Positions 1-42,651 of a DNA stretch of 42,651 bases are shown here, piece after piece. The stretch covers positions 1 through 42,651 of the forward strand of contig JAKSUR010000006.1 in NCBI GenBank assembly GCA_024408765.1, in the 5' to 3' direction. This DNA is from a bacterium (GTDB lineage: Bacteria; Cyanobacteriota; Vampirovibrionia; Gastranaerophilales; Gastranaerophilaceae). Positions within the stretch are counted from its first letter, which is position 1; each line of letters begins with the position of its first letter. A program made the position numbers and the translations under genes. The notes under the pieces were generated by a model. That model worked only from the letters and a program-made list of their open reading frames with translations. It did no database searches and was not told the origin of the DNA.

Positions 1-1074
1 TTTGGTGACTATCTTGAATTTTGCGGTGATGCTATACTTGAAATGGTTAATGACGGTGAAAGAATGGCTATACTGGGTGCTATTGGTGATGATTTGGGTA
101 GCACTTTTATGAAGTTGGTCGACTTTATCGGTCAAGGTGTTTTGAAATTTGTTGAGTGGGTTACTTCGGCAGAGGGGCTTACTACTATTCAAGGTTGGGT
201 TGAAAATTTAACTGATGCCCTTGATTGGTGTATTGATAACTGGGATAGCATTGTGGAAGTTACAAAAAATGCGGTTATTGTGTTTGGTGTCTTGGATGGT
301 ATAGTAAAGTTATTGGTTGGTGGTTTTTCTGCGTATGTTACGTACACAAGTTTAGCTTCTTTCGCTACGGGAGTGCTTGGTGTGTCGCTTGGTGGTTTGG
401 CTGTTACGGCACTCGGAGTTGTTGCGGTAGTTGGTTTGGTAGCTTATGCTATTTATTCTGTGTGGGATATGTTCGCACATTGGGATGAAAAAGTAGCTTG
501 GTGGGAAAAAACTTGGGGTGAAGTTGGTGAGTGGCTTGAATATACCGTAGATTGGTGGAAAGAAGTTTTAGGCAATTTTGCAAAATGGGTTGACGATACC
601 GTTTTTAAGCCTATAACAGAGGGTTGGCAAACATTAATTGATGCGTTTAATGACCCTATTGCAGTACAACAAGCTGTTAATGACCCTGTTGGAAACTGGG
701 TAGATGGTGCAAAAGCTTTGGGGTGGATTCCACACGCTGACGGTGGATTGATGACAAAGCCACATCTTGGGGTTGTAGGTGAAGATGGTCCTGAAATGAT
801 TATTCCATTATCAGCTGACAAACGTGGCTCTGCTGTTGATATGTGGCAAACTACAGGAAATATGCTTGGTGTAAAAAGTTATGGTACAGACAGTTTAAGC
901 GGTGGTAGTACTGTTTATGGTGGTAGCACCAATTATGCACCTACTGTAAACATTAACGTAACAGGCGGTAGCGACAGAGGTACTATAAGGCAGATTGAAG
1001 ATGCTGTAAAAGAGGCTTTGGAAGAGAGTTTTGCTTCGGCTTTAAGACGTAGACCGAGGGAAACTTATGTATAG
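1..1074 (+). CDS. Tail tape measure protein, C-terminal part (gene split by window ends)
   Basis: The frame is open from base 1, so this is the end of a gene that begins at 41439. The last 11 codons of the window repeat the first 11 codons here, apart from Glu/Asp at one position, and joining them gives a protein of about 750 residues. Tape measure proteins set tail length and line the tail tube. A long hydrophobic stretch lies at about 300-460, followed by Trp-rich amphipathic segments. Near the end (about 740-820) is the motif GGLMTKPHLGVVGEDGPEMI, typical of Firmicutes tape measure C-termini. A baseplate gene follows 11 bases later, as expected. Confidence 0.9.
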   Translation, partial: FGDYLEFCGDAILEMVNDGERMAILGAIGDDLGSTFMKLVDFIGQGVLKFVEWVTSAEGLTTIQGWVENLTDALDWCIDNWDSIVEVTKNAVIVFGVLDGIVKLLVGGFSAYVTYTSLASFATGVLGVSLGGLAVTALGVVAVVGLVAYAIYSVWDMFAHWDEKVAWWEKTWGEVGEWLEYTVDWWKEVLGNFAKWVDDTVFKPITEGWQTLIDAFNDPIAVQQAVNDPVGNWVDGAKALGWIPHADGGLMTKPHLGVVGEDGPEMIIPLSADKRGSAVDMWQTTGNMLGVKSYGTDSLSGGSTVYGGSTNYAPTVNINVTGGSDRGTIRQIEDAVKEALEESFASALRRRPRETYV

Positions 1075-1085
1075 GGAGTGATAAA

Positions 1086-1862
1086 GTGGCTAATATTAAC
1101 GGAATAAGGGTGTTTGTGAAAGATGAACAGTTTAGTCATTCGGCAGAGGTTACAAAACACAAGGTTGAAAAGGGGTTACCTCTTACGGATAATGTTCAGC
1201 GAAATGCGTCAACTATAACCATTAAAGGCGAAATTGTAGGTAGTAATGCTTCAAATGACATTAACACATTCAGAGGGTATATGGAAGATGCGGTTTTGAT
1301 TTACTATGTGGGTCGAAATTATACTTTAGGAAATTACGTTATTACGAACTTTGAAACAAGTCACCCTAATACTATTTGGGGTGGCTGTTCTTTTACTATG
1401 ACTATGCAGGAAGTACGTTTTGCTAAAAGCAGTTATTTGAGAAAAGAAACAGCTTCTACAGCTAAAGTTACTAATGCAAGTAAGGCACAATTAGCTGACG
1501 TTACTACTACGGCAACTACTAATCAAAGTGTGAAGTCAACATCTGATACAGGGACTAAATCTGTAGTAGGTGGCGAAAAGACAAAAGAGCAGAAAGACAG
1601 CGAAAATCGTACAAATATTAATGCAAGTTATGTTAAAATGGGTTACAAGTGTATTTGGTATACTTGTAAAAAGGGTGATACTATATATACATTGTTTGGG
1701 AAAAGTAACGCACCATTTAAAAAATATAAGGATGTAGGAAGATATGGCTTTGGGAATGATTGGACTAACGAAAAAATACGTGCAGTAAATAAATCATCTA
1801 TGAGCGATAATAAAACATTTATTGCAGGAAAACGTATTATTGTTGGCTATGAAAAGGGGTGA
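1086..1862 (+). CDS. Baseplate/tail hub-adaptor protein with Dit-like N-terminus and LysM-like C-terminus
   Basis: A 258-residue protein with a GTG start after a GGGAGTGAT ribosome site. Residues about 1-115 (including EKGLPLTDNVQRNASTITIK) resemble the Dit-like N-terminal domain of proteins encoded after the tape measure in Firmicutes contractile tails. A Thr/Ser/Lys-rich linker (about 120-175) leads to a C-terminal segment with CKKGDTIYTLFGKSN, which looks like the start of a LysM fold. By position it probably joins tube to baseplate, as XkdP-type proteins do. The family assignment comes from motif reading only. The next gene begins at its stop. Confidence 0.7.
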   Translation: MANINGIRVFVKDEQFSHSAEVTKHKVEKGLPLTDNVQRNASTITIKGEIVGSNASNDINTFRGYMEDAVLIYYVGRNYTLGNYVITNFETSHPNTIWGGCSFTMTMQEVRFAKSSYLRKETASTAKVTNASKAQLADVTTTATTNQSVKSTSDTGTKSVVGGEKTKEQKDSENRTNINASYVKMGYKCIWYTCKKGDTIYTLFGKSNAPFKKYKDVGRYGFGNDWTNEKIRAVNKSSMSDNKTFIAGKRIIVGYEKG

Positions 1863-1867
1863 TAGTA

Positions 1868-2440
1868 TTGGATAGAATACCTATTAATATTGATTTGATA
1901 CCCTATAAAATGAACATTGAACTTGCAGGGAATGTATTTATTTTTGAATTTAAGTACAATTCGACTATTGATTTATATACCATATCACTTTACAACTCAC
2001 AAGGCATTTTAATGTGTGCTAATGAGCCTATAGTATATGGGGTTGAGCTATTTTCTGACATATATGAAGAGGGTTTTCCTTATATGGCTATAGTGCCATC
2101 TGATGAAGCAGGAAACAGTAATGCTGTTACTTCGGATAATATCGAAAAAACGGTATTTTTAAATATTTATAATGATGAAAATACTGAAATAAAATACAGC
2201 GGTGAAGTTGGGAATTTGACTGATTTTCAAAAGCCTATATTGAATTTTATGACTGTAGCTGTTAATGATTTAAAATTAATTGAAAATGCTGTTATTGATA
2301 TGGGCGGTACGGTTGAAAAATCGGCTGAAATTCCTACTATTGGTGAGTTGATAGAGGGTATATTTTCTATTCCACAAAGTGGCGGTAGCAAATTGTGGGA
2401 TGTATACTATGGCAGAGCGATTGATGTGGTAAAGGGGTGA
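1868..2440 (+). CDS. Baseplate plug-like protein
   Basis: About 190 residues. I prefer the TTG at 1868: the site AAAAGGGGTGAT lies 5-10 bases before it, matching the spacing of the next gene (AAAGGGGTGATTAA then ATG). A GTG at 1859 in the same frame would lie on top of the ribosome site. The N-terminal 110 residues (IPINIDLIPYKMNIELAGNV, later EPIVYGVELF) have the beta-rich look of small baseplate plug proteins encoded between tape measure and hub in myophages. The C-terminal 70 residues are an extension of unknown role. Confidence 0.6.
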   Translation: MDRIPINIDLIPYKMNIELAGNVFIFEFKYNSTIDLYTISLYNSQGILMCANEPIVYGVELFSDIYEEGFPYMAIVPSDEAGNSNAVTSDNIEKTVFLNIYNDENTEIKYSGEVGNLTDFQKPILNFMTVAVNDLKLIENAVIDMGGTVEKSAEIPTIGELIEGIFSIPQSGGSKLWDVYYGRAIDVVKG

Positions 2441-2444
2441 TTAA

Positions 2445-3140
2445 ATGGCAACTACTATTAGTTTTAATGTAAAAGATGTGGTAGATACATCTTTGCAGGG
2501 AAATGATTTTCTTGATGCTTTGTATGATTATTTAAAATCGGTACAGGTTATTAATAATTATTTTAAAATTGACACAATGAATGATAGTTCAGGGAAATAC
2601 ACGTTGTATCTTTTGCCGTTATCCAATGCAACAAGTGATATTAATGTTCCAAATGTAGCATTAAGTATTTGTCAAGGTACTAATGTATACGTAAACGGCA
2701 TAGGAGGTAATTCTGCAGCAGTTACTGATTATAATATTTCATTATCGAAAAACCGTATGAATTTTACGTTTTATTTTAGCGATAACGGTGATTGTATGGT
2801 TGTTGCAAGAGATTTAAATAGTTCTTCCAACGTTATCAATATGGTTTTTGCCGAAACAGAAAATAATAAAACAGAGGGTTTAAGCATTAAAAAAAGTGGT
2901 ACTTCTCTTCGCTATTCATATGCTCAAGATTTGACCGGGAGCATAACTAGAAGTAATGTAATTGTTAATTATTCTAAAAAATATCTTATTCGAGTATCAA
3001 CAAATTATGATATTTTTAAGAATATATTTTTCGCTATAAACAATATCGCTGATACGTCACCTTACGAATTAGACGAAAAAAAATACGTTGAATTTGATGT
3101 TGATAACACAAAAATAGGGGTGGCTATGCTTTATGAGTGA
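2445..3140 (+). CDS. Hypothetical baseplate-associated protein
   Basis: A 231-residue protein I do not recognise. It has an AAAGGGG ribosome site and overlaps the next gene by 8 bases, so it is part of the baseplate operon. It is rich in Asn, Ser and beta-type residues, with no membrane segment and no cysteine pattern except one or two isolated Cys. Contractile phages usually go straight from plug to hub, so this gene is an insertion or lineage-specific decoration. A surface or host-contact role would fit but is a guess. Confidence 0.55.
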   Translation: MATTISFNVKDVVDTSLQGNDFLDALYDYLKSVQVINNYFKIDTMNDSSGKYTLYLLPLSNATSDINVPNVALSICQGTNVYVNGIGGNSAAVTDYNISLSKNRMNFTFYFSDNGDCMVVARDLNSSSNVINMVFAETENNKTEGLSIKKSGTSLRYSYAQDLTGSITRSNVIVNYSKKYLIRVSTNYDIFKNIFFAINNIADTSPYELDEKKYVEFDVDNTKIGVAMLYE

Positions 3141-4041
3141 TTATATTGACAGCAAAATAATACCCTCTATGGGGTCGGATTTTGTAGTAATTAAAGATAA
3201 AGATTACGACAAAAGAGAAGATATTCCCGGTGGTCTTTTTGGGCATACCGTTATTATTAAAAGTAACGGTATTGAGGTTAATAATCAGGAGTGCGATATG
3301 GAATTTAGTGTGCCTTTTGATTGTGATTTTACACCCAATGAAGCTACTATAAAAATTTACAACCTATCTGATGTGTCTGCTGAAAGATTTAAGAGAAATG
3401 AATTGATAACAATAACAGCAGGATATAAGGAAGATGTAGGTATCGTTTTTAGTGGGTATATTTCAAAAATTAGAACAAAAGTGTCGGGTGTGGAGAGAAT
3501 AACTACTATTAATGCTATTGATGGTGACAGCCTTGACGATAGGGACTTACAAGAGGCAACTTTTGCGAAAGGGTCGACTTCGGCAGGAATATTAAAAGCA
3601 CTTTTGGAAGTTACGGGGTTGCCTGTAGCTATTTTTTCTTGTAAAAATATTGTTACGTACAAAAATGCTGTAAAAGTTGATGGGTCTTTGATTGATTTGA
3701 TTGAAAAGTATGCGAATGAGTGCAAGACTAACGTATATATATCACGTGGGAAGATTTACGTCAATGATATTAGAGAGAGTGGAACTGACGTTTTAGTTAC
3801 TGCAAATGTTGGTGGTGGTTTAATATCAGAACCCGAAGAATTTGAAGAAGTTATAAAGAAAGATGATTACAAAGACACGTTATACGGATATAAACTTGAC
3901 TTACTTCTTTATCATCAAATTGAAGCAGGGGCGAGAATTACTCTTGACAGCATTAACGGATCAGGTGCTTATGTTGTACGAAAAGGCGAACACAAGTATG
4001 ACGGTTTTGACTTAAAAACTTATGTCGAGGTGATAAAATGA
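3133..4041 (+). CDS. Baseplate hub protein (gp27/gpD/XkdQ-like)
   Basis: A 302-residue protein with hub hallmarks: an early beta domain ending in EATIKIYNLSDVSAERFKRN, then ITITAGYKEDVGIVFSGYIS, a motif typical of gpD/XkdQ hub proteins that form the trimeric ring under the tail tube. Residues about 130-200 (GSTSAGILKALLEVTGLPV) match the second hub subdomain. It overlaps the upstream gene by 8 bases and the spike gene by 4 (ATGA type), so translation is probably coupled and the hub and spike are made together. Confidence 0.8.
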   Translation: MSDYIDSKIIPSMGSDFVVIKDKDYDKREDIPGGLFGHTVIIKSNGIEVNNQECDMEFSVPFDCDFTPNEATIKIYNLSDVSAERFKRNELITITAGYKEDVGIVFSGYISKIRTKVSGVERITTINAIDGDSLDDRDLQEATFAKGSTSAGILKALLEVTGLPVAIFSCKNIVTYKNAVKVDGSLIDLIEKYANECKTNVYISRGKIYVNDIRESGTDVLVTANVGGGLISEPEEFEEVIKKDDYKDTLYGYKLDLLLYHQIEAGARITLDSINGSGAYVVRKGEHKYDGFDLKTYVEVIK

Positions 4042-4886
4042 AAAGTGCTATGGATTACATTGACGATAGGATAGAAGAAAAGTTACTACATCTGCACACA
4101 TCTTATTTAGGTACAGCCGTTGGGATAAATCCTGACGGCACTTTTGACGTACAGCCTTTGACCTTAACAAAGGCGATAGGTGGTAAATCAAAACAACAAG
4201 CTGTTGTAAAAAATGTGTATTGCCTTGATGATGTAGCTATTAACGTGCGTACAGGTGATGTGGTTGTTTGTTTGGTATGCGAGAGAGATATTTCAGAGGC
4301 TGTACTTGGAAACAGTACTTTGCCCAGTGTAGGACACCATCAAATGAAAGACAGTATTATTATTGGTACGATTGGCTCTCTTGGTGCTGTTCACGATAGT
4401 GCTTTAATAGCAGACAACAAAGCAGAACAAGAAGAGGGTGGTTCTGACCCTGAAACTCCTATTCCTGTAGTGGGTGGTATGACGGCAAAACAGAAAAAAT
4501 GCGTGGAATGGGCTATGTCACAAGTGGGTAAAGCAGGGTTTAACTCTTACAGAAACGGTTATTGCAACTCAACAAACTGGTGTGCAAGGTTTGTTTCTTC
4601 GGCTTATGCTTTTGCAACAGGAACTTATCCCGGTGGTGATGCCAAAGACTTCCCACATTCTCACCCTATTAATTTGAATAATACTTCTGATATTCCTATT
4701 GGTGCTTGTATTGTATCAAAAGGTTATCCTGTAGGTGGTAAATATTACGGTCACGTAGCTTTATATGTGGGGAAAGGGTATGTAGTAGAGGCAGGAGGGG
4801 CGAAAATACGGTATTCACCTCTTGCACAATCAATAGGGAGAAAATGTGGTTTTTATGGTTGGGGTATGCCTGTTAATTTGAATTAG
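4038..4886 (+). CDS. Baseplate central spike with C-terminal cysteine peptidase (CHAP/NlpC-like) domain
   Basis: A 282-residue two-part protein. Residues 1-115 resemble the Gp138-type OB-fold spike domain (VGINPDGTFDVQPLT, DVVVCLVCERDISEAV). Residues about 130-147 are an acidic Pro/Gly linker. Residues 148-282 look like a CHAP or NlpC/P60 peptidase, with Cys182 in NWCARFVSSAY and His239 in YYGHVALYVG as the probable catalytic pair. Such tail-tip enzymes open the cell wall during injection. It is the last gene of the first baseplate block; the AbiF insert with its own promoter follows. Which peptidase superfamily it belongs to needs a profile search. Confidence 0.85.
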   Translation: MKSAMDYIDDRIEEKLLHLHTSYLGTAVGINPDGTFDVQPLTLTKAIGGKSKQQAVVKNVYCLDDVAINVRTGDVVVCLVCERDISEAVLGNSTLPSVGHHQMKDSIIIGTIGSLGAVHDSALIADNKAEQEEGGSDPETPIPVVGGMTAKQKKCVEWAMSQVGKAGFNSYRNGYCNSTNWCARFVSSAYAFATGTYPGGDAKDFPHSHPINLNNTSDIPIGACIVSKGYPVGGKYYGHVALYVGKGYVVEAGGAKIRYSPLAQSIGRKCGFYGWGMPVNLN

Positions 4887-4916
4887 AGAAAGTTTTACTA
4901 AAATTAGACAAGCTGA

Positions 4917-4945
4917 TTGAATTTTATGTTGAAATATGCTATAAT
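4917..4945 (+). promoter_or_regulatory. Promoter of the AbiF-like gene
   Basis: TTGAAT (4917-4922), a 17-base spacer, then TATAAT (4940-4945). TGC before the -10 box also makes it an extended -10 promoter. It lies between the spike stop and the abi start codon, so the abi gene can be expressed apart from the late operon, as expected for a lysogenic conversion gene. Confidence 0.8.
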
Positions 4946-4965
4946 ATGCTTTGAGGTGATGAAAA

Positions 4966-5949
4966 ATGAGAAAACAAAAAATTTCTATTGATGAACAAAT
5001 TGAAAAAATGCGTTCTGTTGGAATTAAATTTGATAATATTTCAGAAAATGAAGCCAAAGATTTTATTTGTAATAATACATATTATTTTAAGATTAAAGCA
5101 TTTCAAAAAAATTATGAAAAAAATTCAAAAGGGAAATACGTTAATTTAGATTTTTCATATTTAAAAGATTTTTCAACAATTGATATGCAGTTTAGAAACT
5201 TAGTTCTTTCTATGGCATTAAATATTGAGCATAGTATGAAAGTTAAATTAAATAGGGATATATCAGAAAATGAAAAGGAAGATGGATATTCCATTGTGAA
5301 TAAATTTTTAAATAATAAGGGTAATCAATATATAGTTAAGAATTTATATACAAAGGTTTGTTCAAATTATGCAGGTGATTTAATAAAAAAATATTGTTCT
5401 TATAAATATGATCTGAATTCTGAATTAACATATACTTTTGAATGTCCTTTTTGGGTTTTAATTGAAATTTTATCATTTGGGGATTTTATTAATTTTTATA
5501 ATTTTTATTATGCTCAATATGAATTGGAGAATCCTATCAAAGATATTTTATTTCCAATAAAGTATTTAAGAAATGCATCAGCACATAATAATTGTGTCCT
5601 AAATTCTTTAAAACGTTCAAATCATACTGGATTTTCTGCTAATAAAAAAGTAAATTCTTATGTATCGAAAATAAAGAATATATCTAAAAATTCACGAAAT
5701 AAATGTATGAGTATTCCTGTTTTACACGATTTTGCCGCATTACTAATGGTGTATGTCAAAGTTGTTAATAGTGAATCTGTTTTAAAACATACAGCTGATG
5801 ATTTACAATCTTTTTTAGATAGATTCAACAGAAATAAGGAATACTATGCACTAAACAATGTTATAAATATGGCATATATTTTTTTAGAAAAAGTTATTGA
5901 CAATTATAATAAAATAGTGTATAATAACGATAGTGTTCAAAAACCGTGA
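4966..5949 (+). CDS. Abi_2-family (AbiF/AbiD-type) abortive infection protein, HEPN ribonuclease-like
   Basis: A 327-residue protein starting after GAGGTGATGAAAA. The N-terminus (TIDEQI-type helix, then NNTYYFKIKAFQKNYE) and the core (FWVLIEILSFGDFINFY, then IKYLRNASAHNN) match Abi_2 proteins. The RNxxxH motif of HEPN ribonucleases is intact at Arg202-His207. AbiF proteins act as toxins that stop phage infection, probably by cleaving RNA, and are reported to be controlled by a neighbouring small RNA. The gene sits inside the baseplate operon with its own promoter and terminator, so it is a classic moron. It is more AT-rich by eye than the flanking genes, and Lys, Asn and Ile codons dominate, suggesting separate acquisition. 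Confidence 0.85.
   Translation: MRKQKISIDEQIEKMRSVGIKFDNISENEAKDFICNNTYYFKIKAFQKNYEKNSKGKYVNLDFSYLKDFSTIDMQFRNLVLSMALNIEHSMKVKLNRDISENEKEDGYSIVNKFLNNKGNQYIVKNLYTKVCSNYAGDLIKKYCSYKYDLNSELTYTFECPFWVLIEILSFGDFINFYNFYYAQYELENPIKDILFPIKYLRNASAHNNCVLNSLKRSNHTGFSANKKVNSYVSKIKNISKNSRNKCMSIPVLHDFAALLMVYVKVVNSESVLKHTADDLQSFLDRFNRNKEYYALNNVINMAYIFLEKVIDNYNKIVYNNDSVQKP
5897..5925 (+). promoter_or_regulatory. Consensus promoter inside the 3' end of abi, reading into a candidate RNA gene
   Basis: TTGACA (5897-5902), a 17-base spacer, then TATAAT (5920-5925): both hexamers are perfect consensus. The predicted start is near 5932, within the last codons of abi. Terminator-like hairpins follow within 80-150 bases, before the next gene, so the likely product is a short RNA and not the baseplate mRNA. 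Confidence 0.75.
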
Positions 5950-6081
5950 TTTCACTGTTCAAAGAGGATGATGTAGTTGTATTTGTATATAACTATGTTA
6001 TGCTCTTTGTTTTTGTTCATTTTAAATTGAATACGTCAAATAAAATTTAAACCTTTTGAGAAATTTCTTGAAAGGTTTTTT
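5932..6081 (+). ncRNA. Candidate AbiF-associated structured RNA (possible antitoxin)
   Basis: The transcript expected from the 5897 promoter holds a 50-base hairpin at 5960-6009: two 22-base arms with one mismatch and a few GU pairs around a 6-base loop. It is followed by U-rich TTTTTG and then by a terminator hairpin at 6049-6081. The RNA may end at either point. A structured RNA next to Abi_2 genes is known as the abiF RNA motif, and AbiF is reported to be neutralised by such an RNA. Identity with that motif is inferred from position and structure and was not checked against a covariance model. Confidence 0.6.
6049..6081 (+). terminator. Intrinsic terminator after the abi locus
   Basis: AAACCTTT at 6049 pairs with AAAGGTTT ending at 6078. 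The pairing continues inward through two GU pairs to nearly the centre, and a T run follows. It isolates the abi locus from the baseplate gene whose ribosome site begins about 20 bases later. Confidence 0.75.
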
Positions 6082-6113
6082 GTGTTTGAAAATTAGCTGA
6101 AAGGGGTGGTGTT

Positions 6114-6473
6114 ATGGTAGGTTTTGCATTAGATAATAACGGAGATATTATTGTTGAAAATGGCAAAATTAAGATGTGCAGGGATAATGAATTATTGCGA
6201 CAAACGTGTGAGGCTGTTGTGTCAACCAACAAAGGTGAGTGGTTTTTAAATGAAAATGAGGGTATTAACCATAAAAATATTATTGTAAAAAATCCTGACG
6301 AAGAAGTTGTAAAGGGTGAAATATTAATGGGTCTGAAACAAGTACGTGATGATTTTAAATTTGATGAATACAAAAGTGTTCTCGATACGGAAAACAGAGT
6401 GTTAAATATTAATTTTATGGCATCATCAGAGGGTGAAAAAATACAAAGTAATTACAGAATTGAGGTGGTATAA
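6114..6473 (+). CDS. Baseplate wedge protein, gp25/GpW-like
   Basis: A 119-residue protein with a strong site (GAAAGGGGTGGTGTT before ATG). The motif DNELLRQTCEAVVSTNKGEWFLNENEGI is the core of the gp25-like baseplate family (also XkdS/DUF2634-like): a helix leading to a conserved GEWFLN turn. It forms part of the wedge that holds the sheath in its extended state. It overlaps the baseplate J gene by one base (TAATG), the usual gp25-J order. Confidence 0.8.
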   Translation: MVGFALDNNGDIIVENGKIKMCRDNELLRQTCEAVVSTNKGEWFLNENEGINHKNIIVKNPDEEVVKGEILMGLKQVRDDFKFDEYKSVLDTENRVLNINFMASSEGEKIQSNYRIEVV

Positions 6474-7687
6474 TGGCTGTTTTAAGTGAATTAGGGTTTA
6501 ATAGACCTACTTATGACGAATTATTGACGGCTGAAATCGAGAGAACAAGGCAGTTATTCGGTGATGATATTGATACATCTGAATTAACGGCACTTGGTAA
6601 GTTAATAAGGCTGAATGTATACGATTTATCGGCTTTATATGAAGAGTTAGAGGCTGTTTATCTTGCACGTTTCCCAAATACGGCAACAGGGCAATCTTTA
6701 GACCGTCTTTGCGTATTTGCAGGAATAACACGTAACCCTGCAAAAGCAAGTCAGCATAAAATTAAGATTGTAGGTGAGATAGGTACAGAATTAAAGTATG
6801 GCGAATTTCTTGTAAGTACATTGGAAAATGTAACTTTTTATCTTGCAGAAGATGTTGTATTGGATCAGGTGGAACTTGATGAGTTTGGTTTTGCAAAAGG
6901 ATATTGTGAGGCTGAATTTGAATGTACTGAAAAAGGTGAAGTGGGTAACGTGCCTGTGGGTGCTATTACTTTTGTTACTAATCCTGTAATGGATATAGCG
7001 AAAATTGAGCATTTAAGTATTTTGGAACTTGGTGAGGAAATAGAAACAGATGTAGCATTGCGAAGAAGATTTGCCTATGCCATAAGAGGTATCGGAAGTG
7101 GAACTATTGACAGCATTTATGGTGCTTTATGGAGAGTATCAGGTGTTGAGGGTGTATATATTGCTGAAAACAACACTTTTGAAACGGATAGTGACGGCAG
7201 ACCACCTATTTCTTATGAGTGTTTTGTGCTTGGCGGAAGTAATGAAGATATTGCAAAGGCTATTTTCTCAAAAGCTCCTGTTGGTGTAAAGTCGGTAAGC
7301 ACTAAAAATGGTGTATCTGTTAATGTTACGGATCAGGGTGGCTCTTTGCATACTATTCGTTTTTCACGTACTGTAGAACAGGGTATTCAATTTTTGATAA
7401 AAGTGTACGTTAATGATGATTTTGACAGCGAAAACGGAGTTAATGACATTAAGAATAACATTATCCAACACGTTAATAGTTTGAAAAATGGTGAAGATGT
7501 TATATATTCTTCTATTTTCCTTGATGTACAGAAAGTGATTGGTGTAGTATCTTCGGAAGTGGCATTAGTAGCAGGAAGTGATGAAGATACACCTGAACCC
7601 GAAGATGTAGTAATACAAGGTTGGGAAGTTGCAAGAACTTCGGCTGATAAAATAAGAGTGGTGGTGAACACTTATGTTGACAGATAG
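6473..7687 (+). CDS. Baseplate J-like protein
   Basis: A 404-residue protein. The N-terminus (NRPTYDELLTAEIERTRQLF) and the segment LYEELEAVYLARFPNTATG.SLDRLC are characteristic of Baseplate_J/XkdT proteins, the main wedge component that transmits contraction. The family's middle domain continues through VALRRRFAYAIRGIGSGTID and GVEGVYIAENNT. It overlaps the following tail protein gene by 14 bases, consistent with translational coupling in the gp25-J-I block. Confidence 0.92.
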   Translation: MAVLSELGFNRPTYDELLTAEIERTRQLFGDDIDTSELTALGKLIRLNVYDLSALYEELEAVYLARFPNTATGQSLDRLCVFAGITRNPAKASQHKIKIVGEIGTELKYGEFLVSTLENVTFYLAEDVVLDQVELDEFGFAKGYCEAEFECTEKGEVGNVPVGAITFVTNPVMDIAKIEHLSILELGEEIETDVALRRRFAYAIRGIGSGTIDSIYGALWRVSGVEGVYIAENNTFETDSDGRPPISYECFVLGGSNEDIAKAIFSKAPVGVKSVSTKNGVSVNVTDQGGSLHTIRFSRTVEQGIQFLIKVYVNDDFDSENGVNDIKNNIIQHVNSLKNGEDVIYSSIFLDVQKVIGVVSSEVALVAGSDEDTPEPEDVVIQGWEVARTSADKIRVVVNTYVDR

Positions 7688-8270
7688 CAGAATATTACGT
7701 TTGCCTGATTATTACGCAAAGTCGGAAGAAAGCAATAACAACAAAATATTGAGTATTTTTGGTGAGAAACACTTAACGGCAAAGTCAGATATTATTGAAA
7801 GTGCTGAAAGTCTTGACATATATAGTGCTTTTGGCGAAACTCTTGATCGATATGGTGAGATATATGACGAAAAACGTGTTAAGGGTATGAATGACGATAA
7901 ATACAGATTGATGATATTGCTGAAAATACAACGAATGATTGCAGGGTGCGATTTTGACAGCATTATTAACAGTATCAGCATTATTTTTAATTGTGAGAAA
8001 GACAAAATACACATTGAAAATAATAATAATCCTGCAAGAATTGATATAGTTGATTTACCTCTTGCAGTTATTCAGAAAAGTGGTTTTGATTATGATTTTA
8101 CCGTTGAGATTATATCGAAATTGTTACCGATTTGCGTGGAAATTAACAGTATAAATATAACAGGTACTTTTGAATTTGGCGAAACCGAAACAGAATACGA
8201 CGAGTTAAAGGGTTTTGGTAATGAAGAACAGAGTATCGGTGGTTATTTTGGCGAATTTAAAACTTTATAA
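7674..8270 (+). CDS. Tail protein I/XkdU-like (DUF2313) baseplate protein
   Basis: A 198-residue protein after GGTGGTGAACACTT. Position directly after J and the sequence DIYSAFGETLDRYGEIYDEKR..G..DDKYRLMILLKIQR match XkdU/gpI-type baseplate proteins: an LD..G...G..R.G..D..YR pattern followed by a repeating helical region. These proteins connect wedges to fibres. The C-terminal half is beta-rich and ends in a Gly/Glu-rich tail. Confidence 0.75.
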   Translation: MLTDSRILRLPDYYAKSEESNNNKILSIFGEKHLTAKSDIIESAESLDIYSAFGETLDRYGEIYDEKRVKGMNDDKYRLMILLKIQRMIAGCDFDSIINSISIIFNCEKDKIHIENNNNPARIDIVDLPLAVIQKSGFDYDFTVEIISKLLPICVEINSINITGTFEFGETETEYDELKGFGNEEQSIGGYFGEFKTL

Positions 8271-8284
8271 AAGGGGGTTTTATT

Positions 8285-9043
8285 ATGGAATTTGTGCATA
8301 GTCCGTTATTTTGGGATAATGATGGCAAAGAGCCGTCAACAACTTTGAAAGAAGAGGGATTTTCGGCAGGGTATAAGCCACCTGCTGATTATTTCAATTA
8401 CAAATGGCGAAATGATTATAACTGTATTAGCGAATTACAGGAAAAATTAAGCGGTGTAGATGACAATTTAAAGGGTACTGTAAGAGGTACTGTTGTTGCA
8501 AGTTTTGATAGTGACGATACAATTAAGGCTTATGCTGATTATGTTTGTGATGAAACAAACGCACAAACGGTATTAAATCAAGCTTTTGCAAATGGTGGGA
8601 AAATAATTCTTGCAGAGGGTACTTATAATGTATCAGGTCCGATTTTTGTAAATGTAGAGGGTATGGAAATTGTAGGTAGCGGATATAATACATTAATTAA
8701 TATGAATGGTGCAGAAATATCATTGCATAGCAATTATGCAAAATTATCTGATTTTAGGATTATTTCGACAAATAGTGATTATGCTTTTATTTTTTCTGTT
8801 TATCAAGGTCAATTTAGCCGTTTTTGTGATTTCGACAGAATTAACATTACTTGTGACAAAAATGCTATTGTTGACAATATCGAAGCTTCTGAAACAGGCG
8901 GCGGTGTAGGTGCTAAAATCACTAATTGCATTTTTAATGTGGGTAGTGGGTATAATCCTTGCAATTTTGAAAAAATGGATAACAAATTTTATTCAGGTAA
9001 CAGGGTGAATGGTGTTTTTAATGATGTATTGGCAGGTGTATGA
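8285..9043 (+). CDS. Tail fibre/tailspike-like protein with beta-helix features
   Basis: A 252-residue protein, site AAAAGGGGG. Residues 1-60 (SPLFWDNDGKEPSTTLKEEG, PPADYFNYKWRNDYNCISEL) are a common N-terminal attachment segment of Firmicutes tail fibres. Residues about 75-245 have pectate-lyase-like beta-helix character (VLNQAFANGGKIILAEGTYN, VEGMEIVGSGYNTLINMNGA). It is short for a receptor-binding fibre. The larger fibre-type genes of this phage lie far away at 30853-33422, so this may be only a base segment. Confidence 0.7.
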   Translation: MEFVHSPLFWDNDGKEPSTTLKEEGFSAGYKPPADYFNYKWRNDYNCISELQEKLSGVDDNLKGTVRGTVVASFDSDDTIKAYADYVCDETNAQTVLNQAFANGGKIILAEGTYNVSGPIFVNVEGMEIVGSGYNTLINMNGAEISLHSNYAKLSDFRIISTNSDYAFIFSVYQGQFSRFCDFDRINITCDKNAIVDNIEASETGGGVGAKITNCIFNVGSGYNPCNFEKMDNKFYSGNRVNGVFNDVLAGV

Positions 9044-9045
9044 TT

Positions 9046-9474
9046 ATGAAGAATGTTTTTTGCCTTAATATTGGTATTGTAGGTGGTTTTCTCGTTAAAC
9101 TTTTTGGCGGTTGGGATACAAATTTGTCAACACTTGTTATTTTTATGATTTTAGATTATATAACAGGGTTGATAGTGGCTTTTTCGGGAAATTCGCCTAA
9201 ATCTGAAAATGGTAGTCTGAACAGTTATATTGGCTTTAAGGGAATTGCTAAAAAGATAATAATGCTTGTGTTGGTGGCGGTAGCATTCAGAATTGACCTT
9301 GTTTGTGGTATTGATTATATACGTAATATTGCTATTATTGCATTTATTGCTAACGAAACAATATCTATTGTTGAAAATGCAGGTCTTATGGGAGTACCAG
9401 TTCCGAAAGTTATTAGAAAAGCTATTGATATTTTAAAAAATAAGGGTGGTGAGAGTGATGAAAACAGCAAATGA
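9046..9474 (+). CDS. Holin, TcdE/phi-type (Holin_4_1 family)
   Basis: About 142 residues. ATG at 9046 lies 8 bases after GGCAGGTG; an in-frame ATG at 9040 overlapping the fibre stop is too close to that site, though a dual start is conceivable. There are three or four membrane segments, with the family signatures FMILDYITGLIVAF, SYIGFKGIAKKI and IANETISIVENAGLMGVPVP. It forms the membrane lesion that lets the endolysin reach the wall. It overlaps the endolysin gene. Confidence 0.93.
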   Translation: MKNVFCLNIGIVGGFLVKLFGGWDTNLSTLVIFMILDYITGLIVAFSGNSPKSENGSLNSYIGFKGIAKKIIMLVLVAVAFRIDLVCGIDYIRNIAIIAFIANETISIVENAGLMGVPVPKVIRKAIDILKNKGGESDENSK

Positions 9475-10099
9475 TTTAATTCAGCATTGTAAAAATGCAC
9501 TTGTAAAAAATGTACAGTATGTGTATGGTGCTAAAATGGAAGTGTTGACTTCGGCACAAATTAAAGGGTTACAGGCTATATACGGAAGCGGTTATGTTTG
9601 GGACAGCGATATTAAGAAAGCAGGGAAAATGTGTTGTGATTGCTCCGGGCTTATTTCCAGTTGTACCGGAATAGTAAGAAACAGTACCAATTATAAGGAT
9701 ACAGCTTTGCAGAAAGTTACTATTGCAGAGGTTAAGAAGAACTGGAGCAACTATGTAGGGTGGGCATTTTGGTTAAATGGTCATATCGGTGTTGTCAGCA
9801 ACAAAGAGGGGTACTACTATGCAATGGACGGCTCGTCAAGTAATATGGTGCATAATCCGATTAGTAAGCAAAAATGGGTATATGCATTAAAGTTATGCGA
9901 CATAAACTACAGTTGTTTGGTTAAGTCGGCTGACAGCATTGTTATTAAGGATTTGCCTGTGTTGGTAAATGGGATTTTGCAAAGTGTTAAGGCTGTAAAT
10001 GTAGATGGGTACAACTATGTTAAGTTAAGAGATGTAGCAGATGTTACAAAAGCTTTTAAAGTTGATTACGAAAACGGCAGGGTGGCTATTGTGATGTAG
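9458..10099 (+). CDS. Endolysin: NlpC/P60-like peptidase with C-terminal copper-amine-oxidase-like repeat
   Basis: A 213-residue protein starting at ATG 9458, after AAGGGTGGTGAGAG. The catalytic Cys62 is in MCCDCSGLISS and His109 in LNGHIGVVS, the usual NlpC/P60 order. The C-terminal segment (VLVNGILQSVKAVNVDGYNY, VKLRDVADVTKAFKVDY) matches the N-terminal domain repeat of copper amine oxidase-like proteins, common as a wall-binding or spacer module in clostridial phage lysins. It has no signal peptide, so release depends on the holin. A strong terminator follows and closes the late operon. Confidence 0.9.
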   Translation: MKTANDLIQHCKNALVKNVQYVYGAKMEVLTSAQIKGLQAIYGSGYVWDSDIKKAGKMCCDCSGLISSCTGIVRNSTNYKDTALQKVTIAEVKKNWSNYVGWAFWLNGHIGVVSNKEGYYYAMDGSSSNMVHNPISKQKWVYALKLCDINYSCLVKSADSIVIKDLPVLVNGILQSVKAVNVDGYNYVKLRDVADVTKAFKVDYENGRVAIVM

Positions 10100-10101
10100 C
10101 A

Positions 10102-10142
10102 AAATAAGGGTGCAGATTTTTTTCTGTACCCTTATTTTTTTG
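10102..10142 (+). terminator. Strong intrinsic terminator at the end of the lysis genes
   Basis: A 15-base arm at 10102-10116 pairs with 10123-10137 with only one GU pair, a 6-base loop and a following T run. It separates the late operon from the convergent integrase. Confidence 0.9.
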
Positions 10143-10400
10143 TCTTTTTTATTCCGTTGTCGTTTCTTTTTATAATATCTGCGTAATATCCAGTATATTT
10201 TTTTATGCCGTTTTTTCGGTGTGTTTTGGGATTTTAAATTACGTGGTACATAAAAACATCTATATTGCATTTCCCACTAATTTTCGTAAAAAGGGCGAAA
10301 ATTAGTGGGTTTTGTTTTGTGAAATTTTGCGTTTTTTTATGTTTTTTTATGTTTGTAATATCCGTATAATATCCATATAATATCCACGAATTATAAAAAA
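10143..10400. other. Putative attP region with helically phased repeats
   Basis: This is noncoding DNA next to the integrase 3' end, the usual attP position. TAATATCC-type sites occur at 10173 and 10184 (11 apart) and at 10356, 10367 and 10378 (11 apart). The two clusters flank the hairpin at 10273-10309. The 11-base phasing, one helical turn, suits integrase arm-binding sites on both sides of a core. I could not identify the core because no bacterial attB or tRNA end is present. Confidence 0.55.
10273..10320 (+). terminator. Perfect 14-bp hairpin with T tail in the attP region
   Basis: CCCACTAATTTTCG at 10273-10286 pairs perfectly with 10296-10309 around a 9-base loop, and TTTTGTTTTG follows. 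It works as a second rightward terminator. It could also be part of the recombination core. Confidence 0.7.
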
Positions 10401-11399
10401 TTAAGGTAGTAATTCTACCGTTTTTTTAAGTTCTTCATAGTCTGCGTGAGTGTATAAATCATCAGTTAAGTTACCGCTTGAGTGACCTACGATTTTATCA
10501 ATCCATACTTTATTCGCTCCGTACTTTTGAAGTAGTGTAGTGAATGTATGTCGGGTATCGTGTGCTTTATGTTTCAAGTTATTTTTTAACCAGTTGCTGT
10601 ATGTCGGGTAGTTAATAATAAATGTGTCTTGAGTCAATTCAGAGTGTAGCCATTCAGCAAATATCATTATTTTGCTATGTATTGGTACTATTCTATCTTT
10701 ACCGGCTTTTGTTTTTAATCCTGCTTTGAAATATCCATCTGCAAGATTTATTTGTTCAGGTTTTATGGTTAATAATTCATTTACTCTAAATCCGGTATAC
10801 AGTAGCATTAATGTTATTTTAATGTAATCGTTTTCTTGATGTTCCCAAAGGCTTTTTATTTCTTCTTCTGTAAATATTTCTCTTACAGATGTTTCTTTAA
10901 CTTCTCTTTTCTCCACAAATTGGGAGTAATCTTTTTGAATTAAGTCATTTTCTAAACAATAATTGAAAATTAAATGATACGTCTTAATGATATTATTAAG
11001 TGAACTATCACTTCGTTTAGTCTGACTATCAAGGCAATTTTGTAAATGCGTTTTTCTAATATCAAAAACGGGTATATTGTGTAGACATTCACAATTTTTA
11101 AAGGCTGTAGAATAACTTGTAACAGCCTGTTTTGATGTATTTTTCTTCTTATATTCTTCAAAGGCTCTTTCAAAAACGTCTTTAAACGTGAGCTTTCGTG
11201 CTTTTAAATCATACGGATTTACTATAAATTGTGATAACGCAATTTCTGCATCTTTGCGTGTGTGATGTGAAGATAGATACTTATATTGCTGTTTCCCCGT
11301 ATCAATATCATAGCCCACCGTTATTCTTATACTATATCTTAAATATCTGTTTTTACCTCTATCAATGATAGATCCTGTTCCATTTCCTCTTTTTCTCAT
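10401..11399 (-). CDS. int: Phage integrase (tyrosine recombinase)
   Basis: A 332-residue protein starting at MRKRGNGTGS, with GGAGG 9 bases before the ATG; an upstream extension to 11435 lacks a ribosome site. An AP2-like N-terminal DNA-binding domain (DRGKNRYLRYSIRI, YLSSHHTRKDAEIAL) is followed by a SAM-like domain and a catalytic domain. The catalytic residues visible are Arg in TGFRVNELL, Lys in LKTKAGKDR, HxxR in HDTRHTF, His in VGHSSG and Tyr in DDLYTHADY. It integrates the phage through the adjacent attP. A GGTAG/CTACC inverted repeat at its stop plus a T run on its strand may end the transcript. Confidence 0.95.
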   Translation of the reverse strand: MRKRGNGTGSIIDRGKNRYLRYSIRITVGYDIDTGKQQYKYLSSHHTRKDAEIALSQFIVNPYDLKARKLTFKDVFERAFEEYKKKNTSKQAVTSYSTAFKNCECLHNIPVFDIRKTHLQNCLDSQTKRSDSSLNNIIKTYHLIFNYCLENDLIQKDYSQFVEKREVKETSVREIFTEEEIKSLWEHQENDYIKITLMLLYTGFRVNELLTIKPEQINLADGYFKAGLKTKAGKDRIVPIHSKIMIFAEWLHSELTQDTFIINYPTYSNWLKNNLKHKAHDTRHTFTTLLQKYGANKVWIDKIVGHSSGNLTDDLYTHADYEELKKTVELLP

Positions 11400-11473
11400 T
11401 GTTATTTCCTCCGTTTCTTTTTCAAAAAACGGCAACGGATAAATGCCACATATTAAGCGAGAGTGTGGCTTTT

Positions 11474-11521
11474 TCTCACGTTCGTGAGAATAGTTTAATA
11501 GTTTTTCTCACGTTCGTGAGA
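11474..11521. repeat. Two identical 16-bp palindromes upstream of int
   Basis: TCTCACGTTCGTGAGA occurs at 11474-11489 and 11506-11521. Each is a perfect palindrome, and the starts are 32 bases apart, close to three helical turns. Such paired sites are typical operators. They lie 75-120 bases upstream of the integrase start, in its probable promoter region. As RNA they would form only weak hairpins, so a DNA-binding role is preferred. Confidence 0.6.
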
Positions 11522-11542
11522 TAATAAGTAAAATATTAGTCA

Positions 11543-11589
11543 CCTTATAATTTTTTGTTGCTACCGACACAAATGTCGGTGGCATAAGG
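11543..11589. other. Strong hairpin between the Panacea locus and int
   Basis: GCTACCGACA (11560-11569) pairs with 11574-11583 around a CAAA loop, and an outer CCTTAT/ATAAGG pair (11543-11548, 11584-11589) encloses it. There is no T run on either strand, so it may be a processing or pausing structure and not a regular terminator of the leftward operon. Confidence 0.4.
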
Positions 11590-11592
11590 CTA

Positions 11593-12375
11593 TTACATAT
11601 AAACAGAATTTTGATTAATATATAGGAATATTATAAAAACCGCAATTAAAAACAAAGCAGAATTAAATTGATCTAATTTTAAAAAATTAGTATCTTTGTT
11701 GTTTATTTTCAAAATAAATTTTAATAAAATATTGATAGTGTTAGTAAGTATAAAAGCAAGTAAATCAATTACCAATGTTAATCTATAAATACTCACTTTA
11801 TCTATATTTTCAAGAACTGAACTTGAAAATGTTATACCACCGACAAACGCAAGAAGTATTGCGGCAAATATACCTAATATAGTTATATTGTCTTTTTCTA
11901 TATTTTTTACCTCATTGGAGAGTTTATCAACAGAAACTGATGTAAGATTTTTTGCAGTATCGTTAAAAACTGTAATTTGAGTATTAGCAAGTTGAACGTG
12001 ATCATAAAATTTATACACAAAAAGCATTGTTTCGTTATTTTCGTCAAGATTAGTTATTGTATATTCCAACAAACTTTCAAGATTTGAAAAGAAATTGGTT
12101 TTTTCATTCTCATCAAAAGAAAAAATATTATTTGATACTTCGTGATATAAAATTCTGTTTATAGTACTTTTGTCATTAATATAACTATTTATAAGATTGA
12201 TGGTTTTTTCAGGTTTATAAGTTTCGTATTCTTTTGATAATGACTTACATAGCTTTGATATTGATTTTTTTCTTTCTTTAATCTTTGATAATTTTGAAGA
12301 ATTATCATAATTGAAACTTATATCTTTCCCATTGGTTGTTTTTTCAAGAGAACCTAAATCATTATTTCTTGACAT
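11593..12375 (-). CDS. Three-helix membrane protein, candidate PanT-type toxin
   Basis: A 260-residue protein with AAAGGAG before its ATG. The N-terminal 160 residues are charged and helical, including a long Lys/Ser-rich start and FYDHVQLANTQITVFNDTAKN. The C-terminal 100 residues hold three membrane segments (ILGIFAAILLAFVGGITF, LTLVIDLLAFILTN, LFLIAVFIIFLYI). It overlaps the preceding Panacea-domain gene by 14 bases. Panacea antitoxins pair with many unrelated toxins, some acting on membranes, and the partner is normally the adjacent gene. Toxicity is inferred from this pairing alone; I do not recognise the N-terminal domain. Confidence 0.6.
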   Translation of the reverse strand: MSRNNDLGSLEKTTNGKDISFNYDNSSKLSKIKERKKSISKLCKSLSKEYETYKPEKTINLINSYINDKSTINRILYHEVSNNIFSFDENEKTNFFSNLESLLEYTITNLDENNETMLFVYKFYDHVQLANTQITVFNDTAKNLTSVSVDKLSNEVKNIEKDNITILGIFAAILLAFVGGITFSSSVLENIDKVSIYRLTLVIDLLAFILTNTINILLKFILKINNKDTNFLKLDQFNSALFLIAVFIIFLYINQNSVYM

Positions 12376-12844
12376 TAAAATACTCCTTTATAGAATCTAT
12401 GGTAATTTCAGTATCGCATCCTTTTTCATAAGCCTCTATCCAAGGTGTTTGATGGTGCGTTAATTCAACTAATTGTGTAGCTGTATAGTTTTCAAATTTA
12501 TTCACAACATCATTTATTAATTTTTTATCAGGTTTAGATATAATTTCATCATTATATTTTTTCTTTTCTATATCCCAAATATCATCAGAAACTATAAAAT
12601 AAAACTTTATTTTAGGTATATTACCACCACCAAATTGTTTGTATTCGTGATAGGCTTTTGGAATTACAGGTCCGAATCCCCAAGCCTCTATACGGTCATT
12701 AAAACATATATTTTTTTTCTTAATTAAGAAATAAGCCTGAACAAAATATAATATCTTTTGTAACTTCAAATTTGAAATACCTTCTTCTTTACTATTACTG
12801 TAATTTATTATATATCTGCTTACATCTAAAACATCATAAATCAT
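12362..12844 (-). CDS. Panacea-domain (DUF4065/SocA-like) antitoxin
   Basis: A 160-residue protein with AAAGGAG nine bases before ATG. The motifs ISNLKLQKILYFVQAYFL, IEAWGFGPVIPKAYHEYKQF and THHQTPWIEAYEKG are the standard signature of the Panacea domain (formerly DUF4065, GepA/SocA). These proteins neutralise diverse toxins in PanAT modules, which are common in prophages. It is first in a two-gene leftward unit with the membrane protein. A TATAAT on its strand (about 12868-12873) with a poor -35 box may give it a separate promoter from the repressor. Confidence 0.88.
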   Translation of the reverse strand: MIYDVLDVSRYIINYSNSKEEGISNLKLQKILYFVQAYFLIKKKNICFNDRIEAWGFGPVIPKAYHEYKQFGGGNIPKIKFYFIVSDDIWDIEKKKYNDEIISKPDKKLINDVVNKFENYTATQLVELTHHQTPWIEAYEKGCDTEITIDSIKEYFNVKK

Positions 12845-12923
12845 TTGTAATCAACTCCTTTTATTTTATTATACTACATCTTTACATAAAACACCACCTT
12901 TATAAAAAATATTTACTTCTTCT

Positions 12924-13427
12924 TCAAGCCATTTTTGAATTTTCGTTGCCCTCTGGAGAAGAGTTTGATTCCTGTATCTTTTCAATTTTGGCTTCAATCT
13001 CATCAAGTTCGGTTTGTTTTTGTTTGGCTTGTTTTTTTAAGTCAGATATATTATTAGTATCTTCTTTTTTATCTTCTACTAATTTAAGTGCCATTTCTTC
13101 AAGAACTCGCCATTCATTTTCGCCTAAAGAACTTAACATTGAAATAAATCTTTTTTTAAAATTATCGCTACCCAGCTGTACATTTTCAAAAAACTTGGCT
13201 ATTTCATCATCTCGACTTACTTCATTGAACATTGTTCCTGTTCCTGTTCTTAACCATTCTTCATTTACATTAAATTCTTTGCAGATAGATAGAATTAGTC
13301 TGTCTGATACATTGTTAATGCCTTTTTCCACTTTTGAAATTGCTGTTACTGTTACGCCTATCATTTTTCCAAAGTCTGCTTGATTTAAATTTAATTTTTT
13401 TCTCAATTCCTTTATTCTTTCATTCAT
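12924..13427 (-). CDS. CI-like repressor, XRE-family HTH with coiled-coil C-terminus
   Basis: A 167-residue protein, site AAAAAAGGAGTGATAAATA before ATG. Residues 1-62 are a standard XRE helix-turn-helix (LNLNQADFGKMIGVTVTAIS, KVEKGINN, EWLRTGTG). The rest is helical and ends in a Lys/Glu-rich coiled coil (about 125-158). There is no S24 peptidase domain, so SOS induction would need another route than self-cleavage. The phage also encodes an antirepressor at 29097. It is transcribed from the leftward promoter at 13483-13511 and probably binds the three operators there. Confidence 0.9.
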   Translation of the reverse strand: MNERIKELRKKLNLNQADFGKMIGVTVTAISKVEKGINNVSDRLILSICKEFNVNEEWLRTGTGTMFNEVSRDDEIAKFFENVQLGSDNFKKRFISMLSSLGENEWRVLEEMALKLVEDKKEDTNNISDLKKQAKQKQTELDEIEAKIEKIQESNSSPEGNENSKMA

Positions 13428-13482
13428 TATTTATCACTCCTTTTTTATGTTTTTTCGGCAGAAATTCAATATTTCTATCTAT

Positions 13483-13511
13483 ATTATAACAAAAAAATTA
13501 GACTTAGTCAA
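13483..13511 (-). promoter_or_regulatory. Leftward (repressor) promoter
   Basis: On the minus strand: TTGACT (13511-13506), a 17-base spacer, then TATAAT (13488-13483). Operator 1 (13499-13511) overlaps its -35 box. Confidence 0.85.
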
Positions 13512-13573
13512 TATTTTTTTGAGAAAACTATTGACAAAATAGATTAAATCAATTATAATATAGATGTAGTCAA
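13499..13573. promoter_or_regulatory. Three repressor operators in the genetic switch
   Basis: TAGACTTAGTCAA (13499-13511), TAGATTAAATCAA (13540-13552) and TAGATGTAGTCAA (13561-13573) share one 13-base pattern with a GAYT-N-ARTC dyad; the third site has a degenerate left arm. The spacings are 41 and 21 bases, near four and two helical turns. Site 1 overlaps the leftward -35 box, site 2 fills the rightward promoter spacer and site 3 covers its start. A repressor bound here would control both promoters, as in lambda. Confidence 0.75.
13531..13559 (+). promoter_or_regulatory. Rightward early promoter
   Basis: TTGACA (13531-13536), a 17-base spacer, then TATAAT (13554-13559): perfect consensus. 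It drives the early operon, and operators 2 and 3 lie in its spacer and start region. Confidence 0.92.
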
Positions 13574-13593
13574 AAAAGAAAGGAGATGAAACG

Positions 13594-13734
13594 GTGCGGA
13601 AATACGATAAGCATAAAAAAAGTGATAAGAACAAGCAAAATAATATCGACAAACTTGTTCTTATCACCACAATAATCAATTTGCTTGTAGCTGTTGTTAA
13701 TATGATGACCGTCATAATTGATAAACTCTACTAA
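13594..13734 (+). CDS. 46-residue single-span membrane peptide, first early gene
   Basis: GTG start with a strong AAAGGAGATGAAAC site. The N-terminal 20 residues are very basic (RKYDKHKKSDKNKQN), followed by one hydrophobic span (LVLITTIINLLVAVVNMMTV) and IIDKLY. I do not recognise a family. An antisense promoter and terminator on the other strand match its whole length, the arrangement of type I toxins. Its hydrophobic part is reminiscent of the 30-residue peptide at 41176 (ITTI, then IID). A Cro-like regulator would normally be expected here, and this is not one. Confidence 0.65.
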   Translation: MRKYDKHKKSDKNKQNNIDKLVLITTIINLLVAVVNMMTVIIDKLY

Positions 13735-13758
13735 GCAAAGGGGAGAGAAATCTCCCCA
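13614..13758 (-). ncRNA. Antisense RNA opposite the first early gene
   Basis: The predicted RNA starts near 13758 and begins with the GGGGAGA/TCTCCCC hairpin (13740-13757, loop TTTC on this strand). It ends at a perfect 14-bp terminator stem (13654-13667 with 13622-13635) followed by seven U (13615-13621). It covers nearly all of the 46-codon gene. Promoter, 5' hairpin and terminator together make an antisense regulator likely. It could silence a toxin or, like P22 sar or lambda oop, limit early gene expression. Confidence 0.7.
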
Positions 13759-13764
13759 CCCATT

Positions 13765-13793
13765 ATTATATATTGTATTTTTCGCATTGTCAA
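13765..13793 (-). promoter_or_regulatory. Promoter of the early antisense RNA
   Basis: On the minus strand: TTGACA (13793-13788), a 17-base spacer, then TATAAT (13770-13765), perfect consensus. It faces the early promoter 200 bases away. Confidence 0.85.
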
Positions 13794-13820
13794 CTCAATT
13801 TTTATAAAGGAGTGAGTAAA

Positions 13821-13907
13821 ATGTGGGATATGTTTGTAGTGGGTATTAATGCTTTTGCTATTATTATGAATTGCGTTACTATCTATATGATTTTGAAAAA
13901 GAAATAA
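13821..13907 (+). CDS. 28-residue membrane peptide
   Basis: ATG after a strong AAAGGAGTGAGTAAA site. A single hydrophobic span (MFVVGINAFAIIMNCVTIYMIL) ends in KKK, the profile of small toxic or holin-like membrane peptides and of phage microproteins. It lies just upstream of the antisense promoter, in the early operon. No family is recognised. Confidence 0.55.
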   Translation: MWDMFVVGINAFAIIMNCVTIYMILKKK

Positions 13908-13954
13908 ACTAATCAGCTGACCTATCGGCTTGACGGGGTAAGGAGGTGAGAACA

Positions 13955-14092
13955 ATGACTGACAAAGAAAAAGAAATTATTAAGACTTTTGAAAGAGTTA
14001 TTCCTAATATGAATGAAATGCAGAAAGAAAAGTTACAATCTTTCGGTGAGGGTTTGGCTTTTATGATGCAAAAGGTTGTTGAAACGGCTTAA
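13955..14092 (+). CDS. 45-residue early protein
   Basis: ATG after GGTAAGGAGGTGAGAACA, one of the best ribosome sites in the window. The sequence (KEKEIIKTFERVIPNMNEMQ, KEKLQSFGEGLAFMM) is helical and resembles small proteins near the repressor in many clostridial phages. Function unknown. Confidence 0.6.
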   Translation: MTDKEKEIIKTFERVIPNMNEMQKEKLQSFGEGLAFMMQKVVETA

Positions 14093-14114
14093 CAAATACA
14101 AGAGGTGAGAGATT

Positions 14115-14279
14115 ATGAAATTACAATGTGTTTATGAAAATGAAAAAATGTGGGTGCAAAAGTTTTTAAACAACGGAAAACTTTTATATTATGTGTGTTT
14201 TAACACAGGTGGCTATTATAATGCGTATACTTCTAAAAGCAAAGCCGTTGAAGTGGCAGACAAAATAGCTTTAATGTAA
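14115..14279 (+). CDS. 54-residue early protein
   Basis: ATG after AAGAGGTGAGAGATT. A small, aromatic-rich protein (KLLYYVCFNTGGYYNAYTSK) with no recognised domain, tightly packed in the early operon. Confidence 0.55.
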   Translation: MKLQCVYENEKMWVQKFLNNGKLLYYVCFNTGGYYNAYTSKSKAVEVADKIALM

Positions 14280-14290
14280 GGAGAGAGAAT

Positions 14291-14467
14291 ATGGAAGATG
14301 AATTGAAATTAAAAATAATCCAAATGAGAACTGAAAGAAATAAAAGATACAGACAACTTTTAGATAAGTTTGCTGATGATGACTTGACAGATGAAGAAGA
14401 TCAGGAACGTGAAAGGATTGGTATAGAATTATTGCTACTTGAAGCGTTAATGCCTTATGGTAGTTGA
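14291..14467 (+). CDS. 58-residue charged helical early protein
   Basis: ATG after GTAAGGAGAGAGAAT. Highly charged and probably one long helix (MRTERNKRYRQLLDKFADDD, LTDEEDQERERIGIEL). Unknown function. Confidence 0.55.
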   Translation: MEDELKLKIIQMRTERNKRYRQLLDKFADDDLTDEEDQERERIGIELLLLEALMPYGS

Positions 14468-14481
14468 GAGGTGGTGACGGA

Positions 14482-14694
14482 ATGGATATAGAATTTAAAA
14501 AAGATGTAAAAATTGTAGTAGTTGAAGACCATATTGTTTATATCGACGGCAATAAAACTGATTTAGTTATTGTTAAAGATGATATGACAGAAGAATACAT
14601 TCTTTATAGCGAAGATGATAACGAGTTAATAAAGCGTTTTAAGGATTTTGAAAGCATAAAAGAATATATTCAAAAAATGAAAGGTGGTGAGTAA
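14482..14694 (+). CDS. 70-residue hypothetical early protein
   Basis: I choose ATG 14482, six bases or so after GAGGTGGTGACGGA; an upstream in-frame TTG overlaps the previous stop. A beta-rich acidic protein (VKIVVVEDHIVYIDGNKTDL) with a helical end. No family recognised. Confidence 0.55.
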   Translation: MDIEFKKDVKIVVVEDHIVYIDGNKTDLVIVKDDMTEEYILYSEDDNELIKRFKDFESIKEYIQKMKGGE

Positions 14695-14699
14695 GTAAG

Positions 14700-14894
14700 A
14701 TGTATGACGTATTAAGTGCAAAAGAAACAGCTAAAATGCTGAATATAAATCCCCAACTGTTAAGGGAACAGACAAAACAGGGTAAAGGTATGTTTAGCAA
14801 ATTGGGAGTGGCAAAAAGGAATGTAACAGGAAGATACACGTATATGTTCTATCGCCCTGCGGTGGAACAGTTCATTAAACAATTTAATTATTAA
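14700..14894 (+). CDS. Excisionase-like small HTH protein
   Basis: 64 residues. VLSAKETAKMLNINPQLLRE is a MerR/excisionase-type winged helix start, and RYTYMFYRPAVEQFIKQ completes the fold. Proteins of this type act as excisionases (Xis) or small regulators. The gene lies in the early operon apart from int, which is common. The Xis role is inferred from size and fold. Confidence 0.6.
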   Translation: MYDVLSAKETAKMLNINPQLLREQTKQGKGMFSKLGVAKRNVTGRYTYMFYRPAVEQFIKQFNY

Positions 14895-14943
14895 TTAACA
14901 GAAAAGGCGAGAGTTTTGTTAGTTAAACGGCAACGGAGGATAA

Positions 14944-15255
14944 ATGATAATGAAAAAGAAAATTAGTAAAGAAGAGTTCGTGAAACAAGCGAATTGGAAG
15001 TTAAGGCAAAAAGAAAAGGAACAGCAAGAAAAATGCTTCAACACCGAAAGGCTATGTCAGACTATGAATGAACACGGTGCTGATATTGCTACGGTGGTTG
15101 CCAAAATGTACGATTGTGGCATTTCTGATTGTGAAGATAAGTTTATTTCTATTATGAATGGTAAAATGCCGAATACGTTTGAATTAAGGGCGATATGTCA
15201 AGCTGTTAATGTGTCGGCTGATTATCTTCTTAATTTAAGTGATAAGGTGAATTAA
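14944..15255 (+). CDS. HTH-like early regulator
   Basis: 103 residues after AACGGAGGATAA. The second half (ELRAICQAVNVSADYLLNLS) looks like the end of an XRE helix-turn-helix, and residues 35-75 could be the preceding helices (NTERLCQTMNEHGADIATVV). The N-terminal 30 residues are a basic coiled segment. ATG 14950 is an alternative start. It may be the Cro-like or antirepressor-type regulator of the early region. Confidence 0.6.
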   Translation: MIMKKKISKEEFVKQANWKLRQKEKEQQEKCFNTERLCQTMNEHGADIATVVAKMYDCGISDCEDKFISIMNGKMPNTFELRAICQAVNVSADYLLNLSDKVN

Positions 15256-15414
15256 ATGGAAATGGAAGAAATAAGACGGTACGACAAAGACTACAGAATA
15301 AAAGCAAGTGTTTGTGTTCGCTGTTGGAAGTGTTCGGATTACACAAACAATAAATGTTTAGGAATGTGTGACTTCGACAAATACGATTGCCCGAAAAGAG
15401 GTATCAGAAGATGA
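15256..15414 (+). CDS. Cysteine-rich 52-residue protein, probable zinc binder
   Basis: ATG after AAGGTGAATTAA, immediately after the previous stop. Seven cysteines are spaced as zinc-ribbon pairs (CVRCWKC, CLGMCDFDKYDC). It overlaps the next gene by four bases. No family identified. Confidence 0.55.
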   Translation: MEMEEIRRYDKDYRIKASVCVRCWKCSDYTNNKCLGMCDFDKYDCPKRGIRR

Positions 15415-15578
15415 TAAAATACATAATTGTATCGCTAATACTCATATATACCAATGCGAGTTGGTACTGGTGGTTAGTATTTTGGTTTTGCCTTGTTTGG
15501 CAAATTTTGGAGTGGTTTTATTATGCGTTTAAAAACGAGAGAGAAAAGGAGAATAACGAAAATGAAAAGAGGAACTAA
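15411..15578 (+). CDS. Trp-rich small membrane protein
   Basis: 55 residues starting at an ATGA overlap. Two hydrophobic segments (IIVSLILIYTNASWYWW, LVFWFCLVWQILEWFYYAF) and a charged tail KNEREKENNENEKRN. Unknown role, probably in the inner membrane of the infected cell. Confidence 0.5.
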   Translation: MIKYIIVSLILIYTNASWYWWLVFWFCLVWQILEWFYYAFKNEREKENNENEKRN

Positions 15579-15852
15579 AAACAAAGTGATTATGACATTA
15601 AGTAGTGTAACAGCAGTAATGATGATGGTAATGCAACCTTTAATGGTAGAGGCGGCATATAATGAACGTGGCTATTTTGCTATTGGTGGAGAGTGGTTTT
15701 TCTTCGCTGTTGTATTGCTTATGTGTGCTACTTTCGGCATATCTGCTATGATTGATAATTACAAGGCTAAAATTGAAGCCGAAAAAAACAGCAAGTTAAA
15801 GTTTAATAAGGCACTTTGGAAGATGGCTTGTAGAAAGGAAAAAGTGGCATAA
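15562..15852 (+). CDS. Small membrane protein with signal-like N-terminus
   Basis: I choose ATG 15562, after AAAGGAGAATAACGAA; the frame is open further upstream but lacks a site. 96 residues: a hydrophobic start (VIMTLSSVTAVMMMVMQPLM) ending in VEAA, which could be a signal peptidase site, then a second span (WFFFAVVLLMCATFGISAMI) and a basic tail. It overlaps the previous gene by 17 bases. Function unknown; superinfection control is one possibility. Confidence 0.5.
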   Translation: MKRGTKNKVIMTLSSVTAVMMMVMQPLMVEAAYNERGYFAIGGEWFFFAVVLLMCATFGISAMIDNYKAKIEAEKNSKLKFNKALWKMACRKEKVA

Positions 15853-16067
15853 TGAGAATATCAGATATAGAAAAATTAAGAGATAGTTTAGATGTTGGTG
15901 ACAAAGTGCAGATAGTCACTAAAAAAGCTGTTGATGAAAATCGCAAAATAATAAAAACTGTAAAAGAATATGAAATTATCGAAAAATCACGATATATCTT
16001 TTACGGAAAAAGCAAAGACGATATGTTCAGAAAAGCTTTTCAGTATCAAGATATTTGGGAAAAATAA
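15852..16067 (+). CDS. 71-residue hypothetical protein
   Basis: It starts within the previous stop (ATAATG). Basic, with an SH3-like beginning (LRDSLDVGDKVQIVTKK) followed by IIKTVKEYEIIEKSRYIFYG. Often such proteins are small phage accessory factors; not recognised. Confidence 0.5.
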   Translation: MRISDIEKLRDSLDVGDKVQIVTKKAVDENRKIIKTVKEYEIIEKSRYIFYGKSKDDMFRKAFQYQDIWEK

Positions 16068-16078
16068 AGAGGTGCATA

Positions 16079-16255
16079 ATGGAAAAAAATATATATTATG
16101 TTGTTGAAGGTAGTGTGAAAGCCTGTAAGAAGCTAATGTCTGTTTGTGACTTATGCGGTGAAGAACTATCTGATATAGAAGCTTACGGAAAGGAGTTGTG
16201 TGAAGATTGTTACTACAGAATGCTTTATGGTGATGAAGAACAAAAAAATCCCTGA
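16079..16255 (+). CDS. Zinc-ribbon microprotein
   Basis: 58 residues from ATG 16079, after AGAGGTGCATA. CDLCGEELSDIEAYGKELCE followed by DC gives two CxxC pairs, a treble-clef or zinc-ribbon knuckle. Unknown partner. Two small hairpins (AAGTG/CACTT near 16258 and AAGCC-GAAA-GGCTT near 16284) follow in the leader of the next gene. Confidence 0.55.
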   Translation: MEKNIYYVVEGSVKACKKLMSVCDLCGEELSDIEAYGKELCEDCYYRMLYGDEEQKNP

Positions 16256-16364
16256 AAAGTGCTACCAACACTTAACAGGGACAAGCCGAAAGGCTTAAAA
16301 AACAAATTCAAAAACAGTATACAACAAAAAATCAAATTTGTCAAATGAAAAAAGGAGAATTAAT

Positions 16365-16868
16365 ATGAGTAGTTTATACGAAATAACAGGTAACATTAAT
16401 ATGTTAATTAATATGATTGATGAGGGTGACAGCGAGTTTTCTGATGATTGCCTGATTGATACTTGGGAAAGTCTTGACGAGGCTTTTGACGTGAAAGCAG
16501 AGGGTTGGTGTAAATCTATTAAGAATTACGAAAAAATGGCTGAAAACGTAAAGGCAGAAGTTGAGCGAATGAGAGCAAGACAGAAGATGTTAGAGTTAAG
16601 AGTAACACGAATGAAGTCGATACTTGCTGAATTGATGGTTAAAGCAGAGAAAAAGAAAGTTGAAACAGATACTTTTACTGTAAACAGAGTAAAGTTAAAC
16701 GGAAAATTAGATGTTGACGGTATTTCTGCAATACCGAGCGATTACATAATAGAGAAAAAGGTTGAAACAACAAAAAAAGAGCCTGACAAAGAAAAAATCA
16801 GAGCAGAACTTGAAAGCGGTAATAAACTTCCGTTTGCGAGGTTTTACAATAGTTGCAGTATTAGTTAA
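16365..16868 (+). CDS. Siphovirus Gp157-like protein
   Basis: 167 residues from ATG 16365, after AAAAAAGGAGAATTA. A long coiled coil (KNYEKMAENVKAEVERMRAR) is followed by TFTVNRVKLNGKLDVDG and IPSDYIIEK..ETTKKEPDK, the standard pattern of the Gp157 family encoded next to recombinases in Gram-positive phages. It probably helps recombination or DNA protection. It opens the recombination-replication block. Confidence 0.88.
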   Translation: MSSLYEITGNINMLINMIDEGDSEFSDDCLIDTWESLDEAFDVKAEGWCKSIKNYEKMAENVKAEVERMRARQKMLELRVTRMKSILAELMVKAEKKKVETDTFTVNRVKLNGKLDVDGISAIPSDYIIEKKVETTKKEPDKEKIRAELESGNKLPFARFYNSCSIS

Positions 16869-16879
16869 GGGGTGATTAT

Positions 16880-17461
16880 ATGAAGAAAGAAGAAATGACT
16901 ATTACACAAAAATTGTGCGAAATACAGACTAAATTGAAAGCTCCAAAAGGGCAATATAATTCTTTTGGAAAGTATAAGTATCGAAATTGCGAGGACATAT
17001 TAGAGTCTGTAAAGCCATTGCTAAATGAATACGGATTAATTATAAATTTGTCGGATGAAGTTGTTGTGGTAGGCGAAAGGTACTATGTACAAGCTACTGC
17101 TACCATAACAGACGGTAATGCGAGTATATCGACACAAGCATATGCAAGAGAGGAAGAAGCAAAAAAAGGTATGGATGGTAGTCAGGTGACCGGTGCAAGT
17201 AGTTCTTATGCGAGAAAATATGCGTTAAACGGATTGTTTGCTATTGATGATACAAAAGACAGCGATACTACCAACACAGGTGAATCCAAAAAGACAAAAG
17301 CTACAACTACTACAGCAAAACAGCCTACAGCAAGAGAACAAGTCATTCAAATTTTAAAGCAAAAGGGAATTGACATAAACGCATTTGCTAAAGAGCATAA
17401 TCTTACAAAAGATACTACAGAAGAAAGATATAAAGAAGTTTTGAAAGGATTAAAAGAGTGA
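16880..17461 (+). CDS. erf: ERF-family single-strand annealing protein
   Basis: 193 residues, site GGGGTGATTAT. The ERF core is clear: KAPKGQYNSFGKYKYRNCED, ILESVKPLL, then GSQVTGASSSYARKYALNGL and FAIDDTKDSD. ERF proteins anneal homologous single strands during phage recombination and genome circularisation. A Lys/Thr linker leads to a small C-terminal helical domain. SSB follows 4 bases later, so the two are probably co-translated. Confidence 0.93.
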   Translation: MKKEEMTITQKLCEIQTKLKAPKGQYNSFGKYKYRNCEDILESVKPLLNEYGLIINLSDEVVVVGERYYVQATATITDGNASISTQAYAREEEAKKGMDGSQVTGASSSYARKYALNGLFAIDDTKDSDTTNTGESKKTKATTTTAKQPTAREQVIQILKQKGIDINAFAKEHNLTKDTTEERYKEVLKGLKE

Positions 17462-17464
17462 TAT

Positions 17465-17851
17465 ATGAACAAAGTAATTTTAATGGGTAGACTCACAAGA
17501 GATTGTGAAGTAAGGTATTCATCAGGTGCAGAGCCAATGGCTGTAGTACGTTTTTCTATTGCAGTAAACAGACGTTTTAAACGTGAGGGTGAGCCTGATG
17601 CAGATTTCTTTAATTGTGTTGCTTTTGGTAAGACAGGCGAAACAATCAATCGTTATTTCAAAAAAGGCAGTATGATTTCGATTATGGGTCATATCCAAAA
17701 CGGTAGTTATACTGATAAAGACGGTAACAAGAAGTATACAACGGATATTATAATAGACGAATTTTATTTTTGCGGTGGTAGTTCTGCTGAAACAAAAAAC
17801 AGTGCTGTTACAGAAGAAACTGTAACAAATGAAAGTGAGTTACCATTCTGA
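17465..17851 (+). CDS. ssb: Single-stranded DNA-binding protein
   Basis: 128 residues. The start MNKVILMGRLTRDCEVRYSS is the classical SSB OB-fold opening, with DFFNCVAFGKTGETINRYFK and KGSMISIMGHIQNGSY. The C-terminus ends in ESELPF, the acidic tip that binds partner proteins. It sits between the annealing protein and the resolvase, as in many temperate phages. It is shorter than host SSB, with a reduced linker. Confidence 0.96.
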   Translation: MNKVILMGRLTRDCEVRYSSGAEPMAVVRFSIAVNRRFKREGEPDADFFNCVAFGKTGETINRYFKKGSMISIMGHIQNGSYTDKDGNKKYTTDIIIDEFYFCGGSSAETKNSAVTEETVTNESELPF

Positions 17852-18261
17852 TGTACACATTTGAAGTTTATGGAAAGATTAAAGGCAAAGCCAGACCACG
17901 TTTTTCAAGACGTGGTGGCTTTGTAACAACTTATACACCCTCTGATACAGCTCAATATGAAAAAGCGATTGCAGGGGTGTTTGTGGATAAATACGGAGTT
18001 GTAAAAACGGACAAGCCTGTAGTAATTAGCATTGATGCTTATTTTCAAATTCCGAAAAGCACTTCAAAAAGAAAAAAGGCTGAAATGTTGGTAGGAGAAA
18101 TTCTCCCAACGAAAAAGCCTGATTGCGATAATATCATTAAAATAGTGCTTGATGCACTTAATGATGTAGCTTACATAGACGATAAGCAAGTGATTAAAGT
18201 GAGCCTCTGCAAAATGTATGCAGAGGAAGAATATTTACAAATTAAGTTATATGAATATTAA
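17851..18261 (+). CDS. rusA: RusA-like Holliday junction endonuclease
   Basis: 136 residues beginning at a one-base overlap with ssb (TGATG). Motifs: GKARPRFSRRGGFV..YTP, and the catalytic acidic cluster KPDCDNIIKIVLDALNDVAYIDD. It resolves recombination intermediates before packaging. Full length for the family. Confidence 0.92.
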   Translation: MYTFEVYGKIKGKARPRFSRRGGFVTTYTPSDTAQYEKAIAGVFVDKYGVVKTDKPVVISIDAYFQIPKSTSKRKKAEMLVGEILPTKKPDCDNIIKIVLDALNDVAYIDDKQVIKVSLCKMYAEEEYLQIKLYEY

Positions 18262-18267
18262 TAATTC

Positions 18268-18364
18268 GGGTGGGATAATTGTTGCGAAAGTGGTGGTTAT
18301 TTTGTTCGATAATTTAAAAATTTTGGGTTGGGTAATTGTTGCGTGAGTGGTGGTTACTCCGTTC
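18268..18364. repeat. Two imperfect direct repeats upstream of the replication gene
   Basis: A unit of about 40 bases (conserved core TAATTGTTGCG, then AGTGGTGGTTA and GTTC) occurs at about 18268-18307 and 18325-18364, a period of 57. The intergenic interval of 133 bases is otherwise empty. It could be an iteron-like origin element or a regulatory duplication. Confidence 0.5.
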
Positions 18365-18394
18365 AAAATAATTGAATAGACAGGCGGTGATGAT

Positions 18395-19264
18395 ATGGCA
18401 AGACCTACTAAAAAAGGACTTGATTATTTTCCACTTGACACCGCAATGAATGATAAGCTAAAGCTTATCGAAGCCGAATACGGTTCTAAAGGTTTCGCAG
18501 TAATAATCAAATTATTTATGAAGATTTACGGAGAAAAGGGTTATTACTGCGATTGGAACCCAGAGGTTGTATTTATGTTCACAAGGGAACATTGTCCCGA
18601 CGTGGGTGTTTCTACCGTTTCTGAAATAGTATCTTCGGCTATAAGAAGAGGGATATTCAATCAGGAAATTTATGATAAATTTAAGGTGTTGACTTCTAAA
18701 GGTATACAAGAAAGATACCTTGAAGCCACCAAAAGAAGAAATTTCCAAAAAATTGAAGATGGCTTTCTTCTCGCTTGTGGTGCAAAAAATATAATTAATG
18801 TAGACAATAACCCAGTTAATGTAGACAATAACTCGGAAAATAACAACAATAAGTACATAAATAAAAGTAAAGTAAATAATAGTAGTTGTAGTAGTAATAC
18901 AGACAATTCTGTTTACAAATTTTATTCTGAAAATATAAATCCTCTTCCGTCAATCACCGAGATCGAAGAAATGAAATATTGGCTTGATGAAGTAGGGATT
19001 GAAGAAGATATGTTTATTGAAGCTATTAAAACAGCTTTGATGAATAACAAACGAAATATGAAGTATATAGTCGGAATATTAAAAAACAAAGTAAAACAAG
19101 GTATTAAAACAAAACAAGATTATTTGAATGACGAAAAGATAAAAGGAGAGATTAAAAATGATGGAGCAAAGCATAATAGGAGTGTTGAAAAACAACAGAA
19201 GTCTGACAGAGGCTCTGATGAGCCACAAAAACAATTCCCAAAGAGTTTCGGATTGTATATCTAA
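18395..19264 (+). CDS. Replisome organiser: DUF4373 N-terminus with DnaD-like C-terminus
   Basis: 289 residues. The start RPTKKGLDYFPLDTAMNDKL and YGSKGFAVIIKLFMKIYGEK are diagnostic of the DUF4373 (Lin1244-like) domain. A Asn-rich linker (about 130-170) leads to a DnaD-like domain (LPSITEIEEMKYWLDEVGIE..MFIEAIKTAL, NMKYIVGILKN). Such proteins bind the phage origin, often inside their own gene, and recruit the helicase loader encoded next. The last 107 bases overlap the loader gene in another frame. Confidence 0.88.
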   Translation: MARPTKKGLDYFPLDTAMNDKLKLIEAEYGSKGFAVIIKLFMKIYGEKGYYCDWNPEVVFMFTREHCPDVGVSTVSEIVSSAIRRGIFNQEIYDKFKVLTSKGIQERYLEATKRRNFQKIEDGFLLACGAKNIINVDNNPVNVDNNSENNNNKYINKSKVNNSSCSSNTDNSVYKFYSENINPLPSITEIEEMKYWLDEVGIEEDMFIEAIKTALMNNKRNMKYIVGILKNKVKQGIKTKQDYLNDEKIKGEIKNDGAKHNRSVEKQQKSDRGSDEPQKQFPKSFGLYI

Positions 19265-20027
19265 TGACGAAAGGAAAGAGAACAGCTTAAATAGAGAGAT
19301 AGGGCATCTGAATGACGAAGATGGTTATAATTGTGAATTATGCAATAACAGAGGAAATTTTTATATTGTAAAAGGCAATGATATTCGTTTAAGGGAATGC
19401 AAGTGTATGATAACAAGGAGAGTTCTTCGCAGACTCGAAAAAAGCGGATTGAGAAACTTAATTAATAAATGCACTTTTGCAAATTACACTACAGAAAACA
19501 AATGGCAAGAAGACATACTAAATAAGGCTAAAAACGTGCGTAATAGTGGTATGTGGTTTTTTATCGGTGGTCAATCAGGGTGTGGCAAAACACATTTATG
19601 TACTGCTATTTGTGGTGACTTTTTGAAAAACGGTGAAGATGTAATGTATATGGTGTGGGTGAATGAAATAAAGATAATAAAAAATAGTGTTCTTGACTTT
19701 GAGGAACACAACAGATTGATGAATAAGTACAGAGGTGCAAGTGTGCTGTATATTGATGATTTCTTTAAGAACGGCAGAGGTGTAAACGGTGACGTACAGC
19801 CACCAACAGCTTCTGATATACAAATGGCTTATGATATTATCAATTACAGATATAACAATAATCTTGTTACTATAATTTCATCCGAACGCACCATTGATAA
19901 AATCGCTGAAATTGATGAGGCTATAGCAGGAAGAATAGCTGAAAGGTGTGGTTTCGGCGAAAATACTGTTAATATCGGTAAAGACGGATTGAAAAACTAC
20001 AGGTTACGCTATATGCAGATGATTTAA
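19158..20027 (+). CDS. DnaC-like helicase loader ATPase
   Basis: 289 residues, site AAAAGGAGAGATTAAAA before ATG. A zinc-binding pair (CELC at 59-62, CKC at 81-83) precedes the AAA+ domain: Walker A GGQSGCGKTH (137-146), Walker B VLYIDDFFK, and a sensor region IISSERTIDKI. It loads the host replicative helicase. The start lies 107 bases inside the previous gene; the ribosome site supports it, and the first 35 residues are an unusual Asn/Ser-rich extension made from that overlap. Confidence 0.9.
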   Translation: MMEQSIIGVLKNNRSLTEALMSHKNNSQRVSDCISNDERKENSLNREIGHLNDEDGYNCELCNNRGNFYIVKGNDIRLRECKCMITRRVLRRLEKSGLRNLINKCTFANYTTENKWQEDILNKAKNVRNSGMWFFIGGQSGCGKTHLCTAICGDFLKNGEDVMYMVWVNEIKIIKNSVLDFEEHNRLMNKYRGASVLYIDDFFKNGRGVNGDVQPPTASDIQMAYDIINYRYNNNLVTIISSERTIDKIAEIDEAIAGRIAERCGFGENTVNIGKDGLKNYRLRYMQMI

Positions 20028-20040
20028 GGCGGTGGTACAG

Positions 20041-20181
20041 GTGAAAGAAAATAAAAATATGACCATAAGTGATATGTTGGAGAAGTTGGCAGAGGATATG
20101 TGCGATAATTATTGCAAGTATGCAGGGCAGGAAGATGTAGAGGATATATGCGATAATTGTCCCTTAACGGTGATGATATAA
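20041..20181 (+). CDS. 46-residue Cys-containing early protein
   Basis: GTG start after AAGGCGGTGGTACAG. Two similar pieces, AEDMCDNYC and VEDICDNCP, suggest a small metal-binding protein. Not recognised. Confidence 0.5.
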   Translation: MKENKNMTISDMLEKLAEDMCDNYCKYAGQEDVEDICDNCPLTVMI

Positions 20182-20193
20182 GAAGGTGAGAGA

Positions 20194-20754
20194 ATGGCTA
20201 CTAAATGCAATATGGATTGTGAAAATTGCATATATGACGATTGCATTAATGATGAAGATGTTTCTGAATTGGAGCGGTTGATTAATTTTAAGGCTGAAAT
20301 TGGTTTTAAAAAATTGCCTAATCATAGTGGATTTTCCAAAAAAGTTAGAAAGCAATATTATTATTTAATTAATAAAGTAAAATGGAATATGCAAACAAAT
20401 GAATATTCCAAAAAACGCAGATTGGAAAGAAAAGAACAAGGCTTATGTGTAAGGTGTGGAACTAAATTGCCTGATGAATATAGCTATCTAAACTGTGAAA
20501 AATGTAGAGAAAAAATTCGCAAAGTATCATCTAAATACAACAAATTACATCAAAATTACTATTACAGAAACAGGGAAAAACAATTAGAATACGCAAATAA
20601 TTACATAAAAAATTTAAGAGCAGAACGTAAAAACAATGGAATGTGTGTGATGTGTGGCGAAAAGCTACCTGATGGCTATAAATTTTTAAATTGTGAAATA
20701 TGCAAAGAAAAAATACGTACAGCAAACAGAAAATACAAGGAGAGAAAGAAATGA
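20194..20754 (+). CDS. Protein with duplicated zinc knuckles
   Basis: 186 residues, site GAAGGTGAGAG. Two copies of the same module, LCVRCGTKLPDEYSYLNCEK and MCVMCGEKLPDGYKFLNCEI, each with CxxC...CxxC, lie about 65 residues apart with long basic helices after each. A third Cys cluster is at the N-terminus (CNMDCENCIYDDC). It probably binds nucleic acid through zinc ribbons. Function unknown. It ends by overlapping the next start. Confidence 0.6.
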   Translation: MATKCNMDCENCIYDDCINDEDVSELERLINFKAEIGFKKLPNHSGFSKKVRKQYYYLINKVKWNMQTNEYSKKRRLERKEQGLCVRCGTKLPDEYSYLNCEKCREKIRKVSSKYNKLHQNYYYRNREKQLEYANNYIKNLRAERKNNGMCVMCGEKLPDGYKFLNCEICKEKIRTANRKYKERKK

Positions 20755-21179
20755 CAAGAGCAGAAATGAGAAGAAAAGCGAAAGAAATTGCAAAAGAAAA
20801 TAAGGTGCTGAACTTCAAAACAGCAGAGGGGCAACTTGCGAAATTAACCGCTAAAGATGTAAAAAACTTGACTAATCTGAAAGAGGAGTTTATCGCACAA
20901 ATGAAGTTGGATTGTATGTCAGAGGCATCTGATGCGGCTTTTATTCTTTTGTTGTCAATACCTTTGATAGTTGCTAAAGATTGGTTAGGTTTTGGGAATA
21001 AGCGACTAAATGAGTTTTATCACAGGATAATGAAGACTTACGGTTGTTATCTTGATGGCTATGTTAAATTATCTGAACTAATGCAAATACTGTATGATGA
21101 AACAAATTTTAAAACAGATTTTCAAGTTGACAAGGCTGTTCTTGAAAAATGGGACACAGTGATAAAGGCAGAAAAGTAG
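20751..21179 (+). CDS. Hypothetical phage protein
   Basis: 142 residues from ATG 20751, after AAGGAGAGAAAGA. A basic N-terminus (TRAEMRRKAKEIAKENKVLN) and a helical body (AAFILLLSIPLIVAKDWLGF). Proteins with this start are common in Firmicutes phages before the late regulators; no function known to me. Confidence 0.6.
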   Translation: MTRAEMRRKAKEIAKENKVLNFKTAEGQLAKLTAKDVKNLTNLKEEFIAQMKLDCMSEASDAAFILLLSIPLIVAKDWLGFGNKRLNEFYHRIMKTYGCYLDGYVKLSELMQILYDETNFKTDFQVDKAVLEKWDTVIKAEK

Positions 21180-21189
21180 GTGATGGCTT

Positions 21190-21549
21190 ATGAGCAGAGA
21201 AGAAATAGAAGTTATTGAAGAAGAAATAACACAGATTAGGCAAAAAGCTGTTTATGATGTTCAAGACACTTGGGTGTTGTGGACGTATATTATTAATGTT
21301 TGCCGTAGCAGAATGAGGATGAAGCTGATAGGATTTGACGAAAATCCGTATAAACATAACATTGATAGTACCCAATTGAAGAAAATTCGCAAAACTGCGA
21401 TAAAGCTGTTTGTAAATGGCAGAATTGACTTCGAGGAAGCTGTAAGTATGGGAAGATATAAAAAAGCAAGTTTTTATCAAGCTGTACAAAGATACAGACA
21501 GAAACTTGATGTTGAACGTGTTAGAGCAAAAAGGATGATGGATAAATGA
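21190..21549 (+). CDS. Hypothetical helical protein near the late regulator
   Basis: 119 residues. Entirely helical and basic, with NPYKHNIDSTQLKKIRKTAI and a possible HTH (IDFEEAVSMGRYKKASFYQA). Overlap by four bases with the DUF1492 gene suggests a joint role in late regulation. Unproven. Confidence 0.55.
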   Translation: MSREEIEVIEEEITQIRQKAVYDVQDTWVLWTYIINVCRSRMRMKLIGFDENPYKHNIDSTQLKKIRKTAIKLFVNGRIDFEEAVSMGRYKKASFYQAVQRYRQKLDVERVRAKRMMDK

Positions 21550-21983
21550 AAGCAAAGGAATATCTAAAACAGATTAAGATTTTACATAATCAGCTAAACC
21601 AAAAGAAACAGGAATTGCAAGACTTGAAAGACAGTATAGCAGATGTTTCGGCTACTGTTATTGATGATATGCCTAAAACCTTTTCAGCTAAAAGTGTAAG
21701 TGGTGCAAATTTTGAGAAAAAAGTGGTTTGGGCGGTTGAATTGGAGAATGTAATAAATGCCGAACTTGAAAAGTATACAAGCGAAAAACACAATGTTATA
21801 AATCAAATTCAAAAGGTCGGTAATCCTGTTTATGCTGAATTACTCTACAAGAGATATGTAAAGTATGAGAAGTTTGAGAAAATTGCTAAAGATATGAATT
21901 TTGAATACAGTTGGATAAGGCATTTACATAGAAAGGCTTTGGAAATGTTCGAAAAGGTGATGGAAGAATATGAGGTGAGATAA
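21546..21983 (+). CDS. DUF1492-family sigma-4-like regulator of late genes
   Basis: 145 residues. MKAKEYLKQIKILHNQLNQK..ELQDLK is the family's coiled N-terminus. The C-terminus has AELLYKRYVKYEKFEKIAKD and WIRHLHRKALEMFEK, a sigma region 4-type helix-turn-helix. Such proteins are found ahead of terminase genes and are likely activators of late transcription. The candidate target is the extended -10 promoter and palindrome at 23903-23923. Confidence 0.8.
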   Translation: MKAKEYLKQIKILHNQLNQKKQELQDLKDSIADVSATVIDDMPKTFSAKSVSGANFEKKVVWAVELENVINAELEKYTSEKHNVINQIQKVGNPVYAELLYKRYVKYEKFEKIAKDMNFEYSWIRHLHRKALEMFEKVMEEYEVR

Positions 21984-22681
21984 TGGCGAAAACAAATGTA
22001 AGTTCTGAATACAGAGAAGTTGTTAAAATGTTTGAGAGTTTATCGGGGAGTAAAAGTCTTTGGCAAGTGTATAGTGATGTAATTGAGTGCATAGCATTAT
22101 CTATACAGAATCAATGGTGTTTCGGGAAAAGATGGAAAGAGAATGAAAAGGCTTATAAAATCATAATAGACAAATACAGCGAAGAAGAAAGGTTTGTTAT
22201 TCCGAAAATATATGCAAAGATAGTGAAAATGTTAGAGGATAACCCTTGGCGAGATTTGTTGGGCGAGTTATATATGCAACTTAATATGGGTAGTGATGCG
22301 TTAGGTCAATTCTTTACACCTTATCACGTTTGCCAAGCTATGGCGAATGTGGTGGTTGATGATGAACTAATAAATAAAGAGTACATAAAGATAAATGAGC
22401 CGAGTTGTGGTGGCGGTGCAAACGTCATAGCGACTTTAGAGGCTTTACATAAAAAAGGAGTTAATTGGCAACAAAAATGCCTTGTGGTGTGTCAAGATTT
22501 ATCGCATATAACAGCACTTATGTGTTATATAGTATTATCAATGTTGGGGGTAGCGGCTGTAATTAAAGTGGGTGATACGTTAATGCACCCGTATACTAAT
22601 TACAAAGAAGAAATGAGAAAAGGGAGCGAAATATGGACTACTCCGCTTTTTCATATCAATAATTGCTATAATAAAATATGA
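21983..22681 (+). CDS. N6-adenine DNA methyltransferase-like protein lacking a clear catalytic motif
   Basis: 232 residues. GQFFTPYHVCQAMANVVVDD and INEPSCGGGANVIA are the HsdM-type region and SAM-binding motif I; LVVCQDLSHITALMCYI and VGDTLMHPYTN follow the family order. The expected (N/D)PP(Y/F) motif is absent, and the protein stops where HsdM proteins would continue. It may be a truncated orphan methyltransferase, or a form that uses a divergent motif such as HPY. It overlaps the DUF1492 gene by one base. Confidence 0.75.
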   Translation: MAKTNVSSEYREVVKMFESLSGSKSLWQVYSDVIECIALSIQNQWCFGKRWKENEKAYKIIIDKYSEEERFVIPKIYAKIVKMLEDNPWRDLLGELYMQLNMGSDALGQFFTPYHVCQAMANVVVDDELINKEYIKINEPSCGGGANVIATLEALHKKGVNWQQKCLVVCQDLSHITALMCYIVLSMLGVAAVIKVGDTLMHPYTNYKEEMRKGSEIWTTPLFHINNCYNKI

Positions 22682-22690
22682 GGTGAAACG

Positions 22691-23725
22691 ATGAGTGTAC
22701 AATTAAGCGATATATGGAGCAATATATACAGGCAATTGCCTGAAATGGGAGATAACGAAAAAAGACATTTACAAAACGTGTTATATGCAGAATTAGGGAA
22801 ATATATTATCGAAAAACAAACAAGCACTGAACTGGTGGTGTATGATAATGATGTTAATGTTTATAATTTATTCTTTGCATCAAAGGAAATTGAGGGTTTA
22901 AGCAAAAGAACTTTAAAATGTTACAAAGATACAATTAACGAATTTTTGAAAATGATTCCAAAAAAAATTCTGGATATGTCAACAAATGATGTGAGATATT
23001 ATTTAGCGATAAAAAAAACAAGAGATAAGGTTTCGCAAGTTACCATTGAAAATAACAGAAGAAATTTAAGTAGCTTTTACGGATGGTTGTCTGATGAGGG
23101 CTATATGGAAAAAAATATCGTTAAACCCATCAAAAAAGTAAAAGTGGCTAAAATTCAGAAAAAAGCCTTTGATGAAACGGAAGTTGAAAAATTAAAAGAT
23201 GCATCATTAAGACTTAATAAAGAGATCGAGAGATTAAGAGCAATTGCATTGATAGAATTTTTATTATCGACCGGGTGTCGTGTCGGGGAAGTTTCGACCG
23301 CTAAATTGGTTGATTATGATGCAGATAAAAGAAGTTGTAAAGTGCTTGGCAAAGGCAACAAGGAAAGATCCGTGTACCTAAACAAGGCATCTAATTTAAG
23401 GTTACAAGAGTATCTTAGATGCAGAGAAAAACGATATGGCAAGTGTGAATGGCTGTTTGCTTCAAATGTTAGAATTGGTGGCAGTTGCAGGCAATTAGCT
23501 ATTTCGGGAATTGAGATACTTATGAGAAAGTTAGGGAAAATGGCAAAGGTCAAGAATTGCCACCCACACAGGTTTAGACGAACCTGTGCAACTTGGGCAT
23601 TAAAAAAAGGAATGTCGCTTATAGAGGTTTCAAAAATGTTAGGGCATGAAAATCTTGATACAACAAAGATTTATCTTGAATTTAATGAAGAAGAATTACA
23701 GTTTCATCACAATAAATATATGTGA
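22691..23725 (+). CDS. Second tyrosine recombinase (XerC/D-like)
   Basis: 344 residues. A SAM-like N-terminal domain (LSKRTLKCYKDTINEFLKMI) and a complete catalytic set: Arg in STGCRVGEVS, Lys in GKGNKERSVYL, HxxR in HPHRFRRTC, His in LGHENLDTTKIYL, whose Tyr is the nucleophile. It is on the opposite strand from int and sits in the late-regulator region. It may resolve genome dimers or act on another site; it is not needed for simple integration, which int covers. Confidence 0.9.
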   Translation: MSVQLSDIWSNIYRQLPEMGDNEKRHLQNVLYAELGKYIIEKQTSTELVVYDNDVNVYNLFFASKEIEGLSKRTLKCYKDTINEFLKMIPKKILDMSTNDVRYYLAIKKTRDKVSQVTIENNRRNLSSFYGWLSDEGYMEKNIVKPIKKVKVAKIQKKAFDETEVEKLKDASLRLNKEIERLRAIALIEFLLSTGCRVGEVSTAKLVDYDADKRSCKVLGKGNKERSVYLNKASNLRLQEYLRCREKRYGKCEWLFASNVRIGGSCRQLAISGIEILMRKLGKMAKVKNCHPHRFRRTCATWALKKGMSLIEVSKMLGHENLDTTKIYLEFNEEELQFHHNKYM

Positions 23726-23726
23726 G

Positions 23727-23876
23727 GTGGTAAATTTAGCGATAGTGTCTTTAAGGGAAAATGCTGTTATCAATAAAAATAAGTTATGTTTCAAAAATGC
23801 AGAATTACGTAAAATAGGCATAAACATAGTGAGAGCTAAAAATAAAATTGCAGATGTAAAGAAAAGGAGTGAATAA
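23727..23876 (+). CDS. Possible small basic protein before the late promoter
   Basis: A 40-50 residue frame (ENAVINKNKLCFKNAELRKI, then RAKNKIADVKKRSE). GTG at 23727 or 23745 could start it, but neither has a well-spaced ribosome site; GAGGTGG lies on the first GTG. Weak call. Confidence 0.3.
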   Translation: MVNLAIVSLRENAVINKNKLCFKNAELRKIGINIVRAKNKIADVKKRSE

Positions 23877-23902
23877 ACAACACACAACAAAACACACAAA
23901 CA

Positions 23903-23923
23903 CACATTTATATGTGCTATAAT
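23903..23923 (+). promoter_or_regulatory. Candidate late promoter with upstream palindrome
   Basis: TGCTATAAT (23915-23923) is an extended -10 element without a good -35 box. The palindrome CACATTTATATGTG (23903-23916) overlaps its upstream edge, a plausible activator site. CACA-rich repeats precede it. It would feed the terminase-head operon. Confidence 0.6.
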
Positions 23924-24000
23924 AGTATTAGGAATAAAAGCTAAAATTACAACGGTGATATGCTTTTGTTAAGTTCTCCTTTAAGATTTATAATCTGTGT

Positions 24001-24032
24001 AAAAAGACTATCTTGATTGGTAGTCTTTTTTT
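24001..24032 (+). terminator. Leader terminator between late promoter and terminase
   Basis: AAAAAGACTA (24001-24010) pairs with TAGTCTTTTT (24021-24030), followed by more T. It lies about 80 bases after the late promoter and 25 bases before the terminase start, so late expression must read through it. Confidence 0.8.
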
Positions 24033-24053
24033 ATGTGGAAAGGTGGTGGTATT

Positions 24054-24500
24054 ATGGGGAATATGACAGAAAAACAGAAACGATTTTGTGATGAATATTT
24101 GATTGACCTTAATGCCACAAGGGCTTACAAGGTGGCTTATCCGAATGTAAAAAAGGATGAAACAGCAAAAGCTTCTGCAAGTAGAATGTTAACTAATGTT
24201 AACGTTAAAAGCTATATTGATAAAAAATTAAAGGAAATTAGTGACAAGAAAACAGCTACAGCTAAAGAAGTAATAGAATATCTCACAAGCATAATGCGTG
24301 GGGAAGTTAAAGAAGATTGTCTGCGAATGGACGGTGATGGTGTGCAAGTTATTGATAAGATTGAAACACCTATCAGGGAACGAACAAAGGCAGCAGAACT
24401 TCTTGGCAAACGATACGGTTTATTTACTGATAAAATGCAGGTTGAGGGAAATATTCCTGTTATGATTGTTGATGATTTGGAAGATGATGTAGATGACTAA
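24054..24500 (+). CDS. terS: Terminase small subunit
   Basis: 148 residues from ATG 24054, after AAAGGTGGTGGTATT; an in-frame ATG at 24033 lies in the terminator tail. MTEKQKRFCDEYLIDLNATR, AYKVAYPNVKKDETAKASAS and RTKAAELLGKRYGLF are the Terminase_2 family signatures. It recognises the packaging site. It overlaps the large subunit by 8 bases. Confidence 0.93.
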   Translation: MGNMTEKQKRFCDEYLIDLNATRAYKVAYPNVKKDETAKASASRMLTNVNVKSYIDKKLKEISDKKTATAKEVIEYLTSIMRGEVKEDCLRMDGDGVQVIDKIETPIRERTKAAELLGKRYGLFTDKMQVEGNIPVMIVDDLEDDVDD

Positions 24501-25731
24501 AGTAAAAAAGTTATCGCTAAAAGAAGTTGTCGGGCAAGGGTACAAGAAGTATTGGAACTTCAAAGGCAGATACAGAGTTGTAAAGGGTAGCCGAGCCAGT
24601 AAAAAAAGCAAGACTACAGCACTTAACTTTATTTATCGAATTATGAAGTATGAAAATTCAAACTTACTTGTAGTACGTAAGACTTATCGTACACTTAAAG
24701 ACAGCTGTTTTACGGAGCTTAAATGGGCTGTAAATCGTTTGGGGGTGGAGCATTTATGGAAGTTTACGGAGTCACCTCTTGAAATGGTTTATGTTCCTAC
24801 CGGGCAAAGAATATATTTTAGGGGGCTTGATGACCCTCTGAAAGTAACTTCTATTACTGTTTCGATTGGTTGCCTTTGTTGGCTTTGGATTGAAGAAGCC
24901 TATGAAATATCAAAAGAAAGTGATTTTGATATGTTGCAAGAGAGTATCAGAGGACAAGTTCCTAACGGTCTTTTTAAGCAAATGACTATTACTTTTAATC
25001 CTTGGAGTGAGCGACATTGGTTAAAGAGAAGATTTTTTGATGTAGTTGATGGCGATATATTGGCTATTACAACAAATTACCTCTGTAATGAATGGCTCGA
25101 TGAGTCTGACAGGAAGATGTTTTCTGATATGAAAAAGAACAATCCTGACCGTTATGAGGTGGCAGGATTAGGCAATTGGGGTGTTGTAGGTCACGTTGTA
25201 TTCAGAAATTATCGTGTGGCTGATTTATCACAAAATATGATGAGATTTGATAATATTCGTTTGGGTATGGACTTTGGGTGGAATGACCCTACGGCTGTTA
25301 TTAAGATACATCTTGATAAAAATGCAAAGAAGATTTACGTAATTGATGAAATATATCGTCAGGAATTAAAAGACAGCGAATTATTAAAAATGGCAAAGGA
25401 ATTTTGCGGTAACAATTATGTTACTTGCGATTGTGCAGAGCCTAAAATAATAAATTTACTTGCAAGTAATAATGTTCGTGCTGTTCCTTGTGTTAAGGGT
25501 GCTGACAGTATTATGCGTGGTATACGTTATTTGCAAGATTTTGAGATTATTATTGATAACAAGTGTAAAAATTTTATTGATGAAATATCTATGTACAGGT
25601 TTGATGAAGATAAATTCGGGAATTTGCTTGAAAGACCCGTTGACGAAAATAACCATTTGCTTGATGCGTTGCGTTATGCCGTTGAAAGCGAAATGTTGAG
25701 AGCAGAAGTCAGAGCGACTAACAGAATATAA
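24493..25731 (+). CDS. terL: Terminase large subunit (PBSX family)
   Basis: 412 residues. Walker A KGSRASKKSKT (31-41) is the GSRxSxKS variant of PBSX-like terminases. Walker B is LCWLWIEEAYE at about 135. The RNase H-like nuclease domain begins at MRFDNIRLGMDFGWNDPTAV, with further acidic residues in DCAEPKIINLL and NNHLLDALRYAVES. It cuts and pumps DNA into the prohead. Complete for the family. Confidence 0.96.
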   Translation: MTKVKKLSLKEVVGQGYKKYWNFKGRYRVVKGSRASKKSKTTALNFIYRIMKYENSNLLVVRKTYRTLKDSCFTELKWAVNRLGVEHLWKFTESPLEMVYVPTGQRIYFRGLDDPLKVTSITVSIGCLCWLWIEEAYEISKESDFDMLQESIRGQVPNGLFKQMTITFNPWSERHWLKRRFFDVVDGDILAITTNYLCNEWLDESDRKMFSDMKKNNPDRYEVAGLGNWGVVGHVVFRNYRVADLSQNMMRFDNIRLGMDFGWNDPTAVIKIHLDKNAKKIYVIDEIYRQELKDSELLKMAKEFCGNNYVTCDCAEPKIINLLASNNVRAVPCVKGADSIMRGIRYLQDFEIIIDNKCKNFIDEISMYRFDEDKFGNLLERPVDENNHLLDALRYAVESEMLRAEVRATNRI

Positions 25732-25749
25732 TTTAAAGGGGGTTGGAAA

Positions 25750-27171
25750 ATGGCAAGAAATTTAGCACAATTATATCCTGATTTTACGGCAGAGTTAGAA
25801 GAAGTAAGAAATACTATTGGTGAAAATGGGATTGATTCAGATACACTTAGGCGAATAATAGAAAAACATAGTGCAAATTCGGATTATAACAAAAGATTAT
25901 ACGGCAGATATTTAGGTATTGAGGGTTGTGTGCCTATACATAATCGTGAGCCACATTTTAAAGATGAAAATGACCCGATTAACAATAAGTTGGCGAATGA
26001 CTTTTTTGGTGAAATAGTCGATTTTAAAACAGGGTATTTTGCAGGAAAGCCTGTTATGTACGGTTACTCCAAAACGGAAGAAGCCGAAAACAGCGAAAAA
26101 GCAACTAAAATTATTACTGATTTTGTGGTAAACAACAATATGCACAGTTGTGATATGGAAATTACCAAAATAGCAAGTGTTTACGGCTATGCAGGACGAT
26201 TATTTTACATTGATGTAAATGGTAATGTACGTGTAAAGCCATTGCAGGGGTTTGAAACGATTATTCTTACTACAGATGATATTTCAGAGCCTGAATATGC
26301 TGTACGTTATTTTTGTAATCTTGACATAAGTGGTAATGAAGTATGGACGGCAGAAGTGTATGACGATACGTATTATTACACTTACAAGGGACAGAAAAAC
26401 AGTATGGCTTTTGTGGAGAAAAAACCACATTTATTTGATTTTTGCCCTCTGCAAGGTATTGCCAACAATTCTGAAATGATTGGTGATGCTGAAAAGGTAT
26501 TAAGTCTGATTGATGATTATGACAAGGTGCTTTCTGATAATTCAAATGAAACAGAGAGCTTCGCTCACGCATATATGGTGTTTGAGAATGCTTACATAAA
26601 TGATGATGATGAGTTTCAGAGAATGAAAAAAACAGGTGCAATATTTATTCCACCAACGGGAACGACTTCTGCAAGTGTTCGTTTCCTGACTAAAGATGTA
26701 AATGATGCGTTTACAGAACATCATTTAGAGAGATTGGAAGACAACATATACCGTTTTTCTCAAACTCCTAATTTGGCTGATGAAACATTTTCGAGTGCAA
26801 GTGGTGTTTCGTTAAAATTCAAGTTACACGGACTCGAAACAAAGTGTGGTATGTTCGAGGCTAAAATGAGAAGTGCCGCAACGTATATGTGGAAAGTGGT
26901 TTCTTCTGCTTGGCAGAAACGAAACATATATGTTGACCCTCTACAAGTGATTATGGAATTTACACGCAACTTTCCTCTTGATATGCTTTCAGAGGCTCAA
27001 ACGGTGCAAATGCTTATTAATGCAGGATTGCCGAAAGAAATTGCTTACAGCCAGTTATCATTTGTTGATGATGTGGATTACGTAATGCAGATGATTGAAG
27101 AAGAAAAGGAACAAGACGGATTTAATGAGATTGATATTTCTGAAATGAGTGGTGGCAATGGCAACTCTTAA
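25750..27171 (+). CDS. Portal protein (SPP1 gp6-like)
   Basis: 473 residues, site AAAGGGGGTTGGAAA. NKLANDFFGEIVDFKTGYFAGKPVMYG and AYMVFENAYINDDDEFQRMK, then TPNLADETFSSASGVSLKFK are the standard portal features of the SPP1/Phage_prot_Gp6 family. It forms the twelve-subunit DNA channel. It overlaps the MuF gene. Confidence 0.95.
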   Translation: MARNLAQLYPDFTAELEEVRNTIGENGIDSDTLRRIIEKHSANSDYNKRLYGRYLGIEGCVPIHNREPHFKDENDPINNKLANDFFGEIVDFKTGYFAGKPVMYGYSKTEEAENSEKATKIITDFVVNNNMHSCDMEITKIASVYGYAGRLFYIDVNGNVRVKPLQGFETIILTTDDISEPEYAVRYFCNLDISGNEVWTAEVYDDTYYYTYKGQKNSMAFVEKKPHLFDFCPLQGIANNSEMIGDAEKVLSLIDDYDKVLSDNSNETESFAHAYMVFENAYINDDDEFQRMKKTGAIFIPPTGTTSASVRFLTKDVNDAFTEHHLERLEDNIYRFSQTPNLADETFSSASGVSLKFKLHGLETKCGMFEAKMRSAATYMWKVVSSAWQKRNIYVDPLQVIMEFTRNFPLDMLSEAQTVQMLINAGLPKEIAYSQLSFVDDVDYVMQMIEEEKEQDGFNEIDISEMSGGNGNS

Positions 27172-28558
27172 TGAATTATTGTATGAAGTTAGACGTGTAG
27201 CTAAAAGCAGACAGGTGCTTGACGAAAAGAAAATTCGTAAAATATATAAGGCATTGGAAAAAAAGTTGAATGGGTTTCTTGGTGATACGTGGGTCAAGTA
27301 TGCTGATAATGACGGCAGACTTACAATGCAACAACTTAAAAATGCGGGTCAATACGCAAAGTTTCTTGAAGAAATAGCTAATAATGTTGATGAATTAACA
27401 TCTTCGGAGAAAACGGCAATAATGACTATTGTGGAAGATACATACAACAAGGCTTATTCGGGAATGGTTAAAGCTGTACAAAAAGCAGATGTGAGAGGAG
27501 ATTTAAAAGATGTTGTAAAAGACATTAATGTTACTCCTGATGTTATTAAACGTGCTTTTGACAACAATATTTCAAAGCTGACACTTCCGACAATATTACA
27601 AAGTCACAGGAACACTATTATATACGAAATTCAACAGGCTGTTAATTTGGGTCTTATGAATGGTGACAGATATGAAACGGTGGCTAAACGTGTTAATGAG
27701 CGTGTAGGGGTTGGTTATTCAAAAGCCGTCAGAATTGTACGAACTGAAACGCACAGGAACATAGAAAGCGGTTTTAATGATTGTGCAAGGGAAATACAAA
27801 ACGGTTTAGATGGTAGTGGTTTTATATATACTGCGACTTGGCGAACTATGAAAGACGAAAGAGTAAGACCACAAGTGAGATATTACACAGCCAAAAGGGG
27901 TTGGGTGACGAAAACACCTTACAAAGCTGTTGCTAATCATATAAAAATGGAAGGTCAAATAATTCAAGTTGGTGGGTTATTTGATTTGGGAAATGCTAAA
28001 GCACCTTGTCCCGGTATGTCAGGAACAGCCAACAACGATTGTAATTGCAGGTGTTTCGTTGAGTATGAGATGATGACGGAACAGGAGTTCAACAAAAAGA
28101 AAGGGACATTAAAAGCAAACATTAATGAAGCTAAAGGTGATGACTTGTTTAGTATACTACCACCATTTAAGGGTGACTATGTTCAGCCTAAAAACATTGT
28201 AAATGAACTTAATAAATCAGAAATAGGAAAAGAAACTTTACAATATTTAAGGGAAAATCCACAATTAAGAGTAGAAATTAATTATACTGATGAAATTCCT
28301 AATTTAAGAGGGATTCAAAGAGGTAATAATATTGTTATATACGGTAAAAATACACAGACAAAGTTGTTGGTCACACAAACTATTATACACGAAGTTACAC
28401 ATCATAAATATGATATTGGTGGCGATAAACGTTCAGAAGTTTTGTGCTTTTTAGCAGAAGAATTGCATATAAAATCAACATTGACAGCAAGAGAAAAAAT
28501 TGATATAATAAAAGAGGTTAATAGATTATATCCTAAATTACTTTGGAGGGAGAGTTGA
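27158..28558 (+). CDS. MuF-type minor head protein with C-terminal zincin-like domain
   Basis: 466 residues; ATG 27158 is preferred over GTG 27149. The MuF core is at about 110-310 (KAVRIVRTETHRNIESGFND, ATWRTMKDERVRPQVRYYTA, CPGMSGTANNDCNCRCFVEY). From about residue 325 a different, more AT-rich segment follows, with IIHEVTHHKYDIGG: an HExxH zinc site at His411-His415. MuF proteins of temperate Firmicutes phages often carry exchangeable C-terminal toxin domains delivered with DNA. A protease or toxin role is inferred. The next small gene could be its partner. Confidence 0.85.
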   Translation: MATLNELLYEVRRVAKSRQVLDEKKIRKIYKALEKKLNGFLGDTWVKYADNDGRLTMQQLKNAGQYAKFLEEIANNVDELTSSEKTAIMTIVEDTYNKAYSGMVKAVQKADVRGDLKDVVKDINVTPDVIKRAFDNNISKLTLPTILQSHRNTIIYEIQQAVNLGLMNGDRYETVAKRVNERVGVGYSKAVRIVRTETHRNIESGFNDCAREIQNGLDGSGFIYTATWRTMKDERVRPQVRYYTAKRGWVTKTPYKAVANHIKMEGQIIQVGGLFDLGNAKAPCPGMSGTANNDCNCRCFVEYEMMTEQEFNKKKGTLKANINEAKGDDLFSILPPFKGDYVQPKNIVNELNKSEIGKETLQYLRENPQLRVEINYTDEIPNLRGIQRGNNIVIYGKNTQTKLLVTQTIIHEVTHHKYDIGGDKRSEVLCFLAEELHIKSTLTAREKIDIIKEVNRLYPKLLWRES

Positions 28559-28563
28559 TTATT

Positions 28564-28749
28564 ATGAAAAAACAGTTTACTGGACACGAATTAACAGAAT
28601 TTGCAAAAGTATTGTATAGAGATAATAAAGCTAAATGTATGAATTGTGATGGTGGATATATGTTACCAATGAGTAAAAATGGTGAGAGATGTAATTGGTA
28701 TAAGTGTAATAAATGTGGAGATAAATTTCATTTTAACTATGCAATATGA
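28564..28749 (+). CDS. Small zinc-ribbon protein after MuF, possible immunity partner
   Basis: 61 residues from ATG 28564 (TTG 28555 is closer to the GGAGGGAG site and would add three residues). CMNCDGGYMLPMSKNGERCN and CNKCGDKF form a zinc ribbon. It follows the MuF zincin-like fusion directly and shares its AT-rich character; polymorphic toxins are usually followed by an immunity gene. No direct evidence for immunity. Confidence 0.55.
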   Translation: MKKQFTGHELTEFAKVLYRDNKAKCMNCDGGYMLPMSKNGERCNWYKCNKCGDKFHFNYAI

Positions 28750-28769
28750 TAAATAATTATTAGATTTTT

Positions 28770-28796
28770 AAAGACACTTGAAAAGGTGTCTTTTTT
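28770..28796 (+). terminator. Terminator after the MuF block
   Basis: AAAGACACTT pairs with AGGTGTCTTT around a GAAA tetraloop (28770-28793), then T. Confidence 0.88.
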
Positions 28797-28830
28797 GTTG
28801 TACAATGGTAATGCAGATAGAAATATGCTG

Positions 28831-28917
28831 TATAATTGTGTAACTGAATTAATATTTAAACGATATGTAATATCGTCAGCTACAATGGTTAAAGCACTCT
28901 TCGGGGTGCTTTTTTTA
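28831..28917 (+). ncRNA. Possible short RNA with UUCG-loop terminator
   Basis: TATAAT at 28831-28836 (poor -35) is followed by CGATATGTAATATCG, a small hairpin, and a 9-bp terminator at 28891-28912 closed by a cUUCGg tetraloop and a long T run. A short leader RNA could be made. The promoter call is weak. Confidence 0.4.
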
Positions 28918-28932
28918 TACCCAAAAATAAAC

Positions 28933-29024
28933 TTGCTATCTTATGTAGGGTTATCTACCCTAAAGAGCATAACTACTTCTTATGGGGCGATTGTTCACAG
29001 CGATTGCCCTACATAAGGTAGCAA
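28933..29024. other. 92-base element bounded by 18-bp inverted repeats
   Basis: This occupies most of the gene-free stretch before the antirepressor. An 18-base arm (28933-28950) matches the reverse complement of 29007-29024 with one difference, which would be a GU pair in RNA. Inside are GGGT-TATCT-ACCC and a repeated GCGATTG. It may be a structured leader RNA or a small inverted-repeat element. No ORF or known riboswitch motif was seen. Confidence 0.6.
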
Positions 29025-29096
29025 ATATATGTTATCTGTGAAATAACTAAATTATAGTGCTTACTACTTTAGTGTAAGAGAAAGTGAGGAGTTATT

Positions 29097-29846
29097 ATGC
29101 TCGAATTAATTAAGGTAAATTATGAAAACGAAAAGCCTACTGTTTCAGGTAGGGAGTTACACGAGGCACTTGAAATTAAAACTAAATATGCAGATTGGTT
29201 TGAGAGAATGTGTGAGTACGGATTTGCCGAAAATACAGACTTTATATTGGTTTCTCAAAAAAGAGAAACCAATAATCCAAAAAATCCAATAACAACTCTT
29301 ACAGATCATCAGCTTACTATTCAGATGGCGAAAGAAATCTGTATGTTGCAAAGAAACGAAAAAGGCAAACAGTTCAGACAGTATTTTATCAAAGTTGAGG
29401 AGATGTGGAACAGCCCTACTATGATAATGAAAAGGGCTTTAGAATTTGCCAACAGCGAAAGATTAAGATTACAAACAGAGTTAGAAGAAAAAGATAAACG
29501 CATTGAAGAAATGAAACCAAAAGAAATATTCGCTGATAGTGTAACAGCTTCAAACAATTGTATTTTGATTAGTGAATTGGCAAAGATTTTAAAACAAAAC
29601 GGTGTTGAGATGGGTGCAAGAAGATTGTTTGCGTGGTTACGTGAAAATGGGTATCTTATAAAGCGACAAGGCTCTGAATATAATCTTCCGACACAAAAGT
29701 CAATGGAGTTAGGCTTATTTGAGATAAAAGAAACTTCAATAACACATTCTGACGGTCATATAACTATCAGCAAAACAACAAAGGTTACTGGTAAAGGTCA
29801 GATATATTTTATAAATCTTTTTAAGTGTCAAATTGCTGTAATTTAA
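29097..29846 (+). CDS. ant: Antirepressor, AntA N-terminus with KilAC-like C-terminus
   Basis: 249 residues, site AGTGAGGAGTTATT. N-terminus: VSGRELHEALEIKTKYADWF, FAENTDFILVSQK, DHQLTIQMAKEICMLQRNEK (AntA/BRO-type). C-terminus: ILISELAKILKQNGVEMGAR, RLFAWLRENGYLIKRQGSEY, the ANT/KilAC domain. Antirepressors inactivate the CI repressor. It lies in the head operon, not in the immunity region, behind a highly structured leader. The last residues (INLFKCQIAVI) differ from the usual ending after GQIYFIN. Confidence 0.92.
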   Translation: MLELIKVNYENEKPTVSGRELHEALEIKTKYADWFERMCEYGFAENTDFILVSQKRETNNPKNPITTLTDHQLTIQMAKEICMLQRNEKGKQFRQYFIKVEEMWNSPTMIMKRALEFANSERLRLQTELEEKDKRIEEMKPKEIFADSVTASNNCILISELAKILKQNGVEMGARRLFAWLRENGYLIKRQGSEYNLPTQKSMELGLFEIKETSITHSDGHITISKTTKVTGKGQIYFINLFKCQIAVI

Positions 29847-29858
29847 TTATAATAAACT

Positions 29859-29890
29859 AAAAAAGACAGTCGAAACAGGCTGTCTTTTTT
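29859..29890 (+). terminator. Terminator after the antirepressor
   Basis: AAAAAAGACAG (29859-29869) pairs with CTGTCTTTTTT (29880-29890). The next ribosome site begins about 20 bases later. Confidence 0.88.
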
Positions 29891-29920
29891 AATGCAAAAA
29901 ATACAATAGGTGGTGTAAAA

Positions 29921-30367
29921 ATGAGTTGTCCGAGATATGGCGGAAAGTGTACGGAGTATATGTGTGGATATAGCGAAAATGGTAAGTGTAAAAACGATAA
30001 AAAAGAGAATAAATCGGGTTATATGGATAAATTTTTAAAAGTTTTGGATGTTGCATCAATAAACGAAAAAAATGCTGAACATTACGGTTTAGATATTACT
30101 TTAGACCAACTTACAGAGGAAATGGGTGAAGTAATTCAAGCTGTAAACAAGTTAAAGAGAGCCAAAGGAAAAGGGCAGAGGGTGAAAGTATCTGTTGATG
30201 ATGCAGAAAAGAACTTGATTGAAGAATTGGTTGACGTGCAGATTGTATCTAAACAAGTTTTACATTTACTTAATGCAGATATGTCAAAAGTATTGGATTT
30301 GCATTTCAAAAAAGTGTTGAGAACTGAAAAAAGAATTGAAAATGAAAGAGGAGATAACATTGGATAA
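29921..30367 (+). CDS. MazG-like nucleotide pyrophosphohydrolase
   Basis: 148 residues, site TAGGTGGTGTAAAA. A Cys-rich start (CPRYGGKCTEYMCGYSENGK) precedes a MazG-type helical domain with the metal-binding pattern EEMGEVIQAVNKL and EELVDVQIVSK. Phage MazG-like enzymes hydrolyse NTPs or alarmones and may adjust host metabolism. It overlaps the next gene. Confidence 0.82.
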   Translation: MSCPRYGGKCTEYMCGYSENGKCKNDKKENKSGYMDKFLKVLDVASINEKNAEHYGLDITLDQLTEEMGEVIQAVNKLKRAKGKGQRVKVSVDDAEKNLIEELVDVQIVSKQVLHLLNADMSKVLDLHFKKVLRTEKRIENERGDNIG

Positions 30368-30602
30368 CAAAGCAATAGAAATTGTAAAGAATTATATTAC
30401 TGAACATTTGGATAAAACAGATAATGTCCCTGAATTTGAAGTATATACAGTATGGAAAGTAAAAGCTCTTCAAAATTGGAAATATCTTATTTCAAGCACA
30501 TTATTCGACGGAATGTATTACGAACTCACTTATAACGGTGATAAGAAAGAATGGTATCTTGATGTTTATAAAAAAATTGAAAACAGATGTATAAAGGGGT
30601 GA
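30360..30602 (+). CDS. DUF6275-like phage protein
   Basis: 80 residues from TTG 30360, five bases after GAGGAGATAACA; an upstream extension exists but has no site. VYTVWKVKALQNWKYLISST and GMYYELTYNGDKKEWYLDVY match a widespread small Firmicutes phage family of unknown function. Confidence 0.7.
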   Translation: MDNKAIEIVKNYITEHLDKTDNVPEFEVYTVWKVKALQNWKYLISSTLFDGMYYELTYNGDKKEWYLDVYKKIENRCIKG

Positions 30603-30606
30603 TTAT

Positions 30607-30837
30607 ATGTATTATCAAGACGGTATGAAATACGAAAATGAAAGTGATATACCTGATATTGGTGGTTTTGAGTGTGTGAAAGTTGAGCCTAACAATTTAC
30701 GTACTTATTACGGTAAATCAGCAGGAGTTGAGAATTTTCTTGCCAATGTGAATTATGCAGGGAACGGCTCAACGGCTTTATGCGTTGATACAGGAGATTA
30801 TTACATTTTCTTTGATTATGAATGGTACAAGCAATAA
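30607..30837 (+). CDS. 76-residue hypothetical protein
   Basis: Site AAGGGGTGATTAT. Tyr/Asn-rich and acidic (YYQDGMKYENESDIPDIGGF). It ends just before the fibre gene. Not recognised. Confidence 0.55.
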   Translation: MYYQDGMKYENESDIPDIGGFECVKVEPNNLRTYYGKSAGVENFLANVNYAGNGSTALCVDTGDYYIFFDYEWYKQ

Positions 30838-30852
30838 AAAGGGGTGATGTAA

Positions 30853-32592
30853 ATGAGATTAGAAGATATTTACGCATTACTTAAAAAGATTGAAGCAGGT
30901 CAGGTTTCACCATCTGAAATACAAGAGATAAGGGAAGAATTACAAAACAAGACCGAAAAAAATCTTCTTACTTATGTTGACGGCAAAATCTGTACTTATA
31001 GTGGTGAAGATGTAACTTTTCAAGAAGTATATAATATGCTTTTAACAGAGCCTGATTTTGTAGTATTAGTGTATAATGATAGAGCTTACCACCCTAATCA
31101 GGTTGATGCAGATACTATTATTTTTGCAAGTACATACACTAATGCAGGGCATATAGTCACTTACAGAATTTTATTTAATGCTGATGAGAGTGTTACTGTA
31201 TCAGAGGTGACAGCTGAAAAAATGGCTGATAAAGTTACAGAAATAACCGACAGCAACAAAGAAGATACAACAAAGTATACTTCGGTTAAGGCGGTTACTG
31301 GGTATGCGAATAGCAAGGTAGAAATAAACGTAAGACTTCAAAATAACGCAAGTAAAAACTTATTGAATTGCAGTAAAATAAAAGAGCGAACTATAAATGG
31401 TGTAACTTTCAATCCTGTTTTTGATAATAACGGATTATTAGAGTATGTTAATGTAAAGGGAAATAATGAAACCACTAATGATATACAATATAATCTTTTA
31501 AGTGATTATGCGTTAAAAGCAGGGTCGTATATATTAAATACAGGCGTAAACAATACATTATGCTATGCAGATACTTATTCACTTAATAATATTACAAAAG
31601 AATATATCCATACTAAATATAGTGGATGGGCAGAATTAAATGTTATAAAAGATAACGTGATAGGTATCACAACAAGAATTATTGTAAATCCTACATTTGG
31701 TGGCGAATTAAAAATCTACCCTATGATTCGTAGAGCTGACATTAAAGATGACACTTACGAACCATATTATCCTACTAATGTTGAATTAAATAATAAAATT
31801 AATGAAATAAAATCAGAAATAGATTCAACTTTAGACAATCATTGCATTGATTATTATGATGAGATAATCGCGTATGGTAGTGGTGTATGGGTATACCACT
31901 CAATAATAATAGATTCAACTTTATATAAAGTTGGAGATAAAATACGATTATATATTGATGGTGATATATCATATCAATTAGAAGAGGATTCCTATTGTAT
32001 AGAGGTAAGAACTCGTGTAAATGGTGCACAATATGAAGTTGTTGGTCAAACAAAAGCACGATTTGAAAGCGGTCAAAGTCTTGATATTGTGATTCCCGAT
32101 GGTTGTGAAATGCTGGAATATAGATTTTATGCTACACGAGAAACTTCAATGTCTGCGCAATCCACATTTAGAAAACTAAGGTTTGAAAATGAAACAAGGG
32201 TCAACCAAAAAATTTATATAAAAGAAAATGTTAATTTAATCAGAAATGAAGATTATATTAAGTTGGATACTAATAAACTTGATAAATCAGGCGGAACTAT
32301 TACAGGAACATTAAATGTTACTCAACCGTCTGGACTAAGATATATCGGAATCGAAACAAATTCTTCTTCAAGCGATAGATGCATATGGTTTGGTCGTACA
32401 AACGATAATAGTATACCCGTTGTTAATGATAACTTTCAATACAATCCTGGAACAGATACATTAAAAGTTCGTAATATACAGATGGGTAACGCCACACTCC
32501 AATACGATTCAACAAATAATTGTTTGAAATTTAATTTTAATAATACTTCTACAGCTTCGGCTTTAAGTTTAGAAGATGAGGTGATTGAATGA
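30853..32592 (+). CDS. Fibre-like structural protein
   Basis: 579 residues. An N-terminal helical head (LEDIYALLKKIEAGQVSPSE) is followed by beta-rich repeats: KNLLNCSKIKERTINGVTF, and KLDKSGGTITGTLNVTQPSG, a motif of phage fibre shafts. The end (DNFQYNPGTDTLKVRNIQM) is fibre-like as well. It probably binds host surface sugars or proteins. It is placed among head genes, so it may be a head fibre or a relocated tail fibre. It overlaps the LamG gene by four bases. Confidence 0.7.
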   Translation: MRLEDIYALLKKIEAGQVSPSEIQEIREELQNKTEKNLLTYVDGKICTYSGEDVTFQEVYNMLLTEPDFVVLVYNDRAYHPNQVDADTIIFASTYTNAGHIVTYRILFNADESVTVSEVTAEKMADKVTEITDSNKEDTTKYTSVKAVTGYANSKVEINVRLQNNASKNLLNCSKIKERTINGVTFNPVFDNNGLLEYVNVKGNNETTNDIQYNLLSDYALKAGSYILNTGVNNTLCYADTYSLNNITKEYIHTKYSGWAELNVIKDNVIGITTRIIVNPTFGGELKIYPMIRRADIKDDTYEPYYPTNVELNNKINEIKSEIDSTLDNHCIDYYDEIIAYGSGVWVYHSIIIDSTLYKVGDKIRLYIDGDISYQLEEDSYCIEVRTRVNGAQYEVVGQTKARFESGQSLDIVIPDGCEMLEYRFYATRETSMSAQSTFRKLRFENETRVNQKIYIKENVNLIRNEDYIKLDTNKLDKSGGTITGTLNVTQPSGLRYIGIETNSSSSDRCIWFGRTNDNSIPVVNDNFQYNPGTDTLKVRNIQMGNATLQYDSTNNCLKFNFNNTSTASALSLEDEVIE

Positions 32593-33422
32593 GTTTGATT
32601 AATTTATCTGAACATTTAATTGCCCATTATAAATTAGATAACAGCAGCCCTGATGGTATTGAAAAAGATGTAAGTGGTAACGGTCACGACGGTATTAAGA
32701 ATGGTAGTTTAACGTATTCTTCCGATAGTGCGAGATATATTGCAAGTACCCAGTTTAATTATTCAACAATCTCAAATATTCAAATACCTTATTTATTTGC
32801 TGATAATCAACAAATAAATGAATTTAGCTTAAGTTGTTGGATAAATAGCGAAAAATCAACAGAATACCATAATTTTATTACGTTGAACGGTAATAGATTT
32901 ATTAGGTGTAGAATTACACCCGGTAGAAACTTACAGATGATATTATACATTAATAATTCAACAAAAGTTGTTTCAGCTGATTTAGGGGGGATGTTGAGTG
33001 AGAATACTTGGAATCTAATTAACGTTATTTTTAGAAATGGAGTGTTTAACGTTTATCTTAATTCCGTTTTTATGGCAAAATCTGATTATTCAGCGGAAAG
33101 TAGTTATATGTTATACACACATACACATAATAACTATATTGGTAGTTTTGATGGAACATCAGAAAATTTCAACGGCTCAATTTCTGATGTACGTATATAC
33201 TCAACGGCTTTATCAGATGATGAAATAAAAGAATTGTACGAAACTTCCGCCATTATTGATGATAGAGGTAATTTGTATGCCTATGATTTTGTAGAGGATG
33301 ATGACGTTAAAATAGGCAAAAATGGAGTTATTAATGCAAGTACATTTGAAGAGAATGGTAACGGTGATTGCAAAGTATATGCTGATGGAAAAATATCGGC
33401 AAACAAGTTTATTGCATATTAA
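32589..33422 (+). CDS. LamG/concanavalin A-like structural protein
   Basis: 277 residues. LIAHYKLDNSSPDGIEKDVSG, HDGIKNGSL, INEFSLSCWINSEKSTEYHN, and FNGSISDVRIYSTALSDDEI are typical of Laminin_G_3 lectin-like domains (about 10-215). The end (GKNGVINASTFEENGNGD, ADGKISANKFIAY) is a fibre-type tip repeat. Likely carbohydrate binding on the virion surface. It overlaps the protease gene end to end. Confidence 0.85.
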   Translation: MSLINLSEHLIAHYKLDNSSPDGIEKDVSGNGHDGIKNGSLTYSSDSARYIASTQFNYSTISNIQIPYLFADNQQINEFSLSCWINSEKSTEYHNFITLNGNRFIRCRITPGRNLQMILYINNSTKVVSADLGGMLSENTWNLINVIFRNGVFNVYLNSVFMAKSDYSAESSYMLYTHTHNNYIGSFDGTSENFNGSISDVRIYSTALSDDEIKELYETSAIIDDRGNLYAYDFVEDDDVKIGKNGVINASTFEENGNGDCKVYADGKISANKFIAY

Positions 33423-33436
33423 TGGGTGGTGATGAT

Positions 33437-34168
33437 ATGAAAACTGGTTGTCTAAAAAACAAACCTGATAACAGAGATTACATTTATATGCCTAAAACAG
33501 CTAAAATTACATATCCTAACGAATTTATTTTGCATAAAGTTAAGATTAAAAATCAAGGTGATGTTAATAGTTGCGTAGCTCACGCAATAGCAACAATCAA
33601 GGAAGTGCAGGAGTATTACGAATCTAAAAAAGATTTGGAATTTTCGGTAGGGTGGATTTATGGTTATCGTGTGGGAAATCAGGACAGAGGTGCAGGAATG
33701 TACCCTCGAGAAGCACTTAACAATATATGTAAATATGGTGATGTATTGGTGTCGGATTTCCCCGAAAATAAGGAATATAAAGATCTACAAAGTCTTATTG
33801 AAAAGAGAAAAGTTAGCTGTTTGCAAAATGGTAGGAAGTACAGATGTAAATGTTATGCGAAAGTTACTTCGGTTGATGATGTAAGACGTTGCATTTTTAT
33901 TGAAAAATCTCCTGTATTGATTGTGGTTAAGTCTGATGCACTTAATAATGTATCAGGCAACGGCATTGTACCGAATGTGTGCAGGTCTAACGAATTACAC
34001 GCAATGGCTGTTGTGGGGTGGAAGATGATTAATAATAGTCTTTATTACATAGTACACAACAGTTGGGGTGCAAATTGGGGTGACAAAGGTTACTGTTATA
34101 TACATTCTAAAAGTAGTATTATTGATGAATTATATACGGTAACTGATGAAAGTAATGTGAAGAAGTAA
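33437..34168 (+). CDS. Papain-like (C1 family) cysteine protease
   Basis: 243 residues from ATG 33437, after GGGTGGTGATGAT. The papain set is complete: Gln40 and Cys46 in KNQGDVNSCVAHA, His in NELHAMAVVGW, Asn in VHNSWGANWGDKGYCYI. There is no signal peptide or long propeptide. Papain proteases are rare among phage genes, and the gene forms a unit with the fibre and LamG genes. It could cut host surface proteins or virion proteins. Two terminators follow. Confidence 0.85.
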   Translation: MKTGCLKNKPDNRDYIYMPKTAKITYPNEFILHKVKIKNQGDVNSCVAHAIATIKEVQEYYESKKDLEFSVGWIYGYRVGNQDRGAGMYPREALNNICKYGDVLVSDFPENKEYKDLQSLIEKRKVSCLQNGRKYRCKCYAKVTSVDDVRRCIFIEKSPVLIVVKSDALNNVSGNGIVPNVCRSNELHAMAVVGWKMINNSLYYIVHNSWGANWGDKGYCYIHSKSSIIDELYTVTDESNVKK

Positions 34169-34173
34169 GTGTA

Positions 34174-34235
34174 AGTGTATTCTAAAAGGGATATACTTTT
34201 TTTATGCCTTAAATAGTGGATTTTAAGGCATTTTT
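34174..34235 (+). terminator. Tandem terminators after the fibre-protease unit
   Basis: AGTGTAT/ATATACT (34174-34197) with T run, then TGCCTTAAA/TTTAAGGCA (34205-34230) with T run. They close the accessory insert before the scaffold gene. Confidence 0.85.
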
Positions 34236-34304
34236 AAATTGTTTCCAATGGGAACAAAGTTTAATTCTATAGGGATTTTAAAATATTGAAAGGTGGTATT
34301 CTAT

Positions 34305-34997
34305 ATGGATATTGAAACATTAAAAAAATTACTTGAAAACGGAACTATTACACAAGCACAGTTTGATGAATTTGTTAAGGCAATGAACGGTGATAACGGT
34401 GGTGGTGACAATTCGGGTGATGACAATTCTGCTGATGATAACAAAGACGATAACAAAGGCTTTTCAGCTGATGATATTGAAAAAATGATACAAAGCAGAG
34501 TTGACAAAATGGTTGCGAAATTCGGAAAAGAAAAAGCTGATATGAAGAAAGAACTTGACGAACTTCGCAAAAAGAATTTATCTGACGAGGAACGCAGACA
34601 GCTTGAAAGTCAGGAAAGAGAAAAAGAACTTGCAGAAAAGGAAAGAATGTTAGCTGATAGGGAAAATCGTTTCTATGCTATGAAAGCTATTAAAAATGTA
34701 GGTCTTGATGACGGATCAGAAGAGGCATTAAACATTATTGATTTTGTGCTGGGTGATACAGAAGAAGTTATTAACGAAAAGGTTAAAAACTTCAAGGCAT
34801 TGGTTGATAAAATGGTACTTAATGCTACTGACAAAAAGTTTAAAGACAACGGCAGAACGCTTTCAAGTAGCAACAACAAGAAAACAGCTGATAATCCTTA
34901 CAGCAAAGATACATTTAACTTTACAAAGCAAATGGAACTTGAAAAAAATAATCCTGAACTTGCGGTAACTTTAAAACGTGAAGCAGGGTTATGTTAA
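34305..34997 (+). CDS. Capsid scaffolding protein (DUF4355-like)
   Basis: 230 residues from ATG 34305, after GAAAGGTGGTATTCTAT. Asp/Gly/Asn-rich linker (35-60), then a long coiled coil (KMVAKFGKEKADMKKELDEL, RRQLESQEREKELAEKERML) and a C-terminal capsid-binding tail. DUF4355 scaffolds precede the coat gene in many Firmicutes phages, as here. It directs prohead assembly and is removed afterwards. Confidence 0.88.
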   Translation: MDIETLKKLLENGTITQAQFDEFVKAMNGDNGGGDNSGDDNSADDNKDDNKGFSADDIEKMIQSRVDKMVAKFGKEKADMKKELDELRKKNLSDEERRQLESQEREKELAEKERMLADRENRFYAMKAIKNVGLDDGSEEALNIIDFVLGDTEEVINEKVKNFKALVDKMVLNATDKKFKDNGRTLSSSNNKKTADNPYSKDTFNFTKQMELEKNNPELAVTLKREAGLC

Positions 34998-35032
34998 TTA
35001 ACTATTTTATTTTATGAAAGGTGGTAATATTT

Positions 35033-36154
35033 ATGCCTATTACAACTATTGCAAATATGCAGATTGTACCTGAAAAATTCGCACAGTACACAATCGACAG
35101 ACAACTTGACAAAAACGAATTTGTTAAAAGTGGAATTGCTGTTGGTGACAGTAGAATTAAAACTTTAATCAACGGAACTCCACAAGGTGGCAGATTTATT
35201 GAATTGCCTATGTGGAATGCACTTGATGCAACAGAGGAAGAAGATGTATTCGGTGAAACAGAAATTACAGTTGATCAGATTACAACAAAGAGTGCAAGAG
35301 CAACACTTTTAATTAGACAGAAAGGTTGGGGTGCTACTGATTTAGCACACGTTTTAGGTGGTGCTGACCCTATGGGTGCTATTGCTGAACTTGTGGCAGA
35401 CTACAAAAACACAAGAGAACAGGCTGTTTATTTAGCTGAATTAAAGGGTATTTTAGACGGCACAAACGGTTGTTTGAAAGACCACGTACTTGATATTACA
35501 AGTGCTACTACAACAGCTATTTCAAATGGTGCTTCGCTTGATGCAAGAGCCTTACTTGGTGATAACTTCGCCATTGTAGGTATGGTATTTATGCACTCTG
35601 CAACATATCATTATCTTTTAAAGAACAGTATGCTTGACAGGGTACAGAATTATGACCCATTCGCAAACACAGTTGACCAGTATTCTTATCTTGGCAACAG
35701 AATTAAAATTGATGACACTATGCCTTTTATCGCTTACGAAGTTACAACAAGTGGTACAAGTGGTGCTATTGCTGTTACAACAGCAAATATTAAAGCTATT
35801 CAGCCACATTGTGCAACAACACTTGAAGTAGGAACATCTTATGTTAAGAAAATGGATAAACCTGTTTACGAAACATACTTCCTCGGTACAAATTCTTTTG
35901 TAAGAGAAGAGGGTTTACCACAAGGCTTAATCGGTGTGGAAACTGACAGAGATAAGGCAATGGCAGAGGATTATTTATATTACAGATGGTGTAATGTTAT
36001 TACTCCTTACGGTATTTCTTTCGTAAATGACGGTACATACACAAATACTGCTAACAAATACCCTGCTAACATTGACCTTGCAACTCCTACTAACTGGGAA
36101 TTAACTCTTGACCACAAGAAAATCCCTATTGTAGCTCTTAAACATACACTTTGA
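35033..36154 (+). CDS. Major capsid protein
   Basis: 373 residues from ATG 35033, after GAAAGGTGGTAATATTT. PITTIANMQIVPEKFAQYTI, LPMWNALDATEEEDVFGETE and KGWGATDLAHVLGGADPMGA are features of the coat proteins paired with DUF4355 scaffolds, of the HK97-type fold. Codon use is more conservative here than in neighbouring genes, as for a highly expressed gene. A long hairpin follows. Confidence 0.93.
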   Translation: MPITTIANMQIVPEKFAQYTIDRQLDKNEFVKSGIAVGDSRIKTLINGTPQGGRFIELPMWNALDATEEEDVFGETEITVDQITTKSARATLLIRQKGWGATDLAHVLGGADPMGAIAELVADYKNTREQAVYLAELKGILDGTNGCLKDHVLDITSATTTAISNGASLDARALLGDNFAIVGMVFMHSATYHYLLKNSMLDRVQNYDPFANTVDQYSYLGNRIKIDDTMPFIAYEVTTSGTSGAIAVTTANIKAIQPHCATTLEVGTSYVKKMDKPVYETYFLGTNSFVREEGLPQGLIGVETDRDKAMAEDYLYYRWCNVITPYGISFVNDGTYTNTANKYPANIDLATPTNWELTLDHKKIPIVALKHTL

Positions 36155-36173
36155 TAGTTTGGAAACAGTGAAA

Positions 36174-36214
36174 AAAGTGGTTGTTTCCCTTTTGGAAATA
36201 ACCACTTTGATTTT
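36174..36214 (+). terminator. Long hairpin after the capsid gene
   Basis: A 15-base arm (36174-36188) pairs with 36194-36208 around a 5-base loop, then GATTTT. The weak T run suggests partial termination or mRNA stabilisation, which would raise capsid expression above the genes behind it. Confidence 0.7.
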
Positions 36215-36229
36215 AAAAGGAGTGAAAAA

Positions 36230-36439
36230 ATGAGTACATTTTTTTATAAAAAAAGACGTAGAGAAAAGGCTTTAGCTTTATTAAAAGCACAGGAAGAAGA
36301 AAAGAAAAAGACTGTTGAAGTAGCAACTATTTCTGAAATGGAAACAGTTGAAGAAACTGAAAAAGTTGAACAATCATTTGAACAATCAGAAAAAGTTGAA
36401 CAGTCAGTTGTCGAAAAGAAAAAAACATCTAAAAAATAG
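36230..36439 (+). CDS. Small Glu/Lys-rich head protein
   Basis: 69 residues, site AAAAGGAGTGAAAAA. Low complexity with repeats VEQSFEQSEKVEQSVVEKKK and a basic end. Similar small charged proteins lie between coat and connector genes in related phages. Function unknown. Confidence 0.6.
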   Translation: MSTFFYKKRRREKALALLKAQEEEKKKTVEVATISEMETVEETEKVEQSFEQSEKVEQSVVEKKKTSKK

Positions 36440-36450
36440 GTGGTGATGGT

Positions 36451-36786
36451 ATGTTTACCATAGAAGATTTTGAAAATGCGGGTATTGAGGGTATTACGGA
36501 TATTCTTTCAGCTAATGCAGGTGTTGAATGGGTAAAGGAAAACACTACCATTGAAGTTGATGACGATTTAGATGTTTTGCCTATATGTGCAAAGTTATTT
36601 ATTCGCAAATTTACTGAAATAGGTGGTAAAAGTTCGGGTGTTACTTCTGAAAGCATAAGCGGACTTTCACAAAGTTTTGCTGTTGGGCAGGATAACAGTT
36701 TAATATGGGATTTGGCTCACAATTTACTGGGCAAATACCTTAAAAGCCGTTTCTATTTCAGACCTATGCCAAAAAGGTGGGATTGA
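36451..36786 (+). CDS. Head-tail connector (gp6/gp15-like)
   Basis: 111 residues, site TAGGTGGTGATGGT. Helical, FTIEDFENAGIEGITDILSA and LPICAKLFIRKFTEIGGK, with VTSESISGLSQSFA, a pattern seen in adaptor proteins placed after the coat gene. It probably docks below the portal. Assigned mainly by order and size. Confidence 0.7.
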   Translation: MFTIEDFENAGIEGITDILSANAGVEWVKENTTIEVDDDLDVLPICAKLFIRKFTEIGGKSSGVTSESISGLSQSFAVGQDNSLIWDLAHNLLGKYLKSRFYFRPMPKRWD

Positions 36787-36787
36787 T

Positions 36788-37390
36788 ATGAGAATTGAAA
36801 CTCATACTGTACGTGACAGAACAGACGTTTTACAACGAAGATTGAATGACCTAAACGGCAAGGTTATTGAAGTAGGTGTGTTTGACGGTGAGCAAAGGTG
36901 GTTGGCTCACATTCACGAATTTGGGTGTACAATAACACCTAAAAACGGAAAATATCTTACTGTACCTGTACACCCTGATGCAAAAGGAAAAAGAGCAAGT
37001 GATTTTCAAGGGTTATTTGTGTATAAGTCGCATAGTGGCGAAAAGATGTTGGCAAGGAATGAAAACGGCAATCTTGTTTGTTATTATTGGTTGGCAACTT
37101 CGGTGAATATCCCGGAAAGAAGTTTTTTACGAAGTGGTCACGATACCCACGCAAATGAGGTTATGACCAATGCCGAGAGAGGGATTGGGCAGGTTATCGG
37201 TGGTGCAATGAATATCCAAACATACCTTGATATGATAGGGCAAATGTTAGCTACCAAAATAAAGACTTTTGCTCGTGATTTGCAACAGCCACCTAACAGC
37301 GGTATAACGCAAAATGTAAAGGGTAGCTCTAATCCTTTGGTTGATACAGGGCAAATGATTAACTCAATAACTTGGAGGGTGATTGGGTGA
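36788..37390 (+). CDS. Virion morphogenesis/tail completion-like protein
   Basis: 200 residues. VIEVGVFDGEQRWLAHIHEFG, IPERSFLRSGHDTHANEV and NPLVDTGQMINSITWRV are hallmarks of the HK97 gp10/Mu gpG-type family: a target-like start, the PxRSFLR motif, and an L.DTG.M..SI ending. It acts in joining head and tail. Overlaps the next start by four bases. Confidence 0.85.
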   Translation: MRIETHTVRDRTDVLQRRLNDLNGKVIEVGVFDGEQRWLAHIHEFGCTITPKNGKYLTVPVHPDAKGKRASDFQGLFVYKSHSGEKMLARNENGNLVCYYWLATSVNIPERSFLRSGHDTHANEVMTNAERGIGQVIGGAMNIQTYLDMIGQMLATKIKTFARDLQQPPNSGITQNVKGSSNPLVDTGQMINSITWRVIG

Positions 37391-37761
37391 AATATTTTAA
37401 TTTTGAAAGGTTAATAAGTAAATATTCGGTTGAATTTGATGTGTATGTGCCTGTTTCTGTTGGTGAATATGCCGACAATGGCGAATATATTAAGTCTGAT
37501 AACATTAAGATTACTGTAAAAGGTGCTATTTTAAGTTTGTCAGAGGCTAAAATATATCGTAGCGAGGGTAATTTAACGGCAAATGACAGAATTTTATTTA
37601 TGACAAGTGATTTTGATTTTGAGTTAGAGGGTGCTTTTGTAGTATATAATAACAAAAAATATTATATTGAAAGTATGCTTGAAAATGCTGAATTTACCGG
37701 AGTATTTCAGTACAATCTGAAATACGTGAGTGGTTTTAAAGTGGGTGATGTGAATGGTTGA
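37387..37761 (+). CDS. Minor head/neck protein
   Basis: 124 residues from GTG 37387, after GGAGGGTGATTG. Beta-rich (KYSVEFDVYVPVSVGEYADN, ITVKGAILSLSEAKIYRSEG), resembling stopper-type neck proteins such as gp16-like or Minor_capsid families. Assigned by position between completion and terminator proteins. Confidence 0.6.
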   Translation: MKYFNFERLISKYSVEFDVYVPVSVGEYADNGEYIKSDNIKITVKGAILSLSEAKIYRSEGNLTANDRILFMTSDFDFELEGAFVVYNNKKYYIESMLENAEFTGVFQYNLKYVSGFKVGDVNG

Positions 37762-38287
37762 TTGTGCAAAAATACGTGATGTTGTTTGCAAGGGAATAAA
37801 AGAGTATTGTGGATTACCAATAATACGAAGTGGTCAAAATGCTCCTGCACCTGATTATCCGTACATATCTTATACGGTTACTACTTTAATGAGTGAAAAT
37901 AATGGTACTTACAGCATTAAAAATGATAAGGCATACAAGGAAGTTACCCAAACTTGGAGTATTACTGTAATAGCTGATAATTATAATACGTGTATCGAAA
38001 AAGCTATGCTTGTGCGTAATTGGTTAGATTTTAGTGGTAGAATATATTTAACCGACAATAATGTTGTTGTACAGCAAATTACGGCTATTACAACAAGGGA
38101 TAATATGCTGACCGTAGACTATGAATTTAGATGCGGTTTTGATGTTATTTTCTCTTGTTTTGATGAAATTGGTGACGATAGAGAATATATTGAAACTATT
38201 GAAACTGAAAATGATAGTGAATTACCGAAAGGTAGTTATGACTTCGGTGGTATTTCTGACGTTGAAGTTATTTTAAAACAAAATTAG
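37754..38287 (+). CDS. Neck/tail terminator protein (LIC_12616-like)
   Basis: 177 residues. GLPIIRSGQNAPAPDYPYIS, then WSITVIADNYNTCIEKAMLV and FDVIFSCFDEIGDD match the neck terminator family encoded just before the sheath in contractile phages. It caps the tail tube and joins the neck. The end (SYDFGGISDVEVILKQN) is acidic and flexible. Confidence 0.78.
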   Translation: MVDCAKIRDVVCKGIKEYCGLPIIRSGQNAPAPDYPYISYTVTTLMSENNGTYSIKNDKAYKEVTQTWSITVIADNYNTCIEKAMLVRNWLDFSGRIYLTDNNVVVQQITAITTRDNMLTVDYEFRCGFDVIFSCFDEIGDDREYIETIETENDSELPKGSYDFGGISDVEVILKQN

Positions 38288-38304
38288 AAAGGTGGTTTTA
38301 CAAT

Positions 38305-39738
38305 ATGCAGAGAGATAAAATTTCTGATATTAAGGTTAATATTGACGTTGCTAACGTTATTAAGAGTGCTACTTTTGGTATGCCTCTTATTGCAGAGGCA
38401 ACTAACAATTATATACCTTATACTGTTTGTAACGGTATTGGTGACGTATTAAAGGCTATGACAAAAAGTGATGACATTGACAGTGTAGCTGTATCAACTT
38501 ATGATGATAACGATACTGTTGATAGAAACGAAACTTTTGTTATGAGCGAAACTTCAAGTGGTGTTACTGTAACTTCTCTTGCAAAAACTTCGTTTGTAAT
38601 GAAAACTGTAGCTGTTGGTGATTATACAATGGCAATTACAGGTGTTAAGAAAAATGAGGGTTACATCTCTTTAAAATCTACTACAGACAGCATTTGCAAG
38701 GTGGTATTAAAGGCGAAAACTACAGCATCATTAATGCGTATTGCTGAAAGTAATGCTGTAAATGTTATTAAGACACAGACAGTATCAGGTTTAAGCGAAA
38801 TAATCTTTAAATGTTCGGCAAATGTGGAATACTTTATTTCGTCAGCTGACAATGAAGTTGAAATTTATGCTATTGAATTTTACGGCTATGATGATAAGTT
38901 ATACAAGGCTTGTGAAATGATGTTAATGCAGAAAAATGCACCTGAAGACTTTGCTGTTGCTAATGTAACAGATGGCGGTATTGACACATTACTTACTAAT
39001 GATTTCAGAGCTTGTATCTTAATTAATGCTTTTTCTGATGATGATATTGCTAAAAATCTTGCAACAGCTTTTGAATTAGACAAAGAAAAGTTATTATTTA
39101 TTGAAGTAGAGGACACTTCAGATGATGTAGCTTTCTACGAAGATTTTGAAAGAACTGTACTTTGTGCCTATGCTGACAACAAAGAAAATTTACTTGCTTG
39201 TGCTTTAGTAGGTGCAACTGCAAGTAAAGTAGTTGGTAGCTTTGATTACAAGGCACAGACTTTAAAGAATGTTAAGGAAGTGAATGTTCCTCTTGAACTT
39301 CCGAAGTCTGATTATGATACAGCACAGGAAAAGAACATTATTTTATATGTGCAGAAAGCAGGAGTAGGTGTTACTGACAGCGGTAACGTGGCAAACGGTA
39401 CACCGATTGATTTAATTGATACGCAAGATTGGTTAATTTTACAGATACAGTATCAGTTACAGCAGGTACTTAACAACAATGACAAAATACCTTATGACAA
39501 TTCCGGTATTGCAATTCTTGAAAGTGCTGTTATTAATGTGCTTGAACAGGCATACAAAAACGGTATGATTGCTGTAAATGAAGAGGGTACAGGTGGCTCT
39601 TATACTGTAGACTTTGCAAGAAGAAGTGAAACAAGAGCAGAAGACAGACTTGCAAGAAGATATGTTGAAGCGAAATTCTCTTTCGACCTTGCAGGTTCTA
39701 TCAGAAAAGTTGTTGTAAACGGTGTAATTAATATTTGA
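38305..39738 (+). CDS. Contractile tail sheath protein (DUF3383-like)
   Basis: 477 residues, site AGAAAGGTGGTTTTACAAT. The C-terminus is diagnostic: YTVDFARRSETRAEDRLARR, YVEAKFSFDLAGSIRKVVVN, matching sheath-type proteins with a C-terminal beta strand that donates to neighbours. NVPLELPKSDYDTAQEKN and TQDWLILQIQYQLQQVL fit the same family. It establishes that this phage has a contractile tail. The tube gene follows 14 bases later. Confidence 0.88.
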   Translation: MQRDKISDIKVNIDVANVIKSATFGMPLIAEATNNYIPYTVCNGIGDVLKAMTKSDDIDSVAVSTYDDNDTVDRNETFVMSETSSGVTVTSLAKTSFVMKTVAVGDYTMAITGVKKNEGYISLKSTTDSICKVVLKAKTTASLMRIAESNAVNVIKTQTVSGLSEIIFKCSANVEYFISSADNEVEIYAIEFYGYDDKLYKACEMMLMQKNAPEDFAVANVTDGGIDTLLTNDFRACILINAFSDDDIAKNLATAFELDKEKLLFIEVEDTSDDVAFYEDFERTVLCAYADNKENLLACALVGATASKVVGSFDYKAQTLKNVKEVNVPLELPKSDYDTAQEKNIILYVQKAGVGVTDSGNVANGTPIDLIDTQDWLILQIQYQLQQVLNNNDKIPYDNSGIAILESAVINVLEQAYKNGMIAVNEEGTGGSYTVDFARRSETRAEDRLARRYVEAKFSFDLAGSIRKVVVNGVINI

Positions 39739-39752
39739 CAGGGGGTAATAAT

Positions 39753-40157
39753 ATGGCTATGGCATTTGGTGTTTATGATGCAAAAGACAGTTCTGTAATG
39801 ATTGACGGTGTTTACATTACGGGATTTTCGGAAGATATGTTATCTATCGAAAAAGACGAAGATTTATTTGAAACAGAAGTGGGTGCACAGGGTGATGTGG
39901 TTAAAAATATCGTAAATGACCCTTTAGGTACTACTACAATTAAAGTACAGGCTACTTCTCCACAAGCAGGTTATCTTTTAAGTCTTGCAAAAAGACGTGA
40001 GCCTTTCCCATTATGGTACATTAACAAGAATATGGGTGAAAAAATGGGTGGTACTATGGCAAACCTTATTAAATATCCTACGGTGGAAAGACAGAAAACT
40101 GCTACTGAATGGGAATTTACGTTTAAGATTTTTGATTTAGTAATGGATAAGACTTGA
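39753..40157 (+). CDS. Tail tube protein (DUF3277-like)
   Basis: 134 residues from ATG 39753, after GACAGGGGGTAATA. VYDAKDSSVMIDGVYITGFS, LFETEVGAQGDVVKNIVNDP and ATEWEFTFKIFDLVMDKT are typical of myophage tube proteins of DUF3277. Its stop codon overlaps the -35 box of the first small promoter in the next region. Confidence 0.88.
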   Translation: MAMAFGVYDAKDSSVMIDGVYITGFSEDMLSIEKDEDLFETEVGAQGDVVKNIVNDPLGTTTIKVQATSPQAGYLLSLAKRREPFPLWYINKNMGEKMGGTMANLIKYPTVERQKTATEWEFTFKIFDLVMDKT

Positions 40158-40189
40158 CAATTGGGTGTTTTTTGATGTAAAATTATAAT
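40154..40189 (+). promoter_or_regulatory. Promoter at the tube gene stop
   Basis: TTGACA (40154-40159) with TAAAAT 18 bases on (40178-40183); a TATAAT at 40184-40189 pairs with a poorer -35. It reads toward the hairpin and the Cas12a-type repeat. Confidence 0.65.
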
Positions 40190-40235
40190 GTAACATTTGG
40201 ACTTACCTCGCATTTGTTATTTCTTTCGTAAAGTT

Positions 40236-40263
40236 CCCCTCGGTCTTATGATTGAGGGGTTTT
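40236..40263 (+). terminator. Hairpin just upstream of the Cas12a-type repeat
   Basis: CCCCTCGGTC (40236-40245) pairs with GATTGAGGGG (40250-40259), loop TTAT, then four T. Either a weak terminator or a structured 5' flank of the repeat RNA; only six bases separate it from the repeat (40266). With it ends the short unit that starts at 40154. Confidence 0.7.
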
Positions 40264-40265
40264 AA

Positions 40266-40308
40266 AATTTCTACTGTTGTAGATTTGTTGCAGAAATGTC
40301 GAAAAAAT
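40266..40308 (+). ncRNA. Solitary Cas12a-type crRNA-like unit (repeat plus spacer)
   Basis: Bases 40266-40284 read AATTTCTACTGTTGTAGAT. As I recall the family, this is identical to the processed direct-repeat handle of FnCas12a crRNA, including the TCTAC-TGTT-GTAGA hairpin. No second repeat follows, and no cas gene is in the window. The adjoining bases TTGTTGCAGAAATGTCGAAA (40285-40304) act as a spacer and match 41076-41096 with two mismatches and one bulged base, next to a TTTA PAM. A host Cas12a could process this from the late mRNA. It may silence the 41079 promoter, act as a decoy guide (RNA anti-CRISPR), or both. Confidence 0.8.
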
Positions 40309-40312
40309 GTTG

Positions 40313-40341
40313 TTGACGCAACATAGATAGTATGTTATGAT
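40313..40341 (+). promoter_or_regulatory. Promoter downstream of the crRNA-like unit
   Basis: TTGACG (40313-40318), a 17-base spacer, then TATGAT (40336-40341), with an extended -10 TGT. Confidence 0.75.
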
Positions 40342-40347
40342 TATTAT

Positions 40348-40442
40348 GAGCATACAGCTACTATTCTGATATTATAATCAGATGGAAACCTTCTTGTATT
40401 AAGATTTGTAAACCGATTGGAGTTTCTTCAATCGGTTTTTTA
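40348..40442 (+). ncRNA. Candidate small leader RNA before the chaperone gene
   Basis: The predicted transcript holds TCTGAT/ATCAGA and ends at a terminator, AAACCGATTG (40410-40419) with CAATCGGTTT (40429-40438), and a T run. No ORF above eight codons. It may be an attenuator leader of the chaperone gene, whose ribosome site follows within ten bases, or a free RNA. Confidence 0.5.
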
Positions 40443-40461
40443 TTGAAAGGATTGAAAAATT

Positions 40462-40767
40462 ATGAAAAAATTTGATGTAGTTGAAAAAGAAATTAATGGT
40501 ACAGTCTATAAAGCACAGTTTAACGGTATTAGAGCCAGTTTAAAGGCAAAAGAAATGTGTATGACAAAAGACGGCAGAACTGACCTTGTTAAGTCAGCTG
40601 AATACTTGCTCGAACACGTTATTGTAGAGCCAAAGGGTCTTGATGTTGATGATTTTGGCGATATTAACGAATTGTTTGAAGTAACTTCTTTTGCTGTTGA
40701 AGTGGCAAACGGAACTTATTGTCCCTCTGCTGACGGAAAGTCAGGCGAAAACAAAGGCGAAAAGTAA
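40462..40767 (+). CDS. Tail assembly chaperone (gpG-like)
   Basis: 101 residues, site GAAAGGATTGAAAAATT. KFDVVEKEINGTVYKAQFNG, KSAEYLLEHVIVEPKGLDVD and NELFEVTSFAVEVANGTY match XkdN/gpG-type chaperones, which bind the tape measure protein during tail assembly. The end is Lys/Gly/Glu-rich. A second short ORF in the +1 (or -2) frame follows, as in G-GT arrangements. Confidence 0.78.
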   Translation: MKKFDVVEKEINGTVYKAQFNGIRASLKAKEMCMTKDGRTDLVKSAEYLLEHVIVEPKGLDVDDFGDINELFEVTSFAVEVANGTYCPSADGKSGENKGEK

Positions 40768-40789
40768 TTTACGTTACTGGCGATTGATT

Positions 40790-40912
40790 ATGTCGGAATA
40801 TTCAAATTTGACTTATGAAGATGTGTTCTACAGAATGGACGAAAACGATATTTCAGAGGCTAATGCTGTTTTAGATTTAATTCAAGAGGAAATTCAGAAA
40901 AAAATAAAATAA
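40790..40912 (+). CDS. Second chaperone segment (gpT-like), probably by frameshift
   Basis: 40 residues from ATG 40790 (SEYSNLTYEDVFYRMDENDI, SEANAVLDLIQEEIQ). This has the look of the T part of tail chaperones. No ribosome site precedes the ATG, and the frame is open back to 40691 inside the first gene, so it is probably read as a G-GT fusion. The shift would be +1 or -2; AACAAAGGC at 40750-40758 allows a +1 slip of the Lys tRNA from AAA to AAG. Not proven. Confidence 0.6.
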   Translation: MSEYSNLTYEDVFYRMDENDISEANAVLDLIQEEIQKKIK

Positions 40913-40918
40913 AGTTAA

Positions 40919-40947
40919 TTGATTATTTTAATATTTTGTGGTATTAT
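40919..40947 (+). promoter_or_regulatory. Promoter after the chaperone genes
   Basis: TTGATT (40919-40924), a 17-base spacer, then TATTAT (40942-40947). It reads into a 100-base gene-free leader that ends at the next terminator. Confidence 0.5.
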
Positions 40948-41018
40948 AAAGGTGTTAAATTGTTATTTTGTTTTTCATTAAATCTCTCTTTTCTTATTGG
41001 TAATTTGGTGATTTGGCG

Positions 41019-41056
41019 AAAAAGGTGGTTGCTCTTTTGGGTAACTGCCTTTTTTG
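41019..41056 (+). terminator. Terminator upstream of the toxin-like unit
   Basis: AAAAAGGTGGTT (41019-41030) pairs with AACTGCCTTTTT (41043-41054) with two GU pairs, then T. Confidence 0.75.
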
Positions 41057-41075
41057 ATATTAAAAGAGAATTTTA

Positions 41076-41107
41076 TTATTGACGGAAATGTCGAAATGTG
41101 TTAGAAT
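41076..41107 (+). promoter_or_regulatory. Promoter of the 30-residue peptide, with Cas12a-type target site
   Basis: TTGACG (41079-41084), a 17-base spacer and TAGAAT (41102-41107) with extended -10 TGT. Bases 41076-41096 align with the spacer at 40285-40304, and 41072-41075 read TTTA, a canonical Cas12a PAM on the proper side. The 3' half of the match is a perfect 12-mer, GAAATGTCGAAA. A bound Cas12a would cover the -35 box and half the spacer. Confidence 0.75.
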
Positions 41108-41175
41108 ATGACCTGTAGGGAATAACTGGCGGTTGTTTCTTCACTCCTATCCTTGAAGAAAGGGGGAGTGATAAT

Positions 41176-41268
41176 ATGGATATATTATTAACCATTGTTG
41201 CTATTACAACGATAGCCTATAATGTAACTTCAATTATCTTTATGATTATTGACCATATAAAAAAATAA
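41176..41268 (+). CDS. 30-residue membrane peptide, candidate type I toxin
   Basis: ATG after a strong AAAGGGGGAGTGATAAT site. One hydrophobic span, ILLTIVAITTIAYNVTSIIF, then MIIDHIKK: the size, span and Lys ending of type I toxins such as those of Bacillus and C. difficile prophages. The gene has its own promoter, a bidirectional terminator at its stop, and a facing consensus promoter 110 bases beyond. All of this lies between tail chaperone and tape measure, where such a peptide has no structural role. Confidence 0.7.
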   Translation: MDILLTIVAITTIAYNVTSIIFMIIDHIKK

Positions 41269-41347
41269 CCGCCCTGTCTCCAAACTTGTGCGGTTATTTT
41301 TTTGTAACCTGATATAAGTGAAGAAACAGCCAAAGGTTATTCCTTAC
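41258..41347 (-). ncRNA. Antisense RNA converging on the peptide gene
   Basis: Starting near 41347, the RNA would run to the shared terminator and overlap the 3' end of the peptide mRNA by about 45 bases. Its first 27 bases are similar to, not complementary to, those of the peptide mRNA (GGAATAAC, then TGTTTCTTCAC at 41118-41144 and, reversed, 41318-41344), so the two units look like an inverted duplication. Typical of convergent type I antitoxin RNAs. Confidence 0.65.
41261..41303. terminator. Bidirectional terminator shared by peptide mRNA and antisense RNA
   Basis: AAAAATAACCGC (41261-41272) pairs perfectly with 41290-41301. A run of A before and T after makes it act on both strands. The peptide's stop codon lies in its left arm. 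Confidence 0.88.
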
Positions 41348-41353
41348 ACTTTA

Positions 41354-41382
41354 ATTATATATCATTATTTTTTGATTGTCAA
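41354..41382 (-). promoter_or_regulatory. Promoter of the antisense RNA
   Basis: On the minus strand: TTGACA (41382-41377), a 17-base spacer and TATAAT (41359-41354), perfect consensus. It is stronger by sequence than the facing peptide promoter. Confidence 0.85.
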
Positions 41383-41394
41383 TAAAAATTTTGA

Positions 41395-41418
41395 ACACTC
41401 CTAAAGGGGTGTTTTTTT
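41395..41418 (+). terminator. Terminator just before the tape measure gene
   Basis: ACACTCC (41395-41401) pairs with GGGGTGT (41406-41412), loop TAAA, then T. The tape measure ribosome site starts about ten bases later and no promoter lies between. Confidence 0.78.
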
Positions 41419-41438
41419 ATTGGAAAGGGGGCGAGAGA

Positions 41439-42651
41439 ATGGCTGATAGTAGTATTTTGCGTGAAGACGTGGTGCGTGTGACGATTGAAACTGATACAAG
41501 CGGACTTCGTACGGCAGAACAGCAAACAGACAGATTAGCGAATGATTTAGGACGTTTAGGCGGTGCAGGGAATGAAGCCGAAAACAGCCTTAATAATCTT
41601 GGTGGAACAGCTGAACAGATGGGTGAAGATGTTGAGGGTGCTAACAGCGAACTTGATATGTTAAGGCGAATATCAGGACAGCTTGACGGTGGTTTGGCAA
41701 CTCTTACAAGTATTCTTGAAAGAATGGGAAATCAGGAACGTAGAAACAGTAGTAATACGCAAGATTTAAGGCAACAGTTAATTAAATTGGGGCAGGAAAA
41801 ATTGACACAATTGAGCAATGCCCTTGATAATATCGCTAAAAAATTAGGTGGTGCTGTTGTTAATGCGGCAAAATCTGCACTTACTGCGTTACGTAATTTT
41901 GCTGTTGCAGGTGCTACGGCTATTGGTGGTTTAATTGCTGTAGGGGTAAAATATAACTCTACTATGGAGCAATTTCAGACAAGTTTTACTACTATGTTAG
42001 GTAGTGCTGATAAGGCTGTTGATTTTACTGAAAAATTAAGACAAATGGCGGCAAAAACTCCTTTTGGTATGAATGATTTAGCACAAGCATCACAAACACT
42101 TTTAGGATATGGAATTGCAGAAAAAGAAGTTTTGCCGTACTTAAAACAATTAGGTGATATTTCGCAAGGTAACAAAGATAAATTACAAGGTTTAACTCTT
42201 GCATTTTCACAGGCTATGTCAACGGGTAAGTTGATGGGACAAGACCTTTTACAGATGATAAATCAAGGGTTTAACCCTTTAAAAAATATTGCAGAACGTA
42301 CAGGCAAATCAATAGGACAGTTAAAAGAGGAAATGTCAAAGGGTGCAATATCAGCTGAAATGGTGGCACAGGCTTTTGAAGATGCCACATCAGAGGGCGG
42401 ACTTTTTTATAATGCAATGGAAAAGCAATCACAGACTTTTAACGGTCAAATCAGTACATTAAAAGATAACTGGAGTGCTTTTATAGGCGAAATGACAAGC
42501 GGCATACAAGAATTACTTAAAAATACGGCTTTACCTGCTATTAACGAACAATTAAAAGCATTTAAAGAGGCTTTTGAAGAAGACGGATTTAGGGGCATTA
42601 TAAGAAAATTCGGTGTATTTGGTGACTATCTTGACTTTTGCGGTGATGCTA
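41439..42651 (+). CDS. Tail tape measure protein, N-terminal part (continues at base 1)
   Basis: ATG after GGAAAGGGGGCGAGAGA. The frame runs off the end of the window after 404 codons and continues at base 1, after removing the 34-base overlap. VRVTIETDTSGLRTAEQQTD, a hydrophobic-helical region at 140-170, and FQTSFTTMLGSADKAVDFTE, LRQMAAKTPFGMNDLAQASQ, and QGLTLAFSQAMSTGKLMGQD are the N-terminal domain of TP901-type tape measure proteins. The total length of about 750 residues is moderate for a myophage tail. Confidence 0.93.
   Translation, partial: MADSSILREDVVRVTIETDTSGLRTAEQQTDRLANDLGRLGGAGNEAENSLNNLGGTAEQMGEDVEGANSELDMLRRISGQLDGGLATLTSILERMGNQERRNSSNTQDLRQQLIKLGQEKLTQLSNALDNIAKKLGGAVVNAAKSALTALRNFAVAGATAIGGLIAVGVKYNSTMEQFQTSFTTMLGSADKAVDFTEKLRQMAAKTPFGMNDLAQASQTLLGYGIAEKEVLPYLKQLGDISQGNKDKLQGLTLAFSQAMSTGKLMGQDLLQMINQGFNPLKNIAERTGKSIGQLKEEMSKGAISAEMVAQAFEDATSEGGLFYNAMEKQSQTFNGQISTLKDNWSAFIGEMTSGIQELLKNTALPAINEQLKAFKEAFEEDGFRGIIRKFGVFGDYLDFCGDA
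42618..42651. repeat. Terminal repeat shared with bases 1-34
   Basis: The last 34 bases equal the first 34 except at one position (A at 17, C at 42634), changing Glu to Asp in the tape measure protein. It indicates a circular map, or a circularly permuted genome, cut inside a gene. The mismatch may be an assembly error or strain variation. Confidence 0.85.

What the first reader, a model, noticed from the sequence alone, without database searches (positions are those of the whole stretch)
40266..40308. Solitary Cas12a direct repeat inside a structural operon (possible RNA anti-CRISPR)
Independently of the promoter match, a 19-base identity to a Cas12a handle in 42 kb is very unlikely by chance. 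There is no array and no cas gene. Phage-borne solitary repeat units are described as RNA anti-CRISPRs (Racr) that occupy Cas proteins with a useless guide. Because Cas12a processes its own pre-crRNA, the abundant late mRNA itself could act as decoy. The stable hairpin six bases upstream could shield or terminate the RNA.
Basis: partly seen in the sequence, partly recalled or inferred. Interest (0 to 1): 0.9.

Follow-up and report, generated by a model that had tools for sequence, protein, structure and literature searches.

The report
Lone Cas12a repeat in phage genome
A phage genome carries, in an extra non-coding segment between two tail genes, one exact copy of the RNA handle that the bacterial defence nuclease Cas12a grips; it is probably a decoy that ties Cas12a up, a known kind of RNA anti-CRISPR.

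Summary
AATTTCTACTGTTGTAGAT, the Cas12a crRNA handle, lies exactly at 40266-40284(+), once, with no array or cas gene nearby. It is not chance. In 286 genomes of the order, the pattern occurs only here and in type V-A arrays, and the reversed control occurs nowhere. In IMG/VR the handle occurs in 103 stretches against 6 for the control; 57 of 75 distinct sites are intergenic, against 13.6% of random positions. The repeat sits in a 304-bp non-coding insert between tail tube and the next tail gene; six relatives have 3-65 bp there. The insert has two promoter-like sites, a 10-bp hairpin and a terminator. This matches published solitary repeat units/Racrs, three of which inhibit a V-A system. So: probable new member of a known kind, an RNA decoy for Cas12a. 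Weak points: no Cas12a in the MAG or 65 congeneric genomes, although six same-family genomes carry V-A arrays, one with the identical repeat; function untested. Most novel reading not excluded: the guide-like 25 nt resembles the promoter of a nearby 30-aa hydrophobic peptide (PAM-adjacent but with a bulge; post hoc p about 0.002-0.02), hinting at Cas12a-guided repression of a toxin. I consider this unlikely.

The parts
40266..40284 (+). Cas12a crRNA handle (solitary direct-repeat core) AATTTCTACTGTTGTAGAT; hairpin UCUAC-UGUU-GUAGA
   Evidence: exact pattern match; hairpin in MFE and centroid folds; same variant as the array repeat of same-family genome G143
40285..40309 (+). guide-like stretch that Cas12a would retain after processing, TTGTTGCAGAAATGTCGAAAAAATG
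   Evidence: position directly 3' of the handle; no protospacer-quality match in the window or in the sampled V-A cas loci
40236..40259 (+). stable 10-bp hairpin six bases upstream of the handle; followed by only four T, so a weak terminator at best
   Evidence: folds; not called as a terminator
40154..40183 (+). promoter-like site P1 (TTGACA-18-TAAAAT, 11/12) overlapping the end of the tail tube gene; would transcribe the handle
   Evidence: consensus scan, not evidence of activity
40313..40341 (+). promoter-like site P2 (TTGACG-17-TATGAT with TG extension), downstream of the handle, with an ATGTTG-N6-CAACAT palindrome over its -35
   Evidence: consensus scan; palindrome unique in window
40410..40438 (+). 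intrinsic terminator that closes the non-coding insert
   Evidence: 13-bp stem then U-run
40158..40461 (+). non-coding insert carrying the handle, between tail tube and next tail gene
   Evidence: 304 bp here against about 20 bp in L109, about 65 bp in L177, and 3-64 bp in phages Roos, B054, Pd_22F and EauM-23
41076..41098 (+). possible Cas12a target: TTTA PAM (41072-41075) then TTATTGACGGAAATGTCGAAATG inside the promoter of the small peptide (rival reading only)
   Evidence: 12-nt identity GAAATGTCGAAA; local alignment with one bulge, p about 0.002 within 2 kb and 0.018 over all promoters, post hoc
41176..41268 (+). ORF for a 30-aa hydrophobic peptide MDILLTIVAITTIAYNVTSIIFMIIDHIKK, type I toxin-like by appearance (rival reading only)
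   Evidence: read from sequence; no Pfam match; converging antisense promoter 41382-41354(-), 12/12

Best explanation
The element is a solitary Cas12a repeat unit, that is, an RNA anti-CRISPR (Racr) candidate of type V-A. When the insert is transcribed, from its own promoter-like site P1 or by read-through of the tail operon, the RNA presents a complete Cas12a handle. Host Cas12a should bind it and cut 5' of the handle, as it does its own pre-crRNA, and then keep a useless guide (25 nt of phage non-coding RNA). The enzyme is thereby occupied and cannot use guides against the phage. Shown here: the exact handle, its predicted hairpin fold, its solitary state, its placement in a non-coding insert with promoter-like sites and terminator, and the over-representation of such solitary handles in phages. 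Inferred: transcription, binding, processing and inhibition.
For: Exact handle, not chance. Solitary handles in IMG/VR: 103 against 6 for a reversed control; 57 of 75 distinct ones intergenic against 13.6% expected. Hairpin folds in context, and the whole insert RNA folds better than shuffles, z = -4.85. The insert is absent at this junction in six relatives. Same-family genomes carry V-A arrays, one (G143) with the identical repeat variant. Published: 2,103 viral solitary repeat units; three V-A Racrs inhibit M. bovoculi Cas12a in PAO1 (PMC10651486).
Against: No Cas12a in the MAG or in 65 genomes of its genus; the host is known only from binning, although GC (33.5 vs 33.2%) and tetranucleotide usage fit the MAG about as well as any sampled V-A genome. 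Only the 20-nt core is shared with family repeats, not the full 36 nt, though the core suffices for Cas12a by established knowledge. None of the 68 sampled V-A spacers, nor those of G329 and G372, matches this phage. No expression data.
Confidence: 0.62

Rival explanations
1. Cas12a-guided repression of a phage gene (CreA/CreR-like). The handle plus guide-like stretch forms a crRNA-like RNA that directs host Cas12a to the promoter of the 30-aa hydrophobic peptide 800 bp downstream. Incomplete pairing would allow binding without cutting, so the peptide would be expressed only when Cas12a is absent or disabled.
For: 12-nt identity inside that promoter. An 18/21 alignment with one bulge next to a TTTA PAM covers the -35 region. 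Random positions reach this score against a promoter within 2 kb in 0.2% of cases, against any promoter-like site in 1.8%. CreTA and V-A CreR are known kinds (PMC12737573).
Against: The bulge falls at guide position 6/7, in the seed, where Cas12a tolerates it poorly (established knowledge). The match is post hoc and not significant over the whole window. Guides of other phage solitary handles show no self-match excess. The peptide locus has its own converging antisense promoter, so it looks like an ordinary type I system. No homologous pair was found to test covariation.
Confidence: 0.08
2. The handle is a Cas12a cleavage site in mRNA: it does not inhibit Cas12a but is cut by it, changing the stability or expression of the neighbouring tail transcripts in Cas12a-bearing hosts.
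For: Handles lie between stop codon and ribosome-binding site inside head or tail operons of other phages (L101, L105, L057, L072).
Against: Here the handle lies in an insert with its own terminator rather than directly before a gene. Cleavage and sequestration are not separable by sequence.
Confidence: 0.1
3. A relic: remnant of a V-A repeat acquired from a host or of a lost mini-array, without present function.
For: Genus lacks Cas12a; single copy; 5' part of the family repeat is missing.
Against: The 19-nt core is perfect while everything around it differs from a repeat; solitary cores are strongly over-represented in phages.
Confidence: 0.12
4. Chance or convergence: a promoter/operator or hairpin that happens to equal the handle.
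For: AT-rich non-coding DNA; an 11-nt quasi-period GTTGTAGATTT/GTTGCAGAAAT runs through it.
Against: 0 control and 0 non-array matches in about 0.55 Gb of related genomes: chance in 42.6 kb is below about 2e-4.
Confidence: 0.04

Closest known systems
Type V-A Racrs / solitary repeat units (Camara-Wilpert et al. 2023, PMC10651486)
   Same: single repeat core in phage intergenic DNA, no cas genes or array, promoter-like site upstream, repeat hairpin preserved
   Different: only the processed handle (about 20 nt) is shared; lies inside a tail operon with a hairpin before it and a second promoter-like site behind it; genus lacks Cas12a; function untested
CreR / CreTA (CRISPR-regulated RNAs and toxin-antitoxin; PMC12737573, PMC9458426)
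   Same: ectopic repeat followed by a guide-like stretch partly matching a promoter of a small toxin-like gene
   Different: phage-borne; toxin looks like an antisense-controlled peptide; pairing contains a seed bulge; no neighbouring cas genes
Virus-borne mini-CRISPR arrays (PMC6858448)
   Same: repeat with spacer-like sequence on a virus without cas genes
   Different: single repeat, no second repeat, and no protospacer recognised

Membership tests
Racr / solitary repeat unit, type V-A | near-exact match to a CRISPR repeat of one subtype | tested here: met
   19/19 to the Cas12a handle; 20 nt identical to the G143 array repeat
Racr / solitary repeat unit, type V-A | intergenic and not part of an array | tested here: met
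   no second repeat within 3 mismatches in the window and no second exact copy in the MAG
Racr / solitary repeat unit, type V-A | promoter upstream | tested here: inconclusive
   11/12 sigma-70-like site 83 bp upstream; consensus matches are common in this AT-rich DNA
Racr / solitary repeat unit, type V-A | repeat secondary structure kept | tested here: met
   5-bp hairpin in MFE and centroid
Racr / solitary repeat unit, type V-A | host carries the matching CRISPR subtype | tested here: inconclusive
   0 of 65 genomes of the genus, but six same-family genomes have V-A arrays; host known only from binning
Racr / solitary repeat unit, type V-A | RNA binds Cas and inhibits immunity | not testable with these tools
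   needs experiment
CreTA (CRISPR-regulated toxin-antitoxin) | guide pairs PAM-adjacent seed in toxin promoter | tested here: inconclusive
   TTTA PAM and 5/6 seed, then a one-base bulge
CreTA (CRISPR-regulated toxin-antitoxin) | linked to cas genes of the same subtype | tested here: not met
   no Cas12a in MAG
CRISPR array / mini-array | at least two repeats flanking a spacer | tested here: not met
   one repeat only

The most novel reading that the evidence does not exclude
A phage-borne, Cas12a-dependent toxin switch: the solitary handle with its guide-like stretch both occupies host Cas12a and directs it to silence the phage's own peptide-toxin promoter, so that losing or inhibiting Cas12a turns the toxin on (a CreTA-like addiction module built from one Cas12a repeat).
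Probability: 0.07. Interest if true: 0.85.

Novelty: new member of a known kind. Interest (0 to 1): 0.42.

Why it matters
It adds a V-A Racr candidate from a largely uncultured lineage. The survey made to judge it shows that solitary Cas12a handles in phages are strongly over-represented, and that several sit inside head or tail operons, so late structural transcripts may double as Cas12a decoys. That idea is directly testable with standard Cas12a reagents. If the weaker promoter-match reading were right, it would be the first phage-borne Cas12a-controlled toxin known to me.

Tried and rejected
(1) A protospacer for the guide-like stretch in the phage: best ungapped hits are 18/24 and unremarkable. 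(2) A CreR-mimic reading, guide against the cas loci of the V-A genomes: best 15-16 of 20 at a homologous AT-rich site without a TTTV PAM. (3) A general rule that guides of phage solitary handles target their own phage: no excess, ungapped with or without PAM or against promoters with gaps. (4) A general rule that a hairpin precedes the handle: not significant (p = 0.11), while hairpins after the handle are enriched (28% vs 12%, p = 0.004). (5) Spacers of same-family V-A arrays matching the phage: none. (6) Homologues of the whole insert: none in phage or plasmid records, none in 288 same-family genomes beyond the repeat itself and short chance hits, and no handle-plus-guide match in genome contigs. 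(7) Rfam: no RNA family in the insert. (8) Sheath relatives in viral contigs: none.

Full report
What is there. The sequence AATTTCTACTGTTGTAGAT occurs exactly once in the window, at 40266-40284 on the + strand, with no second copy within three mismatches and no second exact copy in the 1.58-Mb MAG to which the window belongs. It is the processed handle of a Cas12a crRNA. In the folded transcript its hairpin UCUAC-UGUU-GUAGA forms in both the minimum-energy and centroid structures.

Is it chance? No. Across 286 genomes of the order (about 0.55 Gb by the listed sizes) the exact pattern occurs only in this window and in type V-A arrays of five genomes, and the pattern read backwards occurs nowhere. 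That bounds the chance of one accidental copy in 42.6 kb to roughly 2e-4 (my arithmetic: three events per 0.55 Gb). In the viral collection the handle occurs in 103 stretches against 6 for the reversed control. After removing near-duplicates, 57 of 75 sites lie outside ORFs of at least 80 aa, against 13.6% of random positions in the same DNA. Solitary Cas12a handles in phages are therefore a real feature, most likely kept by selection.

Surroundings. The window is a temperate myophage: tail sheath (phrog_205), tail tube (phrog_280), tape measure protein, terminase, integrase, CI-like repressor and antirepressor. Its ends repeat over 34 nt, as in a circular or terminally redundant contig. Between the tail tube gene (ends 40157) and the next tail gene (starts 40462) lie 304 bp without a listed ORF. 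In relatives the same junction is short: about 20 bp in L109, about 65 bp in L177, and 3, 52, 46 and 64 bp in phages Roos, B054, Pd_22F and EauM-23. EauM-23 has an annotated terminator-like hairpin right after its tube gene, so the hairpin of the window may be older than the rest of the insert. The insert has promoter-like sites at 40154-40183 and 40313-40341 and a good terminator at 40410-40438. As a whole it folds better than shuffles (z = -4.85). It looks like a non-coding moron.

Host. Cas12a (TIGR04330) is absent from the MAG and from all 65 genomes of its genus; the same search does find Cas12a in two genomes of the order. Six genomes of the same family, in five genera (G110, G115, G143, G203, G329, G372), carry V-A arrays; G143 has the same variant, with G at the variable position. 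The match to the family repeat is 20 nt: the handle plus one base, not the 5' part of the repeat. GC and tetranucleotide usage of the phage fit its MAG about as well as the best of the V-A genomes, so binning is neither confirmed nor contradicted. None of the V-A spacers sampled matches this phage.

Most likely mechanism. The RNA made from this insert offers Cas12a a perfect handle; Cas12a, which processes its own pre-crRNA, would cut before it and retain a guide of no use. Three type V-A Racr candidates inhibited the Moraxella bovoculi system reconstituted in P. aeruginosa (PMC10651486). Transcription, binding and inhibition are inferred here, not shown. Hairpins within 50 nt downstream of phage handles are enriched (28% vs 12%, p = 0.004), upstream ones are not.

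The rival that would be new. The 25 nt after the handle share GAAATGTCGAAA with the promoter (41079-41107) of a 30-aa hydrophobic peptide at 41176-41268. With one bulge the alignment extends to TTGTTG-CAGAAATGTCGAAA against TTATTGACGGAAATGTCGAAA, directly after a TTTA PAM. Random positions in this phage reach that score against a promoter-like site within 2 kb in 0.2% of trials and against any promoter-like site in 1.8%. Against the whole window the match is ordinary, the test was chosen after seeing the match, and the bulge lies in the seed. Guides of other phage solitary handles show no such tendency. The peptide locus has a perfect converging promoter and an inverted repeat, as in antisense-controlled type I toxin-antitoxin loci, and so does not need Cas12a for control. 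I keep this reading at 7-8%.

Verdict. Observation confirmed; interpretation reasonable and probably right in kind. It is a new member of a known kind, the type V-A solitary repeat units/Racrs, with an unresolved host question and no functional proof.

Noticed in passing
window 41079-41414: Type I toxin-antitoxin-like cassette inserted before the tape measure gene: 30-aa hydrophobic peptide (41176-41268), bidirectional terminator near 41270-41303, converging 12/12 promoter 41382-41354(-), inverted repeat 41114-41151/41311-41348 so that both RNAs would start with similar leaders; weak sub-threshold BsrG similarity.
   Followed up: partly
window 40307-40324: Palindrome ATGTTG-N6-CAACAT over the -35 of promoter-like site P2, unique in the window; looks like an operator.
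   Followed up: no
window 28806-28922: Rfam DUF3800-I RNA (88.7 bits, gathering 44.2), an orphan RNA motif, just before an AntA/KilAC antirepressor gene.
   Followed up: no
window 4966-5949: AbiD-like abortive infection protein among the tail/baseplate genes (PADLOC 1.4e-17).
   Followed up: no
window 11593-12844 (-): SocA/Panacea-domain antitoxin gene (12362-12844) overlapping a 260-aa gene for a protein with hydrophobic segments (11593-12375): possible phage toxin-antitoxin pair.
   Followed up: no
L101, L105, L057, L072: Solitary Cas12a handles placed between stop codon and ribosome-binding site inside head or tail operons of unrelated phages; a recurrent arrangement worth a systematic survey.
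   Followed up: partly
window 1-34 and 42618-42651: 97% identical ends, consistent with a circular or terminally redundant phage contig.
   Followed up: no
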